From: Gemmatimonadaceae bacterium | GTDB lineage: Bacteria; Gemmatimonadota; Gemmatimonadetes; Gemmatimonadales; Gemmatimonadaceae | Reading direction: 5' to 3' | NCBI GenBank assembly: GCA_035533015.1 | Contig: DATLUQ010000062.1 | Location: 1 to 64,000 of the forward strand | DNA: 64,000 bases | Shown: in pieces, positions 1 through 64,000 of the stretch | Position numbering within the stretch: position 1 is the stretch's first letter | Layout of the letters: each line of letters starts with the position of its first letter | Translations under genes and position numbers: made by a program | Notes under the pieces: model-generated | What the model was told of the DNA's origin: nothing | Databases searched by the model: none | What the model saw: only the letters and a program-made list of their open reading frames with translations

Positions 1-2
1 AG

Positions 3-260
3 TTTTGTCGGCACAACTCCCAGGAGGCGTGCCCGTTCAACTGTAAGCGCGCGCGCGACGCGACCGAGCCGCGCTTCCAGCCCCGCGCGGCGACCTGGGA
101 CAAGGATGCGGCGACGCTCGCGCGTGAGAAGGTCGCGATGAGCGAAGATCGATTCCGCACCGCGCTCAAGAGCTCGCCGGTGAAGCGCGCGATGGTGGAG
201 GGCCTCAGGCGCAACGCGGCGGTCCTACTCGAAGGCACGGCGTCGGCCGTCTCGAGCTGA
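3..260 (+). CDS. queG: Epoxyqueuosine reductase QueG, C-terminal fragment
   Basis: Only the last 85 codons lie in the window, reading in frame from base 3 to TGA at 258-260. QueG carries out the final step of queuosine synthesis in tRNA, reducing epoxyqueuosine with a cobalamin and two [4Fe-4S] clusters in the cytoplasm. What is visible is the end of the second ferredoxin-like cluster motif (QEACPFN) and the family tail: a TEPRFQPR segment and then SPVKRAMVEGLRRNAAV, which matches the usual ...SPVKRAxxxGLxRNxxVALGN ending. Oddly, the residue normally Cys four before the CP pair reads Ser, and there is an extra Cys just after CPFN. The assignment rests on the tail alone, since catalytic parts lie outside the window. 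Confidence 0.75.
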   Translation, partial: FCRHNSQEACPFNCKRARDATEPRFQPRAATWDKDAATLAREKVAMSEDRFRTALKSSPVKRAMVEGLRRNAAVLLEGTASAVSS

Positions 261-440
261 CCGGTCGCGAGGCTGCTCCGCCGAGACGCGGCAAACCACC
301 CGCGCCTCTCCGCTGTCGAACCCTCGGCACCAGACCGCCGCCGCCGCCCGCACATCGGGTCGCGTCGCATGCACGGAAGCGAAACCGTCCGGCGGCCGCG
401 CGCGTACTGACGCCCAGAGCCAACAGAGGACTCGAGGAGC

Positions 441-2900
441 ATGAGAAAGATGCGCCGGATGGCCCCCTTTCACATGGTGGTGGTAGTCATGTTGGCGGTG
501 GGCGTGGGAGCCACCACGGCCATCTTCTCGGTGGTGAACGGGGTGCTGCTGCGACCGCTTCCCCTTCCCAACCCACAGCAGCTGGTGCTGGTGGGCGAGC
601 GCGCGCCGCAAATCCCACAGCTGTCGGAGAAATACCAGCTCTTGAATACGCCATCGGCATTTCTCGCCTGGCGGGAACAGGCAAGCGAATTCGAGGCGAT
701 GGCGGCGCTGCAGAGCACCTCGGTCACCCTCGTCGGACAGGGAGTGCCGCAAGTCCTGGATGGTGTGCGAGTAACGCCGAATTTCTTCGACGTGCTCGAG
801 ACCAAGCCGGAACTCGGACGGTTCTTCGCCCCCGCTGACGCCGCCGACAGCAGCCGCCCGATGGTCATCACGGACGCGCTGTGGCGGTCGGCGTTCAACG
901 GCGACCCGCGCGTGATCGGGCGGACAGTGGGCGCGCCGGGAGGTGAAGCGCGCGTGATCGGCGTGTTGCCGGCCAACTTCCGCATCGGGGGCAGCGAACT
1001 CGGGCCGATGGCGGCCGGCAAGCCGACCCAGTTCTTCCTTCCCTTCGAGTTCGGGCCCGACATCGGCGGTGACCTGACATCCGTCTGGTCGAACTTCAAC
1101 TTCACGGTGATCGGGCGCATGAAGTCCGGGGTAACCGCCGGACAAGCGCTGGCGCAGCTCAACGCGATTCAGGCCCGCCTGGCGGCCGACGCGCCGGACA
1201 AGGCGCCGAATATGACCCTGCAGGCGACGATTACGCCGGTGCTCGATTACGCCACGCACGGCTCGCGACAGGAGTTGTGGCTGCTGCTGGGCGCGGTGGG
1301 CGCGGTGTTGCTGATCATCAGCGTCAACCTGGGCGGACTCTGGGTGAGCCGGGTGGTCGACCGGCGGCGCGATTGGGCGATCCGTATCGCGCTCGGCGCC
1401 CAACCCGGACGGCTGGCGCGCCAGGTGTTGGGCGAGGGACTCACCCTCGGACTCATCGGGGGCGCGCTCGGGATGGCGTGCGCCGCGGCCGGCTTGCAGG
1501 GGCTGCTGGCACTGGCCCCAGACGACATTCCCCGCCTCGACCAGGTACACGCGGATTGGCGGGTGTTGGCGGTGGGCCTCCTGCTCTCGGCGGGCGCCGG
1601 AATGCTGACCGGACTCGTTCCGGCACTGCGGGTGGGGCGCGGCGATCCGCAGGACACGCTCAAGGCCGGGAGCGCGGCGACCACGGCCGGGCCGGCGGGC
1701 GTGCGCTCGCGGCAGGGATTGATCGCGCTGCAGGCGGCACTTTCTACTTTGCTAATAGCCGCGGCCGGACTCCTGGGCGTCAGCCTGTACAGGTTGATGA
1801 CCAGGCCCGCGGGATTCTCCACCGAACAGGCGGTCGAAGCCCGGGTGGTGGTCAGCAGCTATGGCGACGCGGGACGCGACCGGATTCTGCAGCAGATCAC
1901 GACGGCCGTGGGGGCGATCCCGGGCGTGCGGGCCGCGGGACTCACGTCGCACCTGCCGCTGCAGGGCGAGACGTGGATCGACGGGGCGGGCGCGCCGGGA
2001 AAGGCGTATCCGACGGCGCAGCAGCCGAGCGTGAACGTGCGCTTCGTCGGCGGGGATTACTTCTCGACGATGCGCATTCCGCTGATTGCGGGGCGCAATT
2101 TCCGCGAGAGCGATCGGCCCTCCGGATGGCCGCCGAAGAGCCGGGCCGACGAGGAGAAGATGCACGAGGGTGTGATCATTTCGGAGGCCACCGCGCGGCT
2201 GATCTGGCCGGGACGCGACCCGCGCTCCCTCGTGGGGCAGCCGATCGCGTTCAACGGGCTGACGCCGACAATCGTGGGCGTGGCTGCCGATGCACTCGAC
2301 GGGACATTGACGTCGGCCGCCCCGGCGGTAGTCTATCAGCCGTATTGGAACTGGGACCCCGGGGCCTTTTCGTTGGTGCTGCGCGCCGCGCTGCCGTTGA
2401 GCGCGATCGCAACGCCCCTGCGCCAAGCAGTCTGGAAACTAGCGCCGAACGCGGCGATTCCGGAGATCGAGCCGCTGGGATCGCTGCGGGCCGCCGCGAC
2501 GGCGCCGCAGCGCTATCAGTTCACGCTATTGATGACGTTCGCGGGCCTGGCCCTGCTCCTGGCGGCGATCGGGGTGTACGCGCTCGTGGCACACAGCGTG
2601 GCGCAGCGCAAGAAGGAACTGGCGATCCGGCTCGCGTTGGGCGCGCCGGCTGGCGCCATTCGCGGGCTCATTGCCGGACAGGCCCTGGCGCCCGTAGGGC
2701 TGGGAGCGCTGGCGGGGTTGGCCGCGGCGTTGGCCGGCGGGCGCCTGCTGCGGAGTCTGCTCTACGGGGTCGGCGCACACGACCCGGTATCGCTCGGCGC
2801 GGCCGCGGGCGTGGTGCTGCTCGCCGCCGCGCTGGCCTGTCTGCTGCCGGCGTGGCGGGCGACGCGGGTCGACCCCGTGCTGGCGATGCGCGCGGACTAG
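441..2900 (+). CDS. ADOP-family ABC permease (FtsX/MacB-like), 819 aa
   Basis: An inner-membrane protein of the ADOP (acidobacterial duplicated orphan permease) type. The first transmembrane helix (residues about 10-30) runs into the family signature AIFSVVNGVLLRPLP. A MacB-type periplasmic domain follows, then an FtsX domain of three helices (about 280-400), a second periplasmic domain and a second FtsX domain (about 690-815) containing the ALVAHSVAQRKKELAIRLALGA motif. Relatives lack a fused ATPase, and their partner and substrate are generally unknown. GAGGAG lies five bases before the ATG. The protein lacks the roughly 20-residue amphipathic stretch that usually precedes helix 1 in this family. 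No ATPase gene is adjacent, so it is an orphan permease. Confidence 0.9.
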   Translation: MRKMRRMAPFHMVVVVMLAVGVGATTAIFSVVNGVLLRPLPLPNPQQLVLVGERAPQIPQLSEKYQLLNTPSAFLAWREQASEFEAMAALQSTSVTLVGQGVPQVLDGVRVTPNFFDVLETKPELGRFFAPADAADSSRPMVITDALWRSAFNGDPRVIGRTVGAPGGEARVIGVLPANFRIGGSELGPMAAGKPTQFFLPFEFGPDIGGDLTSVWSNFNFTVIGRMKSGVTAGQALAQLNAIQARLAADAPDKAPNMTLQATITPVLDYATHGSRQELWLLLGAVGAVLLIISVNLGGLWVSRVVDRRRDWAIRIALGAQPGRLARQVLGEGLTLGLIGGALGMACAAAGLQGLLALAPDDIPRLDQVHADWRVLAVGLLLSAGAGMLTGLVPALRVGRGDPQDTLKAGSAATTAGPAGVRSRQGLIALQAALSTLLIAAAGLLGVSLYRLMTRPAGFSTEQAVEARVVVSSYGDAGRDRILQQITTAVGAIPGVRAAGLTSHLPLQGETWIDGAGAPGKAYPTAQQPSVNVRFVGGDYFSTMRIPLIAGRNFRESDRPSGWPPKSRADEEKMHEGVIISEATARLIWPGRDPRSLVGQPIAFNGLTPTIVGVAADALDGTLTSAAPAVVYQPYWNWDPGAFSLVLRAALPLSAIATPLRQAVWKLAPNAAIPEIEPLGSLRAAATAPQRYQFTLLMTFAGLALLLAAIGVYALVAHSVAQRKKELAIRLALGAPAGAIRGLIAGQALAPVGLGALAGLAAALAGGRLLRSLLYGVGAHDPVSLGAAAGVVLLAAALACLLPAWRATRVDPVLAMRAD

Positions 2901-2910
2901 CTTCTCGGCC

Positions 2911-2924
2911 CCGCCGGTCGGCGG
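2911..2924. terminator. Short hairpin between convergent genes
   Basis: CCGCC-GGTC-GGCGG can form a five-pair GC stem in the 45-bp gap between the permease and the leftward sortilin-like gene. There is no T-run on either side, so a terminator role is only plausible. Confidence 0.25.
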
Positions 2925-2945
2925 AGAGCTGCGCCGGTTCGCCAT

Positions 2946-5900
2946 CTACTGCGCCACCCCGAGTTTCGCCATCGCCGCGCGCAGCTTGGCCTCGCCCGCC
3001 TGCGCCTCCTGCGCCATGACGTGGTAGACGGCCGCTTCGGCGGCGTTCGGCGCGGCATACGCCATGTCGATTTGCCCGGCGAGAAGCCCGAGGTGGGTGC
3101 GCAGCTTCGGCTCGAAGACGAGGTCGCCCTCGCTGGAAGTGATTTTCAGTTGGACGAGCGAATCAATCGCGCCGGTAAGCGGGGTGAGCGCCGTCGAATC
3201 GCGGCCGGCCCTGGCCAGGCTGTCGCGCACGGTGATCGCCCGGTTGAGCGCGGTGTCGAGCGAGTCGAGCGTCGCGTGAATCTGCAGCTGGAGCGCCAGA
3301 CGCTGCGCGAGCGCGTCGGGCCCCACGTGAATCCGCGGATCGAGCGACACCTCGAACGGCGCCGTCAGCTTCTCGCCGCCGTAGGCGAGCACGACCCGAT
3401 AGCTGCCCGGCACCACGACCGGGCCGTCGACGTTGTTGTCGACATCGGCGTCCTCCGGCGCGTTGAATCCTTTCACCTCCGCTGCGTCGGCATAGCGTAA
3501 GTCCCACTGAAAGTGGTTCATGCCTGGTTGGATCGCGGTGAGATGCTTGAGGGCGTCGGCCCGCTGCTCGCTCGTTGACTCCGAATCCTCGGCGGCCTTC
3601 GACTTCTTCGTTTCGGACGTGTCTTTGAGGTGCAGGTGGAACTCGCGGATCAGGGCCCCGGACGAATCGGTGAACGAGAGCTCGACCGGCGTCGAACCGT
3701 CATAGGTCTTGGGAATCTGGAAGAAGATCCGCGCGCCGAACGCCGGATTTTCACCGGCGTCGTGCGGCGCGCCCTCGTCTCCAGGCCCGCCGTATGCGTG
3801 GCTCAGCCAGGCACGCTCCGGCGTGAACAGCGCCGCGCGGTCGGCGGGCGGCGCGGCGCGTCCGGTCATCTGCTCCAGCAACGTCAGATTGTCGAGAATC
3901 CAGAACGCACGCCCGTGGGTCGCGATCGCGACGTCGCCCTGCCGCGTGTCGATGGCGATGCCCCGCACCTGTACCGGGGGAAGATTGAGCGAGAGCGGCC
4001 GCCAGCTCGCCGCGCCGTCGAGGCTCACGTACACCGTGGTCTTGGTGCCGAGGAAGAAGAGGTTCGAGTCGGCGGGATCCTGACGGATCACGAACCCGTA
4101 CGCGTCCTTGGGCAGCCCGGCCGTGATCGGCGTCCAGTGCCGCCCGAAATCAGTGGTCTTGAATAGGTACGGCGTGAAGTCGTCCCACATGTAGCGCTGC
4201 GCGGCCAGATACGCCGTGCCGCGGTCGACGTGCGAGGGCTCGACGGAGCTGATGTCGCACCACGTGGGAAGCGCGGGCGGCGTGACGTTCGTCCAGTGCG
4301 CACCGCCGTCCGTGGTCACGTGGACGAGGCCATCGGAGGAGCCGGCCCAGATCACGCTGTCGTCGCGCGGGGAGACGGCCAGCGCCGACACCGACGGATA
4401 TACCTCCGCGCCCGACTGATCGATGTCGATCGGGCCGCCGCTCGGTGCCTCCGTCGCGGGATCGTTCCGCGTGAGGTCGGGGCTGATCGTCTTCCACGTG
4501 GCGCCATGGTCGTCGCTGCGCATCACGTACTGCGACCCGACCAGGAGCTCATCCGGATTGTTGGGCGAAAAAAGAATGGGATGCGTCCAGGCCCAGCGGT
4601 ACTTGAGCTCGGCCGAGGACGCGGCGTCCTGATAGTAGGGCCAGGGGCTGATGCTCTTGAACTCGCCGATCGCCCGATCGTACGTCATGAACAGACTGTA
4701 ATAATCGGCCCCGTACGTGATGTCCGGCCTTCCGGGCTGGGGCACGCTCGGCGTGCTCTCCCCGCCCGCCGACATCTTCCAATCGCTCAGCGAGATCTCG
4801 CCGTTGGGCGACGCGCTCGGCCCTTCCGTGGAGCCCTCGTCCTGCTGCGCCCCGTAGAGGTGGAACGGAAACCGGCCGTCGATGTTGACGTCGTAGAACT
4901 GCCCGGTCGGCTGGTTGTCCTCCGTGCTCCAGGTCTTGCCACCATCGGTCGAGACCGTGGCCCCGCCGTCGTTCCCCTCGAGCAGGATGTTCGGATCGCT
5001 GGGGTTGATCCACACCGTGTGGTTGTCGCCGTGCGGGGGGCTGAGAGCGGTGAACGTCTTGGCGCTGTCACGCGACACATAGAGCGCGTCGACCTCCGGC
5101 ATGTACACGGTGTTCGCATCCGTAGGGTCGACGAAGATCGCCATGTAGTAGAACGCGCGCTGGCGGAGCTTCCACTCCGTGTTCACGCGCGTCCAGCTGT
5201 TGCCGCCGTCGTCCGACCGAAAGACGCCGCCGTCCTTGGCCTGAATGGTCGCGTAGACGACGTTGGGCGCGCTGGCGGCAACCGCGATCCCGATCTTGCC
5301 CAGCAGCCCGCTTGGCAACCCGGGATTGCGCGAGATGTTCGTCCAGTGCTCGCCCCCGTCGTTGGACTTGTAGATGCCGCTGCCCGCGCCGCCGCTCGAG
5401 AGGGACCAGGGCGTCCGGTAGGCCTGCCAAGTCGCCGCGTAGAGCACGTCGGGCGCACCGGGCTGCATGACCAGATTCACCACCCCCGTGCTGTCGTTCA
5501 CGAACAGCACCCGCTGCCAGGTCTTGCCGGCATCGTTCGTCTTGAAGACGCCGCGGTTGGGACCGGGAACGAATACGTGGCCCAACGAAGAGGCATAGAC
5601 CACGTCGGGATTCCTGGGGTCGACGATCAGGTTGCTGATGGTGTGCGTGTCCTCAAGGCCCGCGGCATGCCACGTCTTCCCCCCGTCCGCCGAGCGGAAG
5701 ACACCGTCCCCGGTGATCATGTCGCCGCGGATGTCGCTCTCGCCCGTCCCCACGTAGATCACGTCCGGGTTGGACGGCGCCACCGCGATGGCTCCGATGC
5801 TGTTGCTCGAGCCCGGCAGCGTGCTGTCGGAGATGTTCCTCCACACGTTGCCGTAGTCGGTGCTCTTCCAGACGCCGCCGTCCACAGCTCCCATGTAGAA

Positions 5901-6110
5901 GAGGTTCGCCTTGCCCGGCACGCCGGCGACGGCGACCACCCGGCCGCCCACGTAGGGCCCCACGCTGCGCCAACGCAGTGCGCTGACGGGCGCGGAGATC
6001 TTTGTACCCTGGGCGTGCGCGCCCGCAGGGAGTGCGACCGCGGTGAACGTCACGATGATCGCGCGAACGATCCCTCGGCGCGACCAGCGAACAGCAGAGC
6101 GGCGTCTCAT
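2946..6110 (-). CDS. Secreted sortilin/VPS10-like beta-propeller protein, 1054 aa
   Basis: A large exported protein. The N-terminus (about residues 1-33) is a signal peptide: an arginine-rich start, a hydrophobic core and an AHAQ cleavage site. Residues about 40-720 are tandem BNR/Asp-box blades of the VPS10/sortilin type, seen as many copies of S.DGG..W and D.GG.TW motifs with linking phrases such as VYVGTGE and DPRNPDVVYA. The C-terminal third (about 780-1054) has Ig-like and alpha-helical stretches. Such proteins are abundant in Gemmatimonadota and Acidobacteriota and are annotated as glycosyl hydrolase or sortilin-like, but no enzymatic residue can be pointed to here. GAGG lies seven bases before the ATG. 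Function unknown; probably a periplasmic or surface binding protein. Confidence 0.85.
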   Translation of the reverse strand: MRRRSAVRWSRRGIVRAIIVTFTAVALPAGAHAQGTKISAPVSALRWRSVGPYVGGRVVAVAGVPGKANLFYMGAVDGGVWKSTDYGNVWRNISDSTLPGSSNSIGAIAVAPSNPDVIYVGTGESDIRGDMITGDGVFRSADGGKTWHAAGLEDTHTISNLIVDPRNPDVVYASSLGHVFVPGPNRGVFKTNDAGKTWQRVLFVNDSTGVVNLVMQPGAPDVLYAATWQAYRTPWSLSSGGAGSGIYKSNDGGEHWTNISRNPGLPSGLLGKIGIAVAASAPNVVYATIQAKDGGVFRSDDGGNSWTRVNTEWKLRQRAFYYMAIFVDPTDANTVYMPEVDALYVSRDSAKTFTALSPPHGDNHTVWINPSDPNILLEGNDGGATVSTDGGKTWSTEDNQPTGQFYDVNIDGRFPFHLYGAQQDEGSTEGPSASPNGEISLSDWKMSAGGESTPSVPQPGRPDITYGADYYSLFMTYDRAIGEFKSISPWPYYQDAASSAELKYRWAWTHPILFSPNNPDELLVGSQYVMRSDDHGATWKTISPDLTRNDPATEAPSGGPIDIDQSGAEVYPSVSALAVSPRDDSVIWAGSSDGLVHVTTDGGAHWTNVTPPALPTWCDISSVEPSHVDRGTAYLAAQRYMWDDFTPYLFKTTDFGRHWTPITAGLPKDAYGFVIRQDPADSNLFFLGTKTTVYVSLDGAASWRPLSLNLPPVQVRGIAIDTRQGDVAIATHGRAFWILDNLTLLEQMTGRAAPPADRAALFTPERAWLSHAYGGPGDEGAPHDAGENPAFGARIFFQIPKTYDGSTPVELSFTDSSGALIREFHLHLKDTSETKKSKAAEDSESTSEQRADALKHLTAIQPGMNHFQWDLRYADAAEVKGFNAPEDADVDNNVDGPVVVPGSYRVVLAYGGEKLTAPFEVSLDPRIHVGPDALAQRLALQLQIHATLDSLDTALNRAITVRDSLARAGRDSTALTPLTGAIDSLVQLKITSSEGDLVFEPKLRTHLGLLAGQIDMAYAAPNAAEAAVYHVMAQEAQAGEAKLRAAMAKLGVAQ

Positions 6111-6301
6111 GATTCGGCCTCATTCCAGGAGAGAGCGGACGCGACGTTTGTTTGGCCGCGAGGGGTCGGCGAAGAGTGTCCGCGATGCATAGGGTCTGGG
6201 ACCTGGGAAGGTGGAGATCGGCGTGTGACGGGGCAAGGCGAACGGAACCGCGGCGCCGCGCGGTGTCGCCGGGGCACATCTCCCACGCGGTGCGGCGGCG
6301 G

Positions 6302-8017
6302 TTACTTCGCGTGCGGCGCCGCCAACTGGACGGTCGCGAGCGCGACCGAATTCGCCTTGGGCACCGTGACCGTGGTCGTGAGTTGCGGGCTCAGCGCACT
6401 CCCCACGACGAGCGCCACCGGTTCGCCCCGGGGCGGATCGCACACCGCCACCCGCCCGTCGCTGTCGGTCAGCCCCTCCGACCGCCCTTCACGTGCGATC
6501 GGAATCCCCAGCACCCGGTACGAGGCTTCCTTCCAGGTCGCGACCACGCTGTCGCGCGGCACGTTCCATCCATCGCCATTCACCACGTGCACCAGCAGCA
6601 CGGTTGCGGGCATCGGACCGTTGGGATCGCCGCACACGCCGCGCGCCGCCACGACGGCCGAGTCCAGATGGACCACCGCCGGCACCGTGTCGGTGAACGC
6701 CGCGAACGCGGAGTCCGTCGGGGAATTCTGCGCCACGCCCCCGATGGCGAGCTGCCGTTCGGCCGCCCGCACGGCGTACCGTCCCGGCAGCAGCCCGTCA
6801 AGGCGGAAGCGGCCCAGGGAGTCGGTGGTGGTCGTGTCGTTCGTGCCGGCGAGCCAGACGCGCACGCCAGCGGTGTCGACCCCGCGTATCGCGCCGGGGC
6901 GGTCGTGGTCGCCGCCCGTTGCGGCCGTCACGTACCCGTGCATCGACGCAGTGGGCGCATCCCAGTGGCTGCCGTCGGGCCACTGCGCGCCGATCACCAC
7001 GCCGCCGCTGACCATCACGCGCGTCCGCGTGCCGCCAGACGACCGCGAACCCGCCGCGAAGCCCCGCGACACCAGTTCGGGGGAGGCGATCGACCACGAA
7101 TCGATGAATACGACGCCGTTCGGCATCGCGCGGAAGGAGATCGCGCCACCGGCTCCCGCGGCGCGCTGCCAATCCGGGAGGCCTGTGTACTGGAATTCGA
7201 GCGTCCGCACCGCGGGATGCGTCCGGTCGATCCACAGCACCCCGCGGACGTCCACCAGCCGGTCGCGCCCCGGCGCCGGCTCGAACGCGAGCCCGATCTC
7301 GCCGGTGTGGGCCGCGGCGGAGTCGGCGATGGAGAAGCAGTGCGTGGCGGCAAAGCTGTCGTCGAGCAGAACGTCCACGTCCGGCGCCCCCAATTCGGAA
7401 TCCGTGCCGCGTTCCAACCGATAGCCGTGCGCGGCGAAGTAGGCGGCCGTCGCGATCGGTACGTACGGGCGCGACGTGCGCGCCGACGCCCGCCGTATCT
7501 GCTGCCAGGCCACCGACGCCCGGTCCTCGCCGAACAGGCGCTCGTATTCGATCAGCTGCATATCCCCGGGCCGCGAGGCGCGCGCAGCCACGGACGCGAG
7601 CAAGGCGGCGCCCGCTTGCTCCCACAGGCCGAGCGCCTGTTCGCGGTCGTTGCGGTCCGGACACTGCTCCCCCTCGCTCACCGTCACCTTTTCCAGCAGC
7701 GAGGGCAGGGGTTCGAGCGTGAAGTTCACCTCCAGCGTCGACCCGGCGCTGACCAGCTGCTTGGAATCGACGGGGTGGAAGCCGATGCGCACCACCCGCA
7801 GGCGCACCGTGCCGGGGGGCAGCGCCAGCCAGAAGGCGCCCGCGGCGTCGCTGAGCGCGCGGGCCAGCGACACCCCGTCGGCGCCGAGCGCGGATACGAC
7901 GGCGCCGGGCACCGGCTGGTGGCTCAACGCATCCCGCACCGCCCCGTGCGCTTGCTGCGCCAACGCGGGGCGGGCGCAGGCCACGAACAACACGGCGACC
8001 CAGCTCCGCAGACGCAT
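6302..8017 (-). CDS. Exported protein with carboxypeptidase-regulatory (Ig-like) domains, 571 aa
   Basis: The chosen ATG at 8017 gives a clear signal peptide (about 1-21, ending PALAQ). Upstream in-frame codons run antisense through the amidohydrolase gene and are rejected. Residues about 22-110 form a CarboxypepD_reg/peptidase-associated fold: GAVRDALSHQPVPGAVV, then a DAAGAFWLALPPG beta-strand pattern. A second similar domain sits near residues 370-430 (DSLGRFRLDGLLPG), and a third may follow. There is no TonB-plug or beta-barrel, so it is not a receptor. The role is unknown; it is probably periplasmic or anchored outside. It lies downstream of, and divergent from, the amidohydrolase. Confidence 0.75.
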   Translation of the reverse strand: MRLRSWVAVLFVACARPALAQQAHGAVRDALSHQPVPGAVVSALGADGVSLARALSDAAGAFWLALPPGTVRLRVVRIGFHPVDSKQLVSAGSTLEVNFTLEPLPSLLEKVTVSEGEQCPDRNDREQALGLWEQAGAALLASVAARASRPGDMQLIEYERLFGEDRASVAWQQIRRASARTSRPYVPIATAAYFAAHGYRLERGTDSELGAPDVDVLLDDSFAATHCFSIADSAAAHTGEIGLAFEPAPGRDRLVDVRGVLWIDRTHPAVRTLEFQYTGLPDWQRAAGAGGAISFRAMPNGVVFIDSWSIASPELVSRGFAAGSRSSGGTRTRVMVSGGVVIGAQWPDGSHWDAPTASMHGYVTAATGGDHDRPGAIRGVDTAGVRVWLAGTNDTTTTDSLGRFRLDGLLPGRYAVRAAERQLAIGGVAQNSPTDSAFAAFTDTVPAVVHLDSAVVAARGVCGDPNGPMPATVLLVHVVNGDGWNVPRDSVVATWKEASYRVLGIPIAREGRSEGLTDSDGRVAVCDPPRGEPVALVVGSALSPQLTTTVTVPKANSVALATVQLAAPHAK

Positions 8018-8121
8018 TGGGTCGAATATGAGCGCCCATCGAGGGCGCGCAAGCGACGCTGTCCCGGCTCCGCAGTCAGGCCGGCCCCGGCGGATCGGGC
8101 GAAGCGAAACGAGCGCGGCCA

Positions 8122-8150
8122 TTGACAGCGGGCCGCCTCCCCTCAGCTTT
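8122..8150 (+). promoter_or_regulatory. Possible promoter of the amidohydrolase gene
   Basis: A perfect TTGACA at 8122-8127 lies in the divergent gap. The hexamer 17 bases downstream (AGCTTT) is a poor -10, so only the -35 is convincing. Confidence 0.2.
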
Positions 8151-8212
8151 TGCCTCCTGCACGCAGCGGGCGCGGTTCGTCTGCAATTCTCGGTAGCGGT
8201 CTGGAGGGTTCG

Positions 8213-9619
8213 ATGAAAACGATTGCTTCGCTGACTCTGGCTCTGACGATTTTCGGCGCCGCGCCCGCGGTGGTACGGGCGCAGGCCCGCGGAACCGGTT
8301 CCGCCACCATCGCGACGCCGATCGTGCTGCACGCGGCGCGGCTGTTCGAGGTCGTACCGGGGCGGATCGTCAGCCCCGGCGAGGTGCTGATCCAGGGCGA
8401 CCGCATCCAGGCCGCCGGCACGTCGGTGCCGCATCCCGCCGGCGCGAGAGTCATCGACCTCGGGGACATGACGCTGATGCCGGGACTGATCGACGCCCAC
8501 GTGCACCTCTTTCTGCACCCGGCGCCGCCCTCGGAGGGCATGCAGACGGTGGACGAGTCGGCGCCCGAACGGACGATCGAGGCGACGCTGGCCGCGAAGG
8601 CCGACTTGATGGCGGGCTTCACCTCCGAGCGCGAGATGGGCACCGAAGGCGCGGGCCCGGCGGACGCCGCCGTGCGCGATGCCATCAACCGGGGGCTCAT
8701 TCCGGGCCCAAGGCTCCGCATCAGCGGCATGGCGATCTCGATCCTCGGCGGCCACGAGGACGCAATTGGTTTCAACCCGGCGCAACACGTCCTGGGGAAT
8801 GCCGACTACGCCAACGATACCGAGCAGCTCATCGAGACGATCCGCGAGCAGCACAAGGAAGGATCGAGTTTCGTGAAGATCTACGAAACGGGGCCCGACG
8901 AAATGGTGCCGGACGGCTCGGCTCCCTGCATGGGTAATCCGATCTGCGCGCAGCTCGGGATCGGCGAGCAGGCGGGCGACCCGCAGTTCTGGGATTTCCA
9001 TACGCCATATCAGTATACTGAAGAACAGCTCCAGGCAGCCGTGGCCGAGGCCGCTCGGCTGAACACCAACGTGGGCGTGCACTGCCAGGGCGAGCCGGCG
9101 GCGCGGTTTGCCGTGGAGGCGGACGTGGCGTCCATCGATCACGCGACGCAGCTCAGTGACGGGACGATGCAGATGATGAAGGAGAAGGACATCCCCGCCG
9201 TGCCGACGTTCACCATTTTCGAATACTTCGCGGATCACGCGGGGAGCGCAGCGGCGGCCGCGCGCGAACACGCCATGCTGGAGTACAAGATCCGCGAGTT
9301 CAAACGGCAGGTCGCGGCGGGGACCCCGATGGCTGTGGGGTCGGACGTGGGGCCGTTCCCGCACGGGACGCAGGCGAGGGAATTCGAGTTGATGGTGAAG
9401 TACGGGATGACCCCGCTGGCCGTGCTCGAGGCCGATTACCGGAACGATCCGCGCATTCTGACGTGGCAGAACGAAGTGGGACAACTGACGCCCGGATACT
9501 TTGCAGACGTGATTGCGGTGCCCGGGAATCCGCTGCAGGACATTACGGCGGTAGAGCGCGTGCAGTTCGTAATGAAGGGCGGCGTCGTGTACAAGGGCGA
9601 GGGCGTTCACGCGCCCTGA
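8213..9619 (+). CDS. Exported metal-dependent amidohydrolase, 468 aa
   Basis: An amidohydrolase-superfamily enzyme of the imidazolonepropionase-like group, expected to hydrolyse a cyclic amide or imino bond, or a dipeptide, in the periplasm. The metal-site elements appear in order: DAHVHLF (the HxH pair), a Lys in SFVKIYETG, His in GVHCQGE, His in SIDHATQLS, and the Asp of AVGSDVGP. The ATG at 8213 is chosen over an upstream in-frame ATG at 8150 because GGAGG lies five bases before it and it begins a good signal peptide (about 1-23, ending VVRAQ). The C-terminus has the usual metal-independent beta-sheet closing with GYFADVIAVPGNPL. The substrate cannot be told from sequence. Confidence 0.88.
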   Translation: MKTIASLTLALTIFGAAPAVVRAQARGTGSATIATPIVLHAARLFEVVPGRIVSPGEVLIQGDRIQAAGTSVPHPAGARVIDLGDMTLMPGLIDAHVHLFLHPAPPSEGMQTVDESAPERTIEATLAAKADLMAGFTSEREMGTEGAGPADAAVRDAINRGLIPGPRLRISGMAISILGGHEDAIGFNPAQHVLGNADYANDTEQLIETIREQHKEGSSFVKIYETGPDEMVPDGSAPCMGNPICAQLGIGEQAGDPQFWDFHTPYQYTEEQLQAAVAEAARLNTNVGVHCQGEPAARFAVEADVASIDHATQLSDGTMQMMKEKDIPAVPTFTIFEYFADHAGSAAAAAREHAMLEYKIREFKRQVAAGTPMAVGSDVGPFPHGTQAREFELMVKYGMTPLAVLEADYRNDPRILTWQNEVGQLTPGYFADVIAVPGNPLQDITAVERVQFVMKGGVVYKGEGVHAP

Positions 9620-9641
9620 GGCGCCGTGCCGCGTGCGCACA

Positions 9642-9691
9642 GACCGGCGGCCTCCGAACTCGTTGTTGGAGAACGCATTCGCCCGCCGGTC
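9642..9691. other. Two-stem RNA/DNA structure between convergent genes
   Basis: A perfect nine-pair outer stem (GACCGGCGG at 9642-9650 with CCGCCGGTC at 9683-9691) encloses a second stem, CTCC-g-AAC (9652-9659) with GTTGGAG (9665-9671), with one bulged G and a five-base loop. It sits in the 205-bp gap between the amidohydrolase and the diguanylate cyclase, which are transcribed toward each other. A bidirectional terminator is the simplest reading. A structured RNA is possible. The rest of that gap shows nothing recognisable. Confidence 0.45.
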
Positions 9692-9824
9692 GCCAAGATG
9701 ATCTCAATACGATTATACCGGCACCCCTCCCAAGCGCCATGCCTACGGAACGCCAAGGCCGTGCGGGAGGCAAGGGGCGACGTTCTCACCCTATGAACGA
9801 GCGCCCTACCACCCCGATCCGGAC

Positions 9825-11051
9825 TCAACTCTCGATGCGATTCCGGCCACCCTGCTTCGCGCGATACAGCGCCCGGTCTGCCGCCTTCACGACGTTCCCG
9901 GGCTCGGCCGAGCCGCGTGAATGCGCGGCGCCGATGCTCACCGTGACGGCGGTTTCCCGTCGCTTCGAAACCCCAGCGCGGGGGGTCTTCGGCTTCCGTC
10001 GGGGGCGCTTGGGGCCGCGGATGGTGAACGCCGCCTCGGCCACCGCCTCGCGCAGCGTCTCGAGATGCGGTGCACTCTCTTCAGCGGTCTTCCCGGGAAA
10101 GAGTACGGCGAACTCCTCCCCGCCGTAGCGGAATGCTCGGCCACCGCCCCGGACCCGACTCAGGCAACCGGCCACCATGCGCAGCACCTGGTCGCCGGTG
10201 TCGTGACCGTAGGTGTCGTTGAACGCCTTGAAGTGGTCCACGTCAACCATCGCTACCGTGTACGTGCCGTCCAGCCGCTTCAACATGTCGTCGAATGCCC
10301 GCCGGGCCGGAAGACCGGTGAGCTCGTCGCGGTACGCCATGGCGTAAGCCGTCTCCACGGTGGCAACCGCGAGCACGAGCCCCGCGTTGGACAGGTACAG
10401 CGTCGCGCGTCCGCCGGCCGGCCCCGCGCCCACCGCGATCACGCTCGCGACCGCCGCCCACAGGAATCCCCGGCTCTCGAATTCGGGCCGCCATAAGGTG
10501 CGGACGACGAGGACGGCGAGCGCCGCCAACGCGACGATGGCCGCGGGCTGCCCGAGCGGCAGCCACGAGAGCGTGCGCGGCGGCAGGATCGCAAAGTCGA
10601 AAGCGCGGGCCGTAGCCTCCGGATACACCGCGGAGAGCAGCCAGACGCCGAGCACCGCCACCGCCGGGACGGCGAGCAGGCCGAGGCGCTGCAGCCACAC
10701 GATCGTGAACAGGCCGCGTTCGTCAAGCAACGCCAACACCGCGAGCGTGGCGGGGAGCAGCATGGCCACCGCGCGCACGACCGCCGGCCCGGCGAACGGT
10801 GTGGCCGAGTCGAATGGAATGAGCCAGCGCAACGCCCCGTCTGCGAGCGCAAGGGCGGCGAGGGCGAGCAGCAGGCGACCGCGCCCGAACCGCCAGGCGA
10901 GCAGCGTGGCCGCGACGAGGACGACGATCGGATAGGCACGGACGACGGGCGCCGCCGAGGGAGCCGCCGCCCCCCAATGGACCAGCGCCAGCGCGGCGGC
11001 GAGCAGGATGCCCTCGGGGAAGACGAGGGCCATCAGCTTCTGCGTCAGCAT
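9825..11051 (-). CDS. Membrane-anchored diguanylate cyclase (GGDEF), 408 aa
   Basis: Makes cyclic di-GMP from two GTP. Residues about 1-235 are mostly hydrophobic and give about seven or eight transmembrane helices, a probable sensor. The GGDEF domain starts near residue 250 (RDELTGLPARRAF) with the metal-binding MVDVDHFK and the active loop RYGGEEF at about 308-314, all intact, so it should be catalytic. The upstream inhibitory I-site, normally RxxD five residues before the loop, reads RGGG, so product feedback may be absent. An unusual basic insertion (about 345-365, RGPKRPRRKPKTPR) interrupts the domain between two core strands. It is transcribed alone, leftward. Confidence 0.9.
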   Translation of the reverse strand: MLTQKLMALVFPEGILLAAALALVHWGAAAPSAAPVVRAYPIVVLVAATLLAWRFGRGRLLLALAALALADGALRWLIPFDSATPFAGPAVVRAVAMLLPATLAVLALLDERGLFTIVWLQRLGLLAVPAVAVLGVWLLSAVYPEATARAFDFAILPPRTLSWLPLGQPAAIVALAALAVLVVRTLWRPEFESRGFLWAAVASVIAVGAGPAGGRATLYLSNAGLVLAVATVETAYAMAYRDELTGLPARRAFDDMLKRLDGTYTVAMVDVDHFKAFNDTYGHDTGDQVLRMVAGCLSRVRGGGRAFRYGGEEFAVLFPGKTAEESAPHLETLREAVAEAAFTIRGPKRPRRKPKTPRAGVSKRRETAVTVSIGAAHSRGSAEPGNVVKAADRALYRAKQGGRNRIES

Positions 11052-11150
11052 GGGCGCGAGAATGACGACCGAGCCGTGCGAGAGGTGACGCGTCCTCGGC
11101 GCGGGCGCGGGGGGCGCGCCCTTGCCGGCCAGATCAGTACTCGGCGACCG

Positions 11151-11954
11151 CTACGGCATGTGCACCTGCGCCGTATCCGGCAGCACCCGCACCCAGATGT
11201 TGCGGAAGCTGATCGGCGCGCTCGGATCGCCGTGCGCCTGGAGCTTGATCGGCTCCGGCCCGTGCGCCTTGTAGGACGGCTTGCCGATGTAGAGCGTCGG
11301 CCCCAACAGCGCCACGTGGTTCTGCACCAGCACACCATTGTGGAAGGCCGTCACGTACGCCGGTGTGTCGAGCGAGCCGTCTTGCTTGAACGTCGGCGCC
11401 GTCCATATGACGTCGTAGACGTTCCACTCGCCCGGCTTGCGCATGGCGTTCACCAGCGGCGGATACTGCTTGTAGATGGCCGCCGCCTGGCCGTTCACGT
11501 ACGTGGCGTTGTTGTACGAGTCCAGAATCTGGATCTCGTACCCGTCGTCGCCCGGACCGGTCGAGGCGAGAAAGACGCCGCTGTTGCCGCGCGCCTGCCC
11601 CGAGCCGGTGATCCCCGCGGGCACGCGCCACTCAAGGTGCAGTTGGTAGTTCGTGAATGAGCGCTTGGTCTCGATGTTATCAGCCTTCTTGTTCACCGTG
11701 AGCACACCGCCGTGCACGTCCCATGCTGCCGGCGAGTGGTCCTGGGCCGAGACCCACTGGGACTCATCGTGGCCGTCGAAGAGGACGACGGCGTCGGATG
11801 GCGGATCGAGATCGGTGCGGCCCGGCGTGACGACGGCCGGGACGGGCTTCCAGACCTCGGTCTCTTCGGGGCGGGGCTTGGTGCCCTGCGCGCTCGCCGA
11901 CGGGGCGGCAACGCAGACGAACATCAGGACGGCAAGGGTGGCGGGCGCCTTCAT
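11151..11954 (-). CDS. Exported DUF1080 (3-keto-disaccharide hydrolase-like) protein, 267 aa
   Basis: A signal peptide (about 1-22, APSASAQ) is followed by one DUF1080 concanavalin-like domain covering the rest of the protein. The typical pattern is visible: VVLFDGHDESQW, then SGVFLAS, YEIQILDSYNN, GEWNVYDVIW, and a final ISFRNIWVRVLP strand. Some family members hydrolyse 3-keto-glucosides, others are only carbohydrate-binding. The ATG at 11954 is preferred because it starts the signal sequence. The gene lies just downstream (66 bp) of the thioredoxin gene on the same strand, so read-through is possible, but no functional link is evident. Confidence 0.85.
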   Translation of the reverse strand: MKAPATLAVLMFVCVAAPSASAQGTKPRPEETEVWKPVPAVVTPGRTDLDPPSDAVVLFDGHDESQWVSAQDHSPAAWDVHGGVLTVNKKADNIETKRSFTNYQLHLEWRVPAGITGSGQARGNSGVFLASTGPGDDGYEIQILDSYNNATYVNGQAAAIYKQYPPLVNAMRKPGEWNVYDVIWTAPTFKQDGSLDTPAYVTAFHNGVLVQNHVALLGPTLYIGKPSYKAHGPEPIKLQAHGDPSAPISFRNIWVRVLPDTAQVHMP

Positions 11955-12019
11955 GACGGGAATCTCCAGATGGAATGGCGTGCGCGCGGGGGCGCGTGCA
12001 TCCTGCATGCGGACCGCGT

Positions 12020-12253
12020 TCAGCGCAACCACCCTTCCACCTTGGCCCGGCTCGGCACGCCCCCGGCGTGCACCACCTTCCCATCGATCACCACCCCCGG
12101 CGTGGCCAGGACGCCGTACCGCATGATGTCCTGGATATCCTCCACCTTCTCCAACTCCACGTCCACGCCGGCCTCCCGCGCGACGGTCTTGAGCAAGGCG
12201 ATGGTGTTCCGGCAATTGGGGCAGCCCGTACCGAGCACTTTGATGTTCGTCAT
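12020..12253 (-). CDS. Small thioredoxin-like redox protein, 77 aa
   Basis: A short thioredoxin-fold protein of the MTH895/redox-active disulfide type: KVLGTGCPNCRN with Cys 11 and 14 as a CPNC active site, then the cis-proline segment LATPGVVIDGKVV. It is the last gene of an arsR/permease operon, 20 bp after the permease, where related proteins probably supply electrons or handle the transported metalloid. The ATG at 12253 is chosen because GGAG lies six bases upstream. An in-frame ATG four codons earlier has its GGAG only two bases away. Confidence 0.85.
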   Translation of the reverse strand: MTNIKVLGTGCPNCRNTIALLKTVAREAGVDVELEKVEDIQDIMRYGVLATPGVVIDGKVVHAGGVPSRAKVEGWLR

Positions 12254-12273
12254 GACGTTCTCCATGTCTCCGT

Positions 12274-13317
12274 TCACAGCACCGCGTTGAACACGTAACC
12301 CACGAGCAGGATGCCCGCGGCCACCACCAGCACGAACGTCGCGATCAGGCGCACCTTGAGCACCTTGCGCAGGATCACCATCTCGGGGAACGAGAGGCCG
12401 ATCACGCTCATCATGAAGGCGAGCACGGTCCCCAGCGCGGCCCCCTTGGCGAGCAGTGCCTGCACGATGGGAATCACCCCGGCTGCGTTGCTGTACATCG
12501 GCACGCCCACGAGCACGGCCAGCGGCACCGCCCACCACACGTCCCGTCCCATGAACGAGGCCATGAAGGCCTGGGGCACGTAACCGTGGATCACGGCGCC
12601 GATCGCGATGCCGGCGAGGATGTACGGCCAGACTCTCCCGACGATCTCGTGGACGGCGGCGAACCCCGCCGCGAGGCGCTCGGCAAGCGTCAGGCGCTCG
12701 TGCGCATTCTGCGTCTCCACGCGAGGCATCTCGCGCACCCAATCTTCGAGCGACGACTCCATGCGCAGCCGTCCGATCACCCAGCCCGCCACGATCGCCA
12801 CCGACAGCCCGAGGCCGAGATAGAGCAGCGCGATCCGCCAGCCGAACAGCGCCAACAGCAACGACAGCGCCACCTCGTTGACCATCGGCGCTGAGATCAG
12901 GAACGAGAAGGTGACGCCGAGCGGCACGCCCGCCTGCACGAACCCGATGAACAGCGGCACCGCCGAGCAGGAGCAGAACGGCGTGACGATGCCGAGGCTC
13001 GCCGCCATGACGTTGGCCACGCCTTCCCGGCGGCCGGCCAGCAGTGCGCGGGTGCGCTCGGGGGTGAAGTACGAGTTCACCATCCCCATCACGAACACCA
13101 CGCCGGTGAGCAGGAGCAGGACCTTGGGCGTGTCGAAGAGAAAGAACTGCAGCGACCCGCCAAAGTGGCTCGACGGGTCCATGGGCAAAGCGGCCACCAA
13201 CGCCGCCGAGGTCGGCCCCAGTGCGAGATACGCGGCCAGCCAGACCAGTGCCGCAGTCCCGACGAACGCTCGCGGATGGGTGCCGGGCCAGCCGGTGCCG
13301 GCCGCCGTCACGCGCAT
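12274..13317 (-). CDS. DUF318/ArsP-type permease, 347 aa
   Basis: An inner-membrane protein with about eight to ten helices in two halves. The hallmark Cys motif TPFCSCSAVPLF lies near residue 110, and the second repeat has GVPMYSNAAGVIPI. The family (permease DUF318/YraQ) includes ArsP, which exports trivalent organoarsenicals through such cysteines, but many members are uncharacterised. A charged cytoplasmic loop (about 180-215) joins the halves. The start at 13317 overlaps the end of the arsR gene by ten bases, indicating translational coupling, and the thioredoxin gene follows at 20 bp. An arsenical or metal exporter is inferred from context, not shown. Confidence 0.85.
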   Translation of the reverse strand: MRVTAAGTGWPGTHPRAFVGTAALVWLAAYLALGPTSAALVAALPMDPSSHFGGSLQFFLFDTPKVLLLLTGVVFVMGMVNSYFTPERTRALLAGRREGVANVMAASLGIVTPFCSCSAVPLFIGFVQAGVPLGVTFSFLISAPMVNEVALSLLLALFGWRIALLYLGLGLSVAIVAGWVIGRLRMESSLEDWVREMPRVETQNAHERLTLAERLAAGFAAVHEIVGRVWPYILAGIAIGAVIHGYVPQAFMASFMGRDVWWAVPLAVLVGVPMYSNAAGVIPIVQALLAKGAALGTVLAFMMSVIGLSFPEMVILRKVLKVRLIATFVLVVAAGILLVGYVFNAVL

Positions 13318-13631
13318 GGCAGCCTCGTGCCGACGTCGAGGTCGGCAACCTGAGCCTCGGTGAGGAGTGCGCGCACCGTATCGAGTACGAGCCGCTGCTC
13401 GGGCGCGGGCGCGTCGATCACGCGGTAGCGCACCCACAGTCCGTCTCGACGGTCCTGCACGAGGCCGGCTGCCAGTAGATAACGCAGATGACGCGACGCC
13501 TTGGACTGCGAGAAACCCAGGATCGCTTCCACTTCGCACACGCACAACTCACCGTGGCGGAACAGCAGGGCGAGGATGTCGAGTCGCGTGCCGTCGGACA
13601 GTGCCTTGAATGTCTGACTGAGACTTCGCAT
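13308..13631 (-). CDS. ArsR-family metal(loid)-responsive repressor, 107 aa
   Basis: A winged-helix repressor of the ArsR/SmtB group: FKALSDGTRLDILALL in helix 1-2, the ELCVCEVEAIL metal-binding alpha-3 motif (Cys 30 and 32), recognition helix SQSKASRHLRYLLAAGLV, and wing RRDGLWVRYRV. The CVC pair is the classical As(III)/Sb(III) site, so it should be released by arsenite-like ligands and control its own operon with the permease and thioredoxin. The C-terminus ends in another Cys (LPCA), which could be a third ligand. AGGAGG lies eight bases before the ATG but is buried in a hairpin. Confidence 0.9.
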   Translation of the reverse strand: MRSLSQTFKALSDGTRLDILALLFRHGELCVCEVEAILGFSQSKASRHLRYLLAAGLVQDRRDGLWVRYRVIDAPAPEQRLVLDTVRALLTEAQVADLDVGTRLPCA

Positions 13632-13635
13632 GACC

Positions 13636-13662
13636 GGGTTCCTCCTGCGAAGGAGTGAACCC
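13636..13662 (-). promoter_or_regulatory. Leader hairpin covering the arsR Shine-Dalgarno
   Basis: On the leftward transcript GGGTTC pairs with GAACCC and, inside it, CTCC pairs with GGAG, giving ten pairs with one bulged base and a six-base loop. The AGGAGG ribosome site of arsR is inside the 3' arm, four bases from the ATG. The fold would hide it, so translation of the whole coupled operon may be restrained. Confidence 0.5.
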
Positions 13663-13797
13663 GTCTACGCGATTACACGGCATCGGCACGCTCCCGACGT
13701 CCTGTAGGCACTTTCCCGATGAATCTTGACTTCCTGGAAGCAACGAACGGCAGGATGGCGCAAAGCCTCCTGTGCATCCGTCCCGCCGCCCCGCGGA

Positions 13798-14373
13798 TCA
13801 GGCCGCCTCGATCTCCGACGCGTCGACCAACGCTGCCTTTGCGTGCACACGGCCGCGTCCCAGATACGCGCCCATGGCCACGCCTGTCCCGAGCACGGCG
13901 AGCGAAGCGGCGAGGCCAGGCTTGATCGTCATCACGAGCACGATGGCGAGCGCGAGCCCGGTATTCGCGCCAGACAGCAACGCCATGATCAGATCCCGAG
14001 CCCCGTCATTCGGAAGCTCGCGCCCGGCACTCTGGAGTCGCCCGACGGTGGCTCGTGCCTCGGCCGCGCCGCGCCGGCCCACCACGGCGCCGCTCGCCAA
14101 CAGCAAGAGCGCGCCGGCAAACCCCGCTTGCACCCACCCCTGGCGCCAGTGCCAGTGGCTGGCAGTCATGTACGCACCGGTCGCCATGAGCGTGATGACG
14201 GCAATCGGAAAGACGCGCGCCGTCGAGCCCATGAGCCGCGCCCAGTCCATGGATTCGCGGAGCGTCGCCGCGGCCGCGCGGCGAGCCGCCGCGAAATGCA
14301 CGATACTGGATGCTGCGGTCGCGGCAAGGAGTGCCAGCAGATGGAAGAACAGGGCGATCTGGTAGCCGGTCAT
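13798..14373 (-). CDS. Hypothetical four-helix membrane protein (DUF2269-like), 191 aa
   Basis: I recognise no family firmly. Four hydrophobic segments are visible at about residues 5-28 (LFFHLLALLAATAASSIVHF), 53-75, 84-103 and 135-165, which suggests an integral membrane protein. The short N-terminus with an early His (FFHLLALL) recalls DUF2269/copper-resistance D-like membrane proteins, where His residues can bind haem or copper, but the match is weak. It lies 166 bp upstream of the arsR operon on the same strand and is divergent from the tlpA-like gene. The start at 14373 gives a Met directly before helix 1. Confidence 0.6.
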   Translation of the reverse strand: MTGYQIALFFHLLALLAATAASSIVHFAAARRAAAATLRESMDWARLMGSTARVFPIAVITLMATGAYMTASHWHWRQGWVQAGFAGALLLLASGAVVGRRGAAEARATVGRLQSAGRELPNDGARDLIMALLSGANTGLALAIVLVMTIKPGLAASLAVLGTGVAMGAYLGRGRVHAKAALVDASEIEAA

Positions 14374-14600
14374 CGATGGTCGGGTGGGGGTGGCTGGCGC
14401 GCGAGACTCGGGCGGATGCGGCGATATTTTGCCTTCTTCTGGAACTCCACGCAACCGGTATGGCAGCCGGACCACCTCAGGGGTTGAAACCGAACCCAGC
14501 AAACGGCTCCTCGGGGTCGAGCCCGGCCTATGCCAACCCGCCCCGCACCCCTACCTTGGGGATGTGCCCCGGACACTTGCCGCGGGGCGGCGGGCGTGTG

Positions 14601-14637
14601 ACATTACTATATAACCAGTAGAGAATATAGGCATATC
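14601..14637 (+). promoter_or_regulatory. AT-rich promoter-like block with inverted repeat upstream of tlpA-ccdA
   Basis: An AT-rich island in otherwise GC-rich DNA contains TATATAAC (a good -10 candidate) and an inverted repeat, CTATAT (14607-14612) and ATATAG (14625-14630), separated by 12 bases. This could be the promoter with an operator just downstream. No good -35 is visible at the expected distance. Confidence 0.4.
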
Positions 14638-14664
14638 GACCGGCCCGCCGGCCGGCACCCAAAC

Positions 14665-14676
14665 CGATTCGAATCG
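14665..14676 (+). promoter_or_regulatory. 12-bp palindrome abutting the tlpA start codon
   Basis: CGATTCGAATCG is a perfect palindrome ending two bases before the ATG at 14679, where a ribosome site would normally be. The 13-base string GATTCGAATCGCC directly before this start recurs directly before the GTG start of the molybdenum hydroxylase FAD subunit (29290-29302). Confidence 0.4.
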
Positions 14677-14678
14677 CC

Positions 14679-15245
14679 ATGCGCGTCCCCAAGTTCCGCT
14701 TTCGCTTCCACTGGGAAGCCCTGCTCTGGCTCGCCCTCGGCATCTTCGTGGGCCACCGCCTCTGGCCCCAGGTCGCCGCCGCTGCCGGTGTGTCCTCGTC
14801 CGATGTCGCCGCCGCTCCGGCCTTCCAACTCACCACCCTCGACGGGCACGTGGTGACCAGCGATCAACTCCGCGGGAAGGTCGTCCTGCTCAACTTCTGG
14901 GCATCCTGGTGCCCCCCCTGCCGGTTCGAGATGCCCGGTTTCCAGTCGGTGTATGACCGCAACAAGAACAAGGACTTCGTCGTGGTCGGCGTCTCGATGG
15001 ACGCCGGGAGCGTGGCCAGCGTGCAGAAGTTCCTGGCTGAGAATCACATCACCTACCCCGTGGCCATGGCCACCGGCGACGTGGTCGAGAGCTATGGGGG
15101 CGTGAACCTGCTGCCCACCTCCTTCCTGATCGACAAACAGGGTCGCATCCGCAACGAGGTGCACGGCATCTTCGCCGCGGTGGCGCTGGAGCAGGCGGTG
15201 CAGCGCCTGCTCGCCGACTCGACCGCCGACGCAGCCGGCACGTGA
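14679..15245 (+). CDS. TlpA-like membrane-tethered thioredoxin, 188 aa
   Basis: A thiol-disulfide reductase acting outside the cytoplasmic membrane. Residues about 12-36 form an uncleaved signal anchor (LLWLALGIFVGHRLWP). A TlpA/ResA-type thioredoxin domain follows: GHVVTSDQLRGKVVLLNFWASWCPPC with active Cys 78 and 81, the central insertion, and the cis-Pro region LLPTSFLIDKQGRI. Proteins of this type keep apocytochrome c haem-binding cysteines reduced or reduce other exported proteins, taking electrons from CcdA. The ccdA gene follows immediately and overlaps by one base (TGATG), so the two form a coupled pair. No Shine-Dalgarno is visible before the ATG. Confidence 0.92.
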   Translation: MRVPKFRFRFHWEALLWLALGIFVGHRLWPQVAAAAGVSSSDVAAAPAFQLTTLDGHVVTSDQLRGKVVLLNFWASWCPPCRFEMPGFQSVYDRNKNKDFVVVGVSMDAGSVASVQKFLAENHITYPVAMATGDVVESYGGVNLLPTSFLIDKQGRIRNEVHGIFAAVALEQAVQRLLADSTADAAGT

Positions 15246-15973
15246 TGAACGACCCGGCCTCGGTATCCCTCGGGCTGGCCTTCGTCGCCGGGCTGGCGTC
15301 CTTCCTCTCGCCCTGCGTGCTGCCCCTGGTGCCGAGCTACGTCACGTTCGTCACGGGCATGACGCTCGAAGATCTGACGGTCGAGGGAAGCGCCCAGGCC
15401 CGGCGCGCCGCCGCCGTCCACGCGGCCCTGTTCGTGCTCGGGTTCACGCTCGTGTTCGTTGCCCTCGGCGCCACGGCCACGGCGCTCGGCGGCATGCTGC
15501 GCCGCTCGCTGCCGCTTCTCCAGCAGGTAGGCGGCGTGGTGATCGTGCTGTTCGGGCTTTACCTGCTTGGCGTGCTGCGATTGCCGGCCTTGATGCGCGA
15601 GCGCCGCGTGCAACTCGCGTCCAAACCTGCGGGACGGTTCGGCTCCGTGGTGGTCGGCATGGCGTTCGGCGCGGGATGGACGCCGTGCGTGGGACCGGTG
15701 CTCGCCTCCATCCTGCTGTACGCGGGAATGAAGACGACGATGGCGAAGGGCATGATGCTGTTGGGCGTGTACGGGTTGGGGCTCGGGGTCCCTTTCTTCA
15801 TCGCTGCGGTGGCGCTCAACTGGTACCTGGCCGGCGCGCAACGGCTGAGGCGCTGGCTGCGACCCATCGAGATCGGGGCCGGCGTCGTGATGATCGTGGT
15901 CGGCGTGCTTCTGTTCACGGGCAAGTTCACCGTGCTCTCACAGTTCTTCGCGGGGTTCGGCCTGCCGGGGTAG
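15245..15973 (+). CDS. ccdA: Cytochrome c biogenesis protein CcdA, 242 aa
   Basis: A six-helix membrane protein that passes electrons from cytoplasmic thioredoxin to periplasmic thiol reductases. The two redox cysteines are seen in the family motifs FLSPCVLPLVPSY (helix 1) and AGWTPCVGPVL (helix 4), each in a proline-rich setting. The length of about 240 residues is normal. The ATG at 15245 is preferred to a GTG three bases earlier because it gives the standard TGATG overlap with the tlpA-like gene, its expected electron acceptor. Confidence 0.95.
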   Translation: MNDPASVSLGLAFVAGLASFLSPCVLPLVPSYVTFVTGMTLEDLTVEGSAQARRAAAVHAALFVLGFTLVFVALGATATALGGMLRRSLPLLQQVGGVVIVLFGLYLLGVLRLPALMRERRVQLASKPAGRFGSVVVGMAFGAGWTPCVGPVLASILLYAGMKTTMAKGMMLLGVYGLGLGVPFFIAAVALNWYLAGAQRLRRWLRPIEIGAGVVMIVVGVLLFTGKFTVLSQFFAGFGLPG

Positions 15974-15983
15974 CTTTCGCCGC

Positions 15984-16883
15984 GTGACGTCTGCCCGCGA
16001 ACGCTTCTTCGCCTTTCGCCGCACGATCCCGCATCCGCCCAAGCTCGACCGCCAGACCGTGCGAGCGGGTGGGCTCGCGCTCGCCGTGTTCACCTCACCC
16101 CCCGTTGGCGACGCGCCGCCCCTGCTGTGCGTGAACGGCGGCCTGATCGTGGACCACGCCATGCTGTGGCCAGCGCTCTCCCCGCTGGCCGCGGGCCGAC
16201 AGCTCATTCTCTACGACCAGCGCGGGCGCGGCGCCTCGCAGCCGCCCGCCGATCCGCTCGCCGCGCGGATCGAGGACGATGCCGGCGACGTCCCCGCCCT
16301 CCGGCGCGCCCTCGGCATCCGCGAGTGGGACGTGTTCGGCCACTCATGGGGTGGAGGCATCGCCATGCTCGCCGCGGCGCAGGACCCCGCCGGCGTGCGG
16401 CGGCTGGTACTCGCCGATTCGGTGGGGCCTACCAGCGCGTGGATGGCGCCGCTGCGCGCTCAAGCCATGGCCCGTTCCACCGACGCCGACCGCGCCGCCC
16501 TGGCCGGCATCAGCGACGAGATGCTGGGCGAACCCGATCCCGATATCCACCTCGCGCACCTGCGTGCATCGTATGCCGCCTGGTTCGTGGATCAGCGCTT
16601 CGCGGCCACGTTCCCGATGCCCAAGACAGCGAGCCCCACCGGAACGCCGGTGCTCGCCCGGCTGCGCCGCGAGGGCTACGACTGGCGCCACGACGTGCGC
16701 GCCATCAGCGCGCCGACGCTCGTCATGCATGGCGACGGCGATGTGCTGGCGCCGGCAGTTGGGCAGGAACTCGCGGCCACGATTCCCGGCGCCGCGTTCA
16801 CGCTCCTGCCGCACTGCGGACATTTCCCGTTCTGGGAGGCGCCGGCCGAGTTCTTCTCAGCCATTTCAAGCTTTCTTGCGTAG
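15984..16883 (+). CDS. Alpha/beta hydrolase, proline-iminopeptidase-like, 299 aa
   Basis: A cytoplasmic alpha/beta-hydrolase of the S33 type. The elements in order are VNGGLIVDHAMLW (oxyanion region, near residue 50), LYDQRGRGAS, the nucleophile elbow GHSWGG (Ser near 115), the acid Asp in MHGDGDVLAP and the catalytic His in HCGHFPFWEAP at the end. These give a complete catalytic triad. A GTG start ten bases after ccdA is used because the S33 fold begins soon after it. It follows ccdA closely and may be read from the same promoter, but no functional link is apparent. The substrate is unknown; prolyl peptidase or ester hydrolase are both possible. Confidence 0.85.
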   Translation: MTSARERFFAFRRTIPHPPKLDRQTVRAGGLALAVFTSPPVGDAPPLLCVNGGLIVDHAMLWPALSPLAAGRQLILYDQRGRGASQPPADPLAARIEDDAGDVPALRRALGIREWDVFGHSWGGGIAMLAAAQDPAGVRRLVLADSVGPTSAWMAPLRAQAMARSTDADRAALAGISDEMLGEPDPDIHLAHLRASYAAWFVDQRFAATFPMPKTASPTGTPVLARLRREGYDWRHDVRAISAPTLVMHGDGDVLAPAVGQELAATIPGAAFTLLPHCGHFPFWEAPAEFFSAISSFLA

Positions 16884-16890
16884 TTCAGGC

Positions 16891-17448
16891 GTGCACCTTC
16901 TGGCGACCCTCATGCTGGCCGCACTCGCCGCGGCGGTTCCCCCGATGGCCCCTCCGGGACCGATCTTCGTCTGGGTCCAGCCGTCCACCACGCTGGCGGG
17001 CTGGCGGGCCGATGACACCCTTCAGGTCGAGCGCGCCCTCGCCGCGTGGAGCGGCATCGTGCCGTCGGTCCGCTTCGCGATCACCGACGACTCGGCCGAC
17101 GCCACGGTGCGGGTTACCTGGGTGGACCGCTTCGCCCACCCGATGACCGGCGAATTGCGCGTCGTGCGCAACGAGAGCGGCGACGTGATCGATGCCTCGG
17201 TGCGTCTGGCCGTGCACCATCCCGACGGACGGCCTGTATACGGCGACGCGATGAGCGCGCTGGCGATGCACGAGTTGGGGCACCTGCTCGGTCTGCCCCA
17301 TTCGTCCGACCCTTGGAGCATCATGGCGCCCACCGTGCGCGTGCGTGCGCTATCGAGCCAAGACAGCATGGCCCTCCGCCGCGCGTTCGCGGCAGAGGGC
17401 CATCGCCTGCTGCCGGATGCGAGTGTGACTAGTCGTTCGAGATCCTGA
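16891..17448 (+). CDS. Small matrixin-type zinc metalloprotease, 185 aa
   Basis: A secreted metzincin. A hydrophobic N-terminus (about 1-18) serves as signal peptide. The zinc motif HELGHLLGLPH lies at residues 127-137, with His 127, 131 and 137 as ligands and Glu 128 as the base, followed by SIMAPTVR, a Met-turn-like segment. At 185 residues it is just a catalytic domain with no prodomain cysteine switch or binding domains. GTG at 16891, eight bases after the hydrolase stop, is chosen because it starts the signal peptide; an ATG at 16912 is the alternative. The last 20 bases overlap the tail of the convergent PDZ-protein gene. Confidence 0.85.
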   Translation: MHLLATLMLAALAAAVPPMAPPGPIFVWVQPSTTLAGWRADDTLQVERALAAWSGIVPSVRFAITDDSADATVRVTWVDRFAHPMTGELRVVRNESGDVIDASVRLAVHHPDGRPVYGDAMSALAMHELGHLLGLPHSSDPWSIMAPTVRVRALSSQDSMALRRAFAAEGHRLLPDASVTSRSRS

Positions 17449-18580
17449 CCGTCCGCGTCTTCCGGTCGCGGACGATCTGCAGTTCCACCGACGCGTCGCC
17501 AGCGTGACGCTCGAGCGTACGCCGGAGTTCGCCCACGCTGGCAACCGCGACTCCGGCGGCCTTCACTATCACGTCGCCCTCGCGAAGCCCGGCATCGGCC
17601 GCCGGCGTGCCCCGCGGCGCCTTCAGCACCAGAACGCCTTTGTCCACGCCGAAGGCACGGCCGAGGTCGGCGCTCACCGTGTTCATCATCGCGCCACCCA
17701 GCGCCGCCATGTCGGGGTCGAACCGGTAGAACGACAGCGGCGGGGCGGCGGGGGCGGGGGCCATCATCCCCTCCACCACTGCCACGCGCGGCGCGGCGAG
17801 CGCCACCGATTCGGTGGGCGCTGCGGGCGCCGACGGTGCGAAACCGTTCACTCGCAGCGTGAACGTGCGCGGCGCCTTGCCCACGACCACCGGATAGTCG
17901 CGCGCTTCACCGTCTCGCTCGAGGCGCACCACGACTCGGCGGTTGGGCTGGAGGAGCCCCGTCATGGAGATGGCCTTGCGGGTCACGTCCTGGCCGTTGA
18001 AGGCGAGCAACAGATCGCCGCGCAGGATGCCCGCATGCTCGGCGGGCGAGTCGGCGTCCACCGACACGACCTCGGGATACGTGAGATAGCGCACGTAGAA
18101 GGCGCCGCCGCGCACGTCGGTGATTGGCGCGCCCGCGAACGTCACGCCGATCCACCCCTTGGGCGCCACGTCGGACGGAATGTCCATGGCCACCGAGTAC
18201 TGCCCGGCGTCATGCTGCCCCTCGGACATCGCCTCGCGCTGCGCTTCGGCGGCCCGCTGGAGGCTCAACTCCACCGTGCCGCGTTCAATGCCCGCCAGAC
18301 GGCTCACCATGTCCGACATCTCGGTCGCCATACGCTCCCGATCGTCGGGCGAGATGGGTGTTCCGAGGTAGACCCGCTGCAGCGAATCGAGGCGGTCCAT
18401 CAGATCGATCACGACCACGCGGGTGGAGTCCTCGATGCACTTTCCATTGATGCATACCTGCGCGCGCGGCCTGGCGGTCGGGCGCGGAGCATGTTGGGCC
18501 AGTGCCGACGCGGCGGCAAACGGCGCCAGCGCCATGACCATCGCGAGCGTGCGGTTGGAATTCGTCAGCGAACTGCGCAT
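17429..18580 (-). CDS. Exported protein with two PDZ domains, 383 aa
   Basis: A signal peptide (about 1-29, AAASALAQ) precedes a helical region (about 55-115), then two PDZ domains: the first at about 150-245 (GWIGVTFAG, later SPAEHAGILRGDLLLAFNG) and the second at about 300-383 (GVLVLKAPRGTPAADAGLREGDVI). No protease domain is present, so it is a binding or sensing protein rather than an HtrA. It is the third gene of a sigma factor / anti-sigma / PDZ cassette, which suggests it monitors envelope proteins and signals to the anti-sigma factor. AAAGGG lies about seven bases before this ATG. A second start seven codons upstream (18601) overlaps the anti-sigma stop as TGATG. Confidence 0.85.
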   Translation of the reverse strand: MRSSLTNSNRTLAMVMALAPFAAASALAQHAPRPTARPRAQVCINGKCIEDSTRVVVIDLMDRLDSLQRVYLGTPISPDDRERMATEMSDMVSRLAGIERGTVELSLQRAAEAQREAMSEGQHDAGQYSVAMDIPSDVAPKGWIGVTFAGAPITDVRGGAFYVRYLTYPEVVSVDADSPAEHAGILRGDLLLAFNGQDVTRKAISMTGLLQPNRRVVVRLERDGEARDYPVVVGKAPRTFTLRVNGFAPSAPAAPTESVALAAPRVAVVEGMMAPAPAAPPLSFYRFDPDMAALGGAMMNTVSADLGRAFGVDKGVLVLKAPRGTPAADAGLREGDVIVKAAGVAVASVGELRRTLERHAGDASVELQIVRDRKTRTVRISND

Positions 18581-18600
18581 TGCGACACCCTTTCCGGACA

Positions 18601-19314
18601 TCAGAAGCTGTTGACGCGCATCCCGGCGGGAAGCGCGGTATTGAGCTGGCGCAGCGTGGCTTCGCGCTGGCCGAGCGTGGTCAGGTAGTAGTCGTTGATC
18701 ACCGGATCGTACGGCGCGTCGTTGAGCGCCTGGCGCATGGCGTGCGACACCTGGTCGAGCGCTGCCAGTCGCGTACGCATGGACGACGGGCTCTCGATGC
18801 CGTGGACCGCGGTGTCGTTCTGGGCCAGGAATGCCGACGCGTTCTGGTAGACGAGTTGCGCACGGTCGCGGGCCGCCCGGGCGTCCGCCACAGACTGGAA
18901 AGCGACGCCCTGCGAATCGCTCGCCGCGGCCATCAGCGCGGGCGTCGCGACCGGCAATCCGGGCAGCGGCGCGGCGCCGGCCGTGACGCGACCGATCACC
19001 GTACCGCCAGCCACGAACAACAGCGCCGCGGCGACCTGCAGCCAATGGCGGCCGTGCCGACCGCCGGAAATGGCCGCCAGCCCCACTGCCGGCCTGGCGA
19101 TCAGCCGTTCGGCCCGGAGCGCCGGAGCCAGCGATTCCCAGTGCGTGAGCGGAAGTCCGATGCTCGCGCGCTCCGCTGATGCCAGGTCGACGAGCCCGCG
19201 ATGAGCATCTCGCTCGGCGGCGCAGTCCGCACACCCACCGAGGTGGGCGAGTTCGGCGGCCGTCGGCTCTTCGTCGGCCAGCGCCGCGAGGCGTTCAGGA
19301 GACAGGTGCGACAT
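18601..19314 (-). CDS. Zinc-finger anti-sigma factor, 237 aa
   Basis: A membrane anti-sigma factor of the ZAS class. The cytoplasmic N-terminus has HLGGCADC, that is His 24, Cys 28 and Cys 31 in an HxxxCxxC zinc site. One transmembrane helix follows (about 83-103, HWLQVAAALLFVAGGTVIG), then a periplasmic domain of long helices (about 115-237) resembling putative sensor or coiled-coil segments. It should hold the ECF sigma factor encoded immediately upstream. The ATG at 19314 is chosen over one nine codons upstream because GGAAG lies six bases before it. The start overlaps the sigma gene by 20 bases, which implies coupled, stoichiometric synthesis. Confidence 0.88.
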   Translation of the reverse strand: MSHLSPERLAALADEEPTAAELAHLGGCADCAAERDAHRGLVDLASAERASIGLPLTHWESLAPALRAERLIARPAVGLAAISGGRHGRHWLQVAAALLFVAGGTVIGRVTAGAAPLPGLPVATPALMAAASDSQGVAFQSVADARAARDRAQLVYQNASAFLAQNDTAVHGIESPSSMRTRLAALDQVSHAMRQALNDAPYDPVINDYYLTTLGQREATLRQLNTALPAGMRVNSF

Positions 19315-19870
19315 GTTCCACTTCCCTTCGTTCGGGTGCATCGACCAGATGCGCGAGCAGTTTGCGGAGCTTGGCCCGCGCCTTGAACAGTTGCGACTTG
19401 GAACCGCCGGCAGTGATGCCGAGTTCTGCCGCGATTTCTTCGTGCGTGTAACCCTCGACGTCGTGCAGCAGGAACACCGTCCGGGCGCCCGGCGAGAGCT
19501 GGGCCGCCGCTTGTTCGATGGACGCCATGACGAAGGTCCGGTCGGTGTCGGGCGTCACCGCCACGGCGTCGTCCTCCATGTCAACTTCGATCTTCGCGAG
19601 CCGCCGGGTCCGGCGCAGCGCGTTGAGCGTTCGGTTCACCGCAATGCGATGCGCCCACGTTGCAAACTGCGAGTCGCCACGGTACGTGGGCAACGCGCGA
19701 AAGATCTGGATCCAGACCTCCTGCGCGATGTCCTGCGCCGTGTCGTGATCCGGCCCCGCCAGCCGGCGTACGACCATGTCGATGCGCGGGGCATGCCGGG
19801 CCCACAGGGCCCGCATCGCCGCTTCATCGCCCTGGATGGCGCGTCGGATGGTGGCGTGCTCGTCGCTCAT
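19295..19870 (-). CDS. ECF-type RNA polymerase sigma factor, 191 aa
   Basis: A group 4 sigma factor with both functional regions. Region 2 spans about residues 20-95, including DIAQEVWIQIFRALPTYRG and FATWAHRIAVNRTLNALRR. Region 4 spans about 120-180, with LSPGARTVFLLHDVEGY and the helix-turn-helix HEEIAAELGITAGGSKSQL. It directs transcription of a stress regulon, usually including its own operon. It is first in the sigma / anti-sigma / PDZ cassette. The upstream 230-bp divergent gap has no clear ECF-type GGAAC/CGTC promoter that I could find. Confidence 0.93.
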   Translation of the reverse strand: MSDEHATIRRAIQGDEAAMRALWARHAPRIDMVVRRLAGPDHDTAQDIAQEVWIQIFRALPTYRGDSQFATWAHRIAVNRTLNALRRTRRLAKIEVDMEDDAVAVTPDTDRTFVMASIEQAAAQLSPGARTVFLLHDVEGYTHEEIAAELGITAGGSKSQLFKARAKLRKLLAHLVDAPERREVEHVAPVS

Positions 19871-20100
19871 GAGTTCGAAGAATTGGTCAGCCTGCCGTAT
19901 GAAAATGGTTTACCGGGCCAAACGCCATCCGGATCGAAGATCAAATGTTTTTTCAGCGCCGGCGCGGTGACCGAAGCCGTCTCTTGTTCGTTTGACTACG
20001 TGCGGCCATGTTGCGCGGCGCTCCGACGGGGCCGGTCCCGCAAATTGGAGCATCCCGCCCCGCCTACTGTATCAGCGTTGTTCATCGGCCCAGGAATCCC

Positions 20101-21501
20101 GTGCTGCTGCACTCCCTTCTCACCGCCATCGTGATCGCCGGTTCCAGCCACCCAACCCCGCTGCACGTGCCGGGTGATGGGCTGCCGACCGCACAGCCGG
20201 CGGAAGTGGGCATGTCGGCCGCGAGGCTGGCCAAGATCAACGACGTCATCGCCCGCGGAATCCGCGCTGGCGTCTACCCCGGCGCCTCGGTGTTCGTGGG
20301 CCGGCAAGGCTTCGGCGTCGTGGAAGAGGGGTTCGGCCACCTCACCTGGAGCCGCAACAGCCCCCTGGTGGTGCCCGACCGCACAATCTACGACCTGGCC
20401 TCGCTCACCAAGGTGATCGGCACCACGACGGCGATCATGGTGCTGTACGACGAGGGCAAGATCGGGTTGGATGATCCGGTCTACAAGTACCTCCCGGCCT
20501 TCTCGGGCGGGGAGAAGGACCGCGTCACCGTGCGCATGCTGCTCGAGCACCGCTCGGGACTGCCCGCAGGCCGCGATCTGTGGCGGACGGCGCATTCGCC
20601 GGAAGAGGCGCGCGAACAGGTGCTCGAGACGCATCTCTATACCCGGCCCGGCGCGGAGTTCGTCTACTCCGACCTCGGCGCTGATGTGCTCGGCTTCATC
20701 GTGGAGCAGGTGAGCGGCGAGCCGCTCGACCAGTTCCTGGCCGAGCGCGTGTTCGAACCCCTGGGAATGCACGACACGGAGTTCCGGCCCGATCGCGCTT
20801 TGGACGAGCGCGTGGCCCCCACCGAGCCCTGGTCGCGGCGCGGCTTTCCGCTGCAGGGCGAGGTCAACGACGACAACGCCGACGCTCTGGGTGGAGTGGC
20901 CGGCCACGCGGGGCTGTTCAGCACCGCGTCCGATCTCGCGATCTTCGCCCAGATGATGCTCAATGGCGGCACGTACGACGGCGTGCGCATCGTATCCGAC
21001 AGCACCGTGAAGCTGTTCACGACGCGCGCGCCCGGCGCCGGTACCCGCGCCCTGGGGTGGGACACATGCGCCGGCGAGGGCGGGTGCGGCGACTATCTGA
21101 ACCAGAGCGCGTACGGGCACACCGGGTTCACCGGCACCTCGATCTGGATCGACCCCGACCGGCAGATGTTCGTGATCCTGCTGACCAATCGTGTGTACGA
21201 ACCTCGGGTGCGCCACAGCTTCAAGGCGATTGCCGACGTTCGGGCTGATCTCGCCGACGCGTCGGTGGCGGCGGTGGAGAACTACGCCGACGGTCCGATG
21301 GTGATGCCGGCCGAGTGGCGAACGGTCCGGCAGGCCGGTTGGAACCGAGTGGTGCGCAAGCCGCGGAGAAGCGCGTGGCGGAAGTCGGCCGCGTCCAGAG
21401 TGGCGGCAAAGACCAGACCAGCCGGGCGGACCAAGGCGAAGGCGGTCGCGAAACCAAGCGCCACGACTACCGGCACCAAAGCGAAGACGGCCGGCGCATA
21501 G
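20101..21501 (+). CDS. Class C beta-lactamase-family serine hydrolase, 466 aa
   Basis: An exported penicillin-binding-protein-like hydrolase, probably a D,D-peptidase or esterase rather than an antibiotic resistance enzyme. The catalytic motifs are SLTK (Ser 101, Lys 104), YSD (in EFVYSDLGAD, taking the place of YxN) and HTG (in YGHTGFTG). GTG at 20101 gives a short signal sequence; an ATG at 20008 would add a non-signal extension. After the enzyme domain (ending near residue 400) comes an unusual tail of about 65 residues very rich in Lys, Arg, Ala and Thr, resembling a histone-like or cell-wall/nucleic-acid-binding tail. Confidence 0.85.
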   Translation: MLLHSLLTAIVIAGSSHPTPLHVPGDGLPTAQPAEVGMSAARLAKINDVIARGIRAGVYPGASVFVGRQGFGVVEEGFGHLTWSRNSPLVVPDRTIYDLASLTKVIGTTTAIMVLYDEGKIGLDDPVYKYLPAFSGGEKDRVTVRMLLEHRSGLPAGRDLWRTAHSPEEAREQVLETHLYTRPGAEFVYSDLGADVLGFIVEQVSGEPLDQFLAERVFEPLGMHDTEFRPDRALDERVAPTEPWSRRGFPLQGEVNDDNADALGGVAGHAGLFSTASDLAIFAQMMLNGGTYDGVRIVSDSTVKLFTTRAPGAGTRALGWDTCAGEGGCGDYLNQSAYGHTGFTGTSIWIDPDRQMFVILLTNRVYEPRVRHSFKAIADVRADLADASVAAVENYADGPMVMPAEWRTVRQAGWNRVVRKPRRSAWRKSAASRVAAKTRPAGRTKAKAVAKPSATTTGTKAKTAGA

Positions 21502-21576
21502 CCGCCCTTTTCGCCGACGCCTTCCATCCCGCTCCTGGTTCCGCGATCTTGCGGCGGAACCGGAGGAGCGACGAGC

Positions 21577-21924
21577 ATGGCCGAATCAACCGAACCGACA
21601 GCCCCGGGAACCGCCGGCCAGGCGCTGGCGCCTACCGACGAGCAGGTCAAGCTCGCCCTTCGCAAGGTGAAGGATCCGGAGCTGAATCTGAACATCATCG
21701 ACCTGGGCCTGGTCTATGATGTGCTGGTGGAAGACCAGACGGTGGTGGTCAACATGACGCTCACGTCGCCCGGGTGCCCGGCGGGCCCGCAAATCATGAA
21801 CGACGTGGAGCGCGCTGTGCGCGCCATGCCCGGCGTGGCCGACGTGGTGATGAATCTGGTGTGGGAGCCGTATTGGACGCCGGAGAGGATCGAGCCGAGG
21901 GTCCGGGCGTACATGGGGTTGTGA
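21577..21924 (+). CDS. DUF59/MIP18-family Fe-S assembly factor (SufT/PaaD-like), 115 aa
   Basis: A small cytoplasmic protein with one DUF59 domain: VKDPELNLNIIDLGLVYDV, then the conserved MTLTSPGCPAGPQI with a single reactive-type Cys. Members help mature Fe-S proteins (SufT) or oxygenase subunits (PaaD). In many bacteria the gene sits inside the suf operon. Here it is about 9 kb from suf and follows the serine hydrolase at 75 bp, with GGAGGAG 10 to 16 bases before the ATG. The SufT reading is favoured because no phenylacetate genes are nearby, but that is inference. Confidence 0.85.
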   Translation: MAESTEPTAPGTAGQALAPTDEQVKLALRKVKDPELNLNIIDLGLVYDVLVEDQTVVVNMTLTSPGCPAGPQIMNDVERAVRAMPGVADVVMNLVWEPYWTPERIEPRVRAYMGL

Positions 21925-21965
21925 GCTGCAAACGGGGCCGAATCAGCCCGCGCTGTTCGCAGTTC

Positions 21966-23150
21966 TCAATCCCGATACGGTGACTCCTCCACCGGTCGCC
22001 TCGCCCGATGCGGCGTGAGCGCCTCGAGAAACGACGGTTCCAACACCTCGCGCTGCCAGCGGCGCAATTCGGTCACGTCGGCGAGTTCTTCGGGCGTCTC
22101 GGGATTGCGCCGCGCCACCGCCTCGATCCGGTCCTTCGCACACAACACGCCGGGGTCCAGGTCCAGCCGCAGGGCCACCGCGTCGCGCGCCGTCTTGAGC
22201 GCCGACACCCGCGCGTCGAACTCCGGATCGCGGTCCCAACGACGCGCCTTCGGGAATCGGGGCAGATCGGCCTCGTCCACCGCCTTGCCGCGTGCTATCG
22301 CATCGATCAGTTCCTGGCCCTGCCGCTCGGCGATGCCGCGCGGCATTCCCTTCACGCCGGCAAGACCGCGCCTGTCCGTGGGCTGAAGGCGCGCCAGTTC
22401 GAGCAACGGCTCGTTGCCTATCACCCGAAAGGTCGCCCGGTCCAACTCCGAGGCCACGCCATCGCGCCAGCGCGCCAATTCGCGAAACACCGCCAGCTCG
22501 CGCCGCGTGAGGTCGCGCGCGCCCTTGATGCGCAGAAAGGCCAGGCCCTCCTCGTCGGGGGACCAACGAACGCTCTGCACGATCGCGAACTCTTCCTCCG
22601 CCCATGTGAGCCGGCCGGCGCGCTCGAGGTCGGCCTTCATGCGGTCGCGCAGCTCGAGCAGGTGCATCGTGTCCTGCGCCGCATACTCGAGCATGCCCGG
22701 CGTGAGCGGACGCAGCGACCAGTCGGCGCGCTGGTACTTCTTCTCCAGCTTCACGCCGAAGTACCGTTCGAGTAGCGCGGCGAGGCCGAAGGTGCGAATG
22801 CCGAGCAACTGCGCCGCCACACGCGTGTCGAAGATGCGCACCACGTCCCAGCCGTAGTCCTGGCGCAGCAGGCGCAGATCGTAATCGGCGTCGTGGAACA
22901 CCACCTCCACGTCGCTGCGCTCCATCAGGGCCCCGAGTCCGTCCAACTGTGGCACAGCCAGCGGATCGATGATCGCCGACTGGTCACGCGTGGAGATCTG
23001 GAGCAGATAGATTCGATCGATGAACCGGTGGAAGCTCGCCCCTTCGGTGTCGACGGCGATCTCCCGCGCGGTGGAGATTTCACGCAGGAACCGGGCCGTC
23101 TCTTCGGGCGTGTCAAGAAACAGCGGGGTGTGGGGCTCGGGTTGCGCCAC
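21966..23150 (-). CDS. rnd: Ribonuclease D with HRDC domain, 394 aa
   Basis: A 3'-5' exoribonuclease for tRNA and other structured RNA 3' ends. The DEDDy catalytic residues are all seen: Asp 34 and Glu 36 in AVDTEGASF, Asp in VVFHDADYDLRLL, and Tyr/Asp in YAAQDTMHLLELR. An HRDC domain (about 205-285, ELAVFRELARWRDGVASELD) is present, and a C-terminal helical region completes the usual length. The start is GTG with GAGGA five bases upstream. It is divergent from the ICMT-like gene. A TAGATT element occurs about 30 bases upstream of the start on this strand and another lies just before the opposite gene. Confidence 0.93.
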   Translation of the reverse strand: MAQPEPHTPLFLDTPEETARFLREISTAREIAVDTEGASFHRFIDRIYLLQISTRDQSAIIDPLAVPQLDGLGALMERSDVEVVFHDADYDLRLLRQDYGWDVVRIFDTRVAAQLLGIRTFGLAALLERYFGVKLEKKYQRADWSLRPLTPGMLEYAAQDTMHLLELRDRMKADLERAGRLTWAEEEFAIVQSVRWSPDEEGLAFLRIKGARDLTRRELAVFRELARWRDGVASELDRATFRVIGNEPLLELARLQPTDRRGLAGVKGMPRGIAERQGQELIDAIARGKAVDEADLPRFPKARRWDRDPEFDARVSALKTARDAVALRLDLDPGVLCAKDRIEAVARRNPETPEELADVTELRRWQREVLEPSFLEALTPHRARRPVEESPYRD

Positions 23151-23327
23151 GCGCGTCCTCGATTGGGGTGAACTGCGGACAATCTAGCGTACTCCTCAAT
23201 CGACCACGTCCCCTCCATGCCCCATGCCCGGTGAGTGGACGAACTCTCTGCCGCTCCGGCCGCAGGCGGCGCGAGCCCCGGCTTCCGCTGTCGCGGTTGC
23301 TGACCCCGACATTAGATTCTCTGAACG

Positions 23328-23954
23328 ATGACGGCCAACGTGAATTGGAGCGGCACCAAGCCCACGATTTCAGCCGCCGAACGCCGGAAACTGGCCAGGT
23401 GGGGCGCGTTCCTCTTCCGGAACCGCGGATGGCTGCCCGTGCCGTTCATCCTCATCCCTTTGCTCGTACCGGGGCACTCGAGCACCGCGCAGTGGTGCGT
23501 CGGAGCCGTGATCATCGCCTTGGGCGAGGCCATCCGTCTGCCCGGGGTCGCGGCCGCGGGCACGGTGACGCGCCGCCGGTCGCGCGACGTCCAGCGGCTG
23601 GTGACCTACGGCGTCTTCGCCTGGACGCGCAACCCGCTGTACCTGGGCAATTTTCTCATCTGGACCGGCTTCGTGGTCGTGTCCGGGGTGTTCTGGTTCC
23701 TGCCGGTTGCGCTCGTGCTATTCGCGGCGGAGTACGCCCTCATCGTTCAGTATGAGGAGGGCGTGCTCGAGTCGATTTTCAGTGCGGAGTACCTGGCCTA
23801 CAAGCGCGCCACGCCACGGTGGATCCCGCGACTACCGGCGGAGCGAGGGCACGGCCCCCACGCATGGGGCGAAGCCTGGCGGAGTGAGGCGAGCACCTTT
23901 CTGGCGTACGCAGTGCTGGCCCTGGCTTTCGTGCTCAAAGCCCGGATCTACTGA
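23328..23954 (+). CDS. ICMT-like membrane methyltransferase, 208 aa
   Basis: An integral membrane protein of the isoprenylcysteine carboxyl methyltransferase/PEMT family with about four to five helices. The family signature lies near residues 98-115 (TRNPLYLGNFLIW), with the later acidic site QYEEGVLESIF and YKRATPRWIPR near the C-terminus. These motifs bind S-adenosylmethionine at the membrane. The bacterial substrate is unknown, since these organisms do not prenylate CaaX proteins. TAGATT ends nine bases before the ATG and no ribosome site is visible, so the transcript may have a very short leader. Confidence 0.85.
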   Translation: MTANVNWSGTKPTISAAERRKLARWGAFLFRNRGWLPVPFILIPLLVPGHSSTAQWCVGAVIIALGEAIRLPGVAAAGTVTRRRSRDVQRLVTYGVFAWTRNPLYLGNFLIWTGFVVVSGVFWFLPVALVLFAAEYALIVQYEEGVLESIFSAEYLAYKRATPRWIPRLPAERGHGPHAWGEAWRSEASTFLAYAVLALAFVLKARIY

Positions 23955-23969
23955 GACCCCTCCGCTGAG

Positions 23970-23994
23970 AACTCGAGGTTGAGAGCCTCGAGTT
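23970..23994. terminator. Bidirectional hairpin between convergent genes
   Basis: AACTCGAGG (23970-23978) and CCTCGAGTT (23986-23994) form a perfect nine-pair stem with a seven-base loop in the 62-bp gap between the ICMT-like gene and the ferredoxin gene. No U-run follows on either strand. Confidence 0.5.
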
Positions 23995-24016
23995 GTCGGT
24001 CTTGTGCCGCCGGTTC

Positions 24017-24280
24017 CTACCGCTGCGGTCGTCCCGGCGGATCGGCTCCCTCGAACACCGTCTTGTTCTTCTCGATGTACGATTTGAGCTGGACGGGGAC
24101 GTCTTCCTCGGGAAAGATGGCGGTCACCGGACATTCGGGCTCGCAGGCCCCGCAGTCGATGCACTCGTCCGGGTGGATATACAGCTGGTCCTCGCCCTCG
24201 TAGATACAGTCCACGGGACAGACGTCCACGCAAGCGCGGTCCTTGACTCCGATGCAGGCTTCTGTGATCACATAGGGCAT
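24017..24280 (-). CDS. fdxA: Seven-iron ferredoxin (FdxA type), 87 aa
   Basis: A small cytoplasmic electron carrier with both cluster motifs: Cys 9, 17, 21 and 25 in the first half ([14 protein letters not shown]) and Cys 40, 43, 46 and 50 in the second ([12 protein letters not shown]). The spacing fits one [3Fe-4S] and one [4Fe-4S] cluster as in Azotobacter FdxA. The length is a little short for that group. It is transcribed alone, divergent from the molybdenum hydroxylase genes, for which it could be a redox partner by position only. Confidence 0.92.
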
Positions 24281-24321
24281 GAGTGCCTCGAAAATGGCTG
24301 CGAAGCAGACGCGATTCGACT

Positions 24322-24327
24322 AAGATA
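24322..24327 (-). promoter_or_regulatory. -10 element of the ferredoxin gene
   Basis: On the leftward strand TATCTT followed by AG lies about 41 bases before the start codon. The same hexamer occurs in five other promoter positions in this window. A TGTTGG about 16 bases upstream is a weak -35. Confidence 0.4.
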
Positions 24328-24386
24328 ATCGGTGGCGCCCGGGCCAACAGGGTACGCCGTCCATTCCGCCCCGCCACCCTCTGCCG

Positions 24387-24869
24387 ATGCGGCTCATCGT
24401 CAACGGAAACGCGTACGATCTGGCCGTTGCCGGCCACGAGATGCTGCTCGGGGTCCTGCGCGGACGGTTGGCCCTCACCGGCACCAAGCTGGTGTGTGGA
24501 CGCGGGGAGTGTGGGGCGTGCACCGTGCTGCTCGACGGCAAGCCTGCCTATGCGTGCCTCACCTTGGCAGCCGGCTGCGAGGGCACGGCAATTACCACGA
24601 TCGAGGGAATGAGCGCCTCCGCCCCCGCCCCCGACCAGCTCCACGCTCTCCAACAGGCCTTCATCGCCCACGACGCACTGCAATGCGGGTTCTGCACGCC
24701 GGGGCAGATCATGGCCGCGGCTGCGTTGCTCGCCGAGAACCCCCACCCCACCGAAGAGGACGTGCGGCACGGGATGAGCGGCAACCTCTGCCGCTGCGGC
24801 GCCTACCCGAAGATCGTGCGTGCCGTGCTCGACGCCGCCCGTCGGCTGGCGGACGCCCGTGGCGCCTAG
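24387..24869 (+). CDS. Molybdenum hydroxylase small subunit, two [2Fe-2S] clusters, 160 aa
   Basis: The iron-sulfur subunit of a xanthine dehydrogenase/aldehyde oxidase-family enzyme, carrying electrons from the Mo centre to FAD. The plant-type ferredoxin domain (about 1-75) has [15 protein letters not shown] and a distal Cys in AYACLTLA. The helical [2Fe-2S] domain (about 76-160) has [10 protein letters not shown] and [13 protein letters not shown]. There is no twin-arginine signal, so the enzyme is probably cytoplasmic, unlike PaoABC. The stop overlaps the large-subunit start by 11 bases. The leader before the ATG is pyrimidine-rich with no Shine-Dalgarno. Confidence 0.95.
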
Positions 24870-27231
24870 AAAGCACGCGGCCAAGCCGCCGGTTCCCGCT
24901 CCGCCGGCGGACGCGCCGCGCGCCACGCGTTTCGTCGCCACCAAGGTCGAGATCGAGGGGCGCGAAGAAACGAAGATCGTCGAGCTCCCCGACCGCAACC
25001 CCGAGCCGTGGGACGCCGGAACCCCCCTGCACGTAGTGGGTCAGCGGATACCGCGCATGGACGCGGTGGAGAAGGTCACCGGCACGGCACGCTACACGGT
25101 GGACGTGCACCGCCCCGGCATGCTCTTCGCCGCCGTGGTCCGTGCCGCGGTGGCGGCCGGCCGGGTCGCCGGCCTCGATGCGTCTGCTGCGCTCGCCATG
25201 CCCGGGGTGCGCGGAGTGCTCACCCTGGACGACGTCCGCGGCATTCGCGCCGACGGGGGCCAGCTGCTCGACGACACGATCCACTACGCCGGCCAGCCGG
25301 TGTGCGCGGTGTGTGCCGACACCTTCGGGCTCGCCAACGCGGCCGCCGCGGCCGTGAAACTCACCGTGGAGACCGCGCCCCACGCGGTGACCGCTGAGCA
25401 GGCGCTGGCCGACGGCGCCCCCAAGGTCCGTGCGCGCGGCAACGAGTCGCCGCGCTCGCCGCGCGTGATCCAGCGCGGCGACGTCGAGGCCGGACTGCGC
25501 GGCGCCGAGATCACGATCACGCGCGAGTACCGCACGCCGGTGGCGCTCCACAGCGCGCTGGAGCCGCACGGCGCGGTAGCCGAGTGGGAGGGCGGCCGGC
25601 TCACCGTCTGGGAATCCACCCAGGGGATCTTCAATACACGGCGCGACCTGGCGGCGGCGTTCAAGCTCAGGCTGAACCAGGTGCGAGTGATGAAGGACTA
25701 CATGGGTGGCGGGTTTGGCGCCAAGAACGGCGCAGCGGCGGCCAGCTATATCGCCGCTGCGCTCGCTCGCCAGGTGGGGCGTCCGGTGCGCTGCGTGTGG
25801 GACCGGGAGGGCGAACAGACGGACGCCGGCCACCGCTCGGCCACCGTCCAGCAGGTGACCCTGGGCGCGCGGCGTGACGGCACGCTCACGGCGATCGCGG
25901 TCGAGGCGACGATTCCCCTGGGCATCGGCGGGTGGGAGGCCGGCCCCGGCCGGATCTACCATGAGCTGCACGCCTGCCCCAACGTGCGCACCAGCGAGAA
26001 ATTCGTATACACTAATGAAGGAGCGATGGCATCGTTCCGCGCGCCGGGACACACCGAGGGCGCGTTCGGGTTGGAAAGCGCCCTCAACGCCCTGGCCCGG
26101 GAGTTGCACCTCGACCCGCTGGAACTGCGGCGGCGCAACTACGCCCGCCGCGACCAGGTGCGCGACCGTCCCTATTCGGCCAAGCGGCTCGACGAGTGTT
26201 ATCGCCAGGGCGCGGCGCGATTCGGCTGGACCGAACGCGAGGCGCGACGCGCAACCACCTCGGCCACGCGCATCCGCCGCGGGTTCGGCATGGCCGCCTG
26301 CACCTGGGGCGCCGGCGGCGGTCCGCCCGCGTACGCCACGGTGCGTCTCGATCGCGACGGCAGCGCGGAAGTGCTCACCGGCGCGCAGGACCTGGGCACC
26401 GGGTCCCGCACCGTGATGGCCCAGATCGCCGCCGAGGTGCTGGGCGCCCGCGTCGACGACGTGCGCACGGTCCTCGGAGACACCGAGCGGCTGCCCTTCG
26501 CGTCCAACTCCTGGGGCTCGATCACCACCGCGTCCGTGGGGCCGGCGGTGCGCGCCGCCGCCGAGGAGGCGCGCGACCGGCTGTTCGAGGCGGCGGCGGC
26601 GATGCTCGACGCCGGCGTGAACGAATTGACGGCGCGCGATGGCGTGATCGGGGTGCGCGGCAGCGAACGCACGATCACCTTTGCCGACGTGTGCGGCAGG
26701 CTGGGCGACGTGATGATCATGGGGCACGGCAGCCGCGGCCCGAACCCCGACGGCACGGCAATCTCGGCGTTCGGCGCGCACTTCGCCGAGGTCGAGGTGG
26801 ACGTCGAGACCGGCCGCGTGCGCGTGGTGCGCATCGTCGCCGCGCACGACAGCGGGCGGATCGTCAATCCGACACTCGCCGAGAGCCAGCTCGAGGGCGG
26901 GGTGCTCCAGGGGTTGGGCTATGCGCTATTCGAGGAACGGGTGATGGACGCGCGCCTCGGACTCCCGATGAATCCCACGCTGCACGACTACAAGATTCCG
27001 ACCATGGCCGACGTGCCGGTGATCGAGGGATTCTTTCTCGACGAGGCCGATGTGGTGGCCAATCACACCGGCGCCAAGGGGCTGGCCGAGCCACCGATCA
27101 TTCCCGTGGCACCGGCCATCGCGGCCGCGGTAGCCGACGCGATCGGGGCGGAGATGGCCGAGATTCCGATGACGCCGTGGAGGGTGCTTGCTACCTTCTC
27201 CACGGCGGCGGGGCGCCAGCCTTCTTTTTGA
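24859..27231 (+). CDS. Molybdenum hydroxylase large (molybdopterin-binding) subunit, 790 aa
   Basis: The catalytic subunit of the xanthine dehydrogenase/aldehyde oxidoreductase family. It binds the Mo-molybdopterin cofactor and hydroxylates an aldehyde or N-heterocycle. The domains are an N-terminal hammerhead (about 45-165, MDAVEKVTGTARYTVDV) and cofactor-binding domains with MGGGFGAKNGAAAASYIAAAL and FRAPGHTEGAFGLES, closing with the catalytic Glu in GAKGLAEPPIIPVAPAIAAA. The GTG at 24859 is chosen because it overlaps the small subunit in the usual way. The first 40 residues are a proline- and charge-rich extension. Its 3' end overlaps the convergent yhbY gene by 41 bases. The substrate is not predictable. 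Confidence 0.93.
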   Translation: MAPRKHAAKPPVPAPPADAPRATRFVATKVEIEGREETKIVELPDRNPEPWDAGTPLHVVGQRIPRMDAVEKVTGTARYTVDVHRPGMLFAAVVRAAVAAGRVAGLDASAALAMPGVRGVLTLDDVRGIRADGGQLLDDTIHYAGQPVCAVCADTFGLANAAAAAVKLTVETAPHAVTAEQALADGAPKVRARGNESPRSPRVIQRGDVEAGLRGAEITITREYRTPVALHSALEPHGAVAEWEGGRLTVWESTQGIFNTRRDLAAAFKLRLNQVRVMKDYMGGGFGAKNGAAAASYIAAALARQVGRPVRCVWDREGEQTDAGHRSATVQQVTLGARRDGTLTAIAVEATIPLGIGGWEAGPGRIYHELHACPNVRTSEKFVYTNEGAMASFRAPGHTEGAFGLESALNALARELHLDPLELRRRNYARRDQVRDRPYSAKRLDECYRQGAARFGWTEREARRATTSATRIRRGFGMAACTWGAGGGPPAYATVRLDRDGSAEVLTGAQDLGTGSRTVMAQIAAEVLGARVDDVRTVLGDTERLPFASNSWGSITTASVGPAVRAAAEEARDRLFEAAAAMLDAGVNELTARDGVIGVRGSERTITFADVCGRLGDVMIMGHGSRGPNPDGTAISAFGAHFAEVEVDVETGRVRVVRIVAAHDSGRIVNPTLAESQLEGGVLQGLGYALFEERVMDARLGLPMNPTLHDYKIPTMADVPVIEGFFLDEADVVANHTGAKGLAEPPIIPVAPAIAAAVADAIGAEMAEIPMTPWRVLATFSTAAGRQPSF

Positions 27232-27502
27232 TCTCCGGATTCTCCCGGTACAGCGTTGCCGTCCGGCCGATCACCTGCACCACCTCGGCCGAGAGCATCT
27301 TGGCCAGGTCGGTCGCCACCTGCTTGGGCTTGGCGTCGGCGGCGCGGTTCAGTTGAACCTTCACCAACTCGTGCGTGCGCAGGGCATCGGCCACCGACTG
27401 GACCAGCGCCGGCGTGGCGCCCTGGTGTCCCAGGTGCACCGCGGCGGCGAGATGATGCGCTTCGGCGCGCAACTCGGCGCGTTGTTTGGACGTCAGAGCC
27501 AT
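27191..27502 (-). CDS. yhbY: YhbY/CRM-domain RNA-binding protein, 103 aa
   Basis: A small CRM-fold protein that associates with the pre-50S ribosome in other bacteria. The family features are seen in order: an N-terminal helix with LTSKQRAELRAEAHHL, then VHLGHQGATPALVQSV, HELVKVQLN, and VVQVIGRTATLYREN. The usual GxxG loop of the fold is GHQG here. The length is normal. It lies tail-to-tail with the Mo hydroxylase large subunit and overlaps it by 41 bases, and it follows the peptidase gene on the same strand by 45 bp, so the pair may be co-transcribed. Confidence 0.9.
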   Translation of the reverse strand: MALTSKQRAELRAEAHHLAAAVHLGHQGATPALVQSVADALRTHELVKVQLNRAADAKPKQVATDLAKMLSAEVVQVIGRTATLYRENPEIKKKAGAPPPWRR

Positions 27503-27547
27503 GATCGGTGCAGGCTGAGGTTCGGCAGCCGGTGGCGCGAGCGGCCG

Positions 27548-28243
27548 CTAGTGGCCAACGATGCGGGTGCCACGTTCGGAAAGTAATGGGAAGGGGTCGA
27601 TCGCCTCGCCCTCCCAGTACTTGCCGTCGGGGGGCATGCGGAGAATCTGGAAGTGGAGGTGCGGTAGATTCTCCGGGGCGTCGCCAGTCGTGCCCACATA
27701 GCCGATGGTGTCGCCCTTGGTCACCAGATCGCCGGCGCTGAGCCCGCGCTTGTAGCCCTCGAGGTGCGCGTAGTAGTACACGAACTGGCCGCTGCGATCG
27801 ATCGTATAGGCGGTGATGCCGCCGAGGGTATTGCTGGATAGCCGGAGCACCCGCCCGTCGTCAGCCGCCAGGACTGGCGTGCCTCGTGGCGCCATGATGT
27901 CGATGGCGTGATGGAACCGCCCCCCTTCGCGCGGCGAGTCGAAGGAGTCCTGGAGCGCATCGGCCGAGCCCCCCGCCACCGGAAGGATGAGGGCGTGCGA
28001 GACGAGCGTCGCATCGGCGGCCGCTGCGGTGAGTGCGAGCCGCGGCGCGACCAGCCGGCTGGCGGCGTCTGAGGGGGCCGCGTCGCCCGCATCGGCGTCC
28101 CCATTGGCCGCCGAGGGCCCCATGGCCGCCGCTGCGACGCGGCCCTCCGGCTCGGGCACCACGGCGGGCGCGAGGGTCTGAATGCACCCCGACGCACACA
28201 GGGCAGTGGCCAGGATGATGGGCATTCGCGAGCGCGTGGACAT
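27548..28243 (-). CDS. M23 (LytM) peptidase-like lipoprotein, 231 aa
   Basis: A probable cell-wall endopeptidase or regulator. The N-terminus is a lipoprotein-like signal with Cys at residue 20 (ALCASGC), followed by a low-complexity Ala/Pro linker to about residue 85. The LytM domain (about 95-225) retains the zinc ligands: the HxxxD motif in FHHAIDIMAPRGTPVLA and HxH in PHLHFQI, so it may be active rather than degenerate. It is divergent from the small membrane-protein gene. yhbY lies downstream on the same strand. Confidence 0.85.
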   Translation of the reverse strand: MSTRSRMPIILATALCASGCIQTLAPAVVPEPEGRVAAAAMGPSAANGDADAGDAAPSDAASRLVAPRLALTAAAADATLVSHALILPVAGGSADALQDSFDSPREGGRFHHAIDIMAPRGTPVLAADDGRVLRLSSNTLGGITAYTIDRSGQFVYYYAHLEGYKRGLSAGDLVTKGDTIGYVGTTGDAPENLPHLHFQILRMPPDGKYWEGEAIDPFPLLSERGTRIVGH

Positions 28244-28339
28244 ATCGGCGTAGAACGACGCGCCGGCCTCGACTCGGGCAACGACAGGACGCTAGCTCGC
28301 GGAAATCGGCGGGTGGTCGCGCCTCCGGAATTGACACGC

Positions 28340-28345
28340 TATCTT
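28340..28345 (+). promoter_or_regulatory. -10 element of the 58-residue membrane protein gene
   Basis: TATCTT followed by AG, 35 bases before the ATG at 28381. A TTGACA just three bases upstream is too close to be its -35. Confidence 0.35.
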
Positions 28346-28380
28346 AGGTCGTTCCACCGAATCGCGCTGAAGAGGAGCAC

Positions 28381-28557
28381 ATGCCGCACCAGGACCGCCA
28401 CATCGAAGTCAAGAAGAATCAGGGATGGGGAACCGTACTCCTGACCGTCGTCATCGTCGCGGTGATCCTCAGCGCCGTGACGTACATCCACAAGACGACC
28501 TACAAGTCGTACAACGATCTGACCTTCCACGCCAAGGGTAGTCAGGACAACAACTGA
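28381..28557 (+). CDS. Small single-helix membrane protein, 58 aa
   Basis: A short frame with strong support: AGAGGAG lies three bases before the ATG, a -10-like TATCTT lies upstream, and an 11-pair terminator hairpin lies 28 bases after the stop. The product has a charged, soluble start (HQDRHIEVKKNQ), one transmembrane helix at about residues 17-36 (GTVLLTVVIVAVILSAVTYI) and a polar tail ending QDNN. Topology is probably tail-out. I recognise no family. It is a stand-alone transcript between the peptidase and the thioredoxin-like gene. Confidence 0.75.
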   Translation: MPHQDRHIEVKKNQGWGTVLLTVVIVAVILSAVTYIHKTTYKSYNDLTFHAKGSQDNN

Positions 28558-28584
28558 TCGCGCCGGATCTCGGCGCCGGACGAT

Positions 28585-28611
28585 GAGCGGCGGGCACGGA
28601 GCCCGCCGCTC
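28585..28611. terminator. Strong terminator hairpin after the small membrane protein
   Basis: GAGCGGCGGGC (28585-28595) and GCCCGCCGCTC (28601-28611) form 11 uninterrupted pairs around the loop ACGGA, followed by TTCC. It lies between convergent genes and could serve both. The lack of a long U-run is common in GC-rich genomes. Confidence 0.7.
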
Positions 28612-28624
28612 TTCCATTACCGGC

Positions 28625-29188
28625 TCACAAATCCTGCGCGACGCGGCTGGCCACTCCGCGTTCCATCATCGACAACACCTCGTCGAGAATCGCGTGCCCG
28701 TGGTCGCGGGCGTACCAGCGGCGGACCTCGCGATACCGATCGTCGTTGGACAGCGCCTTTCCGGGACCGAGCACCCACGCCTGCAGCTCCGTGGGGCGCG
28801 GACCCCACCAGCCCAGCTCCCTGAAGTTTCGGTCGAGCAGCAGAACCACCGGAATGGAGCGCGATTTGCCAGTGAGGTGGGCCTCCATCACGTCGAGATT
28901 CGCGTCGCGGCCGAGGAGCCGCAGATCCAGCCCCGGTGCACCCTCCACCAGCCGCTGCACGACGGGCACGATGTTCACCGCATCGCCGCACCAGTCCTCG
29001 CTCAGCACCACCAGATGCCAGGGCCCGCCGAGTCGCGCCGCGCGGGCCGCGAATTCGTCGGGCACCCGGGCGTGCTCGTAGACAGCTCGCCACAGGTCGG
29101 CGTTCCTCTGCGCCGTGGGCAGCCATGCGTCAAAGGTCGGCGCCGATTCCCAGCGCGCCACGTCCAGCTCGAATGTCGTCGAAAGCAT
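28625..29188 (-). CDS. Thioredoxin-family protein with single-Cys site, 187 aa
   Basis: Matches the thioredoxin-like family in which the active site reads SEDWCGDAVN, that is, one cysteine near residue 70 and Gly-Asp in place of the second half. The rest has the thioredoxin fold with RSIPVVLLLD as the cis-proline strand. Such proteins cannot perform a classical dithiol reduction; they may be monothiol reductases or binding proteins. The ATG at 29188 is selected because GAGG lies six bases before it; further in-frame Met codons upstream have no support. The N-terminus has helical segments typical of this family. Confidence 0.8.
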   Translation of the reverse strand: MLSTTFELDVARWESAPTFDAWLPTAQRNADLWRAVYEHARVPDEFAARAARLGGPWHLVVLSEDWCGDAVNIVPVVQRLVEGAPGLDLRLLGRDANLDVMEAHLTGKSRSIPVVLLLDRNFRELGWWGPRPTELQAWVLGPGKALSNDDRYREVRRWYARDHGHAILDEVLSMMERGVASRVAQDL

Positions 29189-29289
29189 GAGAACCTCATC
29201 AACCTTGCTCGGGCGAGCGAATGCCCGCCATCTTCTATTTAGCGACCTGCGCAAGCCGTGTCCGTCGGCGCGCGCTTCATTTCAGTTGA

Positions 29290-29302
29290 GATTCGAATCG
29301 CC
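29290..29302 (+). promoter_or_regulatory. GATTCGAATCGCC element at the FAD-subunit start
   Basis: The 13 bases before the GTG at 29303 are identical to the 13 bases before the ATG of the tlpA-like gene (14666-14678). It includes the palindrome GATTCGAATC and occupies the place of a ribosome site. Confidence 0.4.
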
Positions 29303-30265
29303 GTGCATCCCTTCACCTACCATCGCGCCCTGTCGCGCGACGACGCGGCAGCCCAACTGGCCCACGACGGTTCAGCGCCGATGGGCGGCGGCACGGACCT
29401 GCTCGTGGCAATCGAGGAGGGCGTGACGTCGCCGGCGAGGGTGGTGGACCTGCGCTCCGTTCGCGGCGCCGACGAAATCGCAGTCGGGCCCGACGGTTCG
29501 CTGCGCATCGGCAGCTCGGCGCACGTGCACGACGTGGCCCGGCATCCTGCGGTGCGGGGACGGTGGGCGGCATTGGCCCAAGCATGCGAGAGCGTGGGCA
29601 CGCCCGCCCTTCGGCACATGGGGACGATGGGCGGCAACCTGTGCCAGCGTCCCCGCTGCTGGTACTTCCGGCGAGGGGTGTCCTGTTTCAAGAGCGGTGG
29701 CGACGCCTGCCCCGCTGTGGACGGGGAGAATCAGTACCTCGCGATCGTGAACGGAGGCCCGTGCCACGCCGTGCACCCGAGCGACCCCGCGGTGGCCCTC
29801 GCGGCGCTCGAGGCGACGATCGAGATCACGGGCGCCGCGGTCACGCGCTCCGTGCCCATCGGCCAGTTCTTCGTGGCGCCCGGCGGGCCGCTGGACCGCG
29901 AGACGGTGGTGGAGGCGGGCGAATTCGTGAGCGCCATCGTGCTGAGCACCGAATCGGCAGGCGGCGTGCAGCACTATCACAAGCTGATGCAGCGCGAGGC
30001 GTGGGACTTCGCACTCGTGAGCATCGCCGCGGTGCGGCGCGAATCGGGCGCAGTCCGGATGGCGATGGGCGGCGTGGCGTCCGCGCCCTGGCGCGTGAAT
30101 TCGTCGGTGGAGGAGGACGTGGCGTCGGGTGGGCTGGACGACGATTCGATCGCGTCACTGGCCGAGCGCGCCTTGTACGACGTCACCCCGCTGTCCAAGA
30201 ACGGTTACAAGGTGGAATTGGCGGGCGCCCTACTTCGCCAGGCGATGCGCGAACTCGGCACCTGA
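29303..30265 (+). CDS. Molybdenum hydroxylase FAD-binding subunit, 320 aa
   Basis: The electron-exit subunit matching the small and large subunits encoded 2-5 kb upstream. The FAD domain has MGGGTDLLVAIEEG and the second FAD motif HMGTMGGNLCQRPRC. It also has the Cys-rich insertion found in PaoB/YagS-type subunits (CQRPRCWYF, CFKSGGDAC and GGPCHAVHPSD), which in that group holds an extra [4Fe-4S] cluster. The C-terminal domain (about 215-320) is the CO dehydrogenase flavoprotein C domain. GTG at 29303 gives the usual VHPFTYHRALS start; another GTG at 29258 would add 15 residues. Separation from its partners by four small genes is unusual. Confidence 0.9.
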   Translation: MHPFTYHRALSRDDAAAQLAHDGSAPMGGGTDLLVAIEEGVTSPARVVDLRSVRGADEIAVGPDGSLRIGSSAHVHDVARHPAVRGRWAALAQACESVGTPALRHMGTMGGNLCQRPRCWYFRRGVSCFKSGGDACPAVDGENQYLAIVNGGPCHAVHPSDPAVALAALEATIEITGAAVTRSVPIGQFFVAPGGPLDRETVVEAGEFVSAIVLSTESAGGVQHYHKLMQREAWDFALVSIAAVRRESGAVRMAMGGVASAPWRVNSSVEEDVASGGLDDDSIASLAERALYDVTPLSKNGYKVELAGALLRQAMRELGT

Positions 30266-30304
30266 ACGTTGGCTGCTCGTCCCCCTTCCCCCTGCCCCCC
30301 TCCC

Positions 30305-30838
30305 ATGCTTCCCGAATCGCTCCCCCCGGCCGCCTATCTGGTGGACGTGCGCTGGGGCCTGGCCTATCCCCTGCACCGCGTCGTCACGGGAATCGGACGC
30401 GACATGGCGAACCCGATTCTGGTGCGCGACCTCGCCGCTTCGCGCACCCACGCCGAAGTGCGGCGAACGGACAACGCGTACGTGCTGCAGCCCATCGCCA
30501 CAGCCGAGACCAAGGTGAATGGCATCGCGCTGACGGGACCGCGGCCCCTGGCCGACGGTGATGTGGTGGAGGTCGCGTACACCCGGCTGCGGTTCACGCA
30601 CAAGCCACCCACGGGGGACGTGCTCCCCGCGCCCGCGCACGCCGCGATGGACCCGGATCTGGCGGGCCAGAAGACCCAGATCCGGGAGATCGTGTCGCCG
30701 GAGAAGCTGCAGGAGGTGCGCCGGAGGCTGATGCGGCCCGTCGAGCTGCACTGGTGGGTGCTCGTGGCCGCCGCACTGGCGGCGGCGCTGGCCCTGGCAT
30801 CGCTGATTCTGCTGGCGACTCGCGTGTGGCCGGGCTGA
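30305..30838 (+). CDS. FHA-domain protein with C-terminal membrane anchor, 177 aa
   Basis: The N-terminal part (about 1-95) is a forkhead-associated fold that binds phosphothreonine: IGRD, then a SRTHAEV motif, then VNGIALTGPRPLADGDVVEV. One transmembrane helix ends the protein (about 150-172, WWVLVAAALAAALALASLILL), so the FHA domain faces the cytoplasm as a tail-anchored receptor. It follows the FAD subunit by 39 bp and could be co-transcribed. A Ser/Thr kinase partner is not in this window. The bases before the ATG are almost all C and T, with no Shine-Dalgarno. Confidence 0.85.
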   Translation: MLPESLPPAAYLVDVRWGLAYPLHRVVTGIGRDMANPILVRDLAASRTHAEVRRTDNAYVLQPIATAETKVNGIALTGPRPLADGDVVEVAYTRLRFTHKPPTGDVLPAPAHAAMDPDLAGQKTQIREIVSPEKLQEVRRRLMRPVELHWWVLVAAALAAALALASLILLATRVWPG

Positions 30839-30854
30839 GGTGCGAGAAGGTCAC

Positions 30855-30870
30855 AAACATGCTTTTGTTT
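30855..30870. promoter_or_regulatory. AT-rich inverted repeat upstream of sufB
   Basis: AAACA and TGTTT, six bases apart, in an AT-rich patch of the 203-bp gap between the FHA gene and sufB. It could be an operator for suf or the end of the preceding transcript. No typical promoter pair is certain in this gap. Confidence 0.3.
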
Positions 30871-31041
30871 ACAGGTTCGCTTTCACCGCGGCGGATAACC
30901 GAGTAATTTTGTCTGCATCGGAACCACGCGCCAGATGCGTATGTTCCGGAGTTGCGAGCCGCCCACCGGGCCAGTGAGCCGTCGGTGCCTCAAGATATTT
31001 TGATACAACGGCTTGCGCACGGCATCGGCATTGGAGTGAGC

Positions 31042-32475
31042 ATGAGTTCGTCCATCGATTCCCTGGTCGCCAAGGAATATCAGTACGGCTTCGTCACCGA
31101 CGTCGAGGCGGACACGATTCCGCCCGGTCTGAGCGATGACGTGGTGCGTCTGATTTCGCAGAAAAAGCACGAGCCGGAGTTCATGTTGAACTGGCGGCTC
31201 AAGGCGTTCCGGCGCTGGCAGACGATGCGCGAGCCGCATTGGCCGAACGTCCATTACGAGCCGATCGACTACCAGAAGGCGAGCTACTACTCGGCGCCCA
31301 CGTCGGTCAAGCCCAAGCAGTCCCTGGACGAAGTGGATCCGGAACTGCTCAAGACCTACGCCAAGCTCGGCATTCCGCTGCAGGAGCAGAAGCTGCTGGC
31401 CGGCGTGGCCGTGGACGCGATCTTCGACTCGGTGTCGGTGGGCACGACGATGCGCGAACAGCTCTCCGAGCATGGGATCATCTTCTGCTCGTTGGGCGAC
31501 GCCATCCAGAACCATCCGGACCTGGTGGAGAAGTACCTGGGCTCCGTGGTGCCCTACAGCGACAATTTCTTCGCGGCGCTCAACTCGGCGGTGTTCTCCG
31601 ACGGGTCGTTCGTGTACGTGCCCAAGGGGGTGCGGTGCCCGATCGAGCTGTCCACGTACTTCCGCATCAATGCAGCCGACACCGGCCAGTTCGAGCGGAC
31701 GCTGATCGTGGCCGATGAGGGGGCGTACGTGAGCTACCTCGAGGGGTGCACGGCGCCCAAGCGGTCGACGAACCAACTGCACGCGGCGGTGGTGGAGCTC
31801 GTCGCGCTCAAGGGCGCGACGATCAAGTACTCGACGGTGCAGAACTGGTACGCCGGGGACAAGGAAGGCGTGGGCGGCATCTACAACTTCGTCACCAAGC
31901 GGGGCAAGGCGTTCGAGAACGCCAAGATCTCGTGGACGCAGGTGGAGACCGGCTCGGCCATCACGTGGAAGTATCCGAGCGTCATCCTGCAGGGCGACAA
32001 CTCGGTGGGCGAGTTTTACTCGGTGGCGGTGGTGAACAATTACCAGCAAGCCGACACGGGCACCAAGATGCTGCACCTGGGCAAGAACACGAAGAGCAAC
32101 ATCGTGTCCAAGGGGATCAGCGCCGGACACGGGAACAACTCGTATCGCGGCCGCGTGTACGTGGCGCCCAAGGCCACCGGGGCGCGCAACTACACGCAGT
32201 GCGATTCGATGCTCGTGGGGAACCAGTGCGGAGCGCACACGTTTCCGTACATCGAAGTGAAGAACAACACCGCGCAGGTGGAGCACGAGGCGAGCACGTC
32301 GAAGATCGGGGAGGATCAGATCTTCTATCTCAAGCAGCGCGGACTATCGGCCGAACAGGCCGTTTCGATGATCGTGAGCGGCTTCTGTAAAGAGGTGTTC
32401 AAGGAGCTGCCCATGGAGTTCGCCTTGGAGGCACAACAGCTCCTGGGGATCACGTTGGAAGGAAGCGTCGGGTAA
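31042..32475 (+). CDS. sufB: Fe-S cluster assembly protein SufB, 477 aa
   Basis: Scaffold component of the SufBCD complex that builds Fe-S clusters in the cytoplasm. The sequence is full length and typical: [20 protein letters not shown] near the start, [15 protein letters not shown], then [20 protein letters not shown] with the conserved Cys, and the C-terminal [20 protein letters not shown] helix. The ATG at 31042 has GGAG five bases upstream; an in-frame ATG 30 codons earlier is rejected because homologues begin here. It opens the suf operon. No SufR/IscR-type repressor gene is adjacent, so regulation is not visible. Confidence 0.97.
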
Positions 32476-32481
32476 CGGGAG

Positions 32482-32568
32482 AGTAGGACGGCAGGACCGT
32501 GAGAGGGTAGAACGGTTGACTGCGTCACGCCGTTCCCGTCCTGCCGTCCTACTGTCCTGCCCTCCTAC
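32482..32568. repeat. Palindromic repeat element between sufB and sufC
   Basis: AGTAGGACGGCAGGAC (32482-32497) is the exact reverse complement of GTCCTGCCGTCCTACT (32538-32553), a 16-pair stem. Inside it GAACGG (32510-32515) pairs with CCGTTC (32530-32535). The 15-base unit GTCCTGCCGTCCTAC is then repeated at 32554-32568 with one change. It fills most of the only large gap in an otherwise overlapping operon. It resembles a dispersed extragenic palindrome. Confidence 0.75.
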
Positions 32569-32590
32569 AATTCTTCAGCCAATACAGACC

Positions 32591-33351
<761 letters not shown>

Positions 33352-33355
<4 letters not shown>

Positions 33356-34665
33356 CGCACGCGGTGGAGTACGTGGAGCAGTTCCGGAAATTCGCGGCAA
33401 ACGGCGGGGGCGAGGCGCCGGAGTGGGTGCACGCGCTGCGCAGCTCCGCGCTCGAGCGGTTCACGCAGCTCGGCTTCCCGACCACGAAGAACGAAGACTG
33501 GCACTTCACGAGCGTGGCTCCGATCGCGGAGCGGCAGTTCCTACCGCTCACGGCGGTGAGCGGCGACGTGCGGCGTACCGACCTCGAGCCGTATCTCTTT
33601 CCCGACACCGACGACTGGCATCTGGCGGTGTTCGTGAATGGCCGGTTCGCGCCCGAGCTCTCACATCTGGAGAATCTGCCCGACGGGGTGCGCGTCCTGC
33701 CGCTGGCGCGCGCCTGGACCGAGATGCCGGACCTGGCCCGCCTCGTGGGCAGCGTGGCGCCGTTCGATGGGCAGACGTTCACGGCGCTCAACACCGCATT
33801 CCTGAACGACGGCGCCGTGGTGCACGTGGCGGGCGACCGCGTGGTCGAGCATCCGATCCATCTGATGTTCGTGACCGACCGCCACGCGGCCAACGGCGTA
33901 TCGTATCCACGCAATCTGATCGTCGCCGAGCGTCATGCCCGGGCGACGGTGATCGAGAGCTATGTCGGGCTCGGCGACGCCGAGTACTTCACCAACGCGG
34001 TGAGTGAGGTCGTACTCGAAGCCGGCGCCACCCTGACCCACACCAAGCTCCAGCGCGAATCGGTGCGGGCGTATCACGTCGGCACGATCGAGACCCGGCA
34101 GGGGCGGGACAGCCATTACGTCTCGTTCTCGTTGGCCACCGGCGGCGCCCTGGCCCGCACCAACATCGGCACCCTGCTCGGCGGCGAGGGGTGCGGCGCC
34201 ACGCTCAATGGGCTCTACATGCTCGACGGCGCACAGCACTCCGATCACCAGACCCGTATCGAGCACGCGCAGCCGAACTGCTTCAGCCGGGAGCTGTACA
34301 AGGGCGTGCTGGATGGCGAGTCGCACGGCGTGTTCAACGGCAAGGTGTACGTGCACCCGATCGCACAGAAGACCGACGGCAAGCAGACCAACAACACGCT
34401 GCTGCTGTCGGAGCGTGCGCAGATCGACACCAAGCCGCAGCTGGAGATCTTCGCCGACGATGTGAAGTGCACCCATGGCGCCACCGTGGGCCGGCTGGAC
34501 GACGTCTCGCTGTTCTATATGAAGAGCCGCGGCATCGGGGCCGAGGAAGCGCGGAAGCTGCTGACCTACGCGTTCGCAGCCGACGTGCTCGAGACGATCG
34601 AGAACGACGCCGTGCGGGACGGGCTGGAAGCGATGACGATGGCTAGGTTTACCGGGGTGGTGTAG
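33352..34665 (+). CDS. sufD: Fe-S assembly protein SufD, 437 aa
   Basis: Partner of SufB in the SufBC2D complex. The N-terminal helices contain GFPTTKNEDWHFTSVAPI, characteristic of SufD. The beta-helix core has FTALNTAFLNDGAVVHVAGD. The C-terminal conserved block is HGATVGRLDDVSLFYMKSRGIG with its His, then ARKLLTYAFAADVLE. GTG at 33352 overlaps the sufC stop (GTGA), which favours coupling and sets the start. Length normal. Confidence 0.96.
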
Positions 34666-34690
34666 CACCCCGCTGCCAACTGTAGCTCCT

Positions 34691-35152
34691 ATGTCCCTCG
34701 ACTCGCTGTATCAGGAAATCATCCTCGAGCACAACCGCAAGCCGCGGAATTTCCGCGTCATGCCGGATGCGAATCGCAGGGTCGAGGGCAACAATCCCCT
34801 GTGCGGCGATCAGGTGACGCTCTGGCTCAAGCTCGACGGCGACCGCGTGGCGGATGTGAGCTTCCAGGGACTCGGCTGCGCGATCTCCAAGGCCTCGGCC
34901 TCGATGATGACCGCCGCCGTGAAAGGCAAGACCGTGGCCCAGGCGAGGACGCTCGCGGAGCAGATGCACGACATGCTGACCGGCAGGCTCGATGTCGAGA
35001 AGGAACGCGAGTCGCTGGGATCGCTGGCCGCGTTGAGCGGTGTGTCGCGGTTCCCCATGCGGGTCAAGTGCGCGAGCATGGCGTGGCACGCCCTTGAGTC
35101 GGCGCTCGACGAGGGCAACGCGGCGGCCATCGTGCCGGGCTCACCCTCGTGA
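34691..35152 (+). CDS. sufU: SufU-type Fe-S scaffold/sulfur-transfer protein, 153 aa
   Basis: Zinc-dependent sulfurtransferase that accepts sulfur from SufS. The three conserved cysteines and the Asp are present: NPLCGDQVTLW, GLGCAISKASASMM and RVKCASMAWHAL. The SufU-specific insertion between the second and third motifs (KTVAQARTLAEQMHDMLTG) separates it from IscU. It lies 25 bp after sufD, and its stop overlaps the Rieske gene start (GTGA). Confidence 0.95.
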   Translation: MSLDSLYQEIILEHNRKPRNFRVMPDANRRVEGNNPLCGDQVTLWLKLDGDRVADVSFQGLGCAISKASASMMTAAVKGKTVAQARTLAEQMHDMLTGRLDVEKERESLGSLAALSGVSRFPMRVKCASMAWHALESALDEGNAAAIVPGSPS

Positions 35153-35493
35153 GCGACTTCCAGCCGGTGGCCGATCTTGCCGACCTGCCCGAGGGCGGGC
35201 TCATGGCCGTGAAGAACGCGGCGGGCGAGGCCGTCTGTCTGGCCAACGTGAAGGGTCACGTGTCGGCCATGGTCGATTGCTGCACCCATGCGGAGTTCCC
35301 GTTGTCGGACGGGGTAATCCACGCCGACGGGACCGTGGAGTGCGTGTGGCACGGCGCACGGTTCGACTGTGCCACAGGTGCGGCGTGCAAGGGCCCGGCG
35401 GTGGATGCCGTGATGACGTACGACGTGCGGGTCGAAGATGGGAAGATCCTGGTGGGGCCCAAGCGGCGCATCGGCGCCGAGGTGGCCGGATGA
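35149..35493 (+). CDS. Rieske-type [2Fe-2S] ferredoxin within the suf operon, 114 aa
   Basis: A soluble Rieske protein like the ferredoxin components of ring-hydroxylating oxygenases. The cluster motifs are CTHAEFPLSDG (CxH) and CVWHGARFDCATG (CxxH), and the fold covers the whole length. Its GTG start overlaps sufU and its stop overlaps sufS (ATGA), so it is made together with the Suf machinery. In several phyla such a ferredoxin sits in suf operons, presumably delivering electrons for cluster assembly; the exact role is not established. An oxygenase alpha subunit at 54.4 kb could use it, but that is speculation. Confidence 0.92.
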   Translation: MSDFQPVADLADLPEGGLMAVKNAAGEAVCLANVKGHVSAMVDCCTHAEFPLSDGVIHADGTVECVWHGARFDCATGAACKGPAVDAVMTYDVRVEDGKILVGPKRRIGAEVAG

Positions 35494-36734
35494 CGACCCT
35501 CAAGGCCGTGGCGGCGGCGCAGGCCGAGTTCGCATCCCGACGGGCCGACTTCCCGCTGCTCGCGAAGAACCTCGGGCTGCACTATCTGGACTCGGCGGCC
35601 ACGGCGCAGAAACCGGCCGTGGTGCTCGACGCCATTCGCGAGTACTACGAGACCGACTACGCCAATCCGCATCGCGGGGCGTACGATCTGTCGGCGCGGT
35701 CCACGGAGCGGTACGATCGCGCGCGGAAGCGCGTGGCGAAGTTCATCGGCGTGAAGGATGCCGACACGGTGATCTTCACGCGCGGCACCACCGAGTCGCT
35801 GAACCTCGTGGCGAGCGCCTGGGGGCGGGTGAACGTGAACGCCGGCGACGAGATCGTGATCACCGGCCTGGAGCATCACGCGAACTTCGTGCCCTGGCAG
35901 CAGCTGGCGATCGAGCGCGGGGCCGTGCTGCGGATCTGCGAGTTGACCGACGACGGGCGCATCGACCTGGCGCAGCTACGAGCGCTGGTGGGTGAGCGGA
36001 CGCGGGTCGTGGCGTTCAGCCATGTGTCGAACGCGTTGGGGACGATCAATCCGGTGAAGGAGATCGCGGCCATCGCGCGGGCCGTCGGAGCACTCGTGGT
36101 ATGCGACGGGGCGCAGGCAGCCCCGCATCTCGCGCTGAGCGTCGATGAACTGGGCGTGGATTTCTACGCGTTCAGCGGGCACAAGATGTGCGGCCCGATG
36201 GGGATCGGCGGGCTTGTGGGACGCCGTCCGATCCTGGAGTCGATGCCGCCGTATCAGATGGGCGGCGACATGATCGAGTTCGTGTACGACGACCGGAGCA
36301 CGTGGAACGTACTCCCGCACAAATTCGAGGCCGGGACGCCGAACGTCGCGGGTGCGGTTGGGCTCGCGGCGGCTTGCGAGTATCTGGGCGGGATCGGAAT
36401 GGCGGCGGTGCGGGCCCATGAGCAGGCGCTGCTGCAGATGGCGCAGGACATGCTCGGGGCGATCCCCGGCGTCAAGATCTACGGGCCGGCGTCAGTGGCC
36501 GATCGGAGCGGCGTGGCGAGTTTCACGCTCCACGGGGTTCATCCGCATGATCTGGCAACGATTCTGGATCAGGATGGGGTGTGCGTGCGGGCGGGGCATC
36601 ACTGCGCACAGCCGTTGATGCGAAGGCTCAAGGTGCCGGCGACGGCGCGGGCGAGCGTGTACGTGTACAACGACGGTCGAGATATTGCCGCGCTCAGGGA
36701 TGGTGTCACGAGGGCCAAGGCGCTGTTCGGCTGA
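35490..36734 (+). CDS. sufS: Cysteine desulfurase SufS, 414 aa
   Basis: A PLP enzyme that takes sulfur from cysteine and passes it to SufU. The fold-type I core is complete: TRGTTESLNLVASAW, EHHANFVPWQ, DGAQAAPHLALSVDELGVDF, the PLP lysine 232 in FSGHKMCGPMG, and the active cysteine 372 in RAGHHCAQPLM, both with SufS-type spacing. Residues 1-20 include a short extension before the usual FPLLAKNLGLHYLDSAAT start. The ATG at 35490 overlaps the Rieske gene (ATGA). It ends the suf operon 15 bases from the convergent wtpC gene. Confidence 0.97.
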   Translation: MTTLKAVAAAQAEFASRRADFPLLAKNLGLHYLDSAATAQKPAVVLDAIREYYETDYANPHRGAYDLSARSTERYDRARKRVAKFIGVKDADTVIFTRGTTESLNLVASAWGRVNVNAGDEIVITGLEHHANFVPWQQLAIERGAVLRICELTDDGRIDLAQLRALVGERTRVVAFSHVSNALGTINPVKEIAAIARAVGALVVCDGAQAAPHLALSVDELGVDFYAFSGHKMCGPMGIGGLVGRRPILESMPPYQMGGDMIEFVYDDRSTWNVLPHKFEAGTPNVAGAVGLAAACEYLGGIGMAAVRAHEQALLQMAQDMLGAIPGVKIYGPASVADRSGVASFTLHGVHPHDLATILDQDGVCVRAGHHCAQPLMRRLKVPATARASVYVYNDGRDIAALRDGVTRAKALFG

Positions 36735-36749
36735 CGAGGCCCCGCTCCG

Positions 36750-37793
36750 TCAACACAGATGCACCGCGGTGGCCTTGAGCGCGGCCACCACCGGGACGCC
36801 AGGCGCCAACCCCAGTTCATCCGCCGAACGCGTGGTGATCGCCGCCACCAACTCCACGCCCCCCGCCGCGACGGTCACGTGCGTCAGGACGCCGAACGAT
36901 GCGAGTTCCACCACCCGCGCGTCCAACTGATTGCGCATGGATGACTCCCGCCGCTCGGGAGAAAGCGCGATCTCGTCGGCACGGATCACGGCGTGCGCTT
37001 CGCCCTCGGGCATGTCGCTCACGGCGTGAAGCACCAGGGCGCCGCTCATGAATTCCACCACACGATCGGCCCCGTTCTCGCTCTCCACGCCGCGCACGCG
37101 GCCCGGCACCACGTTCTCGGCGCCGATGAACTCGGCCACGGCGGGCGACGCCGGACGCCGGAACAGATCGTCGGGCGAGCCCACCTGCAATACGCGACCC
37201 CGTTCGAGCAGCACCACGCGATGGCCGAGCCGTCCCGCCTCGTTGAAGTCGTGGGTCACGTGCAGCACGGTCATCTCACGCTCGGTGTGCAGCGCGCGCA
37301 CTTGGCGCCGCACGACGATGCGCGTCCGCGGATCGAGCGCCGCGAACGGCTCGTCGAGCAGCAGAATGTCGGGCTCCGTGGCGAGCGCTCGGGCGAGCGC
37401 GACGAGCTGACGCTCACCCCCGCTCAGCGACCGCACGTCGCGCCGGAGCAGCGCGTCGAGGCCAAACCGCTTCACCATCTCGGCGGCCAGCCGCGCGTCA
37501 TCGGCCCCATAAGCCACGTTGTCGGCTACGGAGAGATGCGGAAAGAGGTACGCGTGCTGGTACACGATGCCGATGCGCCGCAATTCCGGCGCCTGCTGGG
37601 TGACGTCGGCGCCGCGCAGCGAGACGGTGCCCGATACCACCGGCACGATGCCGGCGATCGTTTCGAGAAGCGTCGTCTTGCCCGACCCGGCCGGACCGAT
37701 CACCACGCCATAAGTGCCCTGGTCGATATCGAACGACATCTCGCGCAGAGCGAATCCGCCCACCCTGGCGGTGACGCGGTCGAGCCGGATCAT
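36750..37793 (-). CDS. wtpC: Tungstate/molybdate ABC transporter ATPase (WtpC/ModC), 347 aa
   Basis: The ATP-driving subunit of an oxyanion importer. Walker A is GPAGSGKTT near residue 34, the signature SLSGGERQLVALARAL, and Walker B DILLLDEPFAALD. The C-terminal third (about 235-347) resembles the MOP/TOBE oxyanion-binding domain (NQLDARVVELASFGVLTHV, later GVPVVAALKATAVHLC), which in ModC-type ATPases gives feedback by bound molybdate or tungstate. Its start overlaps the permease stop (ATGA). It probably feeds molybdopterin enzymes such as the hydroxylase at 24-30 kb. Confidence 0.9.
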   Translation of the reverse strand: MIRLDRVTARVGGFALREMSFDIDQGTYGVVIGPAGSGKTTLLETIAGIVPVVSGTVSLRGADVTQQAPELRRIGIVYQHAYLFPHLSVADNVAYGADDARLAAEMVKRFGLDALLRRDVRSLSGGERQLVALARALATEPDILLLDEPFAALDPRTRIVVRRQVRALHTEREMTVLHVTHDFNEAGRLGHRVVLLERGRVLQVGSPDDLFRRPASPAVAEFIGAENVVPGRVRGVESENGADRVVEFMSGALVLHAVSDMPEGEAHAVIRADEIALSPERRESSMRNQLDARVVELASFGVLTHVTVAAGGVELVAAITTRSADELGLAPGVPVVAALKATAVHLC

Positions 37794-38605
37794 CCTCGGC
37801 GCTCCGGAAGCGAATCGGGAGCGTGCACCGTACGCAGCACGGTGATGGGGACGAGGGCCAACAGCACGAGCACGGCGGCCACCGGCAACGCGCTCTTGAG
37901 TCCGTAGGCGGTGAACCGCTCGTAGCTGAGCACGCTCGCGACCTTCGGATTGTAGGTCAGGACGATGATTGCCCCGAATTCACTGATCGCTCGGGCCCAC
38001 ATCACGACACCGGCCGCGAGGAGCCCGCGCGCCGCCAGTGGAAGCGTCACGCGCCGCACGGCGCGCCAGGGCGTGTCACCCAGCGTGCGGGCCACCGCTT
38101 CGAGCCGTGGATCCACCCGGTCGAACGCTTCGCGCGCTGCGCTCACCAGCAGTGGCGCCGACACGAACATCATCGCGCACACGATGCCGGTGCGCGACCC
38201 CGTGATCTCGAGCCCGGCGGTGAGCATCGCCTTGCCCAGCGGGGTATCGCGGCCGAGCAGCAGCAGGAGCGCGATGCCAGCCACGGGGTGCGGCACGACC
38301 AGCGGCAAGTCGAGCAGCGCCGCAACGAGGCCTCGGCCGCGAAATCGCTTGCGCGAAAGCGCGTACGCCAGCGGCACACCCCCCGCGGCGCCGAGCAGCG
38401 TGGCCAGCGTGGCCGCGACGAGGGTGAGCCAGAGCGAGGCTCTCAGCTCGGCGTCGCTGCCGAGGGCGCGCAGCCCCTGCAGCCCCCAACCGCCGACGAT
38501 GCCGGCGAGCGGCGCCACGAGAAAGAGCAGCAGCAGCGACCCGCACGCCGCGGTGACGATCGTCGCCGCACGCTGTACGCCGCGGCCACGCTCAGGGCGT
38601 GACAT
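37790..38605 (-). CDS. wtpB: Tungstate/molybdate ABC permease (WtpB/ModB), 271 aa
   Basis: The membrane channel of the importer, with about six helices. The coupling-loop EAA motif is EAVARTLGDTPWRAVRRVTLPLA. The start MSRPERG at 38605 is taken because it overlaps the binding-protein stop by 14 bases; an ATG 17 codons upstream would extend into the modA-like gene. The N-terminal region is basic before helix 1 (about residues 15-38, IVTAACGSLLLLFLVAPLAG). The stop overlaps the ATPase start by four bases, so all three genes form a tight operon. Confidence 0.9.
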   Translation of the reverse strand: MSRPERGRGVQRAATIVTAACGSLLLLFLVAPLAGIVGGWGLQGLRALGSDAELRASLWLTLVAATLATLLGAAGGVPLAYALSRKRFRGRGLVAALLDLPLVVPHPVAGIALLLLLGRDTPLGKAMLTAGLEITGSRTGIVCAMMFVSAPLLVSAAREAFDRVDPRLEAVARTLGDTPWRAVRRVTLPLAARGLLAAGVVMWARAISEFGAIIVLTYNPKVASVLSYERFTAYGLKSALPVAAVLVLLALVPITVLRTVHAPDSLPERRG

Positions 38606-39548
38606 GCGCCGTGACCTCGGGTGGAGCGCCGGTGCCCACCAGCCGCGGATTGGCAAGCATGGTCACGAACGCCTCCGCCATGTCGCGCCGGCCCGTTGCG
38701 CCGAGCAACTCGGCCACCCAACGGCGAGCGGCTGCGGGATGCGGCGCGCTGTCCGGAATGGCGAGCGCGTACAGGATGGGCTTCCCCCGCATCGTCACGG
38801 TGTCGCCGTTCGCCCCACGGACGCGTACCGACGCCGCGGCATACTGGCCGGCCATCGTGGGATCGCTGAGATCGATGGTGACGGGGAGCGACACATACGG
38901 GAAGTGATGCGCCCGCGCCACCGATTCGTAGTCGATGATGTAGTCCACTTCGCCGGCGTCGAGCAGCGCCGCCAGCTCGGCGGCGTTGGGCCGCATGTAC
39001 CGTGGGCCGGCGTTGGCGAGGACGCGGGCGGCCAGTCCGGGACGGCGCATCGTCCGTTCGGCGAGCTGCAACATGATCAGGGCGCGGTAGCCCGCCGGCG
39101 CGATGGAAGGATCGGGACGGCCGATCGACACGCCCGGCGCGGCCAGCACGTCGGGCCAGTTGGCGGTGTTGATCCTGGCGCTGCCGCGCGACCGGTCGTT
39201 GTAGGCGATCACCATGCGGTTGTTGGCGAACGCCAGATACCAATGGACGTACTTGGGCATCAACGACGCAAGCACCTCGTAGTCGGCCAGCACCAGCACG
39301 TCGGGAATGCGGTGCAGCTCGGTGAGCTTGCGGGCGTGGTCCAGCGACCCGCCGATCTCGATCTGCGAAACCGTGCCGGTCGTTGCGGCGTAGGTATCGG
39401 CGAGCGTACGAAGTGGGCTGGCGAGGCTGGCCGCGGCGTACACGACCACCGTGTCGCGGCCGGCGGTCGCGGTGCCGGGTCGCGCCCCGTCACACGCCGT
39501 CGCCGCGGCGACGAGGAGCAATGCGAGGATCTGTCCGTTTCGAGTCAT
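38592..39548 (-). CDS. wtpA: Tungstate/molybdate-binding lipoprotein (WtpA type), 318 aa
   Basis: The extracytoplasmic receptor of the importer. The signal peptide ends with a probable lipobox (AATAC, Cys 19). The mature domain has the phosphate-like type II fold: VVYAAASLASPLRTLADTY, then DVLVLADYEVLASLMPKYVHWYLAF and NRMVIAYNDRS, matching the WtpA subfamily more than ModA. It should bind WO4(2-) and/or MoO4(2-). The first gene of the leftward wtpABC operon, it is divergent from the Na+-efflux-like ABC genes across a 77-bp gap. Confidence 0.88.
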   Translation of the reverse strand: MTRNGQILALLLVAAATACDGARPGTATAGRDTVVVYAAASLASPLRTLADTYAATTGTVSQIEIGGSLDHARKLTELHRIPDVLVLADYEVLASLMPKYVHWYLAFANNRMVIAYNDRSRGSARINTANWPDVLAAPGVSIGRPDPSIAPAGYRALIMLQLAERTMRRPGLAARVLANAGPRYMRPNAAELAALLDAGEVDYIIDYESVARAHHFPYVSLPVTIDLSDPTMAGQYAAASVRVRGANGDTVTMRGKPILYALAIPDSAPHPAAARRWVAELLGATGRRDMAEAFVTMLANPRLVGTGAPPEVTAHVTP

Positions 39549-39584
39549 GATCGCTAAGTATGGCTCGGGCCCGCCCCCGTGCGC

Positions 39585-39590
39585 TATAAT
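39585..39590 (+). promoter_or_regulatory. Consensus -10 for the NatA-like gene
   Basis: A perfect TATAAT lies 35 bases before the ATG at 39626 in the divergent gap. The -35 position (39562-39567) is weak. The leader between the -10 and the ATG is nearly all pyrimidine and has no Shine-Dalgarno. Confidence 0.5.
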
Positions 39591-39625
39591 GGTCCAGGCT
39601 CCTTCCCTTTCCTCCCCTCCCGTCC

Positions 39626-40591
39626 ATGTCTGATTTCGCGATCGACATCCGCCACGTGGTCAAGCGCTACGAGGAGCACGTCGCGGTGCGCGATTTCTCG
39701 CTCCAGGTGCCGCGCGGCGTGGTGTACGGCCTGCTCGGCCCCAATGGCGCGGGAAAGACCACCACCATCCGCATGGTGCTCGACGTCATCGAACCCGACG
39801 AGGGCTCGATCACCCTGCTCGGCCAGCCCGTGCGCGGCACGACAGTGCTGGATCGCGTGGGCTACCTACCCGAAGAGCGCGGCCTGTACAAGAAGATGCA
39901 GGTACGCCGCGTTCTGAAGTTCCTGGCCGAACTGAAGGGCGTGGACGGCCGCACGGCGGACGGGCGCATCGACGAGTGGCTGGAACGGCTGCAGCTCCGG
40001 ACGCCCGAGAAGGACTGGGGGCTGGCCAAGATCGACGAACTCTCGCGCGGCATGCAGCAGAAGGTGCAGTTCATCAGCACGCTGTTGCACGACCCCGACG
40101 TCGTGATCCTGGACGAGCCGTTCAGCGGCCTCGACCCGATCAACGCCCAGGCGCTCAAGGACACGGTGATCGAACTCAAGCAGCGCGGCAAGACGGTGAT
40201 CTTCAGCACGCACATGATGGACAACGCCGAGCGCATCTGCGATTCGGTGTGCATCATCGCGCGCGGCGAGAAGGTGCTGGACGGCCGGGTGGCCGACGTC
40301 AAGGCGGAGCACGGCGTGCGCAACGTGGCGCTGGCGCTGGATGGCGGGGCGCGCGATGCCGTGATGGCGGTGCTCGCCGACCGGTCGCTGGTGGCCAGGT
40401 ACGACGATGAGAACCAGTACTTCGAAGTCGAGATGGCGGCGGGCGCCAATCCGCAGGATCTGCTGCAGCGCCTGGTGCGCGGCGGCGCGGCGCTCAGCCG
40501 GTTCGAACTCATACAGCCGTCGCTGCATCAGATTTTCCTCGATCGGGTCGGCGCCACGGACGTCGAGCCAGGGATGAGTGGCCATGGGTAA
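39626..40591 (+). CDS. ABC transporter ATPase, NatA/YhaQ-like, 321 aa
   Basis: The ATP-binding half of an exporter. Walker A GPNGAGKTTTIRM near residue 38; signature ELSRGMQQKVQFI; Walker B DVVILDEPFSGLDPI; switch VIFSTHMMDNAERI. A C-terminal regulatory domain of about 90 residues (VRNVALALDGGARDAV to QIFLDRVG) is common to the NatA type (DUF4162). Its stop overlaps the start of the permease by eight bases. The family includes Na+ efflux and lipid or drug exporters; the substrate cannot be deduced. Confidence 0.92.
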   Translation: MSDFAIDIRHVVKRYEEHVAVRDFSLQVPRGVVYGLLGPNGAGKTTTIRMVLDVIEPDEGSITLLGQPVRGTTVLDRVGYLPEERGLYKKMQVRRVLKFLAELKGVDGRTADGRIDEWLERLQLRTPEKDWGLAKIDELSRGMQQKVQFISTLLHDPDVVILDEPFSGLDPINAQALKDTVIELKQRGKTVIFSTHMMDNAERICDSVCIIARGEKVLDGRVADVKAEHGVRNVALALDGGARDAVMAVLADRSLVARYDDENQYFEVEMAAGANPQDLLQRLVRGGAALSRFELIQPSLHQIFLDRVGATDVEPGMSGHG

Positions 40592-41876
40592 GACTCTCGT
40601 CGTGTTCAAGCGCGAGTACCTGGAGCGCGTACGATCCAAATGGTTCATCGTGGTCACCGTCCTCGGACCCGTGTTCATGGGCGTGATCACGGTACTCCCA
40701 GCCGTGCTGGCGGCGCGCGCGAGGTCGTCCCCGACATTGGCCAACGTCATCGTGCTCGACGCCACGAGCACGGACCTGGGGGCGCGCGTCGCCAAGTCGC
40801 TCGCGGCCACGGCGCCCACCAGTGCCGCACCGCGCGTGGAGACGCTGACGGCCGAGCAGTTGCCCGCCGCCGTGGATAGCGCCACGCAGGCGGTGATGCG
40901 CAAGGATGCCCAGGGCTATCTCGTGCTCGACGCGGGGACGATCGCCGGCACGTCCGCCACCTATGCGGGGCGGAACGCCGCGTCGCTGACCGATGTGGCC
41001 ACCATCACGGCGATGGTGCGGCAGAACCTGCTCGACATGCGGTTGGAGAAGGAGGGCATCGACCCCGGCCGGGTAGCGACGCTCACCGCCGTGAAGCTCA
41101 ACATGAAAACGGACAAGATCAGCGACAAGGGCATCGAGGCCGGCGGCGGCATGTCGAGCGTCGTGTTCGGATATCTCATCGCGTTCATTCTGTACTTCAT
41201 GATCGCGATCTACGGACAGAACATCCTGCGCGGCGTCATGGAAGAGAAGACGACACGCGTGGCCGAGGTGGTGATTTCGAGCGTCAAGCCGGATGCGCTG
41301 CTGGCCGGCAAGATCCTCGGCGTGGGATCGGTGGCGCTCACACAGGTCTTCGTCTGGATTGCTGGCGGCGTGGCCATCTACGCGTTCCGTGGCCAGATCT
41401 TCGCCAAGTTCGGCATCCCGGCCGCCACCACGATGAGCGTCACGATGCCCACCGTACCGCTCGCCGTCGGGCTGGCGCTGCTGCTCTTCTTCATCTTCGG
41501 TTTCATGTTCTATGCGTCGCTGTTCGCCGCCGTGGGCGCGATGGTGAGCAACCAGGAAGACGTGCAGCAGGCGCAGATGCCGGTGATGCTACTGCTCGTC
41601 GGTTCGGTGATCTTCATGACACCGGTGCTCGCCAACCCGGCGAGCACGCTCGCCAAGGTCATGTCGTGGCTCCCCTTCTCGGCGCCGATCATCATGCCGA
41701 TGCGGATGTCGCTCATCTCCATCTCGTGGACGGAGTTGGCGGCGACGCTGGCCGGCTTGGTGGTGGCGTGCCTCGTCGCGATCTGGGTGTCGGCCCGGAT
41801 CTACCGGGTGGGACTGCTCATGTACGGCAAGCGGCCGTCATGGGGCGAGTTGGTGCGCTGGATCCGCATGGCCTGA
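40584..41876 (+). CDS. ABC-2 permease, NatB/YhaP-like, 430 aa
   Basis: The membrane half of the exporter. Topology fits the ABC-2 family: one N-terminal helix after VFKREYLERVRSKWFIVV, a large extracytoplasmic domain (about 40-180), then five or six helices in the C-terminal half with the motif GQNILRGVMEEKTTRVAEVVISSVKPDALLAGKILG. The ATG at 40584 is chosen (a GTG at 40578 is also in frame); GGGATGAG lies just upstream. The gene ends one base from the convergent MFS gene. Confidence 0.9.
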   Translation: MGKTLVVFKREYLERVRSKWFIVVTVLGPVFMGVITVLPAVLAARARSSPTLANVIVLDATSTDLGARVAKSLAATAPTSAAPRVETLTAEQLPAAVDSATQAVMRKDAQGYLVLDAGTIAGTSATYAGRNAASLTDVATITAMVRQNLLDMRLEKEGIDPGRVATLTAVKLNMKTDKISDKGIEAGGGMSSVVFGYLIAFILYFMIAIYGQNILRGVMEEKTTRVAEVVISSVKPDALLAGKILGVGSVALTQVFVWIAGGVAIYAFRGQIFAKFGIPAATTMSVTMPTVPLAVGLALLLFFIFGFMFYASLFAAVGAMVSNQEDVQQAQMPVMLLLVGSVIFMTPVLANPASTLAKVMSWLPFSAPIIMPMRMSLISISWTELAATLAGLVVACLVAIWVSARIYRVGLLMYGKRPSWGELVRWIRMA

Positions 41877-43199
41877 TCAGTCGTCCCGCGTGGCGATCGT
41901 GGTACGGTAGGCGGGCATGCCGTACAGCAAGACCACGATGGCCGCCGACATACCGGCCACGTTGGCGATGGCCAGCGAATAGCGTAGCGCCGCATCGGCG
42001 TGGAACACGTGATCGGTGATCAGCGCCACCAGCGTCGGCCCCAACGTGGACGACACGAGGCTGAGGACGAGGAAGTAGAGCGCCGATCCCTGCGCGCGCA
42101 TGCGCGCCGGCACGATCTCGGCCGCCGACGCGCCGATCGCCCCCCACGGGAAGGCGGCGAAGAAGTTCACCACCACGAGCCAGGCCACGCAAAGGCCGGC
42201 CGTCGGCATCAACGGGTACGCGGTGGCCGAGACGAGCATTCCCACCGCACCGATCACTCCCACGCGGAGTGGTCCGTCAGTGTGCCCGCGACGCACGTAC
42301 CAGTCGGCCACACGCCCGCCCGCGAGCACACCGGCAACGCCCACGGTCATGGTCAGCGCGCCCTGCACGGCGCCTGCCCGTGTTGCCGTCCATCCGTACG
42401 TGCGAATGAGAAAGGTGGCCAGCCACCCGGCGATGCCGTAGTTCACCATTGCCGAGAACGAGAAGCCGAGGCTCGTGCAGGCGAAGCTGCGCCCATGGCG
42501 ACGCACGTAGGCAAAGAGCTCGGCCGTACTCGCGCCGTGCGCGTCGCGCTTCCTCGGCGGCTCCCGGACCGTGAAGAACAAGAGCGAGACCACCAACCCG
42601 GGCAGGCCTACGGCGAAGAACACGAGTTGCCACGGCCGCACCGCCCCGACCAGCGGCACGATCACCTGCCCGTGCGCCTCGAGCAACCCGACCATCGCCC
42701 CGCCGATCACATATGCCAACCCAGATCCCAGGAATATGCCGAGCGAGAACACGCTCATTGCCGTCCCCAATCGCTCGGGCGGGAAATAGTCGGGGATGAA
42801 CGACGTCGCGGCCGGCACGAGCGTCGCTTCGCCCACGCCAACGCCGATGCGCGTGGTGAGTAAGCGACCAAAGCTGCCGGCCAGTCCGCACGCCGCCGTC
42901 ATCACGCTCCAGATCGCCACCCCCCAACCCATGATCGCCTTGCGACTCGCCCGATCGGCCAGCCAACCAAGCGGCAGCCCCAAGACCGTATAGAACACGG
43001 AAAATGCGAGCCCCATGAGCAGGCTCACCTGGGTGTCCGAGATGGCGAGGTCGCGCCGAATGGGAACGACCAGCAGGCTGAGGATCTGCCGGTCCACGAA
43101 CCCGCCCACGTTGGCCAGCGTGAGCACCCCCATCACATACCATGCGTAGCGCGTGGAATGCTGGGGGGGGGCTGCGGCGGTGGATTCCGGTTGGGACAT
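41877..43199 (-). CDS. MFS transporter, Spinster-like, 440 aa
   Basis: A 12-helix major-facilitator carrier. Motif A between helices 2 and 3 reads GWLADRASRKAI, and the N-terminal repeat carries FVDRQILSLLVVPIRRDL and IGVGVGEATLVPAATSF, seen in the Spns/hexuronate-like group. A similar arrangement in the C-terminal half has AGGRVADWYVRR. The substrate is unknown. It is transcribed alone, tail-to-tail with the ABC permease. Confidence 0.9.
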   Translation of the reverse strand: MSQPESTAAAPPQHSTRYAWYVMGVLTLANVGGFVDRQILSLLVVPIRRDLAISDTQVSLLMGLAFSVFYTVLGLPLGWLADRASRKAIMGWGVAIWSVMTAACGLAGSFGRLLTTRIGVGVGEATLVPAATSFIPDYFPPERLGTAMSVFSLGIFLGSGLAYVIGGAMVGLLEAHGQVIVPLVGAVRPWQLVFFAVGLPGLVVSLLFFTVREPPRKRDAHGASTAELFAYVRRHGRSFACTSLGFSFSAMVNYGIAGWLATFLIRTYGWTATRAGAVQGALTMTVGVAGVLAGGRVADWYVRRGHTDGPLRVGVIGAVGMLVSATAYPLMPTAGLCVAWLVVVNFFAAFPWGAIGASAAEIVPARMRAQGSALYFLVLSLVSSTLGPTLVALITDHVFHADAALRYSLAIANVAGMSAAIVVLLYGMPAYRTTIATRDD

Positions 43200-43325
43200 T
43201 GGTGGGGAACGGGGTATGGGGCCCGGCGCTCGCTCAAGCTAGGTCGAGAGCTGCCCGGCACCAAGGGAGGCAGCGGGCCCCGCGGAGGGTATCCGGGCGA
43301 CCCGTCGCCGGGTTCCGCGGGTGGC

Positions 43326-43331
43326 TATCTT
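43326..43331 (+). promoter_or_regulatory. -10 element of the MsbA-like gene
   Basis: TATCTT begins 17 bases before the ATG at 43343. The following GGGGGGTGA could act as ribosome site only if transcription starts very close to it, so the leader is very short. Confidence 0.35.
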
Positions 43332-43342
43332 GGGGGGTGACC

Positions 43343-45262
43343 ATGCCCCGACTTCCCGGTCGTCACGCCGAAGGTGGCGGCCGCCGCGCACGGAGTGGCG
43401 CCTCGGCGGCCGCCGGCGCTTCAGCCGTCAAGAAACCCCTCGATCCCAAGCGTGCCTGGAGAGAGGCGCGTGAGCTGATCGCCGAACACCGGCGGTCGCT
43501 TGTCATCGGGTTGTCGCTGATGGTGGTGAGCCGGCTGGCGGGGTTCGTATTGCCCGGCAGCTCCAAATATCTGATCGACACGGTGATCGGCAAGCACCGG
43601 CCCGATCTGCTCATGCCGCTCGCGCTGGCTGTGGCCGGCGCCACCCTGCTACAGGCGATCACCTCCTTCTCGCTGTCGCAGGTGGTGAGCGTCGCCGGAC
43701 AACGGGCCATCACCAACATGCGCAAGCGGGTGCAGGCCCACGTGCTGCGACTCCCCGTGTCGTACTTCGACTCCACGAAGACGGGCATCGTGATCTCGCG
43801 CGTCATGACCGACGCCGAAGGCGTGCGGAACGTGGTGGGCACGGGGATCATCCAACTGCTCGGTGGGCTGATGACGGCGCTGATCGCCATCACCGTCCTG
43901 TTCTATCTGAACTGGAAGCTCACCACGGCCACGCTGATCGTGCTGCTGACGTTCGGGGGGATGATGGCGTACGCCTTCCGCATGCTGCGGCCCTTGTTCC
44001 GTGAACGCGGCGCGATCAACGCCGACGTCACGGGCCGGCTGGCGGAGTCGATAGGCGGTATCCGCCTCGTGAAGGTGTACGTATCGGAACGGCGCGAGCG
44101 GAAGCTGTTCGCGGAGGGAGTGCACAAGCTGCTGCGGAACATCGCGCAGACGATCACCGGCACCTCGGCGGTGGGCTCGGGGACGACGGTGATCAGCGGC
44201 GTGATCGGCGTGCTGGTGATGGTGATCGCGGGGCGCGACGTGCTCAACGGCAAGATGACGCTGGGCGACCTGTTCATGTACGTGTACCTGGTGGGCCTGG
44301 TGGCGGCACCGCTGGTGCAGATCGCATCCATCGGCACGCAGATCTCCGAGGCATTCGCGGGGCTCGACCGCATTCGCGAGATCATGAACACGGCCACCGA
44401 GGACGCCGACGATGTATCGCGTCAGGCGGTGGACGACGTGGTCGGCGACGTGGAGTTCCAACACGTCTCGTTCGAATACGACCAGGACGTGCCCGTGCTG
44501 CGCGATGTGACCTTCAAGGCGCCCGCCGGTTCGACCACGGCGCTGGTGGGCTCGAGCGGGTCGGGCAAGAGCACGCTGATCGGGCTGGTCCAGGCGTTCT
44601 ACCATCCCAAGGCGGGGCATATCCTCATCGACGGGCGCGACCTCCAGCGGCTGCGGTTGCACGACTATCGGGCGCAGCTGGGCGTGGTGATGCAGGACAA
44701 TTTCCTGTTCGACGGAACGATTCGCGACAACATCGCCTTCGCCAAACCCGGCGCCACCGACACGGAGGTCGACCGCGTGGGGCGCATCGCGCACGTGGAC
44801 GAGTTCGTGAGCCGGTTCGAACACAAGTACGACACGGTGGTCGGCGAGCGCGGGGTCAAGCTGTCAGGGGGGCAGCGCCAACGTGTGGCGATCGCCCGAG
44901 CGATTCTCGCCGATCCGCGCATCCTGATTCTCGACGAGGCGACGTCGAGCCTGGATAGCGAGAGCGAGGCGCTGATCCGTGATGGGCTGCGTTCCCTGCG
45001 CCGCGGGCGCACGACGTTCGTGATCGCGCACCGGTTGTCGACCATCGAAAGCGCCGACCAGATCCTGGTGCTGGAGCACGGACAGATCGTGGAGCGCGGC
45101 AGCCACGCGGAGCTGATGGCGCTCGCCGGCCGCTACCGCCAGTTGCACGACCGGCAGCACGGCCTCGAGACCGATCAGTACATCAATCCGGGCGAGGATT
45201 TCCTGCCCGCAGCGCCGTCGCCCCGCGAAGCCATAAAGCGTGGGCCCCAAACGTCCGGGTGA
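43343..45262 (+). CDS. MsbA-like ABC exporter (permease-ATPase fusion), 639 aa
   Basis: A type IV ABC half-transporter that works as a homodimer. The transmembrane domain (six helices, about 55-340) starts after a basic N-terminus; the ATPase domain (about 370-610) has Walker A VGSSGSGKSTL, the signature KLSGGQRQRVAIARAIL, Walker B ILILDEATSSLDSE and switch VIAHRLSTI. The family exports lipids (MsbA) or drugs. The ATG at 43343 is used: GGGGGG lies six bases before it, and in-frame upstream codons have no support. The C-terminal 30 residues are a polar tail. Confidence 0.92.
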   Translation: MPRLPGRHAEGGGRRARSGASAAAGASAVKKPLDPKRAWREARELIAEHRRSLVIGLSLMVVSRLAGFVLPGSSKYLIDTVIGKHRPDLLMPLALAVAGATLLQAITSFSLSQVVSVAGQRAITNMRKRVQAHVLRLPVSYFDSTKTGIVISRVMTDAEGVRNVVGTGIIQLLGGLMTALIAITVLFYLNWKLTTATLIVLLTFGGMMAYAFRMLRPLFRERGAINADVTGRLAESIGGIRLVKVYVSERRERKLFAEGVHKLLRNIAQTITGTSAVGSGTTVISGVIGVLVMVIAGRDVLNGKMTLGDLFMYVYLVGLVAAPLVQIASIGTQISEAFAGLDRIREIMNTATEDADDVSRQAVDDVVGDVEFQHVSFEYDQDVPVLRDVTFKAPAGSTTALVGSSGSGKSTLIGLVQAFYHPKAGHILIDGRDLQRLRLHDYRAQLGVVMQDNFLFDGTIRDNIAFAKPGATDTEVDRVGRIAHVDEFVSRFEHKYDTVVGERGVKLSGGQRQRVAIARAILADPRILILDEATSSLDSESEALIRDGLRSLRRGRTTFVIAHRLSTIESADQILVLEHGQIVERGSHAELMALAGRYRQLHDRQHGLETDQYINPGEDFLPAAPSPREAIKRGPQTSG

Positions 45263-45274
45263 GACCCGGCCGTA

Positions 45275-45312
45275 GCCTGTTTGACGGATTCTTTCAGGAT
45301 TCGTTAACAGGC
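45275..45312. promoter_or_regulatory. Inverted repeat and promoter-like pair upstream of the receptor gene
   Basis: GCCTGTT (45275-45281) and AACAGGC (45306-45312) are perfect inverted repeats. Between them TTGACG (45281-45286) is a good -35, with TTAACA 17 bases downstream as a weak -10. This could be the receptor promoter inside an operator, or a terminator for the exporter gene. Confidence 0.3.
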
Positions 45313-45417
45313 GATTTCAGAGGCGAGAACGGTCAACGCCCCCTCGGCAATCCGCGTACGAATCACTAGAACGCGGTGCGCGCGTGCACCGGCCGTGAAC
45401 GCCACCCCCGACTGCCC

Positions 45418-48400
45418 ATGAAGAGCGCTCTCTGTATCGCCGCCCTGTTCCTCGCGGCCGCATTCTCCACCGCCTCCGCCCAGGGCGGATCGGTGGACAT
45501 CATTCGGGGCCGCGTGACCGGTCCCGACGGACACCCGCTGGCCAACGTCACCGTCAACGTCCAGTCGATGACCGATGAGACGACCCGGTCGTCCCGCACG
45601 GGTGCGGACGGCCGGTTCACCGTGCTGTTCGCCGGCGGCGACGGCGACTACATGGTGAACTTCCTGTCGATCGGCATGGTGCCACTCAGCTTCGAGGTCC
45701 AGAAGACGAATGATGACGACGCGGTGATCCTCGCCAACGGCAAGATGGAGGCGGCACCGACGCAACTCGACGCGGTCCGCGTGAATGCGAATCGAGCGCG
45801 GCCCACCGTCGGCGACGAGAACCGGCCCGATATCGGTGGCGTGGAGCAGTCGATGAATTCGCAGGGCATTCCGATCGGGGCGCTCGGCGACCTGTCGGCG
45901 ATGGCCGCCTACCTGCCAGGCGTGACCGCGATGTCCAACGCCGATGGGACGATGGGCTTCTCCGTGCTCGGGCTCGGCTCCGACCAGAACAACATCAGCC
46001 TCAACGGGCTGACCTTCGGAGGCACACTACCGCGCGACGTGCAGGTCAATGCGCGGCTGTCCACCACGACCTTCGATCCGTCTCGCGGCGGATTCAGCGG
46101 CGGCCAGGTCTCGGCTCGGACGTTCAGCGGGTCCAACTACATCAACCGCAGTCTTCACGTCACATTCGACAACCCGGATCTGCAATGGGCCAATCCCACG
46201 TCGCGGGCGCTGGGACAGCAATATGACGACGTCATCGCCAGCGGCGCGTTGAGCGGGCCGCTCATCTGGAACAAGCTGTTCTACAACACGTCGTTCCAAT
46301 TCGGACGCCAGAGCAGCAACCTGCAGACCCTGCTCAACACGAACCAGTCGGCGCTCCAGAGCGTCGGCATCTCGCAGGACTCGGTCAATCAGCTGCTGGC
46401 GTACATGCAGGGCGCAGGGATTCCGGCCACGGTGGGCGCCGTGCCGTCCGACCGGCTCAACAATTCGGCCGGGGTATTCGCCCAGATGAGTTTCTCGCCC
46501 ACGGGCACCGACACCTGGGGCATGCTGTTCAACGGCTCGTGGAACCAGTCGGGCGCCGCCTCGCTGAACACCTCGTCCGTCCCGGCCCACGGTGGCCAGT
46601 CGACGCGCCGGTCCGGGACGCTGCAGGTGACCCACGCCGGGTATTTCGGCTACGGATTCCTCGACGAGACGAGCGCCTCGCTGTCGGCCACCGCGTCGGA
46701 TGCCAGCGCCTACCTGTTGTTGCCCGGAGCGAACGTGCTGGTGAGCTCCGTGCTGCCCGACGGCGCGTCCGGGGTCTCGACGCTCCAGTTCGGCGGCAAC
46801 TCCGGCTATCCGCAGACCTCCACGAACTATCAATGGGAGTTCTCCAATGCGACGTCGTGGTTCAGCGACGACAATACGCACCGGATCAAGCTCACCGAAG
46901 ACATCCAACTGAGCCGCTACATCCAGAACCAGAACGCGAACTCGCGCGGTACGTTCACGTTCAATTCACTGTCCGATCTCGAGGCCGGCATCCCCGCGTC
47001 GTTCACCCGCCGGTTGGCGCCAGCGTACAAGAGCGGCGACGTCGCAACGTACGCGATGTCGCTGGGCGACGCGTGGCGGCCGGTGGACGTGTTGCAGGTG
47101 CAGTACGGATTCCGCGCCGAGGGGAGCGAGTTCAGCACCACCCCGATGTACAACCCGCTCGTCGACAGCCTGTACGGTCTGCGCAACAACGTCGTGCCGA
47201 ACGACATCACGATCAGCCCGCGGGTGGGCTTCAGCTGGCAGGTGGGGTCGGCGCCGCAGATCGAGGGATTCCGCGGGGCCTTTCATCCGCCGCTCTACGT
47301 GATCACGGGAGGCGTGGGTGAGTTCCGCAACAACCCGACCGCGACGTTGATCGCCAACGCGGTGGACCAGACCGGCCTGCCCAGCGCCGCCCAGCAGATC
47401 ACCTGCGTGGGGAGCGCGGCGCCCACGCCGGACTGGGCGGCGTACGCCCAGAACGCGGCCAACATTCCGACCACGTGCGCCGGCGGCTCCACGGGCGTGT
47501 TCGCCAACTCGGCGCCCAACGTGGCGTTGTTCAGCCCGGACTACCGCACGCAGCGCAGTTGGCGCGGCAACCTCGGCATTCGCGGGCTGCTCACATCGCT
47601 GTTCAACGGCAACCTGACCTACACCTATTCGATCAACGACGACCAGCGCGGCTCGATCGACCGGAACTTCTCCGACGTGCCACAGTTCAGCCTGGCCAAT
47701 GAGGACAATCGGCCGGTGTACGTCTCACCAGCCAGCATCGTGCCCTCCACCGGCGCCATCGCCGCCGGGTCGAACCGCGCGTCGTCTGACTTCTCGCAAG
47801 TCTCCGAAGCGGTGTCCGACCTGCGGTCGTACACCCAGGAACTCCAGTTCGGGATCTCGCCGCGCACGTTCAACTCCATCTTCAACTGGAGCCTGACCTA
47901 CGTATACCGCGACACGAAGCAGTTGAGCCGCGGATTCGGTGACAACACGGCGGGCGATCCGTTGGCGCTCTTCTGGGGCAACACCGGGCCGCAGCATCAG
48001 GTCAACTTCAACACGTCGATCACACTCGGCGGCGCGGTGAATCTGACGACGTTCATCCGCGTCAGCTCCGGCAACCGGTTCACACCGAGCGTGGCAGGCG
48101 ACATCAACGGCGATGGCTCCTCCAACGACCGGGCATTCATCTTCAACCCGGCCACGGCGAGCGACTCGGGCCTGCGCAGCGGCATGCAGTCCCTGCTCGG
48201 CAGCCTGTCGGGGAGCACGCGGCAGTGCCTCACCGCCCAGCTTGGCCAGATCGCCGGCCGCAACAGTTGCAGCGGACCGTGGGCGGTGCAGATGAGCGCG
48301 CTCAATATCCAGCTGGTGTCGGACCGCGTGCGGCTGCCCTCGCGGATGACCGTGGCGCTCAGCCTTGCCAACCCACTCACCGGGGTCGACGCGCTGGTGC

Positions 48401-49200
48401 ATGGCGGCAGCAACCTGGCCGGGTGGGGGCAGCCTCCGGTGGTGGATCCGACCCTGCTCTACGTGCGTGGGTTCAATGCGACCACGAATGAGTTCCAGTA
48501 CGAGGTCAATCCGCGGTTCGGCAACGCGCCCGCGGCACAGTTGGCCTCGTGGGCTCCATTCACCGCCACGCTGGACGTCAAGCTCGCGGTCGGACCCGAT
48601 CGGAATCTCCAGCAGTTGGAGCAGTTGCTGCGCGGGAGCGGACCGGGTGGACGCGGGAATGGTTTTGGCGGGCGCGGCGGGCGCGGTGGTGGTTTCGGCG
48701 GTGGCCGGAGCGGCGCGCCCCCAGGCCGCCCCACCGAAACGCAGATCAAGGCCCGCTACGTGCGTGGCTATCCGAACCCGATGGACCAGATGCTGCGCCA
48801 GAAGGATCCGCTCAAACTCACCGACGTGCAGACCGACAGCCTCATCAGGATGAACAAGCAGTTCACGGCGGCGGTGGACTCCATCTGGACGCCGATCTCC
48901 AGGTACCTGGCCGCGCTGCCGCAGGAGTTCGACGTCACGGAGGCGTTCACCCACGTGAGCACCGGGCAGAACGCCACCATCGATCTGCTGCTCGCGTATG
49001 CGCCGCGGGTCAAGGCATTGTTGACGCCGGATCAGTTCCGGCAGCTGCCGACCTTCCTGGCGGCCTTCCTGGATCCGCAAACGCTGCGCGAACTACGCCC
49101 GGGCATGGCGTTCGGATTCGGCGGGTTCGGCGGTGGCGGCGGCGGGATGGGAGGGGGCGGGGGTGGTGGCGGTGGTGGGCGCGGCGGCCGCGGGGGCTGA
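45418..49200 (+). CDS. TonB-dependent-receptor-like outer-membrane protein with extra C-terminal domain, 1260 aa
   Basis: A signal peptide (about 1-20, FSTASAQG) precedes a carboxypeptidase-regulatory domain (about 22-110, RGRVTGPDGHPLANVTVNVQ), a plug-like region and a long beta-barrel (about 240-1070) with repeated aromatic strands. The family is the SusC-like/OAR receptors, probably for oligosaccharide or peptide uptake. Unusually, the protein does not end with the barrel. A Gly-rich linker (about 1080-1105) leads to a helical segment with LTDVQTDSLIRMNKQ and LTPDQFRQLPTFL, resembling LTxxQ (Spy/CpxP-like) motifs, then a tail of glycines to the stop. No SusD partner is adjacent. Confidence 0.85.
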   Translation: MKSALCIAALFLAAAFSTASAQGGSVDIIRGRVTGPDGHPLANVTVNVQSMTDETTRSSRTGADGRFTVLFAGGDGDYMVNFLSIGMVPLSFEVQKTNDDDAVILANGKMEAAPTQLDAVRVNANRARPTVGDENRPDIGGVEQSMNSQGIPIGALGDLSAMAAYLPGVTAMSNADGTMGFSVLGLGSDQNNISLNGLTFGGTLPRDVQVNARLSTTTFDPSRGGFSGGQVSARTFSGSNYINRSLHVTFDNPDLQWANPTSRALGQQYDDVIASGALSGPLIWNKLFYNTSFQFGRQSSNLQTLLNTNQSALQSVGISQDSVNQLLAYMQGAGIPATVGAVPSDRLNNSAGVFAQMSFSPTGTDTWGMLFNGSWNQSGAASLNTSSVPAHGGQSTRRSGTLQVTHAGYFGYGFLDETSASLSATASDASAYLLLPGANVLVSSVLPDGASGVSTLQFGGNSGYPQTSTNYQWEFSNATSWFSDDNTHRIKLTEDIQLSRYIQNQNANSRGTFTFNSLSDLEAGIPASFTRRLAPAYKSGDVATYAMSLGDAWRPVDVLQVQYGFRAEGSEFSTTPMYNPLVDSLYGLRNNVVPNDITISPRVGFSWQVGSAPQIEGFRGAFHPPLYVITGGVGEFRNNPTATLIANAVDQTGLPSAAQQITCVGSAAPTPDWAAYAQNAANIPTTCAGGSTGVFANSAPNVALFSPDYRTQRSWRGNLGIRGLLTSLFNGNLTYTYSINDDQRGSIDRNFSDVPQFSLANEDNRPVYVSPASIVPSTGAIAAGSNRASSDFSQVSEAVSDLRSYTQELQFGISPRTFNSIFNWSLTYVYRDTKQLSRGFGDNTAGDPLALFWGNTGPQHQVNFNTSITLGGAVNLTTFIRVSSGNRFTPSVAGDINGDGSSNDRAFIFNPATASDSGLRSGMQSLLGSLSGSTRQCLTAQLGQIAGRNSCSGPWAVQMSALNIQLVSDRVRLPSRMTVALSLANPLTGVDALVHGGSNLAGWGQPPVVDPTLLYVRGFNATTNEFQYEVNPRFGNAPAAQLASWAPFTATLDVKLAVGPDRNLQQLEQLLRGSGPGGRGNGFGGRGGRGGGFGGGRSGAPPGRPTETQIKARYVRGYPNPMDQMLRQKDPLKLTDVQTDSLIRMNKQFTAAVDSIWTPISRYLAALPQEFDVTEAFTHVSTGQNATIDLLLAYAPRVKALLTPDQFRQLPTFLAAFLDPQTLRELRPGMAFGFGGFGGGGGGMGGGGGGGGGGRGGRGG

Positions 49201-49230
49201 GCGCGAACGGATCACTGAGGACTGCGCGAA

Positions 49231-49257
49231 CCGCACCCGGCCTGCTGCCGGGTGCGG
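49231..49257. terminator. Strong bidirectional terminator
   Basis: CCGCACCCGGC (49231-49241) and GCCGGGTGCGG (49247-49257) form 11 perfect pairs around CTGCT, between the receptor gene and the convergent bacilliredoxin gene. Confidence 0.75.
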
Positions 49258-49273
49258 CAGGGCAGGACCACCG

Positions 49274-49720
49274 TCACCCACAGTGCTCGTCGAACGCGCC
49301 CACGAGATCCTTCGCGATCTCCGCTGCCGGCCGCCCTTCGATCTGCCAGCGCTCCAGCATGAACACCAGCTTCCCGTCCTTCAGTAACGCGATCTGCGGC
49401 GACGACGGCGGGTACCCGGTGAAATAGCTCCTCGCGCGGGCCGTGGCGTCGGCATCCTGGCCCGCGAACACGGTGGCCAGGTGCGCCGGCTTCACCGCGT
49501 GACGGATCGCCATCGCTGCTGCCGGACGCGCATTGCGCGCCGAGCAGCCGCACACGGAATTCACCACGACGAGCGTCGTGCCCGTGGCGTCCTTGACCGC
49601 GGCGTCCACTTCCTGCGGCGTGCGCAGTTCACGGAAGCCAATCCCGGTGAGTTCGGCGCGCATCGGCGCCACCAGTTCTTCGGGGTACATGGTCGGGGCC
49701 GTGCGAAGATTCAGACTCAT
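49274..49720 (-). CDS. brxA: Bacilliredoxin-family protein (BrxA/BrxB, YphP type), 148 aa
   Basis: A DUF1094 thioredoxin-like protein with the CGC active site at residues 57-59 (VVVNSVCGCSA), preceded by the family N-terminus MYPEELVAPMRAEL and followed by YFTGYPPSSPQIALLKDG. In Firmicutes it removes bacillithiol from proteins; elsewhere its thiol partner is not clear. The length is normal. It is the last gene of a leftward series and starts 12 bases after the GroES-like gene. Confidence 0.9.
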   Translation of the reverse strand: MSLNLRTAPTMYPEELVAPMRAELTGIGFRELRTPQEVDAAVKDATGTTLVVVNSVCGCSARNARPAAAMAIRHAVKPAHLATVFAGQDADATARARSYFTGYPPSSPQIALLKDGKLVFMLERWQIEGRPAAEIAKDLVGAFDEHCG

Positions 49721-49732
49721 GATTCCACTCCG

Positions 49733-50095
49733 TTAGGATTCGTCGCGCACCAGCGCGAGTATCGCTTGCTGCGGGACGACGAGGTACCGCTCGCCCTCGA
49801 ACGTGATCTCCACCGCCGCCTTGCGGAAGAACAGCGCATAGTCGCCTTCGCGCGCCTGCATCGGTACGAATCGCGTCTCGCGCATGGGCGCCCGCCAGGG
49901 CTCGTCGGACCCCGCGTCGGGACTCGGTAGCGGAAGGCCGGGACCGGTGGCCACGATCGTGCCGCCCTGCACCGCTTGGTTGTCCACGGCGGTCGGCGGC
50001 AGGTACAGCCCGACGTTCGTCCGCTCCTCGCCTTCTTCGACCTTGACCAGCACGCGGTCGCCGACGACGATCAGTTCCTTGTCCTTGCGGTGCAT
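49733..50095 (-). CDS. GroES-like co-chaperonin family protein, 120 aa
   Basis: The Cpn10 fold is recognisable: ELIVVGDRVLVKVEEGEERTNVGLYLPPTA at the N-terminus (with the mobile-loop region), then GGTIVATGPG, and finally YALFFRKAAVEITFEGERYLVV. It is about 25 residues longer than GroES because of an insertion (about 60-85, rich in Pro and charged residues). There is no adjacent groEL, so this is a stand-alone paralogue of unknown partner. The ATG is preceded by six C bases and then a TATATT, so the mRNA is probably leaderless. Confidence 0.85.
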   Translation of the reverse strand: MHRKDKELIVVGDRVLVKVEEGEERTNVGLYLPPTAVDNQAVQGGTIVATGPGLPLPSPDAGSDEPWRAPMRETRFVPMQAREGDYALFFRKAAVEITFEGERYLVVPQQAILALVRDES

Positions 50096-50101
50096 GGGGG
50101 G

Positions 50102-50107
50102 AATATA
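50102..50107 (-). promoter_or_regulatory. -10 element of the GroES-like gene (leaderless)
   Basis: On the leftward strand TATATT is followed by exactly six bases and then the ATG, which places the transcription start at or near the start codon. This matches the geometry at sdpR (59575-59580). Confidence 0.45.
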
Positions 50108-50124
50108 ATCGTCCCCGCCGATCT

Positions 50125-51243
50125 CTACGGCGAGGGCTGGTCCAACACGGCATCCAGCCGGTCGAGCGCCTCGGCCAGATTGGCGCGGCCGAAGCCGAGG
50201 CGCACTTCGTGGCTGGCGGCATCGAACACGGTGCCTGGCAGGAGCAGCACCCCGGACCGCTCGAGCACGCGCGCGCAGAAGGCATCGACGTCCCCCGCGA
50301 CCAGCGTAGGAAAGGTCACCGAACCGGCCTGCGGCGGCACCCAGCGCAGCAGGCCGGACCGCCGCGTGAAGAACCCGCGCAGGAGCCCAAGATTGGCCGT
50401 GACGATAGCGCGGTTCCGCGCCAAGATCGCCTCGCCGGCACCCAGCGCCACCGCGGCCAGCAGTTCGCTCGGGGCGCTGTTGCAGATCGTCGTGTAGTCC
50501 TTGATCTCTGCCGCGGCAGACAGGATGGCCGCATCGCGGGAGGCCAGCCACCCGATCCGCAGCCCGGCCAACCCATAGGCCTTGGACAGGACGCCCAGCG
50601 ATACCCCACGCTCATAGGCGTCGCACATCGCGGGGAGACGGTCGGCCGGCGCGTATTCCAGCCCGCGATAGACCTCGTCCGACAGCACCACGAGGCCGTG
50701 ACGGCGGGCGAAGGCAACGATGGCCTCGAAGATGGGCCGGGCGAAATGGTGGCCCGTGGGGTTGTGTGGCGAGTTGACGATGAGCAGCCGCGTGTTGGGG
50801 CGGACCAGGCGCGCGAGGTCGGCCGGATCGGGGGCCCAGGTGGTCGGGTCGGCCTGCCAGGCCGAGACCTCGGCGCCGGCGGCTCGGGGGAGTTCGAACA
50901 GCGATTGGTAGCACGGCCACTGGACGATGGCATGGTCGCCGGGGCCCAGCGTGGCGTTCACGAGCGTGAAGACGCCTTCCTGGGCGCCCGCGTGGACCAG
51001 CACGCCACCCGCCGGCAAGGCCTCGTACAGGGCCGCGATGGCGGAACGCAGGGTGGGATGGCCGCTGCTTTCTGTGTAACCCAGACGAAGGGCGAGCAGC
51101 CGCTGCGTGGCCTCCCTTCCCGGGCTCATGGCCAGCAGGTCGCCAACGCTCAGCGTTTCGCAGTCGGATCCCGACAGCAGGTAGGGGGCCGAGAATTCCC
51201 GATCTGCGAAGTACCGCTCGAGCCGGAACGCGACGGGGCGCAT
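50125..51243 (-). CDS. PLP-dependent aminotransferase (class I/II), 372 aa
   Basis: A fold-type I aminotransferase. The PLP lysine lies in SLGVLSKAYGLAGLRIGW, with the substrate/PLP residues VNSPHNPTG and VLSDEVYRGLE. The overall length and the N-terminal LERYFADREFSAPYLLSGSD are typical of the capreomycidine synthase-like/aspartate aminotransferase subgroup. The substrate is unknown. It is 10 bases downstream of the membrane-protein gene and 29 bases upstream of the GroES-like gene on the same strand. Confidence 0.9.
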   Translation of the reverse strand: MRPVAFRLERYFADREFSAPYLLSGSDCETLSVGDLLAMSPGREATQRLLALRLGYTESSGHPTLRSAIAALYEALPAGGVLVHAGAQEGVFTLVNATLGPGDHAIVQWPCYQSLFELPRAAGAEVSAWQADPTTWAPDPADLARLVRPNTRLLIVNSPHNPTGHHFARPIFEAIVAFARRHGLVVLSDEVYRGLEYAPADRLPAMCDAYERGVSLGVLSKAYGLAGLRIGWLASRDAAILSAAAEIKDYTTICNSAPSELLAAVALGAGEAILARNRAIVTANLGLLRGFFTRRSGLLRWVPPQAGSVTFPTLVAGDVDAFCARVLERSGVLLLPGTVFDAASHEVRLGFGRANLAEALDRLDAVLDQPSP

Positions 51244-51253
51244 GGTGGCGGCG

Positions 51254-51775
51254 CTAGGAACCGGCGGCGCGTTCGCGCTCGTGCTTCTCGTGCAGTTCCG
51301 TGGCGACGATGGTCCGGCGCACGACCGTGACGATGACGGCGAGGAGCGCCGCCCATGCGCAGATCGCCAGTTCCCGCGTCCAGAAGGCGGTCACCGCCAT
51401 GCCGGGCCAGTCGTCGAACCCGGCCCTCGCGGTGCCCGTGGGTTCCCGGTGGGCCCAGATGAGGAGCACGCTCGTGGTCATCTCTCCCACCACGACCGCG
51501 AAAGCGAAGGCGGGAGCCCGCCAGAACCACTTCTTGAGCGGGTAGTTGGCCAGGTGGGCGGTCGCCATGGCGCACACGAATGCAACCCCGAGGGCCAAGG
51601 TGCCGCCAAAGTAGAGCCAGCTCGCGGTCCCGTGGGTGAGAGCGACCGACCGGTACAGACGGAGCACGATCCCCGTGATGAGGCCCGTTTCAACGAGGTT
51701 GAAGGAGAGCCGCCGGAAGGCCTTGGACTCCTCCAACCGTAGCTCGATGGGGTGACGCGGGAAGAAGGTTGCCAT
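51254..51775 (-). CDS. Hypothetical four-helix membrane protein, 173 aa
   Basis: No family recognised. The N-terminus is soluble and charged (PRHPIELRLEESKAFRRLSF), then four hydrophobic segments at about 25-43, 52-74, 85-107 and 130-152, and a charged C-terminal tail (about 153-173). It looks like a small inner-membrane protein. It lies 75 bp after the hybrid kinase and just before the aminotransferase in the same direction; it could be part of that transcription unit, but nothing shows a shared function. Confidence 0.65.
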   Translation of the reverse strand: MATFFPRHPIELRLEESKAFRRLSFNLVETGLITGIVLRLYRSVALTHGTASWLYFGGTLALGVAFVCAMATAHLANYPLKKWFWRAPAFAFAVVVGEMTTSVLLIWAHREPTGTARAGFDDWPGMAVTAFWTRELAICAWAALLAVIVTVVRRTIVATELHEKHERERAAGS

Positions 51776-51850
51776 GAGCGCTCGCGTTCCTCGTCTTGGA
51801 CACTCGTCGAGGAGAAAGGGATCGACACGGGGGCCGCCCGCGTCTGGAAC

Positions 51851-54358
51851 TTACGGGATTCGATCCGATCCGTGAACCGGCGTCGTCCGGGCGTCGTCGA
51901 ACGGCCGTCCTTGAATGACGGCCGTCACCGATGCTTCGAGGCGCTCGAAGGTGAATGGCTTGGCCAGCATCGGCTGCCGCATGGCCACGCGGTTGGTGGC
52001 CGTGACCACGTCGCCGGTGATGAAGACCGTTCGCCGGGCCAGGCCCGGCCGTTCCAGATTCAACCGGCTGTGGAACGCCAACCCATCCATGCCCGGCATG
52101 TGGATGTCGCATACCACGGCGTCCACATTCGTGTTGCGCATGATGTCCAGCGCCGCCTCGGCGCTGGGCGCCGTGATCACCGTGAATCCGCGCGTCTGCG
52201 AGTACGCCAACACACCGGCGCAGAGGGCGGCTTCGTCGTCCACGAACAACAGGCGGATGCCGGCGATGGGCGAGCGCAGAACGAGCGGCGACTCCGGGGC
52301 GACCCCGCTGGCCACGGCCGCTTGGGCCGCCGGGAGCGACACGCGGAACGTGGTGCCGCGCGGTGACGAGTCGGCGAGTTCGATGCGGCCCTTGTGTTCG
52401 GTGACGATGCCGTAGCTCACGCTGAGGCCAAGTCCCGTGCCTTCGCCTTCCTTCTTTGTCGTGAAGAACGGCTCGAACACGCGGGACCGGACGTCATCCG
52501 GAATGCCGGCTCCCGTGTCGCTCACCTCGAGCACCACCTCGCCGCCTGTTGATCGCGTGGCGACGGTGAGCGTGCCGCCCTCCGGGGCCATGGCCTGGGT
52601 CGCGTTGGTGATGAGATTGAGGCACACTTGCTGCAGCTGTCGCGCGTCGCCGATCACGGCCGGCAGCCCTTCGTCGAGCGATTGCTGTACGGCCACGTGG
52701 TGGGACGACACACGATCGGCACGCATCCGCAACGTGCGGGCCACGACGAGGTTCAGGTCCAGCGGCTCGTGCCTCGGCTCGCTGCGGCGGGCGAAGGCGA
52801 GCAGGTCCTTGACCACGGCACTGGCGCGCAGCGTCTCGGCGCGAATCACCTCGACCTGTTCGCGAACGGCGCCGTCCACCTGCGGATCGCGCAGCAGGAG
52901 CTGGGCATAGGCGCTGATGCTGCTCAGCGGATTGTTCAGTTCGTGCGCCACGCCGGCCACGAGTTCACCCACCGCGGCCAGCCGATCCGTCTGCATGAGC
53001 CGCATCCGCATATCGCGTTCCGCCGTCACGTCGCGCGCCACGACGAGCACGCTCGGAGGGTCGGCCTCCGGCAGCAAGCTGGCGGCCAGCGACACGAGAT
53101 GCGCGGGCTCGCCGGCCGTGCGCCCGAAGGTGATCTCCAAGCGGGCCGGGCGTCCCTGAAAGGTCGCGGCGAGCGCTTCATCGAGGGGCGCGCGATCCTG
53201 CTCCGCCACCAGTTCGTTGAGCCGACGCCCGACCATGCGCACGGCGTCCACCCCGATGATCCGCGCCGCCGCGTCGTTGGCTTCGCGAATCCGGCCACTG
53301 CCCAACACCGTGAACACGGCATCGGGCGCAGACCGGAACAGGGTGCGGAACCGCCACTCGGCGCGGCGAAGCGTCTCCACCAACTCGGTATTCTCCAACG
53401 CCACGTTGAGCAGGTCGCTCATCGCTTGCACGCGCGACAGCGTGACCTGGTCGAACGGATTCTCGTTCCGCCGGGAGAGCACCACCGCGCCCACGCGCTC
53501 GCCGCGCCTCGAGATGGGAAGCACAGCCAGGCTGCGCGGGCCGTCCCCGATCGCCGGGTGCACCGCCAACCCGGTAGGCCCGGCGCCTCTCGTCCGGTCG
53601 TCGCTCAGCCACGCACGCCCGGTCCGGACGACCTGCCCCATGACCGTATCGGACGCCCGCACCTGCGAGCCCACCAGCTCGACCAGCCCACCGCGCGCGA
53701 TCGGGAGGCGCACGATGCCATCCTCACCAATGAGACCGATCGCCGCCCCGTCGGCCTGCGCGACGTCGCTCGCCGCGTCCACGAATCGTTCGAGCACCCG
53801 CCGCGCATCGAGCTCGAGTGCGATCTGTTGGCCCAGGCGCCACATCCGCTGGAGGACTCGCTGCGCATCCTCCAGTTCGGCTGTGCGCATCGCGACGCTC
53901 GCTTCGAGCGTGGTGGCGAACGTGCGCTCGGCCACGACACTGCGCTCCAGCGCTTCGGCCGCGCGGTGCTGCGCCACGAGCGCGGCGTGCGCGTAGAGCG
54001 GGAGCAGCGCATTGAGCGTGGCCACGATGATGGCCTTCTCCGTGCGACCCACGAGCGACAGCGCCTGGGCGAGCCCCGAGGCCGGCATCAGACGGCCGAC
54101 GATCTCGGCCACCACCAGCAGCGCCGCCGCCGCGGCCATGCCGGCGAAGAGTTCGCGCGACACCCGCCGCATACGCGACGCCACGCCGCCGGCCGCCAGC
54201 GCGAACACGGCGAGCGCGATGAGGAACGTGGCGTTCAGGAGTCCCTGGAGATGCCACCACGAGGTGGCCAGCAGCGCCCCGAGCGTGGCGACGCAGGCCA
54301 ACTGCGACAGGGCGATCAGGGACTCGATGCGGTTGGACAGGGGCGACCAACGGATCAT
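51851..54358 (-). CDS. Hybrid sensor histidine kinase, 835 aa
   Basis: A membrane two-component kinase. About four helices occupy residues 15-150 (a sensor of unknown type), then a GAF domain (about 185-325), a PAS domain (about 335-450), the dimerisation/phosphoacceptor domain with H-box GVAHELNNPL (His 472) and an ATPase domain (N-box CLNLITNATQAM near 580, G-box DTGAGIPDD near 612-620, GTGLGLS near 641). A C-terminal receiver (about 700-820) keeps Asp 751 (VVCDIHMPGMDG) and the conserved Lys 800. No separate response regulator is next to it, so phosphorelay to a distant partner is likely. Confidence 0.93.
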   Translation of the reverse strand: MIRWSPLSNRIESLIALSQLACVATLGALLATSWWHLQGLLNATFLIALAVFALAAGGVASRMRRVSRELFAGMAAAAALLVVAEIVGRLMPASGLAQALSLVGRTEKAIIVATLNALLPLYAHAALVAQHRAAEALERSVVAERTFATTLEASVAMRTAELEDAQRVLQRMWRLGQQIALELDARRVLERFVDAASDVAQADGAAIGLIGEDGIVRLPIARGGLVELVGSQVRASDTVMGQVVRTGRAWLSDDRTRGAGPTGLAVHPAIGDGPRSLAVLPISRRGERVGAVVLSRRNENPFDQVTLSRVQAMSDLLNVALENTELVETLRRAEWRFRTLFRSAPDAVFTVLGSGRIREANDAAARIIGVDAVRMVGRRLNELVAEQDRAPLDEALAATFQGRPARLEITFGRTAGEPAHLVSLAASLLPEADPPSVLVVARDVTAERDMRMRLMQTDRLAAVGELVAGVAHELNNPLSSISAYAQLLLRDPQVDGAVREQVEVIRAETLRASAVVKDLLAFARRSEPRHEPLDLNLVVARTLRMRADRVSSHHVAVQQSLDEGLPAVIGDARQLQQVCLNLITNATQAMAPEGGTLTVATRSTGGEVVLEVSDTGAGIPDDVRSRVFEPFFTTKKEGEGTGLGLSVSYGIVTEHKGRIELADSSPRGTTFRVSLPAAQAAVASGVAPESPLVLRSPIAGIRLLFVDDEAALCAGVLAYSQTRGFTVITAPSAEAALDIMRNTNVDAVVCDIHMPGMDGLAFHSRLNLERPGLARRTVFITGDVVTATNRVAMRQPMLAKPFTFERLEASVTAVIQGRPFDDARTTPVHGSDRIP

Positions 54359-54400
54359 GTGGCTCCCCGCGGCGGAAGACGACCCGAGTCCAACCCGGCG

Positions 54401-55486
<1,086 letters not shown>

Positions 55487-55498
55487 GAGAACCTCAGG

Positions 55499-56365
55499 TC
55501 ATCGAATCACGTGGAACAACCGCCCCCACCGAATATCGGTGAGGAACGAGAGTGGCCGGTCGCTCGTCTGGCCATCGCAGTCGTTGAGCCCGCCGGGGCT
55601 TGGCCGGTACGAGTAGTACACGAACATTGGCCGTCCGCGGATGTTGGCGCGCGGGACCACGCCCCAGTAGCGGCTGTCCTTGGAGCAGTAGCGATTGTCG
55701 CCCATCATGAAATAGTCGCCCGGAGGCACGAGGAGCGGGCCCCAATTATCGTGCGTCGGGTCGGCGGGCGCCGAGCCGAAGCGCGTGTTTTCGAGTGCGA
55801 TCCGCTTCTGCCAGTCGAACAGCGACGACGTCTCGTCGGGCGACGACTGCGCGGGATCGCCCGTGTAGGCAGCGGCGCCGAATCCCTGCCGCCGAGCGAG
55901 TCCGTTCACGTATACGACGCCCTTGCGCATGTAGATCGTGTCCCCGGGTGCGCCGATGAGACGCTTCACGAGAGTGGGCGTGGGATCGTTGCCCCGCGCG
56001 GCCTCGTCGGCCTGGTACGGCGACACGAACACGACCACGTCGCCCCGGTGGGGACTGGAATAGCCCGGCAGGTGGATGTCGCTGAATGGCAGCGCGGGCC
56101 CGTATACCGCCTTGTTCACGAACAGCCAATCGCCCACGAGCAGCGTCGGGATCATGCTCCCCGAGGGGATCTTGTACGCTTCCACGAGGAATGTGCGAAT
56201 GAAGAAGTAGATCAGCAGTGCCCCGGCGAGCGATTTGGCGTTCTCCCACAGCCAGTGGAGCCAACTCGAGCCAGACTTGCGGCCGCGACTGTTGCGCGCC
56301 GCGGCGACGACGTTGGGCGCCTTGGCGGATCTGGACGACTTGCCGGACTTCGAAGACTTGGCCAC
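55499..56365 (-). CDS. lepB: Signal peptidase I, 288 aa
   Basis: The membrane serine protease that removes signal peptides. The basic N-terminus is followed by one helix (about 45-62, SLAGALLIYFFIRTFLV) and catalytic Ser 70 in IPSGSMIPTLLVGDWLFVNK. The Lys 134 general base is in VKRLIGAPGDTI, and the later conserved block is GDNRYCSKDSRYWG. The start is GTG with no obvious ribosome site. The N-terminal 40 residues are rich in Ser, Lys and Arg, longer than usual. The Rieske oxygenase gene follows 12 bases later. Confidence 0.95.
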   Translation of the reverse strand: MAKSSKSGKSSRSAKAPNVVAAARNSRGRKSGSSWLHWLWENAKSLAGALLIYFFIRTFLVEAYKIPSGSMIPTLLVGDWLFVNKAVYGPALPFSDIHLPGYSSPHRGDVVVFVSPYQADEAARGNDPTPTLVKRLIGAPGDTIYMRKGVVYVNGLARRQGFGAAAYTGDPAQSSPDETSSLFDWQKRIALENTRFGSAPADPTHDNWGPLLVPPGDYFMMGDNRYCSKDSRYWGVVPRANIRGRPMFVYYSYRPSPGGLNDCDGQTSDRPLSFLTDIRWGRLFHVIR

Positions 56366-56514
56366 GCGAGATGGGACGAGAGTGTGAATGGCGGCCGGGG
56401 GCCGCCGGTCGGGAGCGCCGCGGCTGGACTCGGCGGCGCACCGGGCACGATGGGAATCTACGACACCCTACGGCGCGGGCCAGGCGGGGGTTCCCGGCGC
56501 GATCGCTGACGCCA

Positions 56515-56547
56515 GACACAACAAAGGGCGCGCCGTGAGCGCGCCCT
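56515..56547 (-). terminator. Rho-independent terminator after the SWIB gene
   Basis: On the leftward strand AGGGCGCGC and GCGCGCCCT form nine pairs around TCACG, followed by TTGTTGTG. It lies 23 bases after the SWIB stop and is the clearest intrinsic terminator of the window. Confidence 0.8.
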
Positions 56548-56569
56548 CGCTGTATCGAATCGAAGCGAC

Positions 56570-56938
56570 CTACTTGAGGTGCTTGCCGACGAGCTTGGTC
56601 ATCTCGAACATCGAGACCTTGCCCTTGCCGCCGAACACCGCCTTCAGGTTCGCGTCGGCGTTGATCATGCGACGCTCTTTGGCATCCTGCAGGCCGTTCT
56701 TCTTGATGTACACCCAGAGCTTCTTCGTCACTTCGGTGCGCGGGATCGGAGTCGAACCCACGACGGTGGCGAGCATCGCATCCGGCTGCACGGGCCTCAT
56801 GAACGCGGCGTTTGGTTTGCGCTTCGCCTTCTTTTTCGGCGCGGCCTTCTTCGCCGGCTTCTTCGCCTTCTTCACGGTCTTCTTGGCGGCTTTCTTCGCG
56901 CCCTTCTTCGCGCTCTTCTTCGCCTTTTTTGCAGCCAT
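56570..56938 (-). CDS. SWIB/MDM2-domain protein with histone H1-like Lys/Ala N-terminus, 122 aa
   Basis: The first 43 residues are nearly only Lys and Ala with Pro (AKKAKKSAKKGAKKAAKKT and so on), as in H1-like proteins such as chlamydial Hc1. The rest (about 45-122) is a SWIB domain: VVGSTPIPRTEVTKKLWVYIK, LQDAKERRMINADANLKAVFG and MFEMTKLVGKHL. It is a probable DNA-compacting protein. AGGAGAG lies six bases before the ATG. A -10/-35-like pair lies about 65 bases upstream and an intrinsic terminator ends the gene, so it is a single-gene unit. Confidence 0.92.
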   Translation of the reverse strand: MAAKKAKKSAKKGAKKAAKKTVKKAKKPAKKAAPKKKAKRKPNAAFMRPVQPDAMLATVVGSTPIPRTEVTKKLWVYIKKNGLQDAKERRMINADANLKAVFGGKGKVSMFEMTKLVGKHLK

Positions 56939-57003
56939 GTGGTCTCTCCTGGAATTGTGAAACGGAAGGTGCTCTCAGAGGGAACCGCTGTCCGTCGCGC
57001 CGT

Positions 57004-57031
57004 AAGGTAAAACACTCCGTACGGGATGCAA
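57004..57031 (-). promoter_or_regulatory. Possible promoter of the SWIB gene
   Basis: On the leftward strand TTGCAT (57026-57031) and TACCTT (57004-57009) are 16 bases apart, the same spacing and -35 as in the operator at 60882-60912. It lies 65 bases upstream of the start codon. Confidence 0.35.
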
Positions 57032-57033
57032 TA

Positions 57034-57052
57034 GGAAACTTCCCGCGTTTCC
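57034..57052 (-). terminator. Weak hairpin after the hydrolase operon
   Basis: GGAAAC and GTTTCC flank a seven-base loop, followed on the leftward strand by TATT. It could end the sdpR-sdpI-hydrolase transcript. Confidence 0.35.
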
Positions 57053-57102
57053 CCTCTGACGCGAGCCCGTTTTCCCTCGGAGAATCCACCACCGTCGGCC
57101 GG

Positions 57103-58674
57103 TCACCGCAGATGCGCCACCAGCCAGTCGGCGAGCGTACCCAGCACGACCGGCCGCACCACCCGAGTGGGAAGCGACCCATACCGCGCGGGATCCCCTG
57201 TCGAATCGGCCACGAACAGATGGTCGGTGGCCGGGAATTTCCGCACCGTGACGTCGCGATCGCCCCCGGCGCGGAAGGCCGCGGCGAGCGTGTCTGCCTG
57301 CTCCGGCGTCACCTGTTGATCCGTTTCCCCCTGTAGGATCAGCACCGGCACCCGTACCTCCCGGGCCGTGAGCAGTGGGTTGTAATCCATGAAGTACCGC
57401 AGCCAGGCGCTCTTCGCCGCCAGTTCGCCCGTGGCTTTCGCGCTCTCGGCGAGCGCCGCCCTGCGCTGGTCCGGCGTGAGCGACGTCGCATTGGCCACCG
57501 CGTTGCGCTGCTGGAACTCGAGGATGCGCCGCCCCGTGTACGCCGGCCCGGCCAGCAGCACGATTCCCTTGAGCGATGGATCGGTAGCCGCCACCATGGG
57601 CGCGATCATCCCGCCCTCGCTGTGCCCCACCAGCCCCAGCCGAGTCCCGTCGATCTCGGGCCGCGTACGCAGGTACGCCAGCGCGGCGCGGATGTCGTTG
57701 GCATAGTCGGCCGAGGTTGCCGTGGGCGGCCCGGCGGTCGAACCGTTCATGCCGCGGTCATCCAGCCGCAGCGTGGCAATCCCACGCCGCCCCAAGGTGT
57801 CGGCCACCTGCCAGAACGGGCGGTAGCCATCCACGATCGAGATCCGCTCATCACGGTCCTCGGTACCAGAGCCGGTGATCGTGACCACTGCCGGTACGGG
57901 GCCGGACCGCACGGCGGGCAGCGTGAGCGTGCCGGTGAGCGACAGCCCCTCGGGCGTGTGGACGGTTACGTCCTGAGCGGTGTAGGGTGCCCCCAGGGGG
58001 GCGCCGTAATCGATCTTCCGGATGACCAGCGGGTGCGTCCCACCCTCGCGCAATACCGTGACGTTCTGCAGGGGAATCAGCGCGCCGAGCAACGCGCCGT
58101 CCGGCCCCACCGCGGCGCGCATGGTGGTGGCACCAAGGCGGACCGTAGCGGAGTCGCCACCTACCCACTCCACCACCGCCGGAATCGTCTGCCCGCCCGA
58201 CACCATGAACAGCGGCACGGTGTCGACGGCGCGTCCTATGGCGCGCGCGCGGCGCAACGCCTGCTCTACCATGGCGAACGAGGGATTGATGTAGGGCACC
58301 GCGCCCGGCCGCGTAGCAAGCGTCTGGACGCGCGAGACGTTGCCCGACACCGTGGCACGCACCGAGTCGCCCTCGAACGCGAGATCGGCGCTCTGGAATG
58401 GCACCGTATCGCCGTTGGCCAGCCGGTAGAAGGCGCTCGTCATGGCCGCCACCTGCGCATCCGGAGCCAGGGTCATCGCATACCGCCACCGGGTGCCCGT
58501 CGACTTGTCGACCATGTCGACGTCCAGGCGCATGGGAGTGCGCTGCACGACCTCGCTCGTGAGCGTGTCGCGGCCCAACAACATGCGGAAGGTATACTGG
58601 TCGGCGCCCTGGGCGCCGGCGGAAGCGCCGACGGCGAGGCACAGGCCGGCAGCGGCGAGCGATGCACGATTCAC
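57103..58674 (-). CDS. Exported alpha/beta hydrolase, last gene of the sdpR operon, 523 aa
   Basis: A signal peptide (about 1-22) precedes a roughly 200-residue beta-rich N-terminal domain of unknown role. The C-terminal hydrolase domain (about 270-523) has ITGSGTEDRDERI, GRRGIATLRLDDRGMNGS, the nucleophile elbow VGHSEGGMIAP, and LILQGETDQQV with the acid, then FPATDHLF with the His. The GTG at 58674 overlaps the SdpI stop as GTGA. It shares motifs with the separate hydrolase at 60972, and both have the same upstream operator. The enzyme may act on peptides, esters or lipids in the periplasm. Confidence 0.85.
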   Translation of the reverse strand: MNRASLAAAGLCLAVGASAGAQGADQYTFRMLLGRDTLTSEVVQRTPMRLDVDMVDKSTGTRWRYAMTLAPDAQVAAMTSAFYRLANGDTVPFQSADLAFEGDSVRATVSGNVSRVQTLATRPGAVPYINPSFAMVEQALRRARAIGRAVDTVPLFMVSGGQTIPAVVEWVGGDSATVRLGATTMRAAVGPDGALLGALIPLQNVTVLREGGTHPLVIRKIDYGAPLGAPYTAQDVTVHTPEGLSLTGTLTLPAVRSGPVPAVVTITGSGTEDRDERISIVDGYRPFWQVADTLGRRGIATLRLDDRGMNGSTAGPPTATSADYANDIRAALAYLRTRPEIDGTRLGLVGHSEGGMIAPMVAATDPSLKGIVLLAGPAYTGRRILEFQQRNAVANATSLTPDQRRAALAESAKATGELAAKSAWLRYFMDYNPLLTAREVRVPVLILQGETDQQVTPEQADTLAAAFRAGGDRDVTVRKFPATDHLFVADSTGDPARYGSLPTRVVRPVVLGTLADWLVAHLR

Positions 58675-59303
58675 GTTTGTTCTCCCTTCCAGGCGAAGTA
58701 CGAGTAGACCACCGAACCCAACGACGCGCCCATCACGGCGCTCATCAGCACGACGAATCCGGCGCGGGCGGGCAGGACGACGGACAGCACGGTGACAATG
58801 CCCGCCGCGGTCATGAGGTAGCCGCCCACGCGATGCGTCTTGGTCCACACGGTGTCGCTGGACAGCGTCCACGGCGTGCGGATGCCGAACCACCAGTTGG
58901 AGCGGGCGCGGGGCATGACGTTGCCCAGGAGCAGCAGCATGCCCCCGACCACGACCGGCATGACCCGGTCGATGCGGATCGGCCAGCCGAGCGCGGCGCC
59001 AATCACCGCGACATGGACCGCCACCAGCAGCGTGATGACGGCATCGACCACCAGGTCGTAGGTGCCCTGGAACTTGGCGTAGTTCGCGCGCCGCGGATCG
59101 ATGAGCGGCAGGCCGCGCATGAAGCCCCAGATGGCGAGCGCGATCAAGGGCATGAGGAAGGCGCCGACCAGCCGGCTGCCGTAGCCGTTGGGCTGGCCGT
59201 TGATGCCCCAGTGCATCGGCATCGAGAGCGGAAGGTGGGGATACGCGATCGCCGAGAACGAGAGCGCCCCCGCGATCAGGATCACGGGATACCACTTACG
59301 CAT
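58671..59303 (-). CDS. SdpI-family membrane protein, 210 aa
   Basis: Membrane protein with about six helices. The N-terminal part has the DUF1648 pattern (PLSMPMHWGINGQPNGYG), and the C-terminal half resembles SdpI (GNVMPRARSNWWFGIRTPWTL). In Bacillus, SdpI protects against the SdpC toxin and controls SdpR by binding it at the membrane. Start at 59303 overlaps the sdpR stop by eight bases and the stop overlaps the hydrolase gene, so the three are translationally coupled. No SdpC toxin is in the window. The protein is likely a signal or immunity component. Confidence 0.88.
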   Translation of the reverse strand: MRKWYPVILIAGALSFSAIAYPHLPLSMPMHWGINGQPNGYGSRLVGAFLMPLIALAIWGFMRGLPLIDPRRANYAKFQGTYDLVVDAVITLLVAVHVAVIGAALGWPIRIDRVMPVVVGGMLLLLGNVMPRARSNWWFGIRTPWTLSSDTVWTKTHRVGGYLMTAAGIVTVLSVVLPARAGFVVLMSAVMGASLGSVVYSYFAWKGEQT

Positions 59304-59568
59304 GCTTCCTCCCCGGTCGAATCCAATCGAGCAACTGCTCGACGACGTCGTTGAACACCGTGGTGTTGAGTTCGTAAACGACCTGCTGGCCGTGGCGCTC
59401 GGACAGGACGAGCCCGGCGTCGCGGAGCACGCCAAGGTGGCGGGAGATCGTGGGCCAGGCGGTGTCGAACTGTTCGGCGATTTCTCCCGAGGTGCGGGGC
59501 CGTTTGCGCAGGAGTTTGAGGATCTCTCGGCGGGTGGGGTCGGCGAGGGCTTTGAAGGCGGAGTCCAT
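59296..59568 (-). CDS. SdpR-like ArsR-family repressor, 90 aa
   Basis: A winged-helix repressor without metal cysteines, of the SdpR type: FKALADPTRREILKLLRK, TSGEIAEQF and the recognition helix PTISRHLGVLRDAGLV, and the wing SERHGQQVVYEL. The pairing with SdpI strongly suggests an autorepressor relieved by SdpI. The ATG is six bases from a strong TATCTT -10 so the mRNA is leaderless. The operator at 59575-59605 covers its promoter and is repeated before the hydrolase at 60972. Confidence 0.9.
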   Translation of the reverse strand: MDSAFKALADPTRREILKLLRKRPRTSGEIAEQFDTAWPTISRHLGVLRDAGLVLSERHGQQVVYELNTTVFNDVVEQLLDWIRPGRKHA

Positions 59569-59574
59569 GGCGAC

Positions 59575-59605
59575 AAGATAAGCTACTTAGCTAACTAGAC
59601 AAGTA
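59575..59605 (-). promoter_or_regulatory. sdpR operon promoter/operator
   Basis: On the leftward strand: TACTTG, two free bases, TA, two free bases, TAGCTAAGT, two free bases, CTTATCTT. It includes -35 TTGTCT and -10 TATCTT 16 bases apart, and a dyad, TAAG-N3-CTTA, in the spacer. All fixed bases (25 of 31) recur at 60882-60912. Confidence 0.7.
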
Positions 59606-59637
59606 TAAGCAGCGGGACCGTTCACGGCTCACAGCGT

Positions 59638-59643
59638 TCGGCC
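59638..59643 (+). repeat. Direct repeat flanking the inserted unit (left)
   Basis: TCGGCC directly outside the left terminal repeat. The same six bases directly follow the right terminal repeat at 60852-60857, as expected of a target-site duplication. Confidence 0.5.
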
Positions 59644-59688
59644 TGTCGGCGTGAGCGTTCGATTAAACGCGTTGTGCAGTTTCGTCGT
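59644..59688 (-). repeat. Terminal repeat copy A (left end)
   Basis: A 45-bp repeat beginning TGTCGGCG at its outer end. Read leftward it matches copy B at 32 of 45 positions and copy C at 33 of 45. The core GCACA and the string CGAAC-GCTCA-GCCGACA are best conserved. Confidence 0.65.
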
Positions 59689-59703
59689 ACACGCAGTGCC
59701 GAC

Positions 59704-59748
59704 TGTCGGCATGAGCGTTCGAAAACACAGTCTGTGCGGTATCTCCGA
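59704..59748 (-). repeat. Terminal-type repeat copy B (internal, tandem with A)
   Basis: The second copy of the 45-bp repeat, 60 bp inside copy A and in the same orientation; 33 of 45 positions equal copy C. Confidence 0.6.
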
Positions 59749-59799
59749 ACCCGCCGGTACGTGGCTGGATCGACGACCGGGACCATATCCGAGGATGGC

Positions 59800-60615
59800 T
59801 TACAGGCGGTCCAGCAACATCCTGGCGTTCGCCGACAAGAGCACGAACGCGGCCTCGGACACGTGTTTGCCACGCTGTGCGCCCAATTCGTCGAGCAGGG
59901 CGCCGAGCGATGCCGAATCGGGCCGCACCTTGGCGCCAAGACTGTTGCATACCCCCCGTTCATCGACCCACCCGAGTCGGCACGCGCGGGTGATGAGGTG
60001 GGACAGCCGCGAGGCCAGACCGCCCGGGGAGCGATCGACCGGCGTGGGCCCGACGCCGACGGTGAGGCCCGTCGTGCCGCGCAGCGTGACCGCGGTATCC
60101 GCGGATGGCGGCGTCGGGATAGAATCAGACGCGAGCACCGTATCGACGGTGTCCACCGGCCCATCGGCCTCGGCCCAGTAGCGGACGATGTCGACCGCCC
60201 CACGGGCCGAGTAGACGAGCGGCGGAGTCGAGGACCCCGGCGCCAAGAACGCCGAGTCCGCCCCCCACCCGGCGGTGGCGCGTTCATGCCAGCTCGTGGA
60301 CGTCCATGCGCCTGCCCACGCGTTGGACGCCCGCACGTGGAGGACTCCGGGAGCGTCCACCATGAACGAGGTGAGGGAATCCCGAGCCGTGGGTAGGACC
60401 GTCACAACGTAGGAAAGCGTCACTGAATCGGCGGCGAGGTCGAGCAGCGCCGGCGCAACCACGACGTCGAACCCTGGCGCGTGAGTCACGGTGTCGATGC
60501 TGCGACTCGCATGCGCTGTGGGACTGGTGGGGATCGATGGCCGTGGGTGCGACGGCACATGCCGTGTCGAGACCGCTAGAACAACGCCCATCACTAGATG
60601 CGGAACACGAGCCAT
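59800..60615 (-). CDS. Hypothetical secreted protein within the inverted-repeat unit, 271 aa
   Basis: I do not recognise a family. The ATG at 60615 is preceded by GGGGAGAG five bases upstream and starts a hydrophobic leader (HLVMGVVLAVST) that is a probable signal peptide, although its cleavage site is not obvious. The rest is rich in Ser, Thr, Pro and Asp in beta-strand-like stretches (DSVTLSYVVTVLP), then a C-terminal helical segment (about 225-271, ASLGALLDELGAQRGKHVSE to ANARMLLDRL). Two cysteines near residue 210 (ACRLGWVDERGVC) could form a disulfide. It is the only gene in the unit, so it is the passenger if this is a mobile element. Confidence 0.55.
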   Translation of the reverse strand: MARVPHLVMGVVLAVSTRHVPSHPRPSIPTSPTAHASRSIDTVTHAPGFDVVVAPALLDLAADSVTLSYVVTVLPTARDSLTSFMVDAPGVLHVRASNAWAGAWTSTSWHERATAGWGADSAFLAPGSSTPPLVYSARGAVDIVRYWAEADGPVDTVDTVLASDSIPTPPSADTAVTLRGTTGLTVGVGPTPVDRSPGGLASRLSHLITRACRLGWVDERGVCNSLGAKVRPDSASLGALLDELGAQRGKHVSEAAFVLLSANARMLLDRL

Positions 60616-60806
60616 CGAGTCTCTCCCCTCGGTTTGCTGACTCCGGCGGTTACTTCTCCAAAGTGGCAGACTCTCGTCATCAACGCGGCGCAACTGGAGA
60701 GGATGAGCGTTCCTCCAACGCACCCTCGACGATTGCTTGGCCTGCCGGCACGGGCTTATGCGTAAGACTACCGGAACGAGCCCGCCGCGCCGAGACGTTG
60801 ACCGTG

Positions 60807-60851
60807 TCGAAGAAACCGCACATGCTGTTCGATCAAACACTCGCGCCGACA
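60807..60851 (+). repeat. Terminal repeat copy C (right end)
   Basis: Inverted relative to copies A and B and ending CGCCGACA at its outer end. It lies in the 356-bp gap between the hypothetical gene and the hydrolase gene. The remainder of that gap (60616-60806) shows no other clear feature; a short GATGAGCGTTC near 60700 may be a remnant of the same repeat. Confidence 0.6.
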
Positions 60852-60857
60852 TCGGCC
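60852..60857 (+). repeat. Direct repeat flanking the inserted unit (right)
   Basis: TCGGCC directly after the right terminal repeat, identical to 59638-59643. Confidence 0.5.
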
Positions 60858-60881
60858 CTCCGGATGAGGCCCAGTCGTCAT

Positions 60882-60912
60882 TACTTGCATACCTAGCTAA
60901 GTGTCTTATCTT
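60882..60912 (+). promoter_or_regulatory. Hydrolase promoter/operator shared with sdpR
   Basis: TACTTG, then TA, TAGCTAAGT and CTTATCTT with the same two-base gaps as at 59575-59605. -35 TTGCAT (60885-60890) and -10 TATCTT (60907-60912) are 16 bases apart, with dyad TAAG-TGT-CTTA between. The gene starts 59 bases downstream. Confidence 0.7.
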
Positions 60913-60971
60913 AGAATCGCGGCCTCCCCCGGCCCTCGATTCCACCCCACCCGTCGGAGCGCACAAGGCAT

Positions 60972-61943
60972 ATGAACACGCTGATCCTCGCCGCCTGCTT
61001 GGTGGCCTCGACGATCACCCTCCCCGACTCCGGAGGCTCCGCCCCAGCGCCGCGCGAAGAACCCATGACCCTCCAGACCCCGACCGGGGCGATCGAGGGA
61101 ACGCTCACCCTGCCCGCCGAGGGCGCGGGCCCCTACCCCGTGGCGCTGATCATCGCCGGCTCCGGGCCCACCGACCGCGACGGCAACAGCCCGGCCGGCG
61201 TACGCACCGACGCCTACAAACTCATCGCCAACGACCTGGCGGCGCGCGGCATCGCAACCCTGCGCTACGACAAGCGGGGCATCGCCGCCAGCCGCGCCGC
61301 CGGCCGCAGCGAGTCCGATCTGCGGTTCGACGACTACGTGCGCGACGCCGAAGGCTGGCTGACCGAGCTCCGCGCCGACCGGCGCTTCACGACCGTCACC
61401 GTAATCGGGCACAGCGAGGGATCGTTGATCGGGATGGTCGCCGCGCCCGCGGCCCACGCCGATGGGTACATCTCGCTGGAAGGAGCAGGCCTGCCTGCCG
61501 CGGTCGTCCTCCGCACCCAACTCGCGGGCAAATTGCCCCCGGATCTGGCCGCCGAGTCGGAACGCATCCTGTCGGGTCTCGAGAAGGGACAGACCACCGA
61601 CAGCGTGCCTGCCCCGCTGCAGCCGCTCTACCGCGCGAGTGTGCAGCCCTATCTCATCTCATGGTTCAAGTACGATCCGGCCACGGAGATCGCCAAGCTG
61701 CAGATCCCGGCGCTCATCGTGCAGGGGACGCACGACGCGCAGATCGGCCTGGACGAGGCACAGCGGCTGGCCAAGGCCGATCCGCAGGCCACGCTGCTCG
61801 TGCTCGACGGCATGACGCACGTGCTCAAGGACGCGCCGGCCGGGCTGGCCGCGCAGACGGCGGCGTACACCGATCCGTCGCTGCCGCTCGACCCCAAGCT
61901 CGTACCGGCGATCGCCGAGTTCGTGGAGCGCCTGCGGCGGTAG
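60972..61943 (+). CDS. Exported alpha/beta hydrolase (BAAT/dienelactone-hydrolase-like), 323 aa
   Basis: A signal peptide is predicted from a short hydrophobic start (about 1-17, LILAACLVASTITL). The hydrolase domain has IIAGSGPTDRDGNSP, ARGIATLRYDKRGIAAS, nucleophile elbow IGHSEGSLIGM, acid region IVQGTHDAQIG and His in DGMTHVL. This is the same architecture as the C-terminal domain of the hydrolase at 57103-58674, so they are paralogues. AAGG lies five bases before the ATG. The common operator with sdpR predicts co-regulation. The function is unknown. Confidence 0.88.
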   Translation: MNTLILAACLVASTITLPDSGGSAPAPREEPMTLQTPTGAIEGTLTLPAEGAGPYPVALIIAGSGPTDRDGNSPAGVRTDAYKLIANDLAARGIATLRYDKRGIAASRAAGRSESDLRFDDYVRDAEGWLTELRADRRFTTVTVIGHSEGSLIGMVAAPAAHADGYISLEGAGLPAAVVLRTQLAGKLPPDLAAESERILSGLEKGQTTDSVPAPLQPLYRASVQPYLISWFKYDPATEIAKLQIPALIVQGTHDAQIGLDEAQRLAKADPQATLLVLDGMTHVLKDAPAGLAAQTAAYTDPSLPLDPKLVPAIAEFVERLRR

Positions 61944-62047
61944 GTCCCGCGGCGCCGGATGAGTAGAGAAGGGTCCCTTCGCCATTGCCGACGGCTGATC
62001 GCTGTCAGCTCACGGCTCCAGGTGTTCAGCGCTCGGCCGCGCCGTTT

Positions 62048-62956
62048 TCACTCCGCGAGTTTCCGCAGCAGCTCCATCATCTCGACGTCCCACGGATCGG
62101 CGGCCGGGTCGTCGTCGGCAATGCCGGGGTGTTCCTGCGGCGTCTCGAGGATGCACGGCACGCCGGCCGAGCGCGGGTCGTGGAGCAGCCAGCGGAATGG
62201 CTCGACGCCGATCTGGCCCTGACCGATCAGCGCGTGGCGGTCCTTGTTGGAGCCCAGCGCGCCTTCGCTGTCATTGAGATGGAAGAAGCCCGGCGGCTCG
62301 CCGGTGGCCCGCTCGAACGCGTCGAGCACCGCGGCCTGCGCCGCGGCGCTCTCGTGAATGGCGAACCCCGACGCGAACAGATGACAGGTATCGAGCCCAT
62401 AGCCGGTGCGATGGCGCAGCGCCGGGGGTACCCGCTCGAGTATACCGGCCACCTCGTCAGGCGTGCGGCCCATGGTGCGGCCGGCGCCCGCGGTGTTCTC
62501 CACGAGCAGCCGCGTGCGCCCCTCGGTGCGCTCGAGGGCGTGGGTGATGGCGGCGGCGATGCGGCCCAACGCCGCCGCGCGGTCGTCGTCGGTAGCGGCG
62601 CCGGGGTGGAAGCACACGGCACCTACGCCAAGCGCGGTTGAGCGTTCCAACTCCTTGGCCAGCCCGTCGCGGGCGCGCGCCCATTTTTCCGGATCGGGGG
62701 TGGCCGTGTTGAGCACGTAGCCAGCGTGGACCACCACGTGGTCAAGCGCGATGGCGGCGTCACCCAGGGCCGCGACAAACCGCGCTACGCGATCGGGTTT
62801 GATGGAGACCTTGTCGCCGTAGTACTTGGGGATGGAGGTGAACACCTGCAGCGCGGTCATGTGGGCGCTCGCCGCGCGGCGCACGGCCATGTGGATCCCG
62901 CCATTGGCGATCGTGTGTGCGCCGATGAACCGCCCGGGCCCGCCGTCCGCGGTCAC
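62048..62956 (-). CDS. nfo: Endonuclease IV (deoxyribonuclease IV), 302 aa
   Basis: A zinc-dependent AP endonuclease for base excision repair. The TIM-barrel motifs are seen in order: IGAHTIANGGIHMAVRRA near the start, VVHAGYVLNTATP, LLVENTAGAG, GYGLDTCHLFASGF with metal ligands, FHLNDSEGALGSNKDRH and the C-terminal ILETPQE. Its start overlaps the upstream response-regulator gene by four bases (ATGA), so both are translated together. The length is typical. Confidence 0.93.
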   Translation of the reverse strand: MTADGGPGRFIGAHTIANGGIHMAVRRAASAHMTALQVFTSIPKYYGDKVSIKPDRVARFVAALGDAAIALDHVVVHAGYVLNTATPDPEKWARARDGLAKELERSTALGVGAVCFHPGAATDDDRAAALGRIAAAITHALERTEGRTRLLVENTAGAGRTMGRTPDEVAGILERVPPALRHRTGYGLDTCHLFASGFAIHESAAAQAAVLDAFERATGEPPGFFHLNDSEGALGSNKDRHALIGQGQIGVEPFRWLLHDPRSAGVPCILETPQEHPGIADDDPAADPWDVEMMELLRKLAE

Positions 62957-63633
62957 GGCTTCTCGTGCGGCGGTTTGCTCAGGTCGAGCATGCGTGTGCC
63001 GGCAACGTATTCCACGGTTTGCGGATCGCGCAGCTTGCCCAGCCGCTTCACCACATCGGCAATGCGACGGGCCTGTTCGTGGATCACCCGCAGGTGGTCG
63101 TTTGGCACTCGGGCGTCCCCGTCGAGCATGAGGAGTTCGGCATGTCCGAGCAGGGCCGAAAGCGGGTTGTTGATCTCGTGCTGCAACGCGATCGTCGTCT
63201 CGCCGATGCCGGCCAGCCAGCGCGCATTGGCGAGGGCCGCCTCGGCGGCGCGCCGCTGCGCGTCCATGTCCATGCGCCGCTGGGCGATCACGAGCCGCGC
63301 CCGCAGGTTGCCCGGCGAGGTCGGCTTGGACAGATAGTCGTCGGCGCCGGCCGCGAGCACTGCGCCCAGGTCTTCGTCGGCACTCCGCCCGGTGAGCACG
63401 AGGATGAACGTCTCGTGATTGCGATCCAAATCGCGAATGCGATGGCAGAGTTCGAGCCCGTCCATGTCGGGCATCTCGATGTCGACCACGCAGAGGGAGA
63501 ACCGCTGGTCCTGGTACCGCGCCCAGGCGTCGGTGCCGGTGGACGCATCAATGGGCTCGTAGCCCAAGCTCACAACGACCGACCGCACGAGCGCACGGAT
63601 CGTATCGTCGTCGTCGGCGATGAGGACTTTCAC
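62953..63633 (-). CDS. Response regulator with histidine-kinase dimerisation domain but no ATPase, 226 aa
   Basis: Receiver domain (about 1-120) complete: acidic pocket ADDDD, phosphoacceptor Asp 51 (VVDIEMPDMDG), Thr 81, and Lys 103 (YLSKPTSP). After a linker comes a DHp-like segment with an H-box, ALQHEINNPLSALLGHAELLM (His 152), ending near residue 200 with a short disordered tail. No ATP-binding domain follows. It resembles the receiver-plus-DHp part of hybrid proteins and may act as a phosphotransfer protein or an allosteric partner of a kinase. It is coupled to nfo. Confidence 0.85.
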   Translation of the reverse strand: MKVLIADDDDTIRALVRSVVVSLGYEPIDASTGTDAWARYQDQRFSLCVVDIEMPDMDGLELCHRIRDLDRNHETFILVLTGRSADEDLGAVLAAGADDYLSKPTSPGNLRARLVIAQRRMDMDAQRRAAEAALANARWLAGIGETTIALQHEINNPLSALLGHAELLMLDGDARVPNDHLRVIHEQARRIADVVKRLGKLRDPQTVEYVAGTRMLDLSKPPHEKP

Positions 63634-63756
63634 GGATGGGCCTGCGTACAGCGAAAGGGAAGCATGGAAGCGGGGCCGAGAATCGTCTCGGCTGCGCGCC
63701 GTCGTAACTCCGGAAAATGTGGCCGATCGCCGCCGAGTTCGCGAGTCCGGCCCGCG

Positions 63757-63786
63757 TTGGTCCCGCGCCTCGCCCCGGCGTATCTT
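63757..63786 (+). promoter_or_regulatory. Possible promoter of pruA
   Basis: TTGGTC (63757-63762) and TATCTT (63781-63786) are 18 bases apart, with the ATG 55 bases further on. The rest of the 208-bp divergent gap holds nothing else recognisable. Confidence 0.4.
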
Positions 63787-63841
63787 TCATCCGGCATGCC
63801 CATTGTACGCCCTCAGCACCTCGAACGACCCGAGATCAACC

Positions 63842-64000
63842 ATGTCTGCTTCCGACCGTACGACTCCGATCGCGGCCTTCAACGGTACGCGTCGCGTTCC
63901 CCCACCGGTCAACGAGCCCGTGCGCGCGTACGCGCCGGGATCGGCCGAACGGGCATCGCTCAAGGCACGCCTGGCCGCCATGGCCGGCGACCGCATCGAT
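63842..64000 (+). CDS. pruA: Delta-1-pyrroline-5-carboxylate dehydrogenase, N-terminal fragment
   Basis: Only the first 53 codons are in the window. The N-terminus matches the PruA group: VPPPVNEPVRAYAPGSAERASLKARLAAMAG, which in the family reads VPxPxNEPVxxYAPGSxER(A/Q)xLxxxLxxM. The enzyme oxidises glutamate semialdehyde to glutamate in proline breakdown. ATG at 63842 is used; no close ribosome site is obvious. The catalytic residues lie outside. Confidence 0.8.
   Translation, partial: MSASDRTTPIAAFNGTRRVPPPVNEPVRAYAPGSAERASLKARLAAMAGDRID

Follow-up and report, generated by a model that had tools for sequence, protein, structure and literature searches.

Matching operators ahead of two transcription units predict an SdpR regulon with an SdpI-type membrane protein and two alpha/beta hydrolases in a Gemmatimonadaceae bacterium

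Two short sites in a stretch of Gemmatimonadaceae DNA of 64,000 nucleotides (the window) are most probably operators of the SdpR repressor encoded beside them, and we place at roughly 0.85 the probability that SdpR, acting at these sites, represses both the sdpR-sdpI-hyd1 unit and hyd2, a reading that comes from sequence comparison. The idea of an SdpR regulon, put forward in the initial annotation of this DNA, is well supported computationally by the rarity of the motif in the genome, by its conservation ahead of sdpR, and by its conservation ahead of hyd2.

Results

Genes of the two units

The product of sdpR, which had been described as SdpR-like, scored 115.4 bits against the NF033789 model (cutoff, 100) and is thus a member of the SdpR family. 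The end of sdpR overlaps sdpI, and the GTG start of hyd1 in turn overlaps the sdpI stop, so that the three genes very probably form a single operon, whose order is retained in relatives. Hyd1 and Hyd2 are 34% identical over 198 residues, and both exceed the cutoff of 27 bits for PF12146 (Hydrolase_4), with 35.8 bits for Hyd1—the match coming from the scanned portion 57352–58677 and the remainder of the gene from the list of open reading frames—and 52.3 bits for Hyd2. Each carries the nucleophile motif GHSEG (GxSxG), invariant across the Hyd2 homologs, along with an N-terminus that by eye resembles an export signal, so that both hydrolases are probably exported. The proposed association of an SdpI-type protein with two such hydrolases is accordingly borne out at the level of the genes. 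Assignment to the esterase EstD (NF041096) was rejected, the scores of 78.0 bits for Hyd1 and 79.2 bits for Hyd2 being far below the equivalog cutoff of 600.

The two units are indeed divergent, as had been stated, but lie about 1.3 kb apart with an open reading frame in between. That frame (orfX, 59800–60615, minus strand, 271 aa) gave no match to Pfam or NCBIfam and none in the related loci searched; it could be an orphan gene or no gene at all.

Table 1. Coordinates of the genes, sites and segment discussed, in window positions.
Feature	Positions	Strand	Description
hyd1	57103–58674	minus	alpha/beta hydrolase; PF12146; GHSEG motif; signal-like N-terminus
sdpI	58671–59303	minus	membrane protein; PF07853 (DUF1648) and PF13630 (SdpI); overlaps end of sdpR
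sdpR	59296–59568	minus	predicted ArsR-type autorepressor, 90 aa; NF033789
Putative sdpR promoter	59575–59605	minus	TTGTCT, 16 bp, TATCTT; overlaps operator A; from sequence reading
Operator A (predicted)	59579–59602	minus	24-bp palindrome upstream of sdpR, within 31-bp element 59575–59605
Segment of about 2.4 kb	59596–62063		carries orfX, operator B and hyd2; missing in three congeners; ends approximate
Putative hyd2 promoter	60882–60912	plus	TTGCAT, 16 bp, TATCTT; overlaps operator B; from sequence reading
Operator B (predicted)	60885–60908	plus	upstream of hyd2, within 31-bp element 60882–60912
hyd2	60972–61943	plus	alpha/beta hydrolase, 323 aa; second unit; PF12146; GHSEG motif

Identity and rarity of the two sites

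Read toward their genes, site A (TACTTGTCTAGTTAGCTAAGTAGCTTATCTT, toward sdpR) and site B (TACTTGCATACCTAGCTAAGTGTCTTATCTT, toward hyd2) match without gaps at 25 of 31 positions, as originally reported. Beyond the sites the identity falls to 24/60 upstream and 20/50 downstream; the similarity is therefore confined to the site, which bespeaks a shared site and not a long duplicated promoter. The identity outside coding sequence had itself been taken as a hint of repressor binding; the identity is real, but a figure of 25/31 is not strong evidence by itself, and we rejected it as such because 147 offset pairs of 31-mers within this window of 68% GC reach the same score, nearly all of them in GC-rich DNA. 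The AT-rich motif, for its part, had an expected count of 0.00 in dinucleotide-shuffled versions of the window, and three pattern scans allowing up to 3 mismatches placed it at exactly two positions in the 3.03-Mb genome, namely sites A and B. We used pattern scans because a covariance-model scan of the same genome returned nothing, missing even the known site ahead of sdpR.

Symmetry and promoter reading

The alignment of 23 sites from relatives attains its maximal symmetry at the middle of TTAGCTAA, and the operator there is a 24-bp palindrome, TTAG-N4-TTAGCTAA-N4-CTAA, comprising four half-sites. In the window, operator A reads TTGT-CTAG-TTAGCTAA-GTAG-CTTA, and operator B reads TTGC-ATAC-CTAGCTAA-GTGT-CTTA. 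The dyad TAAG-N3-CTTA, originally reported as part of the element, occurs in both window sites yet is not kept in relatives, where the base following TAA is mostly T or A; we therefore discarded it in favor of the center at TTAGCTAA.

The promoter boxes claimed for the same sites fared unevenly: the TTG, the 16-bp spacer and the TATCTT are present, but neither putative promoter matches a consensus sigma-70 promoter, and the TTG taken as part of a -35 element is actually the left outer arm of the operator. Were these sites nothing but ordinary promoters with -35 and -10 elements in common and without an operator role, the plausible hexamers and the 16-bp spacer inside the element would be accounted for, and TTG / 16 bp / TATCTT-like boxes are indeed roughly retained in three congeners, the operator spanning the boxes in the window's genus. 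Against this explanation, across relatives it is the spacer and the palindrome that are conserved and not the hexamers; the element occurs twice in 3 Mb, whereas housekeeping promoters are common; and in genus g6 a better promoter seems to lie upstream of the palindrome, all of which leaves the explanation very improbable. The putative -10 of sdpR ends 6 nt ahead of the ATG, so that the sdpR mRNA, on this reading of the sequence, may be leaderless.

Conservation with sdpR

The initial annotation had let its reading depend on the behavior of the motif in relatives, and there the motif is kept upstream of nearly all sdpR orthologs: we found the operator just ahead of the gene in 29 of the 33 orthologs examined, from two families of the order, 28 by consensus match (at least 11/16 matches, shuffle p ≤ 0.02) and one more (G105) by profile scan. 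The four without it are three genomes of one genus (g30), whose operons place hyd2 ahead of sdpR and have the operator at hyd2 instead, and G097, whose site is degenerate. By sequence, then, an operator in its own promoter is among the SdpR-family features of this gene.

A weight matrix built from the sites of 23 relatives, the window's genome being left out, ranked site A (27.9 bits) and site B (27.7 bits) first and second in the window, more than 20 bits ahead of the next non-overlapping site (4.2 bits), scores that are somewhat flattered because the matrix sites were chosen as the best matches to a consensus from the same set. With the entire genus removed, the values were 25.7 bits for A and 24.3 bits for B.

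Specificity of the motif

Five ArsR-family proteins of the genome score above the NF033788 cutoff; of their promoters, that of sdpR alone contains the operator, the motif being absent from the other four. A profile scan over 149 related genomes gave matches in 20 of them, and in 19 of these, G016 being the exception, the matches lay at sdpR or hyd2. Both results bear on the possibility that the sites are operators of one or more different ArsR-family regulators with a similar recognition helix, SdpR being only one user: the motif is missing from the other ArsR-family promoters here, and the best matches across the 149 genomes track sdpR and hyd2. Such sharing would nevertheless fit a similar site found ahead of an ArsR-SRPBCC pair in one genome (G011), which shows that the motif type is not exclusive to SdpR, and it would also fit the resemblance of the half-site to (A/T)TTAG-N9-A(T/A), the consensus recognized by the rhizobial ArsR-family regulator NolR (PMC8960804, PMC12445080). 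We consider this alternative improbable, if the least improbable of those weighed here, and retain SdpR as the regulator of both sites.

Several further operator-like matches were inspected and not assigned to SdpR (G089:C18, G107:C7:138478, G012:C615, G016:C50, and one at a MarR-like gene in G056). A related palindrome, TTAG..TAGCTA..CTAA, occurs in two genomes of one genus (L127:4061–4084 and L126:197–220); in G056 it immediately precedes the MarR-like gene, so assigned by visual inspection, and could serve as an operator for the regulator encoded there.

Conservation with hyd2

As an independent test of site B we examined hyd2 in relatives, where its conservation supports a second target. 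In eight genomes from two families the gene lies in sdpR-sdpI-hyd2 operons (G006, G060, G089, G097, G104, G107, G127, G137), and in three more the order is hyd2-sdpR-sdpI (G032, G056, G076), with the operator ahead of hyd2 in genus g30. G008 and G061, two species of a different genus, have hyd2 and sdpR on different contigs, and the unlinked hyd2 has an operator of its own, TTAGACAGTTAGCTAAGTATCTAA or a one-base variant, with 16/16 and 15/16 matches. Altogether, hyd2 is in the operon or behind an operator in 14 of the 15 genomes having both genes versus 1 of the 14 in which sdpR has no ortholog (p = 3e-6 by Fisher's test, uncorrected for relatedness). The sole genome with both genes in which hyd2 seems uncontrolled is G040, where sdpR is present and hyd2 lacks an operator; conversely, among genomes without a bona fide sdpR an operator ahead of hyd2 was absent except in G078, which has a 14/16 site.

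A set of 80 named loci containing relatives of hyd2 extends beyond the order: four of them, from Bacteroidia metagenome-assembled genomes (L148, L151, L154, L157), carry sdpR-sdpI-hyd2 operons, and in all four TTAGATATTTGTCTAATTATACAA, or a version differing from it at one or two bases, starts 32–34 bp upstream of the sdpR match. This site resembles the operator of the order's second family.

As a separate observation, one genome (G038) has an operator-like site before a lone sdpI gene (L131:3668–3691), and no bona fide sdpR was found there. G038 belongs to the family of the window, and its neighborhood is matched by two named Gemmatimonadaceae contigs with a DNA identity of about 80%, which makes Gemmatimonadaceae the probable family.

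The segment carrying site B

In three congeners (G001, G002, G003) the alignment blocks stop at 59594–59618 and resume at 62031–62064, the DNA of the sdpR promoter running straight into a TIM-barrel gene located in the window at 62048–62956. Since hyd2 was not found anywhere in the genomes of these congeners, the comparisons for site B come from outside the genus. It is simpler to suppose that this species gained the segment; loss from the three congeners is the alternative.

That site B is on a segment absent from congeners and adjoining sdpR might suggest that the sdpR promoter was duplicated locally and that the site is its remnant, hyd2 being functionally outside the regulon. The similarity, however, ends at the site edges, the unlinked hyd2 genes of another genus also have the operator, and several genera, as well as Bacteroidia, have hyd2 inside an sdpR operon, so that a remnant is the least probable of the explanations considered, and site B is better read as an operator through which SdpR controls hyd2.

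Discussion

SdpI and SdpR homologs are widespread, and to our knowledge the sole characterized SdpI signaling pathway is the response of B. subtilis to its cannibalism toxin. As in B. subtilis, the window's ArsR-type SdpR, a predicted autorepressor, shares one operon with SdpI—here with overlapping genes, in keeping with a component of the three-protein Sdp pathway—and SdpI has the common architecture of an N-terminal (DUF1648) and a C-terminal (SdpI) half. The differences are three: we found no member of the SdpC toxin family (TIGR04032) in the window's genome, in a search that did recover the B. subtilis control; the regulon additionally includes one or two alpha/beta hydrolases; and the operator is defined here by conservation alone. 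Matches to TIGR04032 below its cutoff occur in two relatives (L266 and L267, in G029 and G099), both of which are without an sdpR ortholog.

We propose that SdpR would bind the 24-bp palindrome and cover the promoter regions of sdpR-sdpI-hyd1 and of the separate hyd2, both units thus being repressed. SdpI would sense a signal at the membrane, whereupon SdpR would probably be drawn off the DNA, by analogy with the Sdp pathway of B. subtilis, on which model SdpI would sequester SdpR at the membrane upon toxin binding; SdpI and both hydrolases would then be produced together, and the hydrolases may act on the compound sensed by SdpI, processing or destroying it. Since no gene of the SdpC family was found in the genome, the signal must be of another kind or originate with neighbors.

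Among characterized regulators, NolR resembles SdpR in the winged helix-turn-helix of the ArsR family and in the TTAG of its half-site, but is a global regulator of symbiosis (PMC8960804, PMC12445080), whereas the SdpR described here would have an operator of 24 bp with four half-sites and two genomic sites. A regulator likewise named SdpR, from the brasilicardin cluster of Nocardia terpenica, binds its own and other promoters through a 14-nt box (PMC12185567); that protein, however, differs in controlling a biosynthetic cluster, in part by activation, and in leaving its own promoter unaffected, and the accessible part of that report notes no link to SdpI or to a hydrolase (PMC12185567). Among the papers available to our literature searches, we found none combining SdpR, SdpI and an operator, and none combining SdpI, a hydrolase, ArsR and an operon.

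These comparisons give SdpR-type repressors beyond the Firmicutes a specific and conserved operator, and delimit a regulon that comprises one or two transcription units. In the window, a predicted target bearing a matching operator is on a segment missing in three congeners and adjoining the repressor's own operon. The recurrent alpha/beta hydrolase partner hints at the kind of signal that toxin-free SdpRI systems may detect. Tentatively, and as a conjecture that we regard as rather unlikely, Gemmatimonadota and Bacteroidota might possess a toxin-free Sdp pathway in which SdpI senses an external membrane-active compound and SdpR releases the synthesis of an envelope hydrolase that destroys or modifies it; were that so, sensing, immunity and detoxification would be united in one regulon.

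Follow-up and report, generated by a model that had tools for sequence, protein, structure and literature searches.

Among mobile insertion cassettes, mic-qnrD of Proteeae is a 1,519-bp element with 24-bp imperfect repeats (six mismatches) and a 2-bp duplication, for which no transposase gene was found, and MIC231 of Bacillus cereus has a known helper, IS231A; in the available portion of the source, elements lacking a known partner are still treated as mic elements (PMC3913671). TIMEs and TIME-COMP, derived from Tn3, are non-autonomous elements with imperfect ends of approximately 38 bp, the composites having various core genes and the duplications being mostly of 5 bp, as far as the excerpted account goes (PMC4133298). 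A typical size of under 500 bp is given for MITEs and TIMEs in the accessible part of PMC10969869.

The locus described here lies in the window, which is the whole 64,000-nucleotide stretch of DNA analysed and belongs to contig C62 of a 3.03-Mb MAG (66 contigs, 95.2% complete). By sdpR, its closest named relatives are three, all Gemmatimonadota MAGs. Between sdpR (59568-59296, minus strand) and an alpha/beta hydrolase gene (60972-61943, plus strand) lies a unit which is very probably a non-autonomous DNA transposon that carries a passenger gene but no transposase of its own and would be served by a DDE-type transposase in trans. Its features are listed below, with bit scores against R1, a sequence-only model built from all eight end copies in the MAG.

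59638 to 59643, unstranded: left copy of the target duplication TCGGCC, 6 bp (left flank CAGCGTTCGGCC)
59644 to 60851, unstranded: probable non-autonomous gene-carrying transposon, 1,208 bp, with inverted ends, TCGGCC on both sides, no recognised transposase and related units on contig C2
59644 to 59680, plus strand: end copy A, the outer left end, a 37-nt repeat TGTCGG...TGTGCAGT (36.3 bits, E 9.5e-11, filters off; A is itself among the eight copies used to build R1)
59704 to 59740, plus strand: end copy B, the inner left end, a direct repeat of A at 60-bp spacing (30.4 bits; 32/45 to A)
59800 to 60615, minus strand: passenger gene for a probably exported protein of 271 aa with a FIMAH-like C-terminal region (intact ORF; homologues in 13 other genomes, of which L107 matches PF22888)
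60815 to 60851, minus strand: end copy C, the right end, inverted (34.7 bits; 33/45 to A)
60852 to 60857, unstranded: right copy of the target duplication TCGGCC, 6 bp (right flank TCGGCCCTCCGG)

The ends of the unit are TGTCGGCGTGAG, starting at 59644, and CTCGCGCCGACA, finishing at 60851, with TGTCGGCG and CGCCGACA as the outermost tips. Inverted repeats of 45 bp had been predicted here and were confirmed: A and C match at 33 of 45 positions, as do B and C, with 32 for A and B, and none of 2,000,000 random plus/minus pairs of 45-mers from the window reached 33 matches (best 31). The 19-mer TGTCGGCRTGAGCGTTCGA, with up to three mismatches allowed, occurs in the 64-kb window only in copies A, B and C (shuffles: mean 0.14, maximum 1). 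The left end is thus doubled, as a tandem pair at 60-bp spacing, and the right end is single. TCGGCC directly abuts both tips with all six bases identical, again as predicted, for which the chance from base composition is approximately 0.0005. The two copies form a direct repeat into which the inverted repeat does not extend. The original prediction placed the element at 59638-60857; the ends and duplication are real, but that range takes in both TCGGCC copies and the unit proper is 59644-60851. It also held the unit to be without a transposase, which agrees with the single intact 271-aa gene inside, Pfam and NCBIfam recognising no transposase. An Rfam scan of 59000-61500 gave no match, and a promoter and terminator scan found nothing exceeding shuffles.

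A relaxed 37-nt pattern (≤ 3 mismatches) occurs at eight places in the MAG, and its reversed control at none. R1 recovers all eight. Three copies are in the window and five on contig C2 (genome G000), where they bound two further transposase-less units, so that the proposed search for further inverted pairs of TGTCGGCG-type ends was productive. All eight belong to the three units. The copies on C2, each located by the relaxed 37-nt pattern, are:

C2 45516, plus strand: end copy D
C2 45586, plus strand: end copy E
C2, ending at 49970, minus strand: end copy G
C2 49975, plus strand: end copy F
C2, ending at 50958, minus strand: end copy H

In the window, two plus-strand copies face one minus-strand copy (> > <); on C2 the same arrangement is followed by a second, simple pair (> > < > <), giving two units in tandem with the same kind of 37-nt end as the window unit. 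The end consensus starts with TGTCGG, has a palindromic core TTYRATYRAA and continues with TGTGCAGT; 14 of the 37 columns are invariant. Doubling of the left end is seen in two of the three units, at spacings of 60 and 70 bp, which differ by about one helical turn. The unit from D-E to G (4,455 bp) carries a T2SSG-like gene, a 155-aa unknown gene, an ADOP permease and a PadR gene; the unit from F to H (984 bp) carries a single gene, and inspection of its product by eye shows a lipoprotein-like start at an internal position. This ADOP-family permease and PadR regulator gene (L035 4695-7787) are therefore cargo of a transposase-less unit beside gyrB. Only four bases, GGGG (C2:49971-49974, L035 7972-7975), separate G from F. 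This junction agrees neither with nested insertion, given a 6-bp duplication, nor with an end common to both units. The outer ends D and H match at 34 of 45 positions, but so do G and H, which makes the D-H match a weak sign that these are the outer ends of the C2 pair.

The passenger of the window unit is probably an exported and surface- or polymer-associated protein, judging from its homologues. It has no Pfam or NCBIfam match and no match among PDB sequences. In the phylum sample, 14 of 395 genomes including the MAG have passenger matches, the best (50% identity) being in G228. Three homologues were scanned: L107 scores 29.4 bits to PF22888 (FIMAH), exceeding the cut-off, L104 has CBM5/12 modules and a sub-cut-off FIMAH, and L108 has neither. 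Against plasmids, the window passenger gave one partial match (38.5% over 24%, E 2e-4) and the protein of the 984-bp unit, to which it is dissimilar, gave none. At the 13 other passenger loci no R1 end scored above 6.4 bits (maximum 7.6 bits in six larger stretches), and a blind repeat search around the 13 homologues found no clear flanking pair. A 73-bp repeat pair in L100 was not end-like on reading. Since passenger homologues occur without such ends in the loci read, gene and ends are separable modules.

At E ≤ 0.01, R1 has matches in 3/394 class, 3/179 family and 3/288 order genomes (overlapping sets), nothing beyond the MAG being convincing: in each set, two genomes besides the MAG contribute a single weak match apiece, scoring 18 to 21 bits. 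These weak matches, in G048 (20.6 bits), G265 (18.2 bits) and G383 (18.6 bits), are single and near the E-value expectation over hundreds of genomes, and no partner end lies within the 10 kb read in G048 and G265. A stricter end pattern was present in one of 395 phylum genomes, the MAG itself. Two exact end patterns gave no match in viral contigs, and two left-end queries (E up to 10) gave only short, chance-level matches in plasmids. A literature search at record level found nothing on such elements in Gemmatimonadota.

The original prediction also called for a transposon with matching ends, and here it was disappointed: no such transposon or transposase was found in the MAG, the 288 order genomes or the 394 class genomes. 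The rve family (PF00665), the one transposase family searched for in the MAG, produced four rows, all below the cut-off, from three places. The matching ORFs are, by reading rather than by model, IS3-like remnants (C11, C53) and an IS30-like ORF of 484 aa (C6), and R1 without filters scored at most 5.0 bits near them, so that the stretches inspected there contain no ends of this type. The broken rve-type transposase fragments, apparently IS3-like remnants, are at L095 3705-4369 and L096 3576-4025, on two MAG contigs. A helper could be missed because the MAG is 95.2% complete and in 66 contigs.

That no known transposase has these ends, and that the ends have diverged, might be explained if the window unit were a decayed autonomous insertion sequence, its transposase deleted and replaced by other DNA, and thus a dead remnant rather than a cargo vehicle. 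This is improbable, since three units share a common end type and hold different cargo, which a single decay event would not yield. Moreover, the ADOP permease is full length (783 bits, cut-off 622), the window passenger ORF is intact, and none of the six genes carried by the three units matched a transposase or transposase fragment in Pfam or NCBIfam.

An empty site with one target copy was expected by the original prediction, and one is seen at the sister locus. The C2 pair (45516-50958, 5,443 bp) is flanked by TGGGAT on the D side and by TGGGAA on the H side (5/6 identical). In G024, of the same genus, the site is uninterrupted, with CCCTGGGACGGTAGG once and a single TGGGAC. In the alignment, C2 local position 3515 corresponds to L084 7417 and C2 local position 8962 to L084 7411, with five G024 bases between. 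Judged from these aligned bases, the pair of units, 5,443 bp together, behaves like a single insertion whose 6-bp duplication is now 5/6. G210 also lacks the C2 insert, its intergenic region being too diverged for a base-exact reading, and G401 has no match to the phosphatase gene neighbouring the insert.

At the window locus, sdpR almost adjoins the next conserved gene in same-genus genomes G024, G210 and G401, which have 76, 38 and 133 bp where the MAG has approximately 2.4 kb (unit plus hydrolase). The window unit is absent from all three, but no base-exact empty site is visible at this locus, because these relatives also lack the hydrolase flank. The joint absence is what would be seen if the unit and the adjoining hydrolase gene had arrived as one 2.4-kb insertion, TCGGCC being coincidental. 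We consider this very improbable: the hydrolase is outside both the inverted ends and the exact TCGGCC pair, and the sister insertion has the same geometry of ends and duplication without such a gene.

The hydrolase gene (60972-61943) is absent from beside sdpR in the three same-genus genomes. TAGCTAA boxes of SdpR type are present on both sides of the window unit, and the hydrolase's own box (60882-60912) is an inverted 81% match to that before sdpR. This suggests that the hydrolase may have been drawn into the regulon of SdpR.

One or a few genes per unit between repeats, and the tandem pair on C2, recall integron gene cassettes or CALIN, in which the repeats would be attC sites and the genes cassettes moved by the IntI integrase. 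In the MAG, however, the repeats bracket units in inverted orientation and a target duplication is left; integron cassettes are not known to show either inverted bracketing or target duplication. In the parts of PMC3053210 and PMC6393395 available, attC sites are described as hairpins formed by folding. Of the eight end copies, five were folded single-stranded (TGTCGG... strand) and were not clearly more stable than shuffles (z from -1.36 to +1.61), and the integron explanation is extremely improbable. Equally hard to credit is a regulatory or structural role for the repeats (for example as SdpR-type operators or REP-like hairpins), with local duplication as their origin and vertical inheritance of the gene, for although the unit sits between two SdpR-type TAGCTAA boxes and the core TTYRATYRAA is palindromic, the same repeats flank unrelated genes on C2 beside gyrB, the same-genus genomes searched lack them, and the G024 empty site with its single target copy contradicts it.

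The original prediction of a non-autonomous mobile element with a passenger gene is supported: the sister units share its type of end, and G024 has an empty site for the sister insertion. Paired inverted ends, a target duplication of fixed length and an empty site are marks of DDE transposition. The 37-nt end repeats, a pair at the left and one at the right, would be bound by a DDE-type transposase whose gene lies elsewhere; the enzyme would cut at the TGT...ACA tips, and the unit would insert with joints staggered by 6 bp, giving TCGGCC on both sides; the landing place would have been between the sdpR and hydrolase promoters. We infer the movement in trans, the DDE chemistry and the part that the repeats would play in binding. 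The doubled left end (60 or 70 bp) would fit cooperative transposase binding, as in Tn7-like elements. Against transposition of this kind stand the failure to find a transposase with matching ends in the MAG or the genomes searched, the lack, for the window unit, of an empty site in the same species, the 5/6 duplication on C2 and the GGGG junction, which fits no simple nested insertion. The window unit may no longer move, because its ends have diverged from one another (33/45).

Since three transposase-less units carry different cargo, and two of them are covered by the empty site of a relative, genes can sit on overlooked cassettes. Genes for exported proteins and whole gene clusters in Gemmatimonadota can ride cassettes missed by transposase-based annotation, and the 37-nt end model provides a direct means to look for the helper. 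As a more speculative possibility, about which we have more doubt than confidence, the units may belong to a hitherto unrecognised family of cargo transposons whose 37-nt ends are doubled and have palindromic cores. Such elements would carry genes for exported proteins and entire ADOP-permease/PadR clusters from one bacterial chromosome to another as bare cassettes, tandem units would travel together in one block, and the transposase responsible would be one that has yet to be connected with ends of this type.

Compared with described systems, the units resemble integron cassettes and CALIN in being small gene units between repeats, in tandem, and differ in inverted pairing, target duplication and end copies without attC-like folding. 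The rve-type DDE group of Tn7, Tn402-Tn5053, Tn552 and IS21 is characterised by TGT...ACA tips, close to which the binding sites for the transposase are repeated. The units share such tips and repeated end copies but, unlike Tn7, Tn402 and IS21 types, have no rve-type transposase gene inside, and a relationship to this group would be a guess. Like TIMEs and TIME-COMP, as far as the excerpt describes them, they are non-autonomous, with long imperfect ends and varied cargo. Tn3-type tips are GGGG, whereas those here begin TGTCGG, with a duplication of 6 bp. In contrast to MITEs and TIMEs of the typical size given in the accessible text, the units are 984 to 4,455 bp long and contain genes, no parental transposon having been found. 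Compared with MIC231 and mic-qnrD, the ends are longer (at least 37 nt) and palindromic at the core, two of the left ends are doubled, the duplication measures 6 bp, two units are in tandem and no helper was found. The window unit shares with these cassettes, so far as the available portion of their description extends, inverted ends (33/45), a passenger instead of a transposase and a target duplication. In ends, absence of transposase and duplication, the units agree with what that portion of PMC3913671 describes, and they add a new set of elements to a class already known. The best reading is that all three, with an end family for which no match was found, are of the mobile insertion cassette kind.
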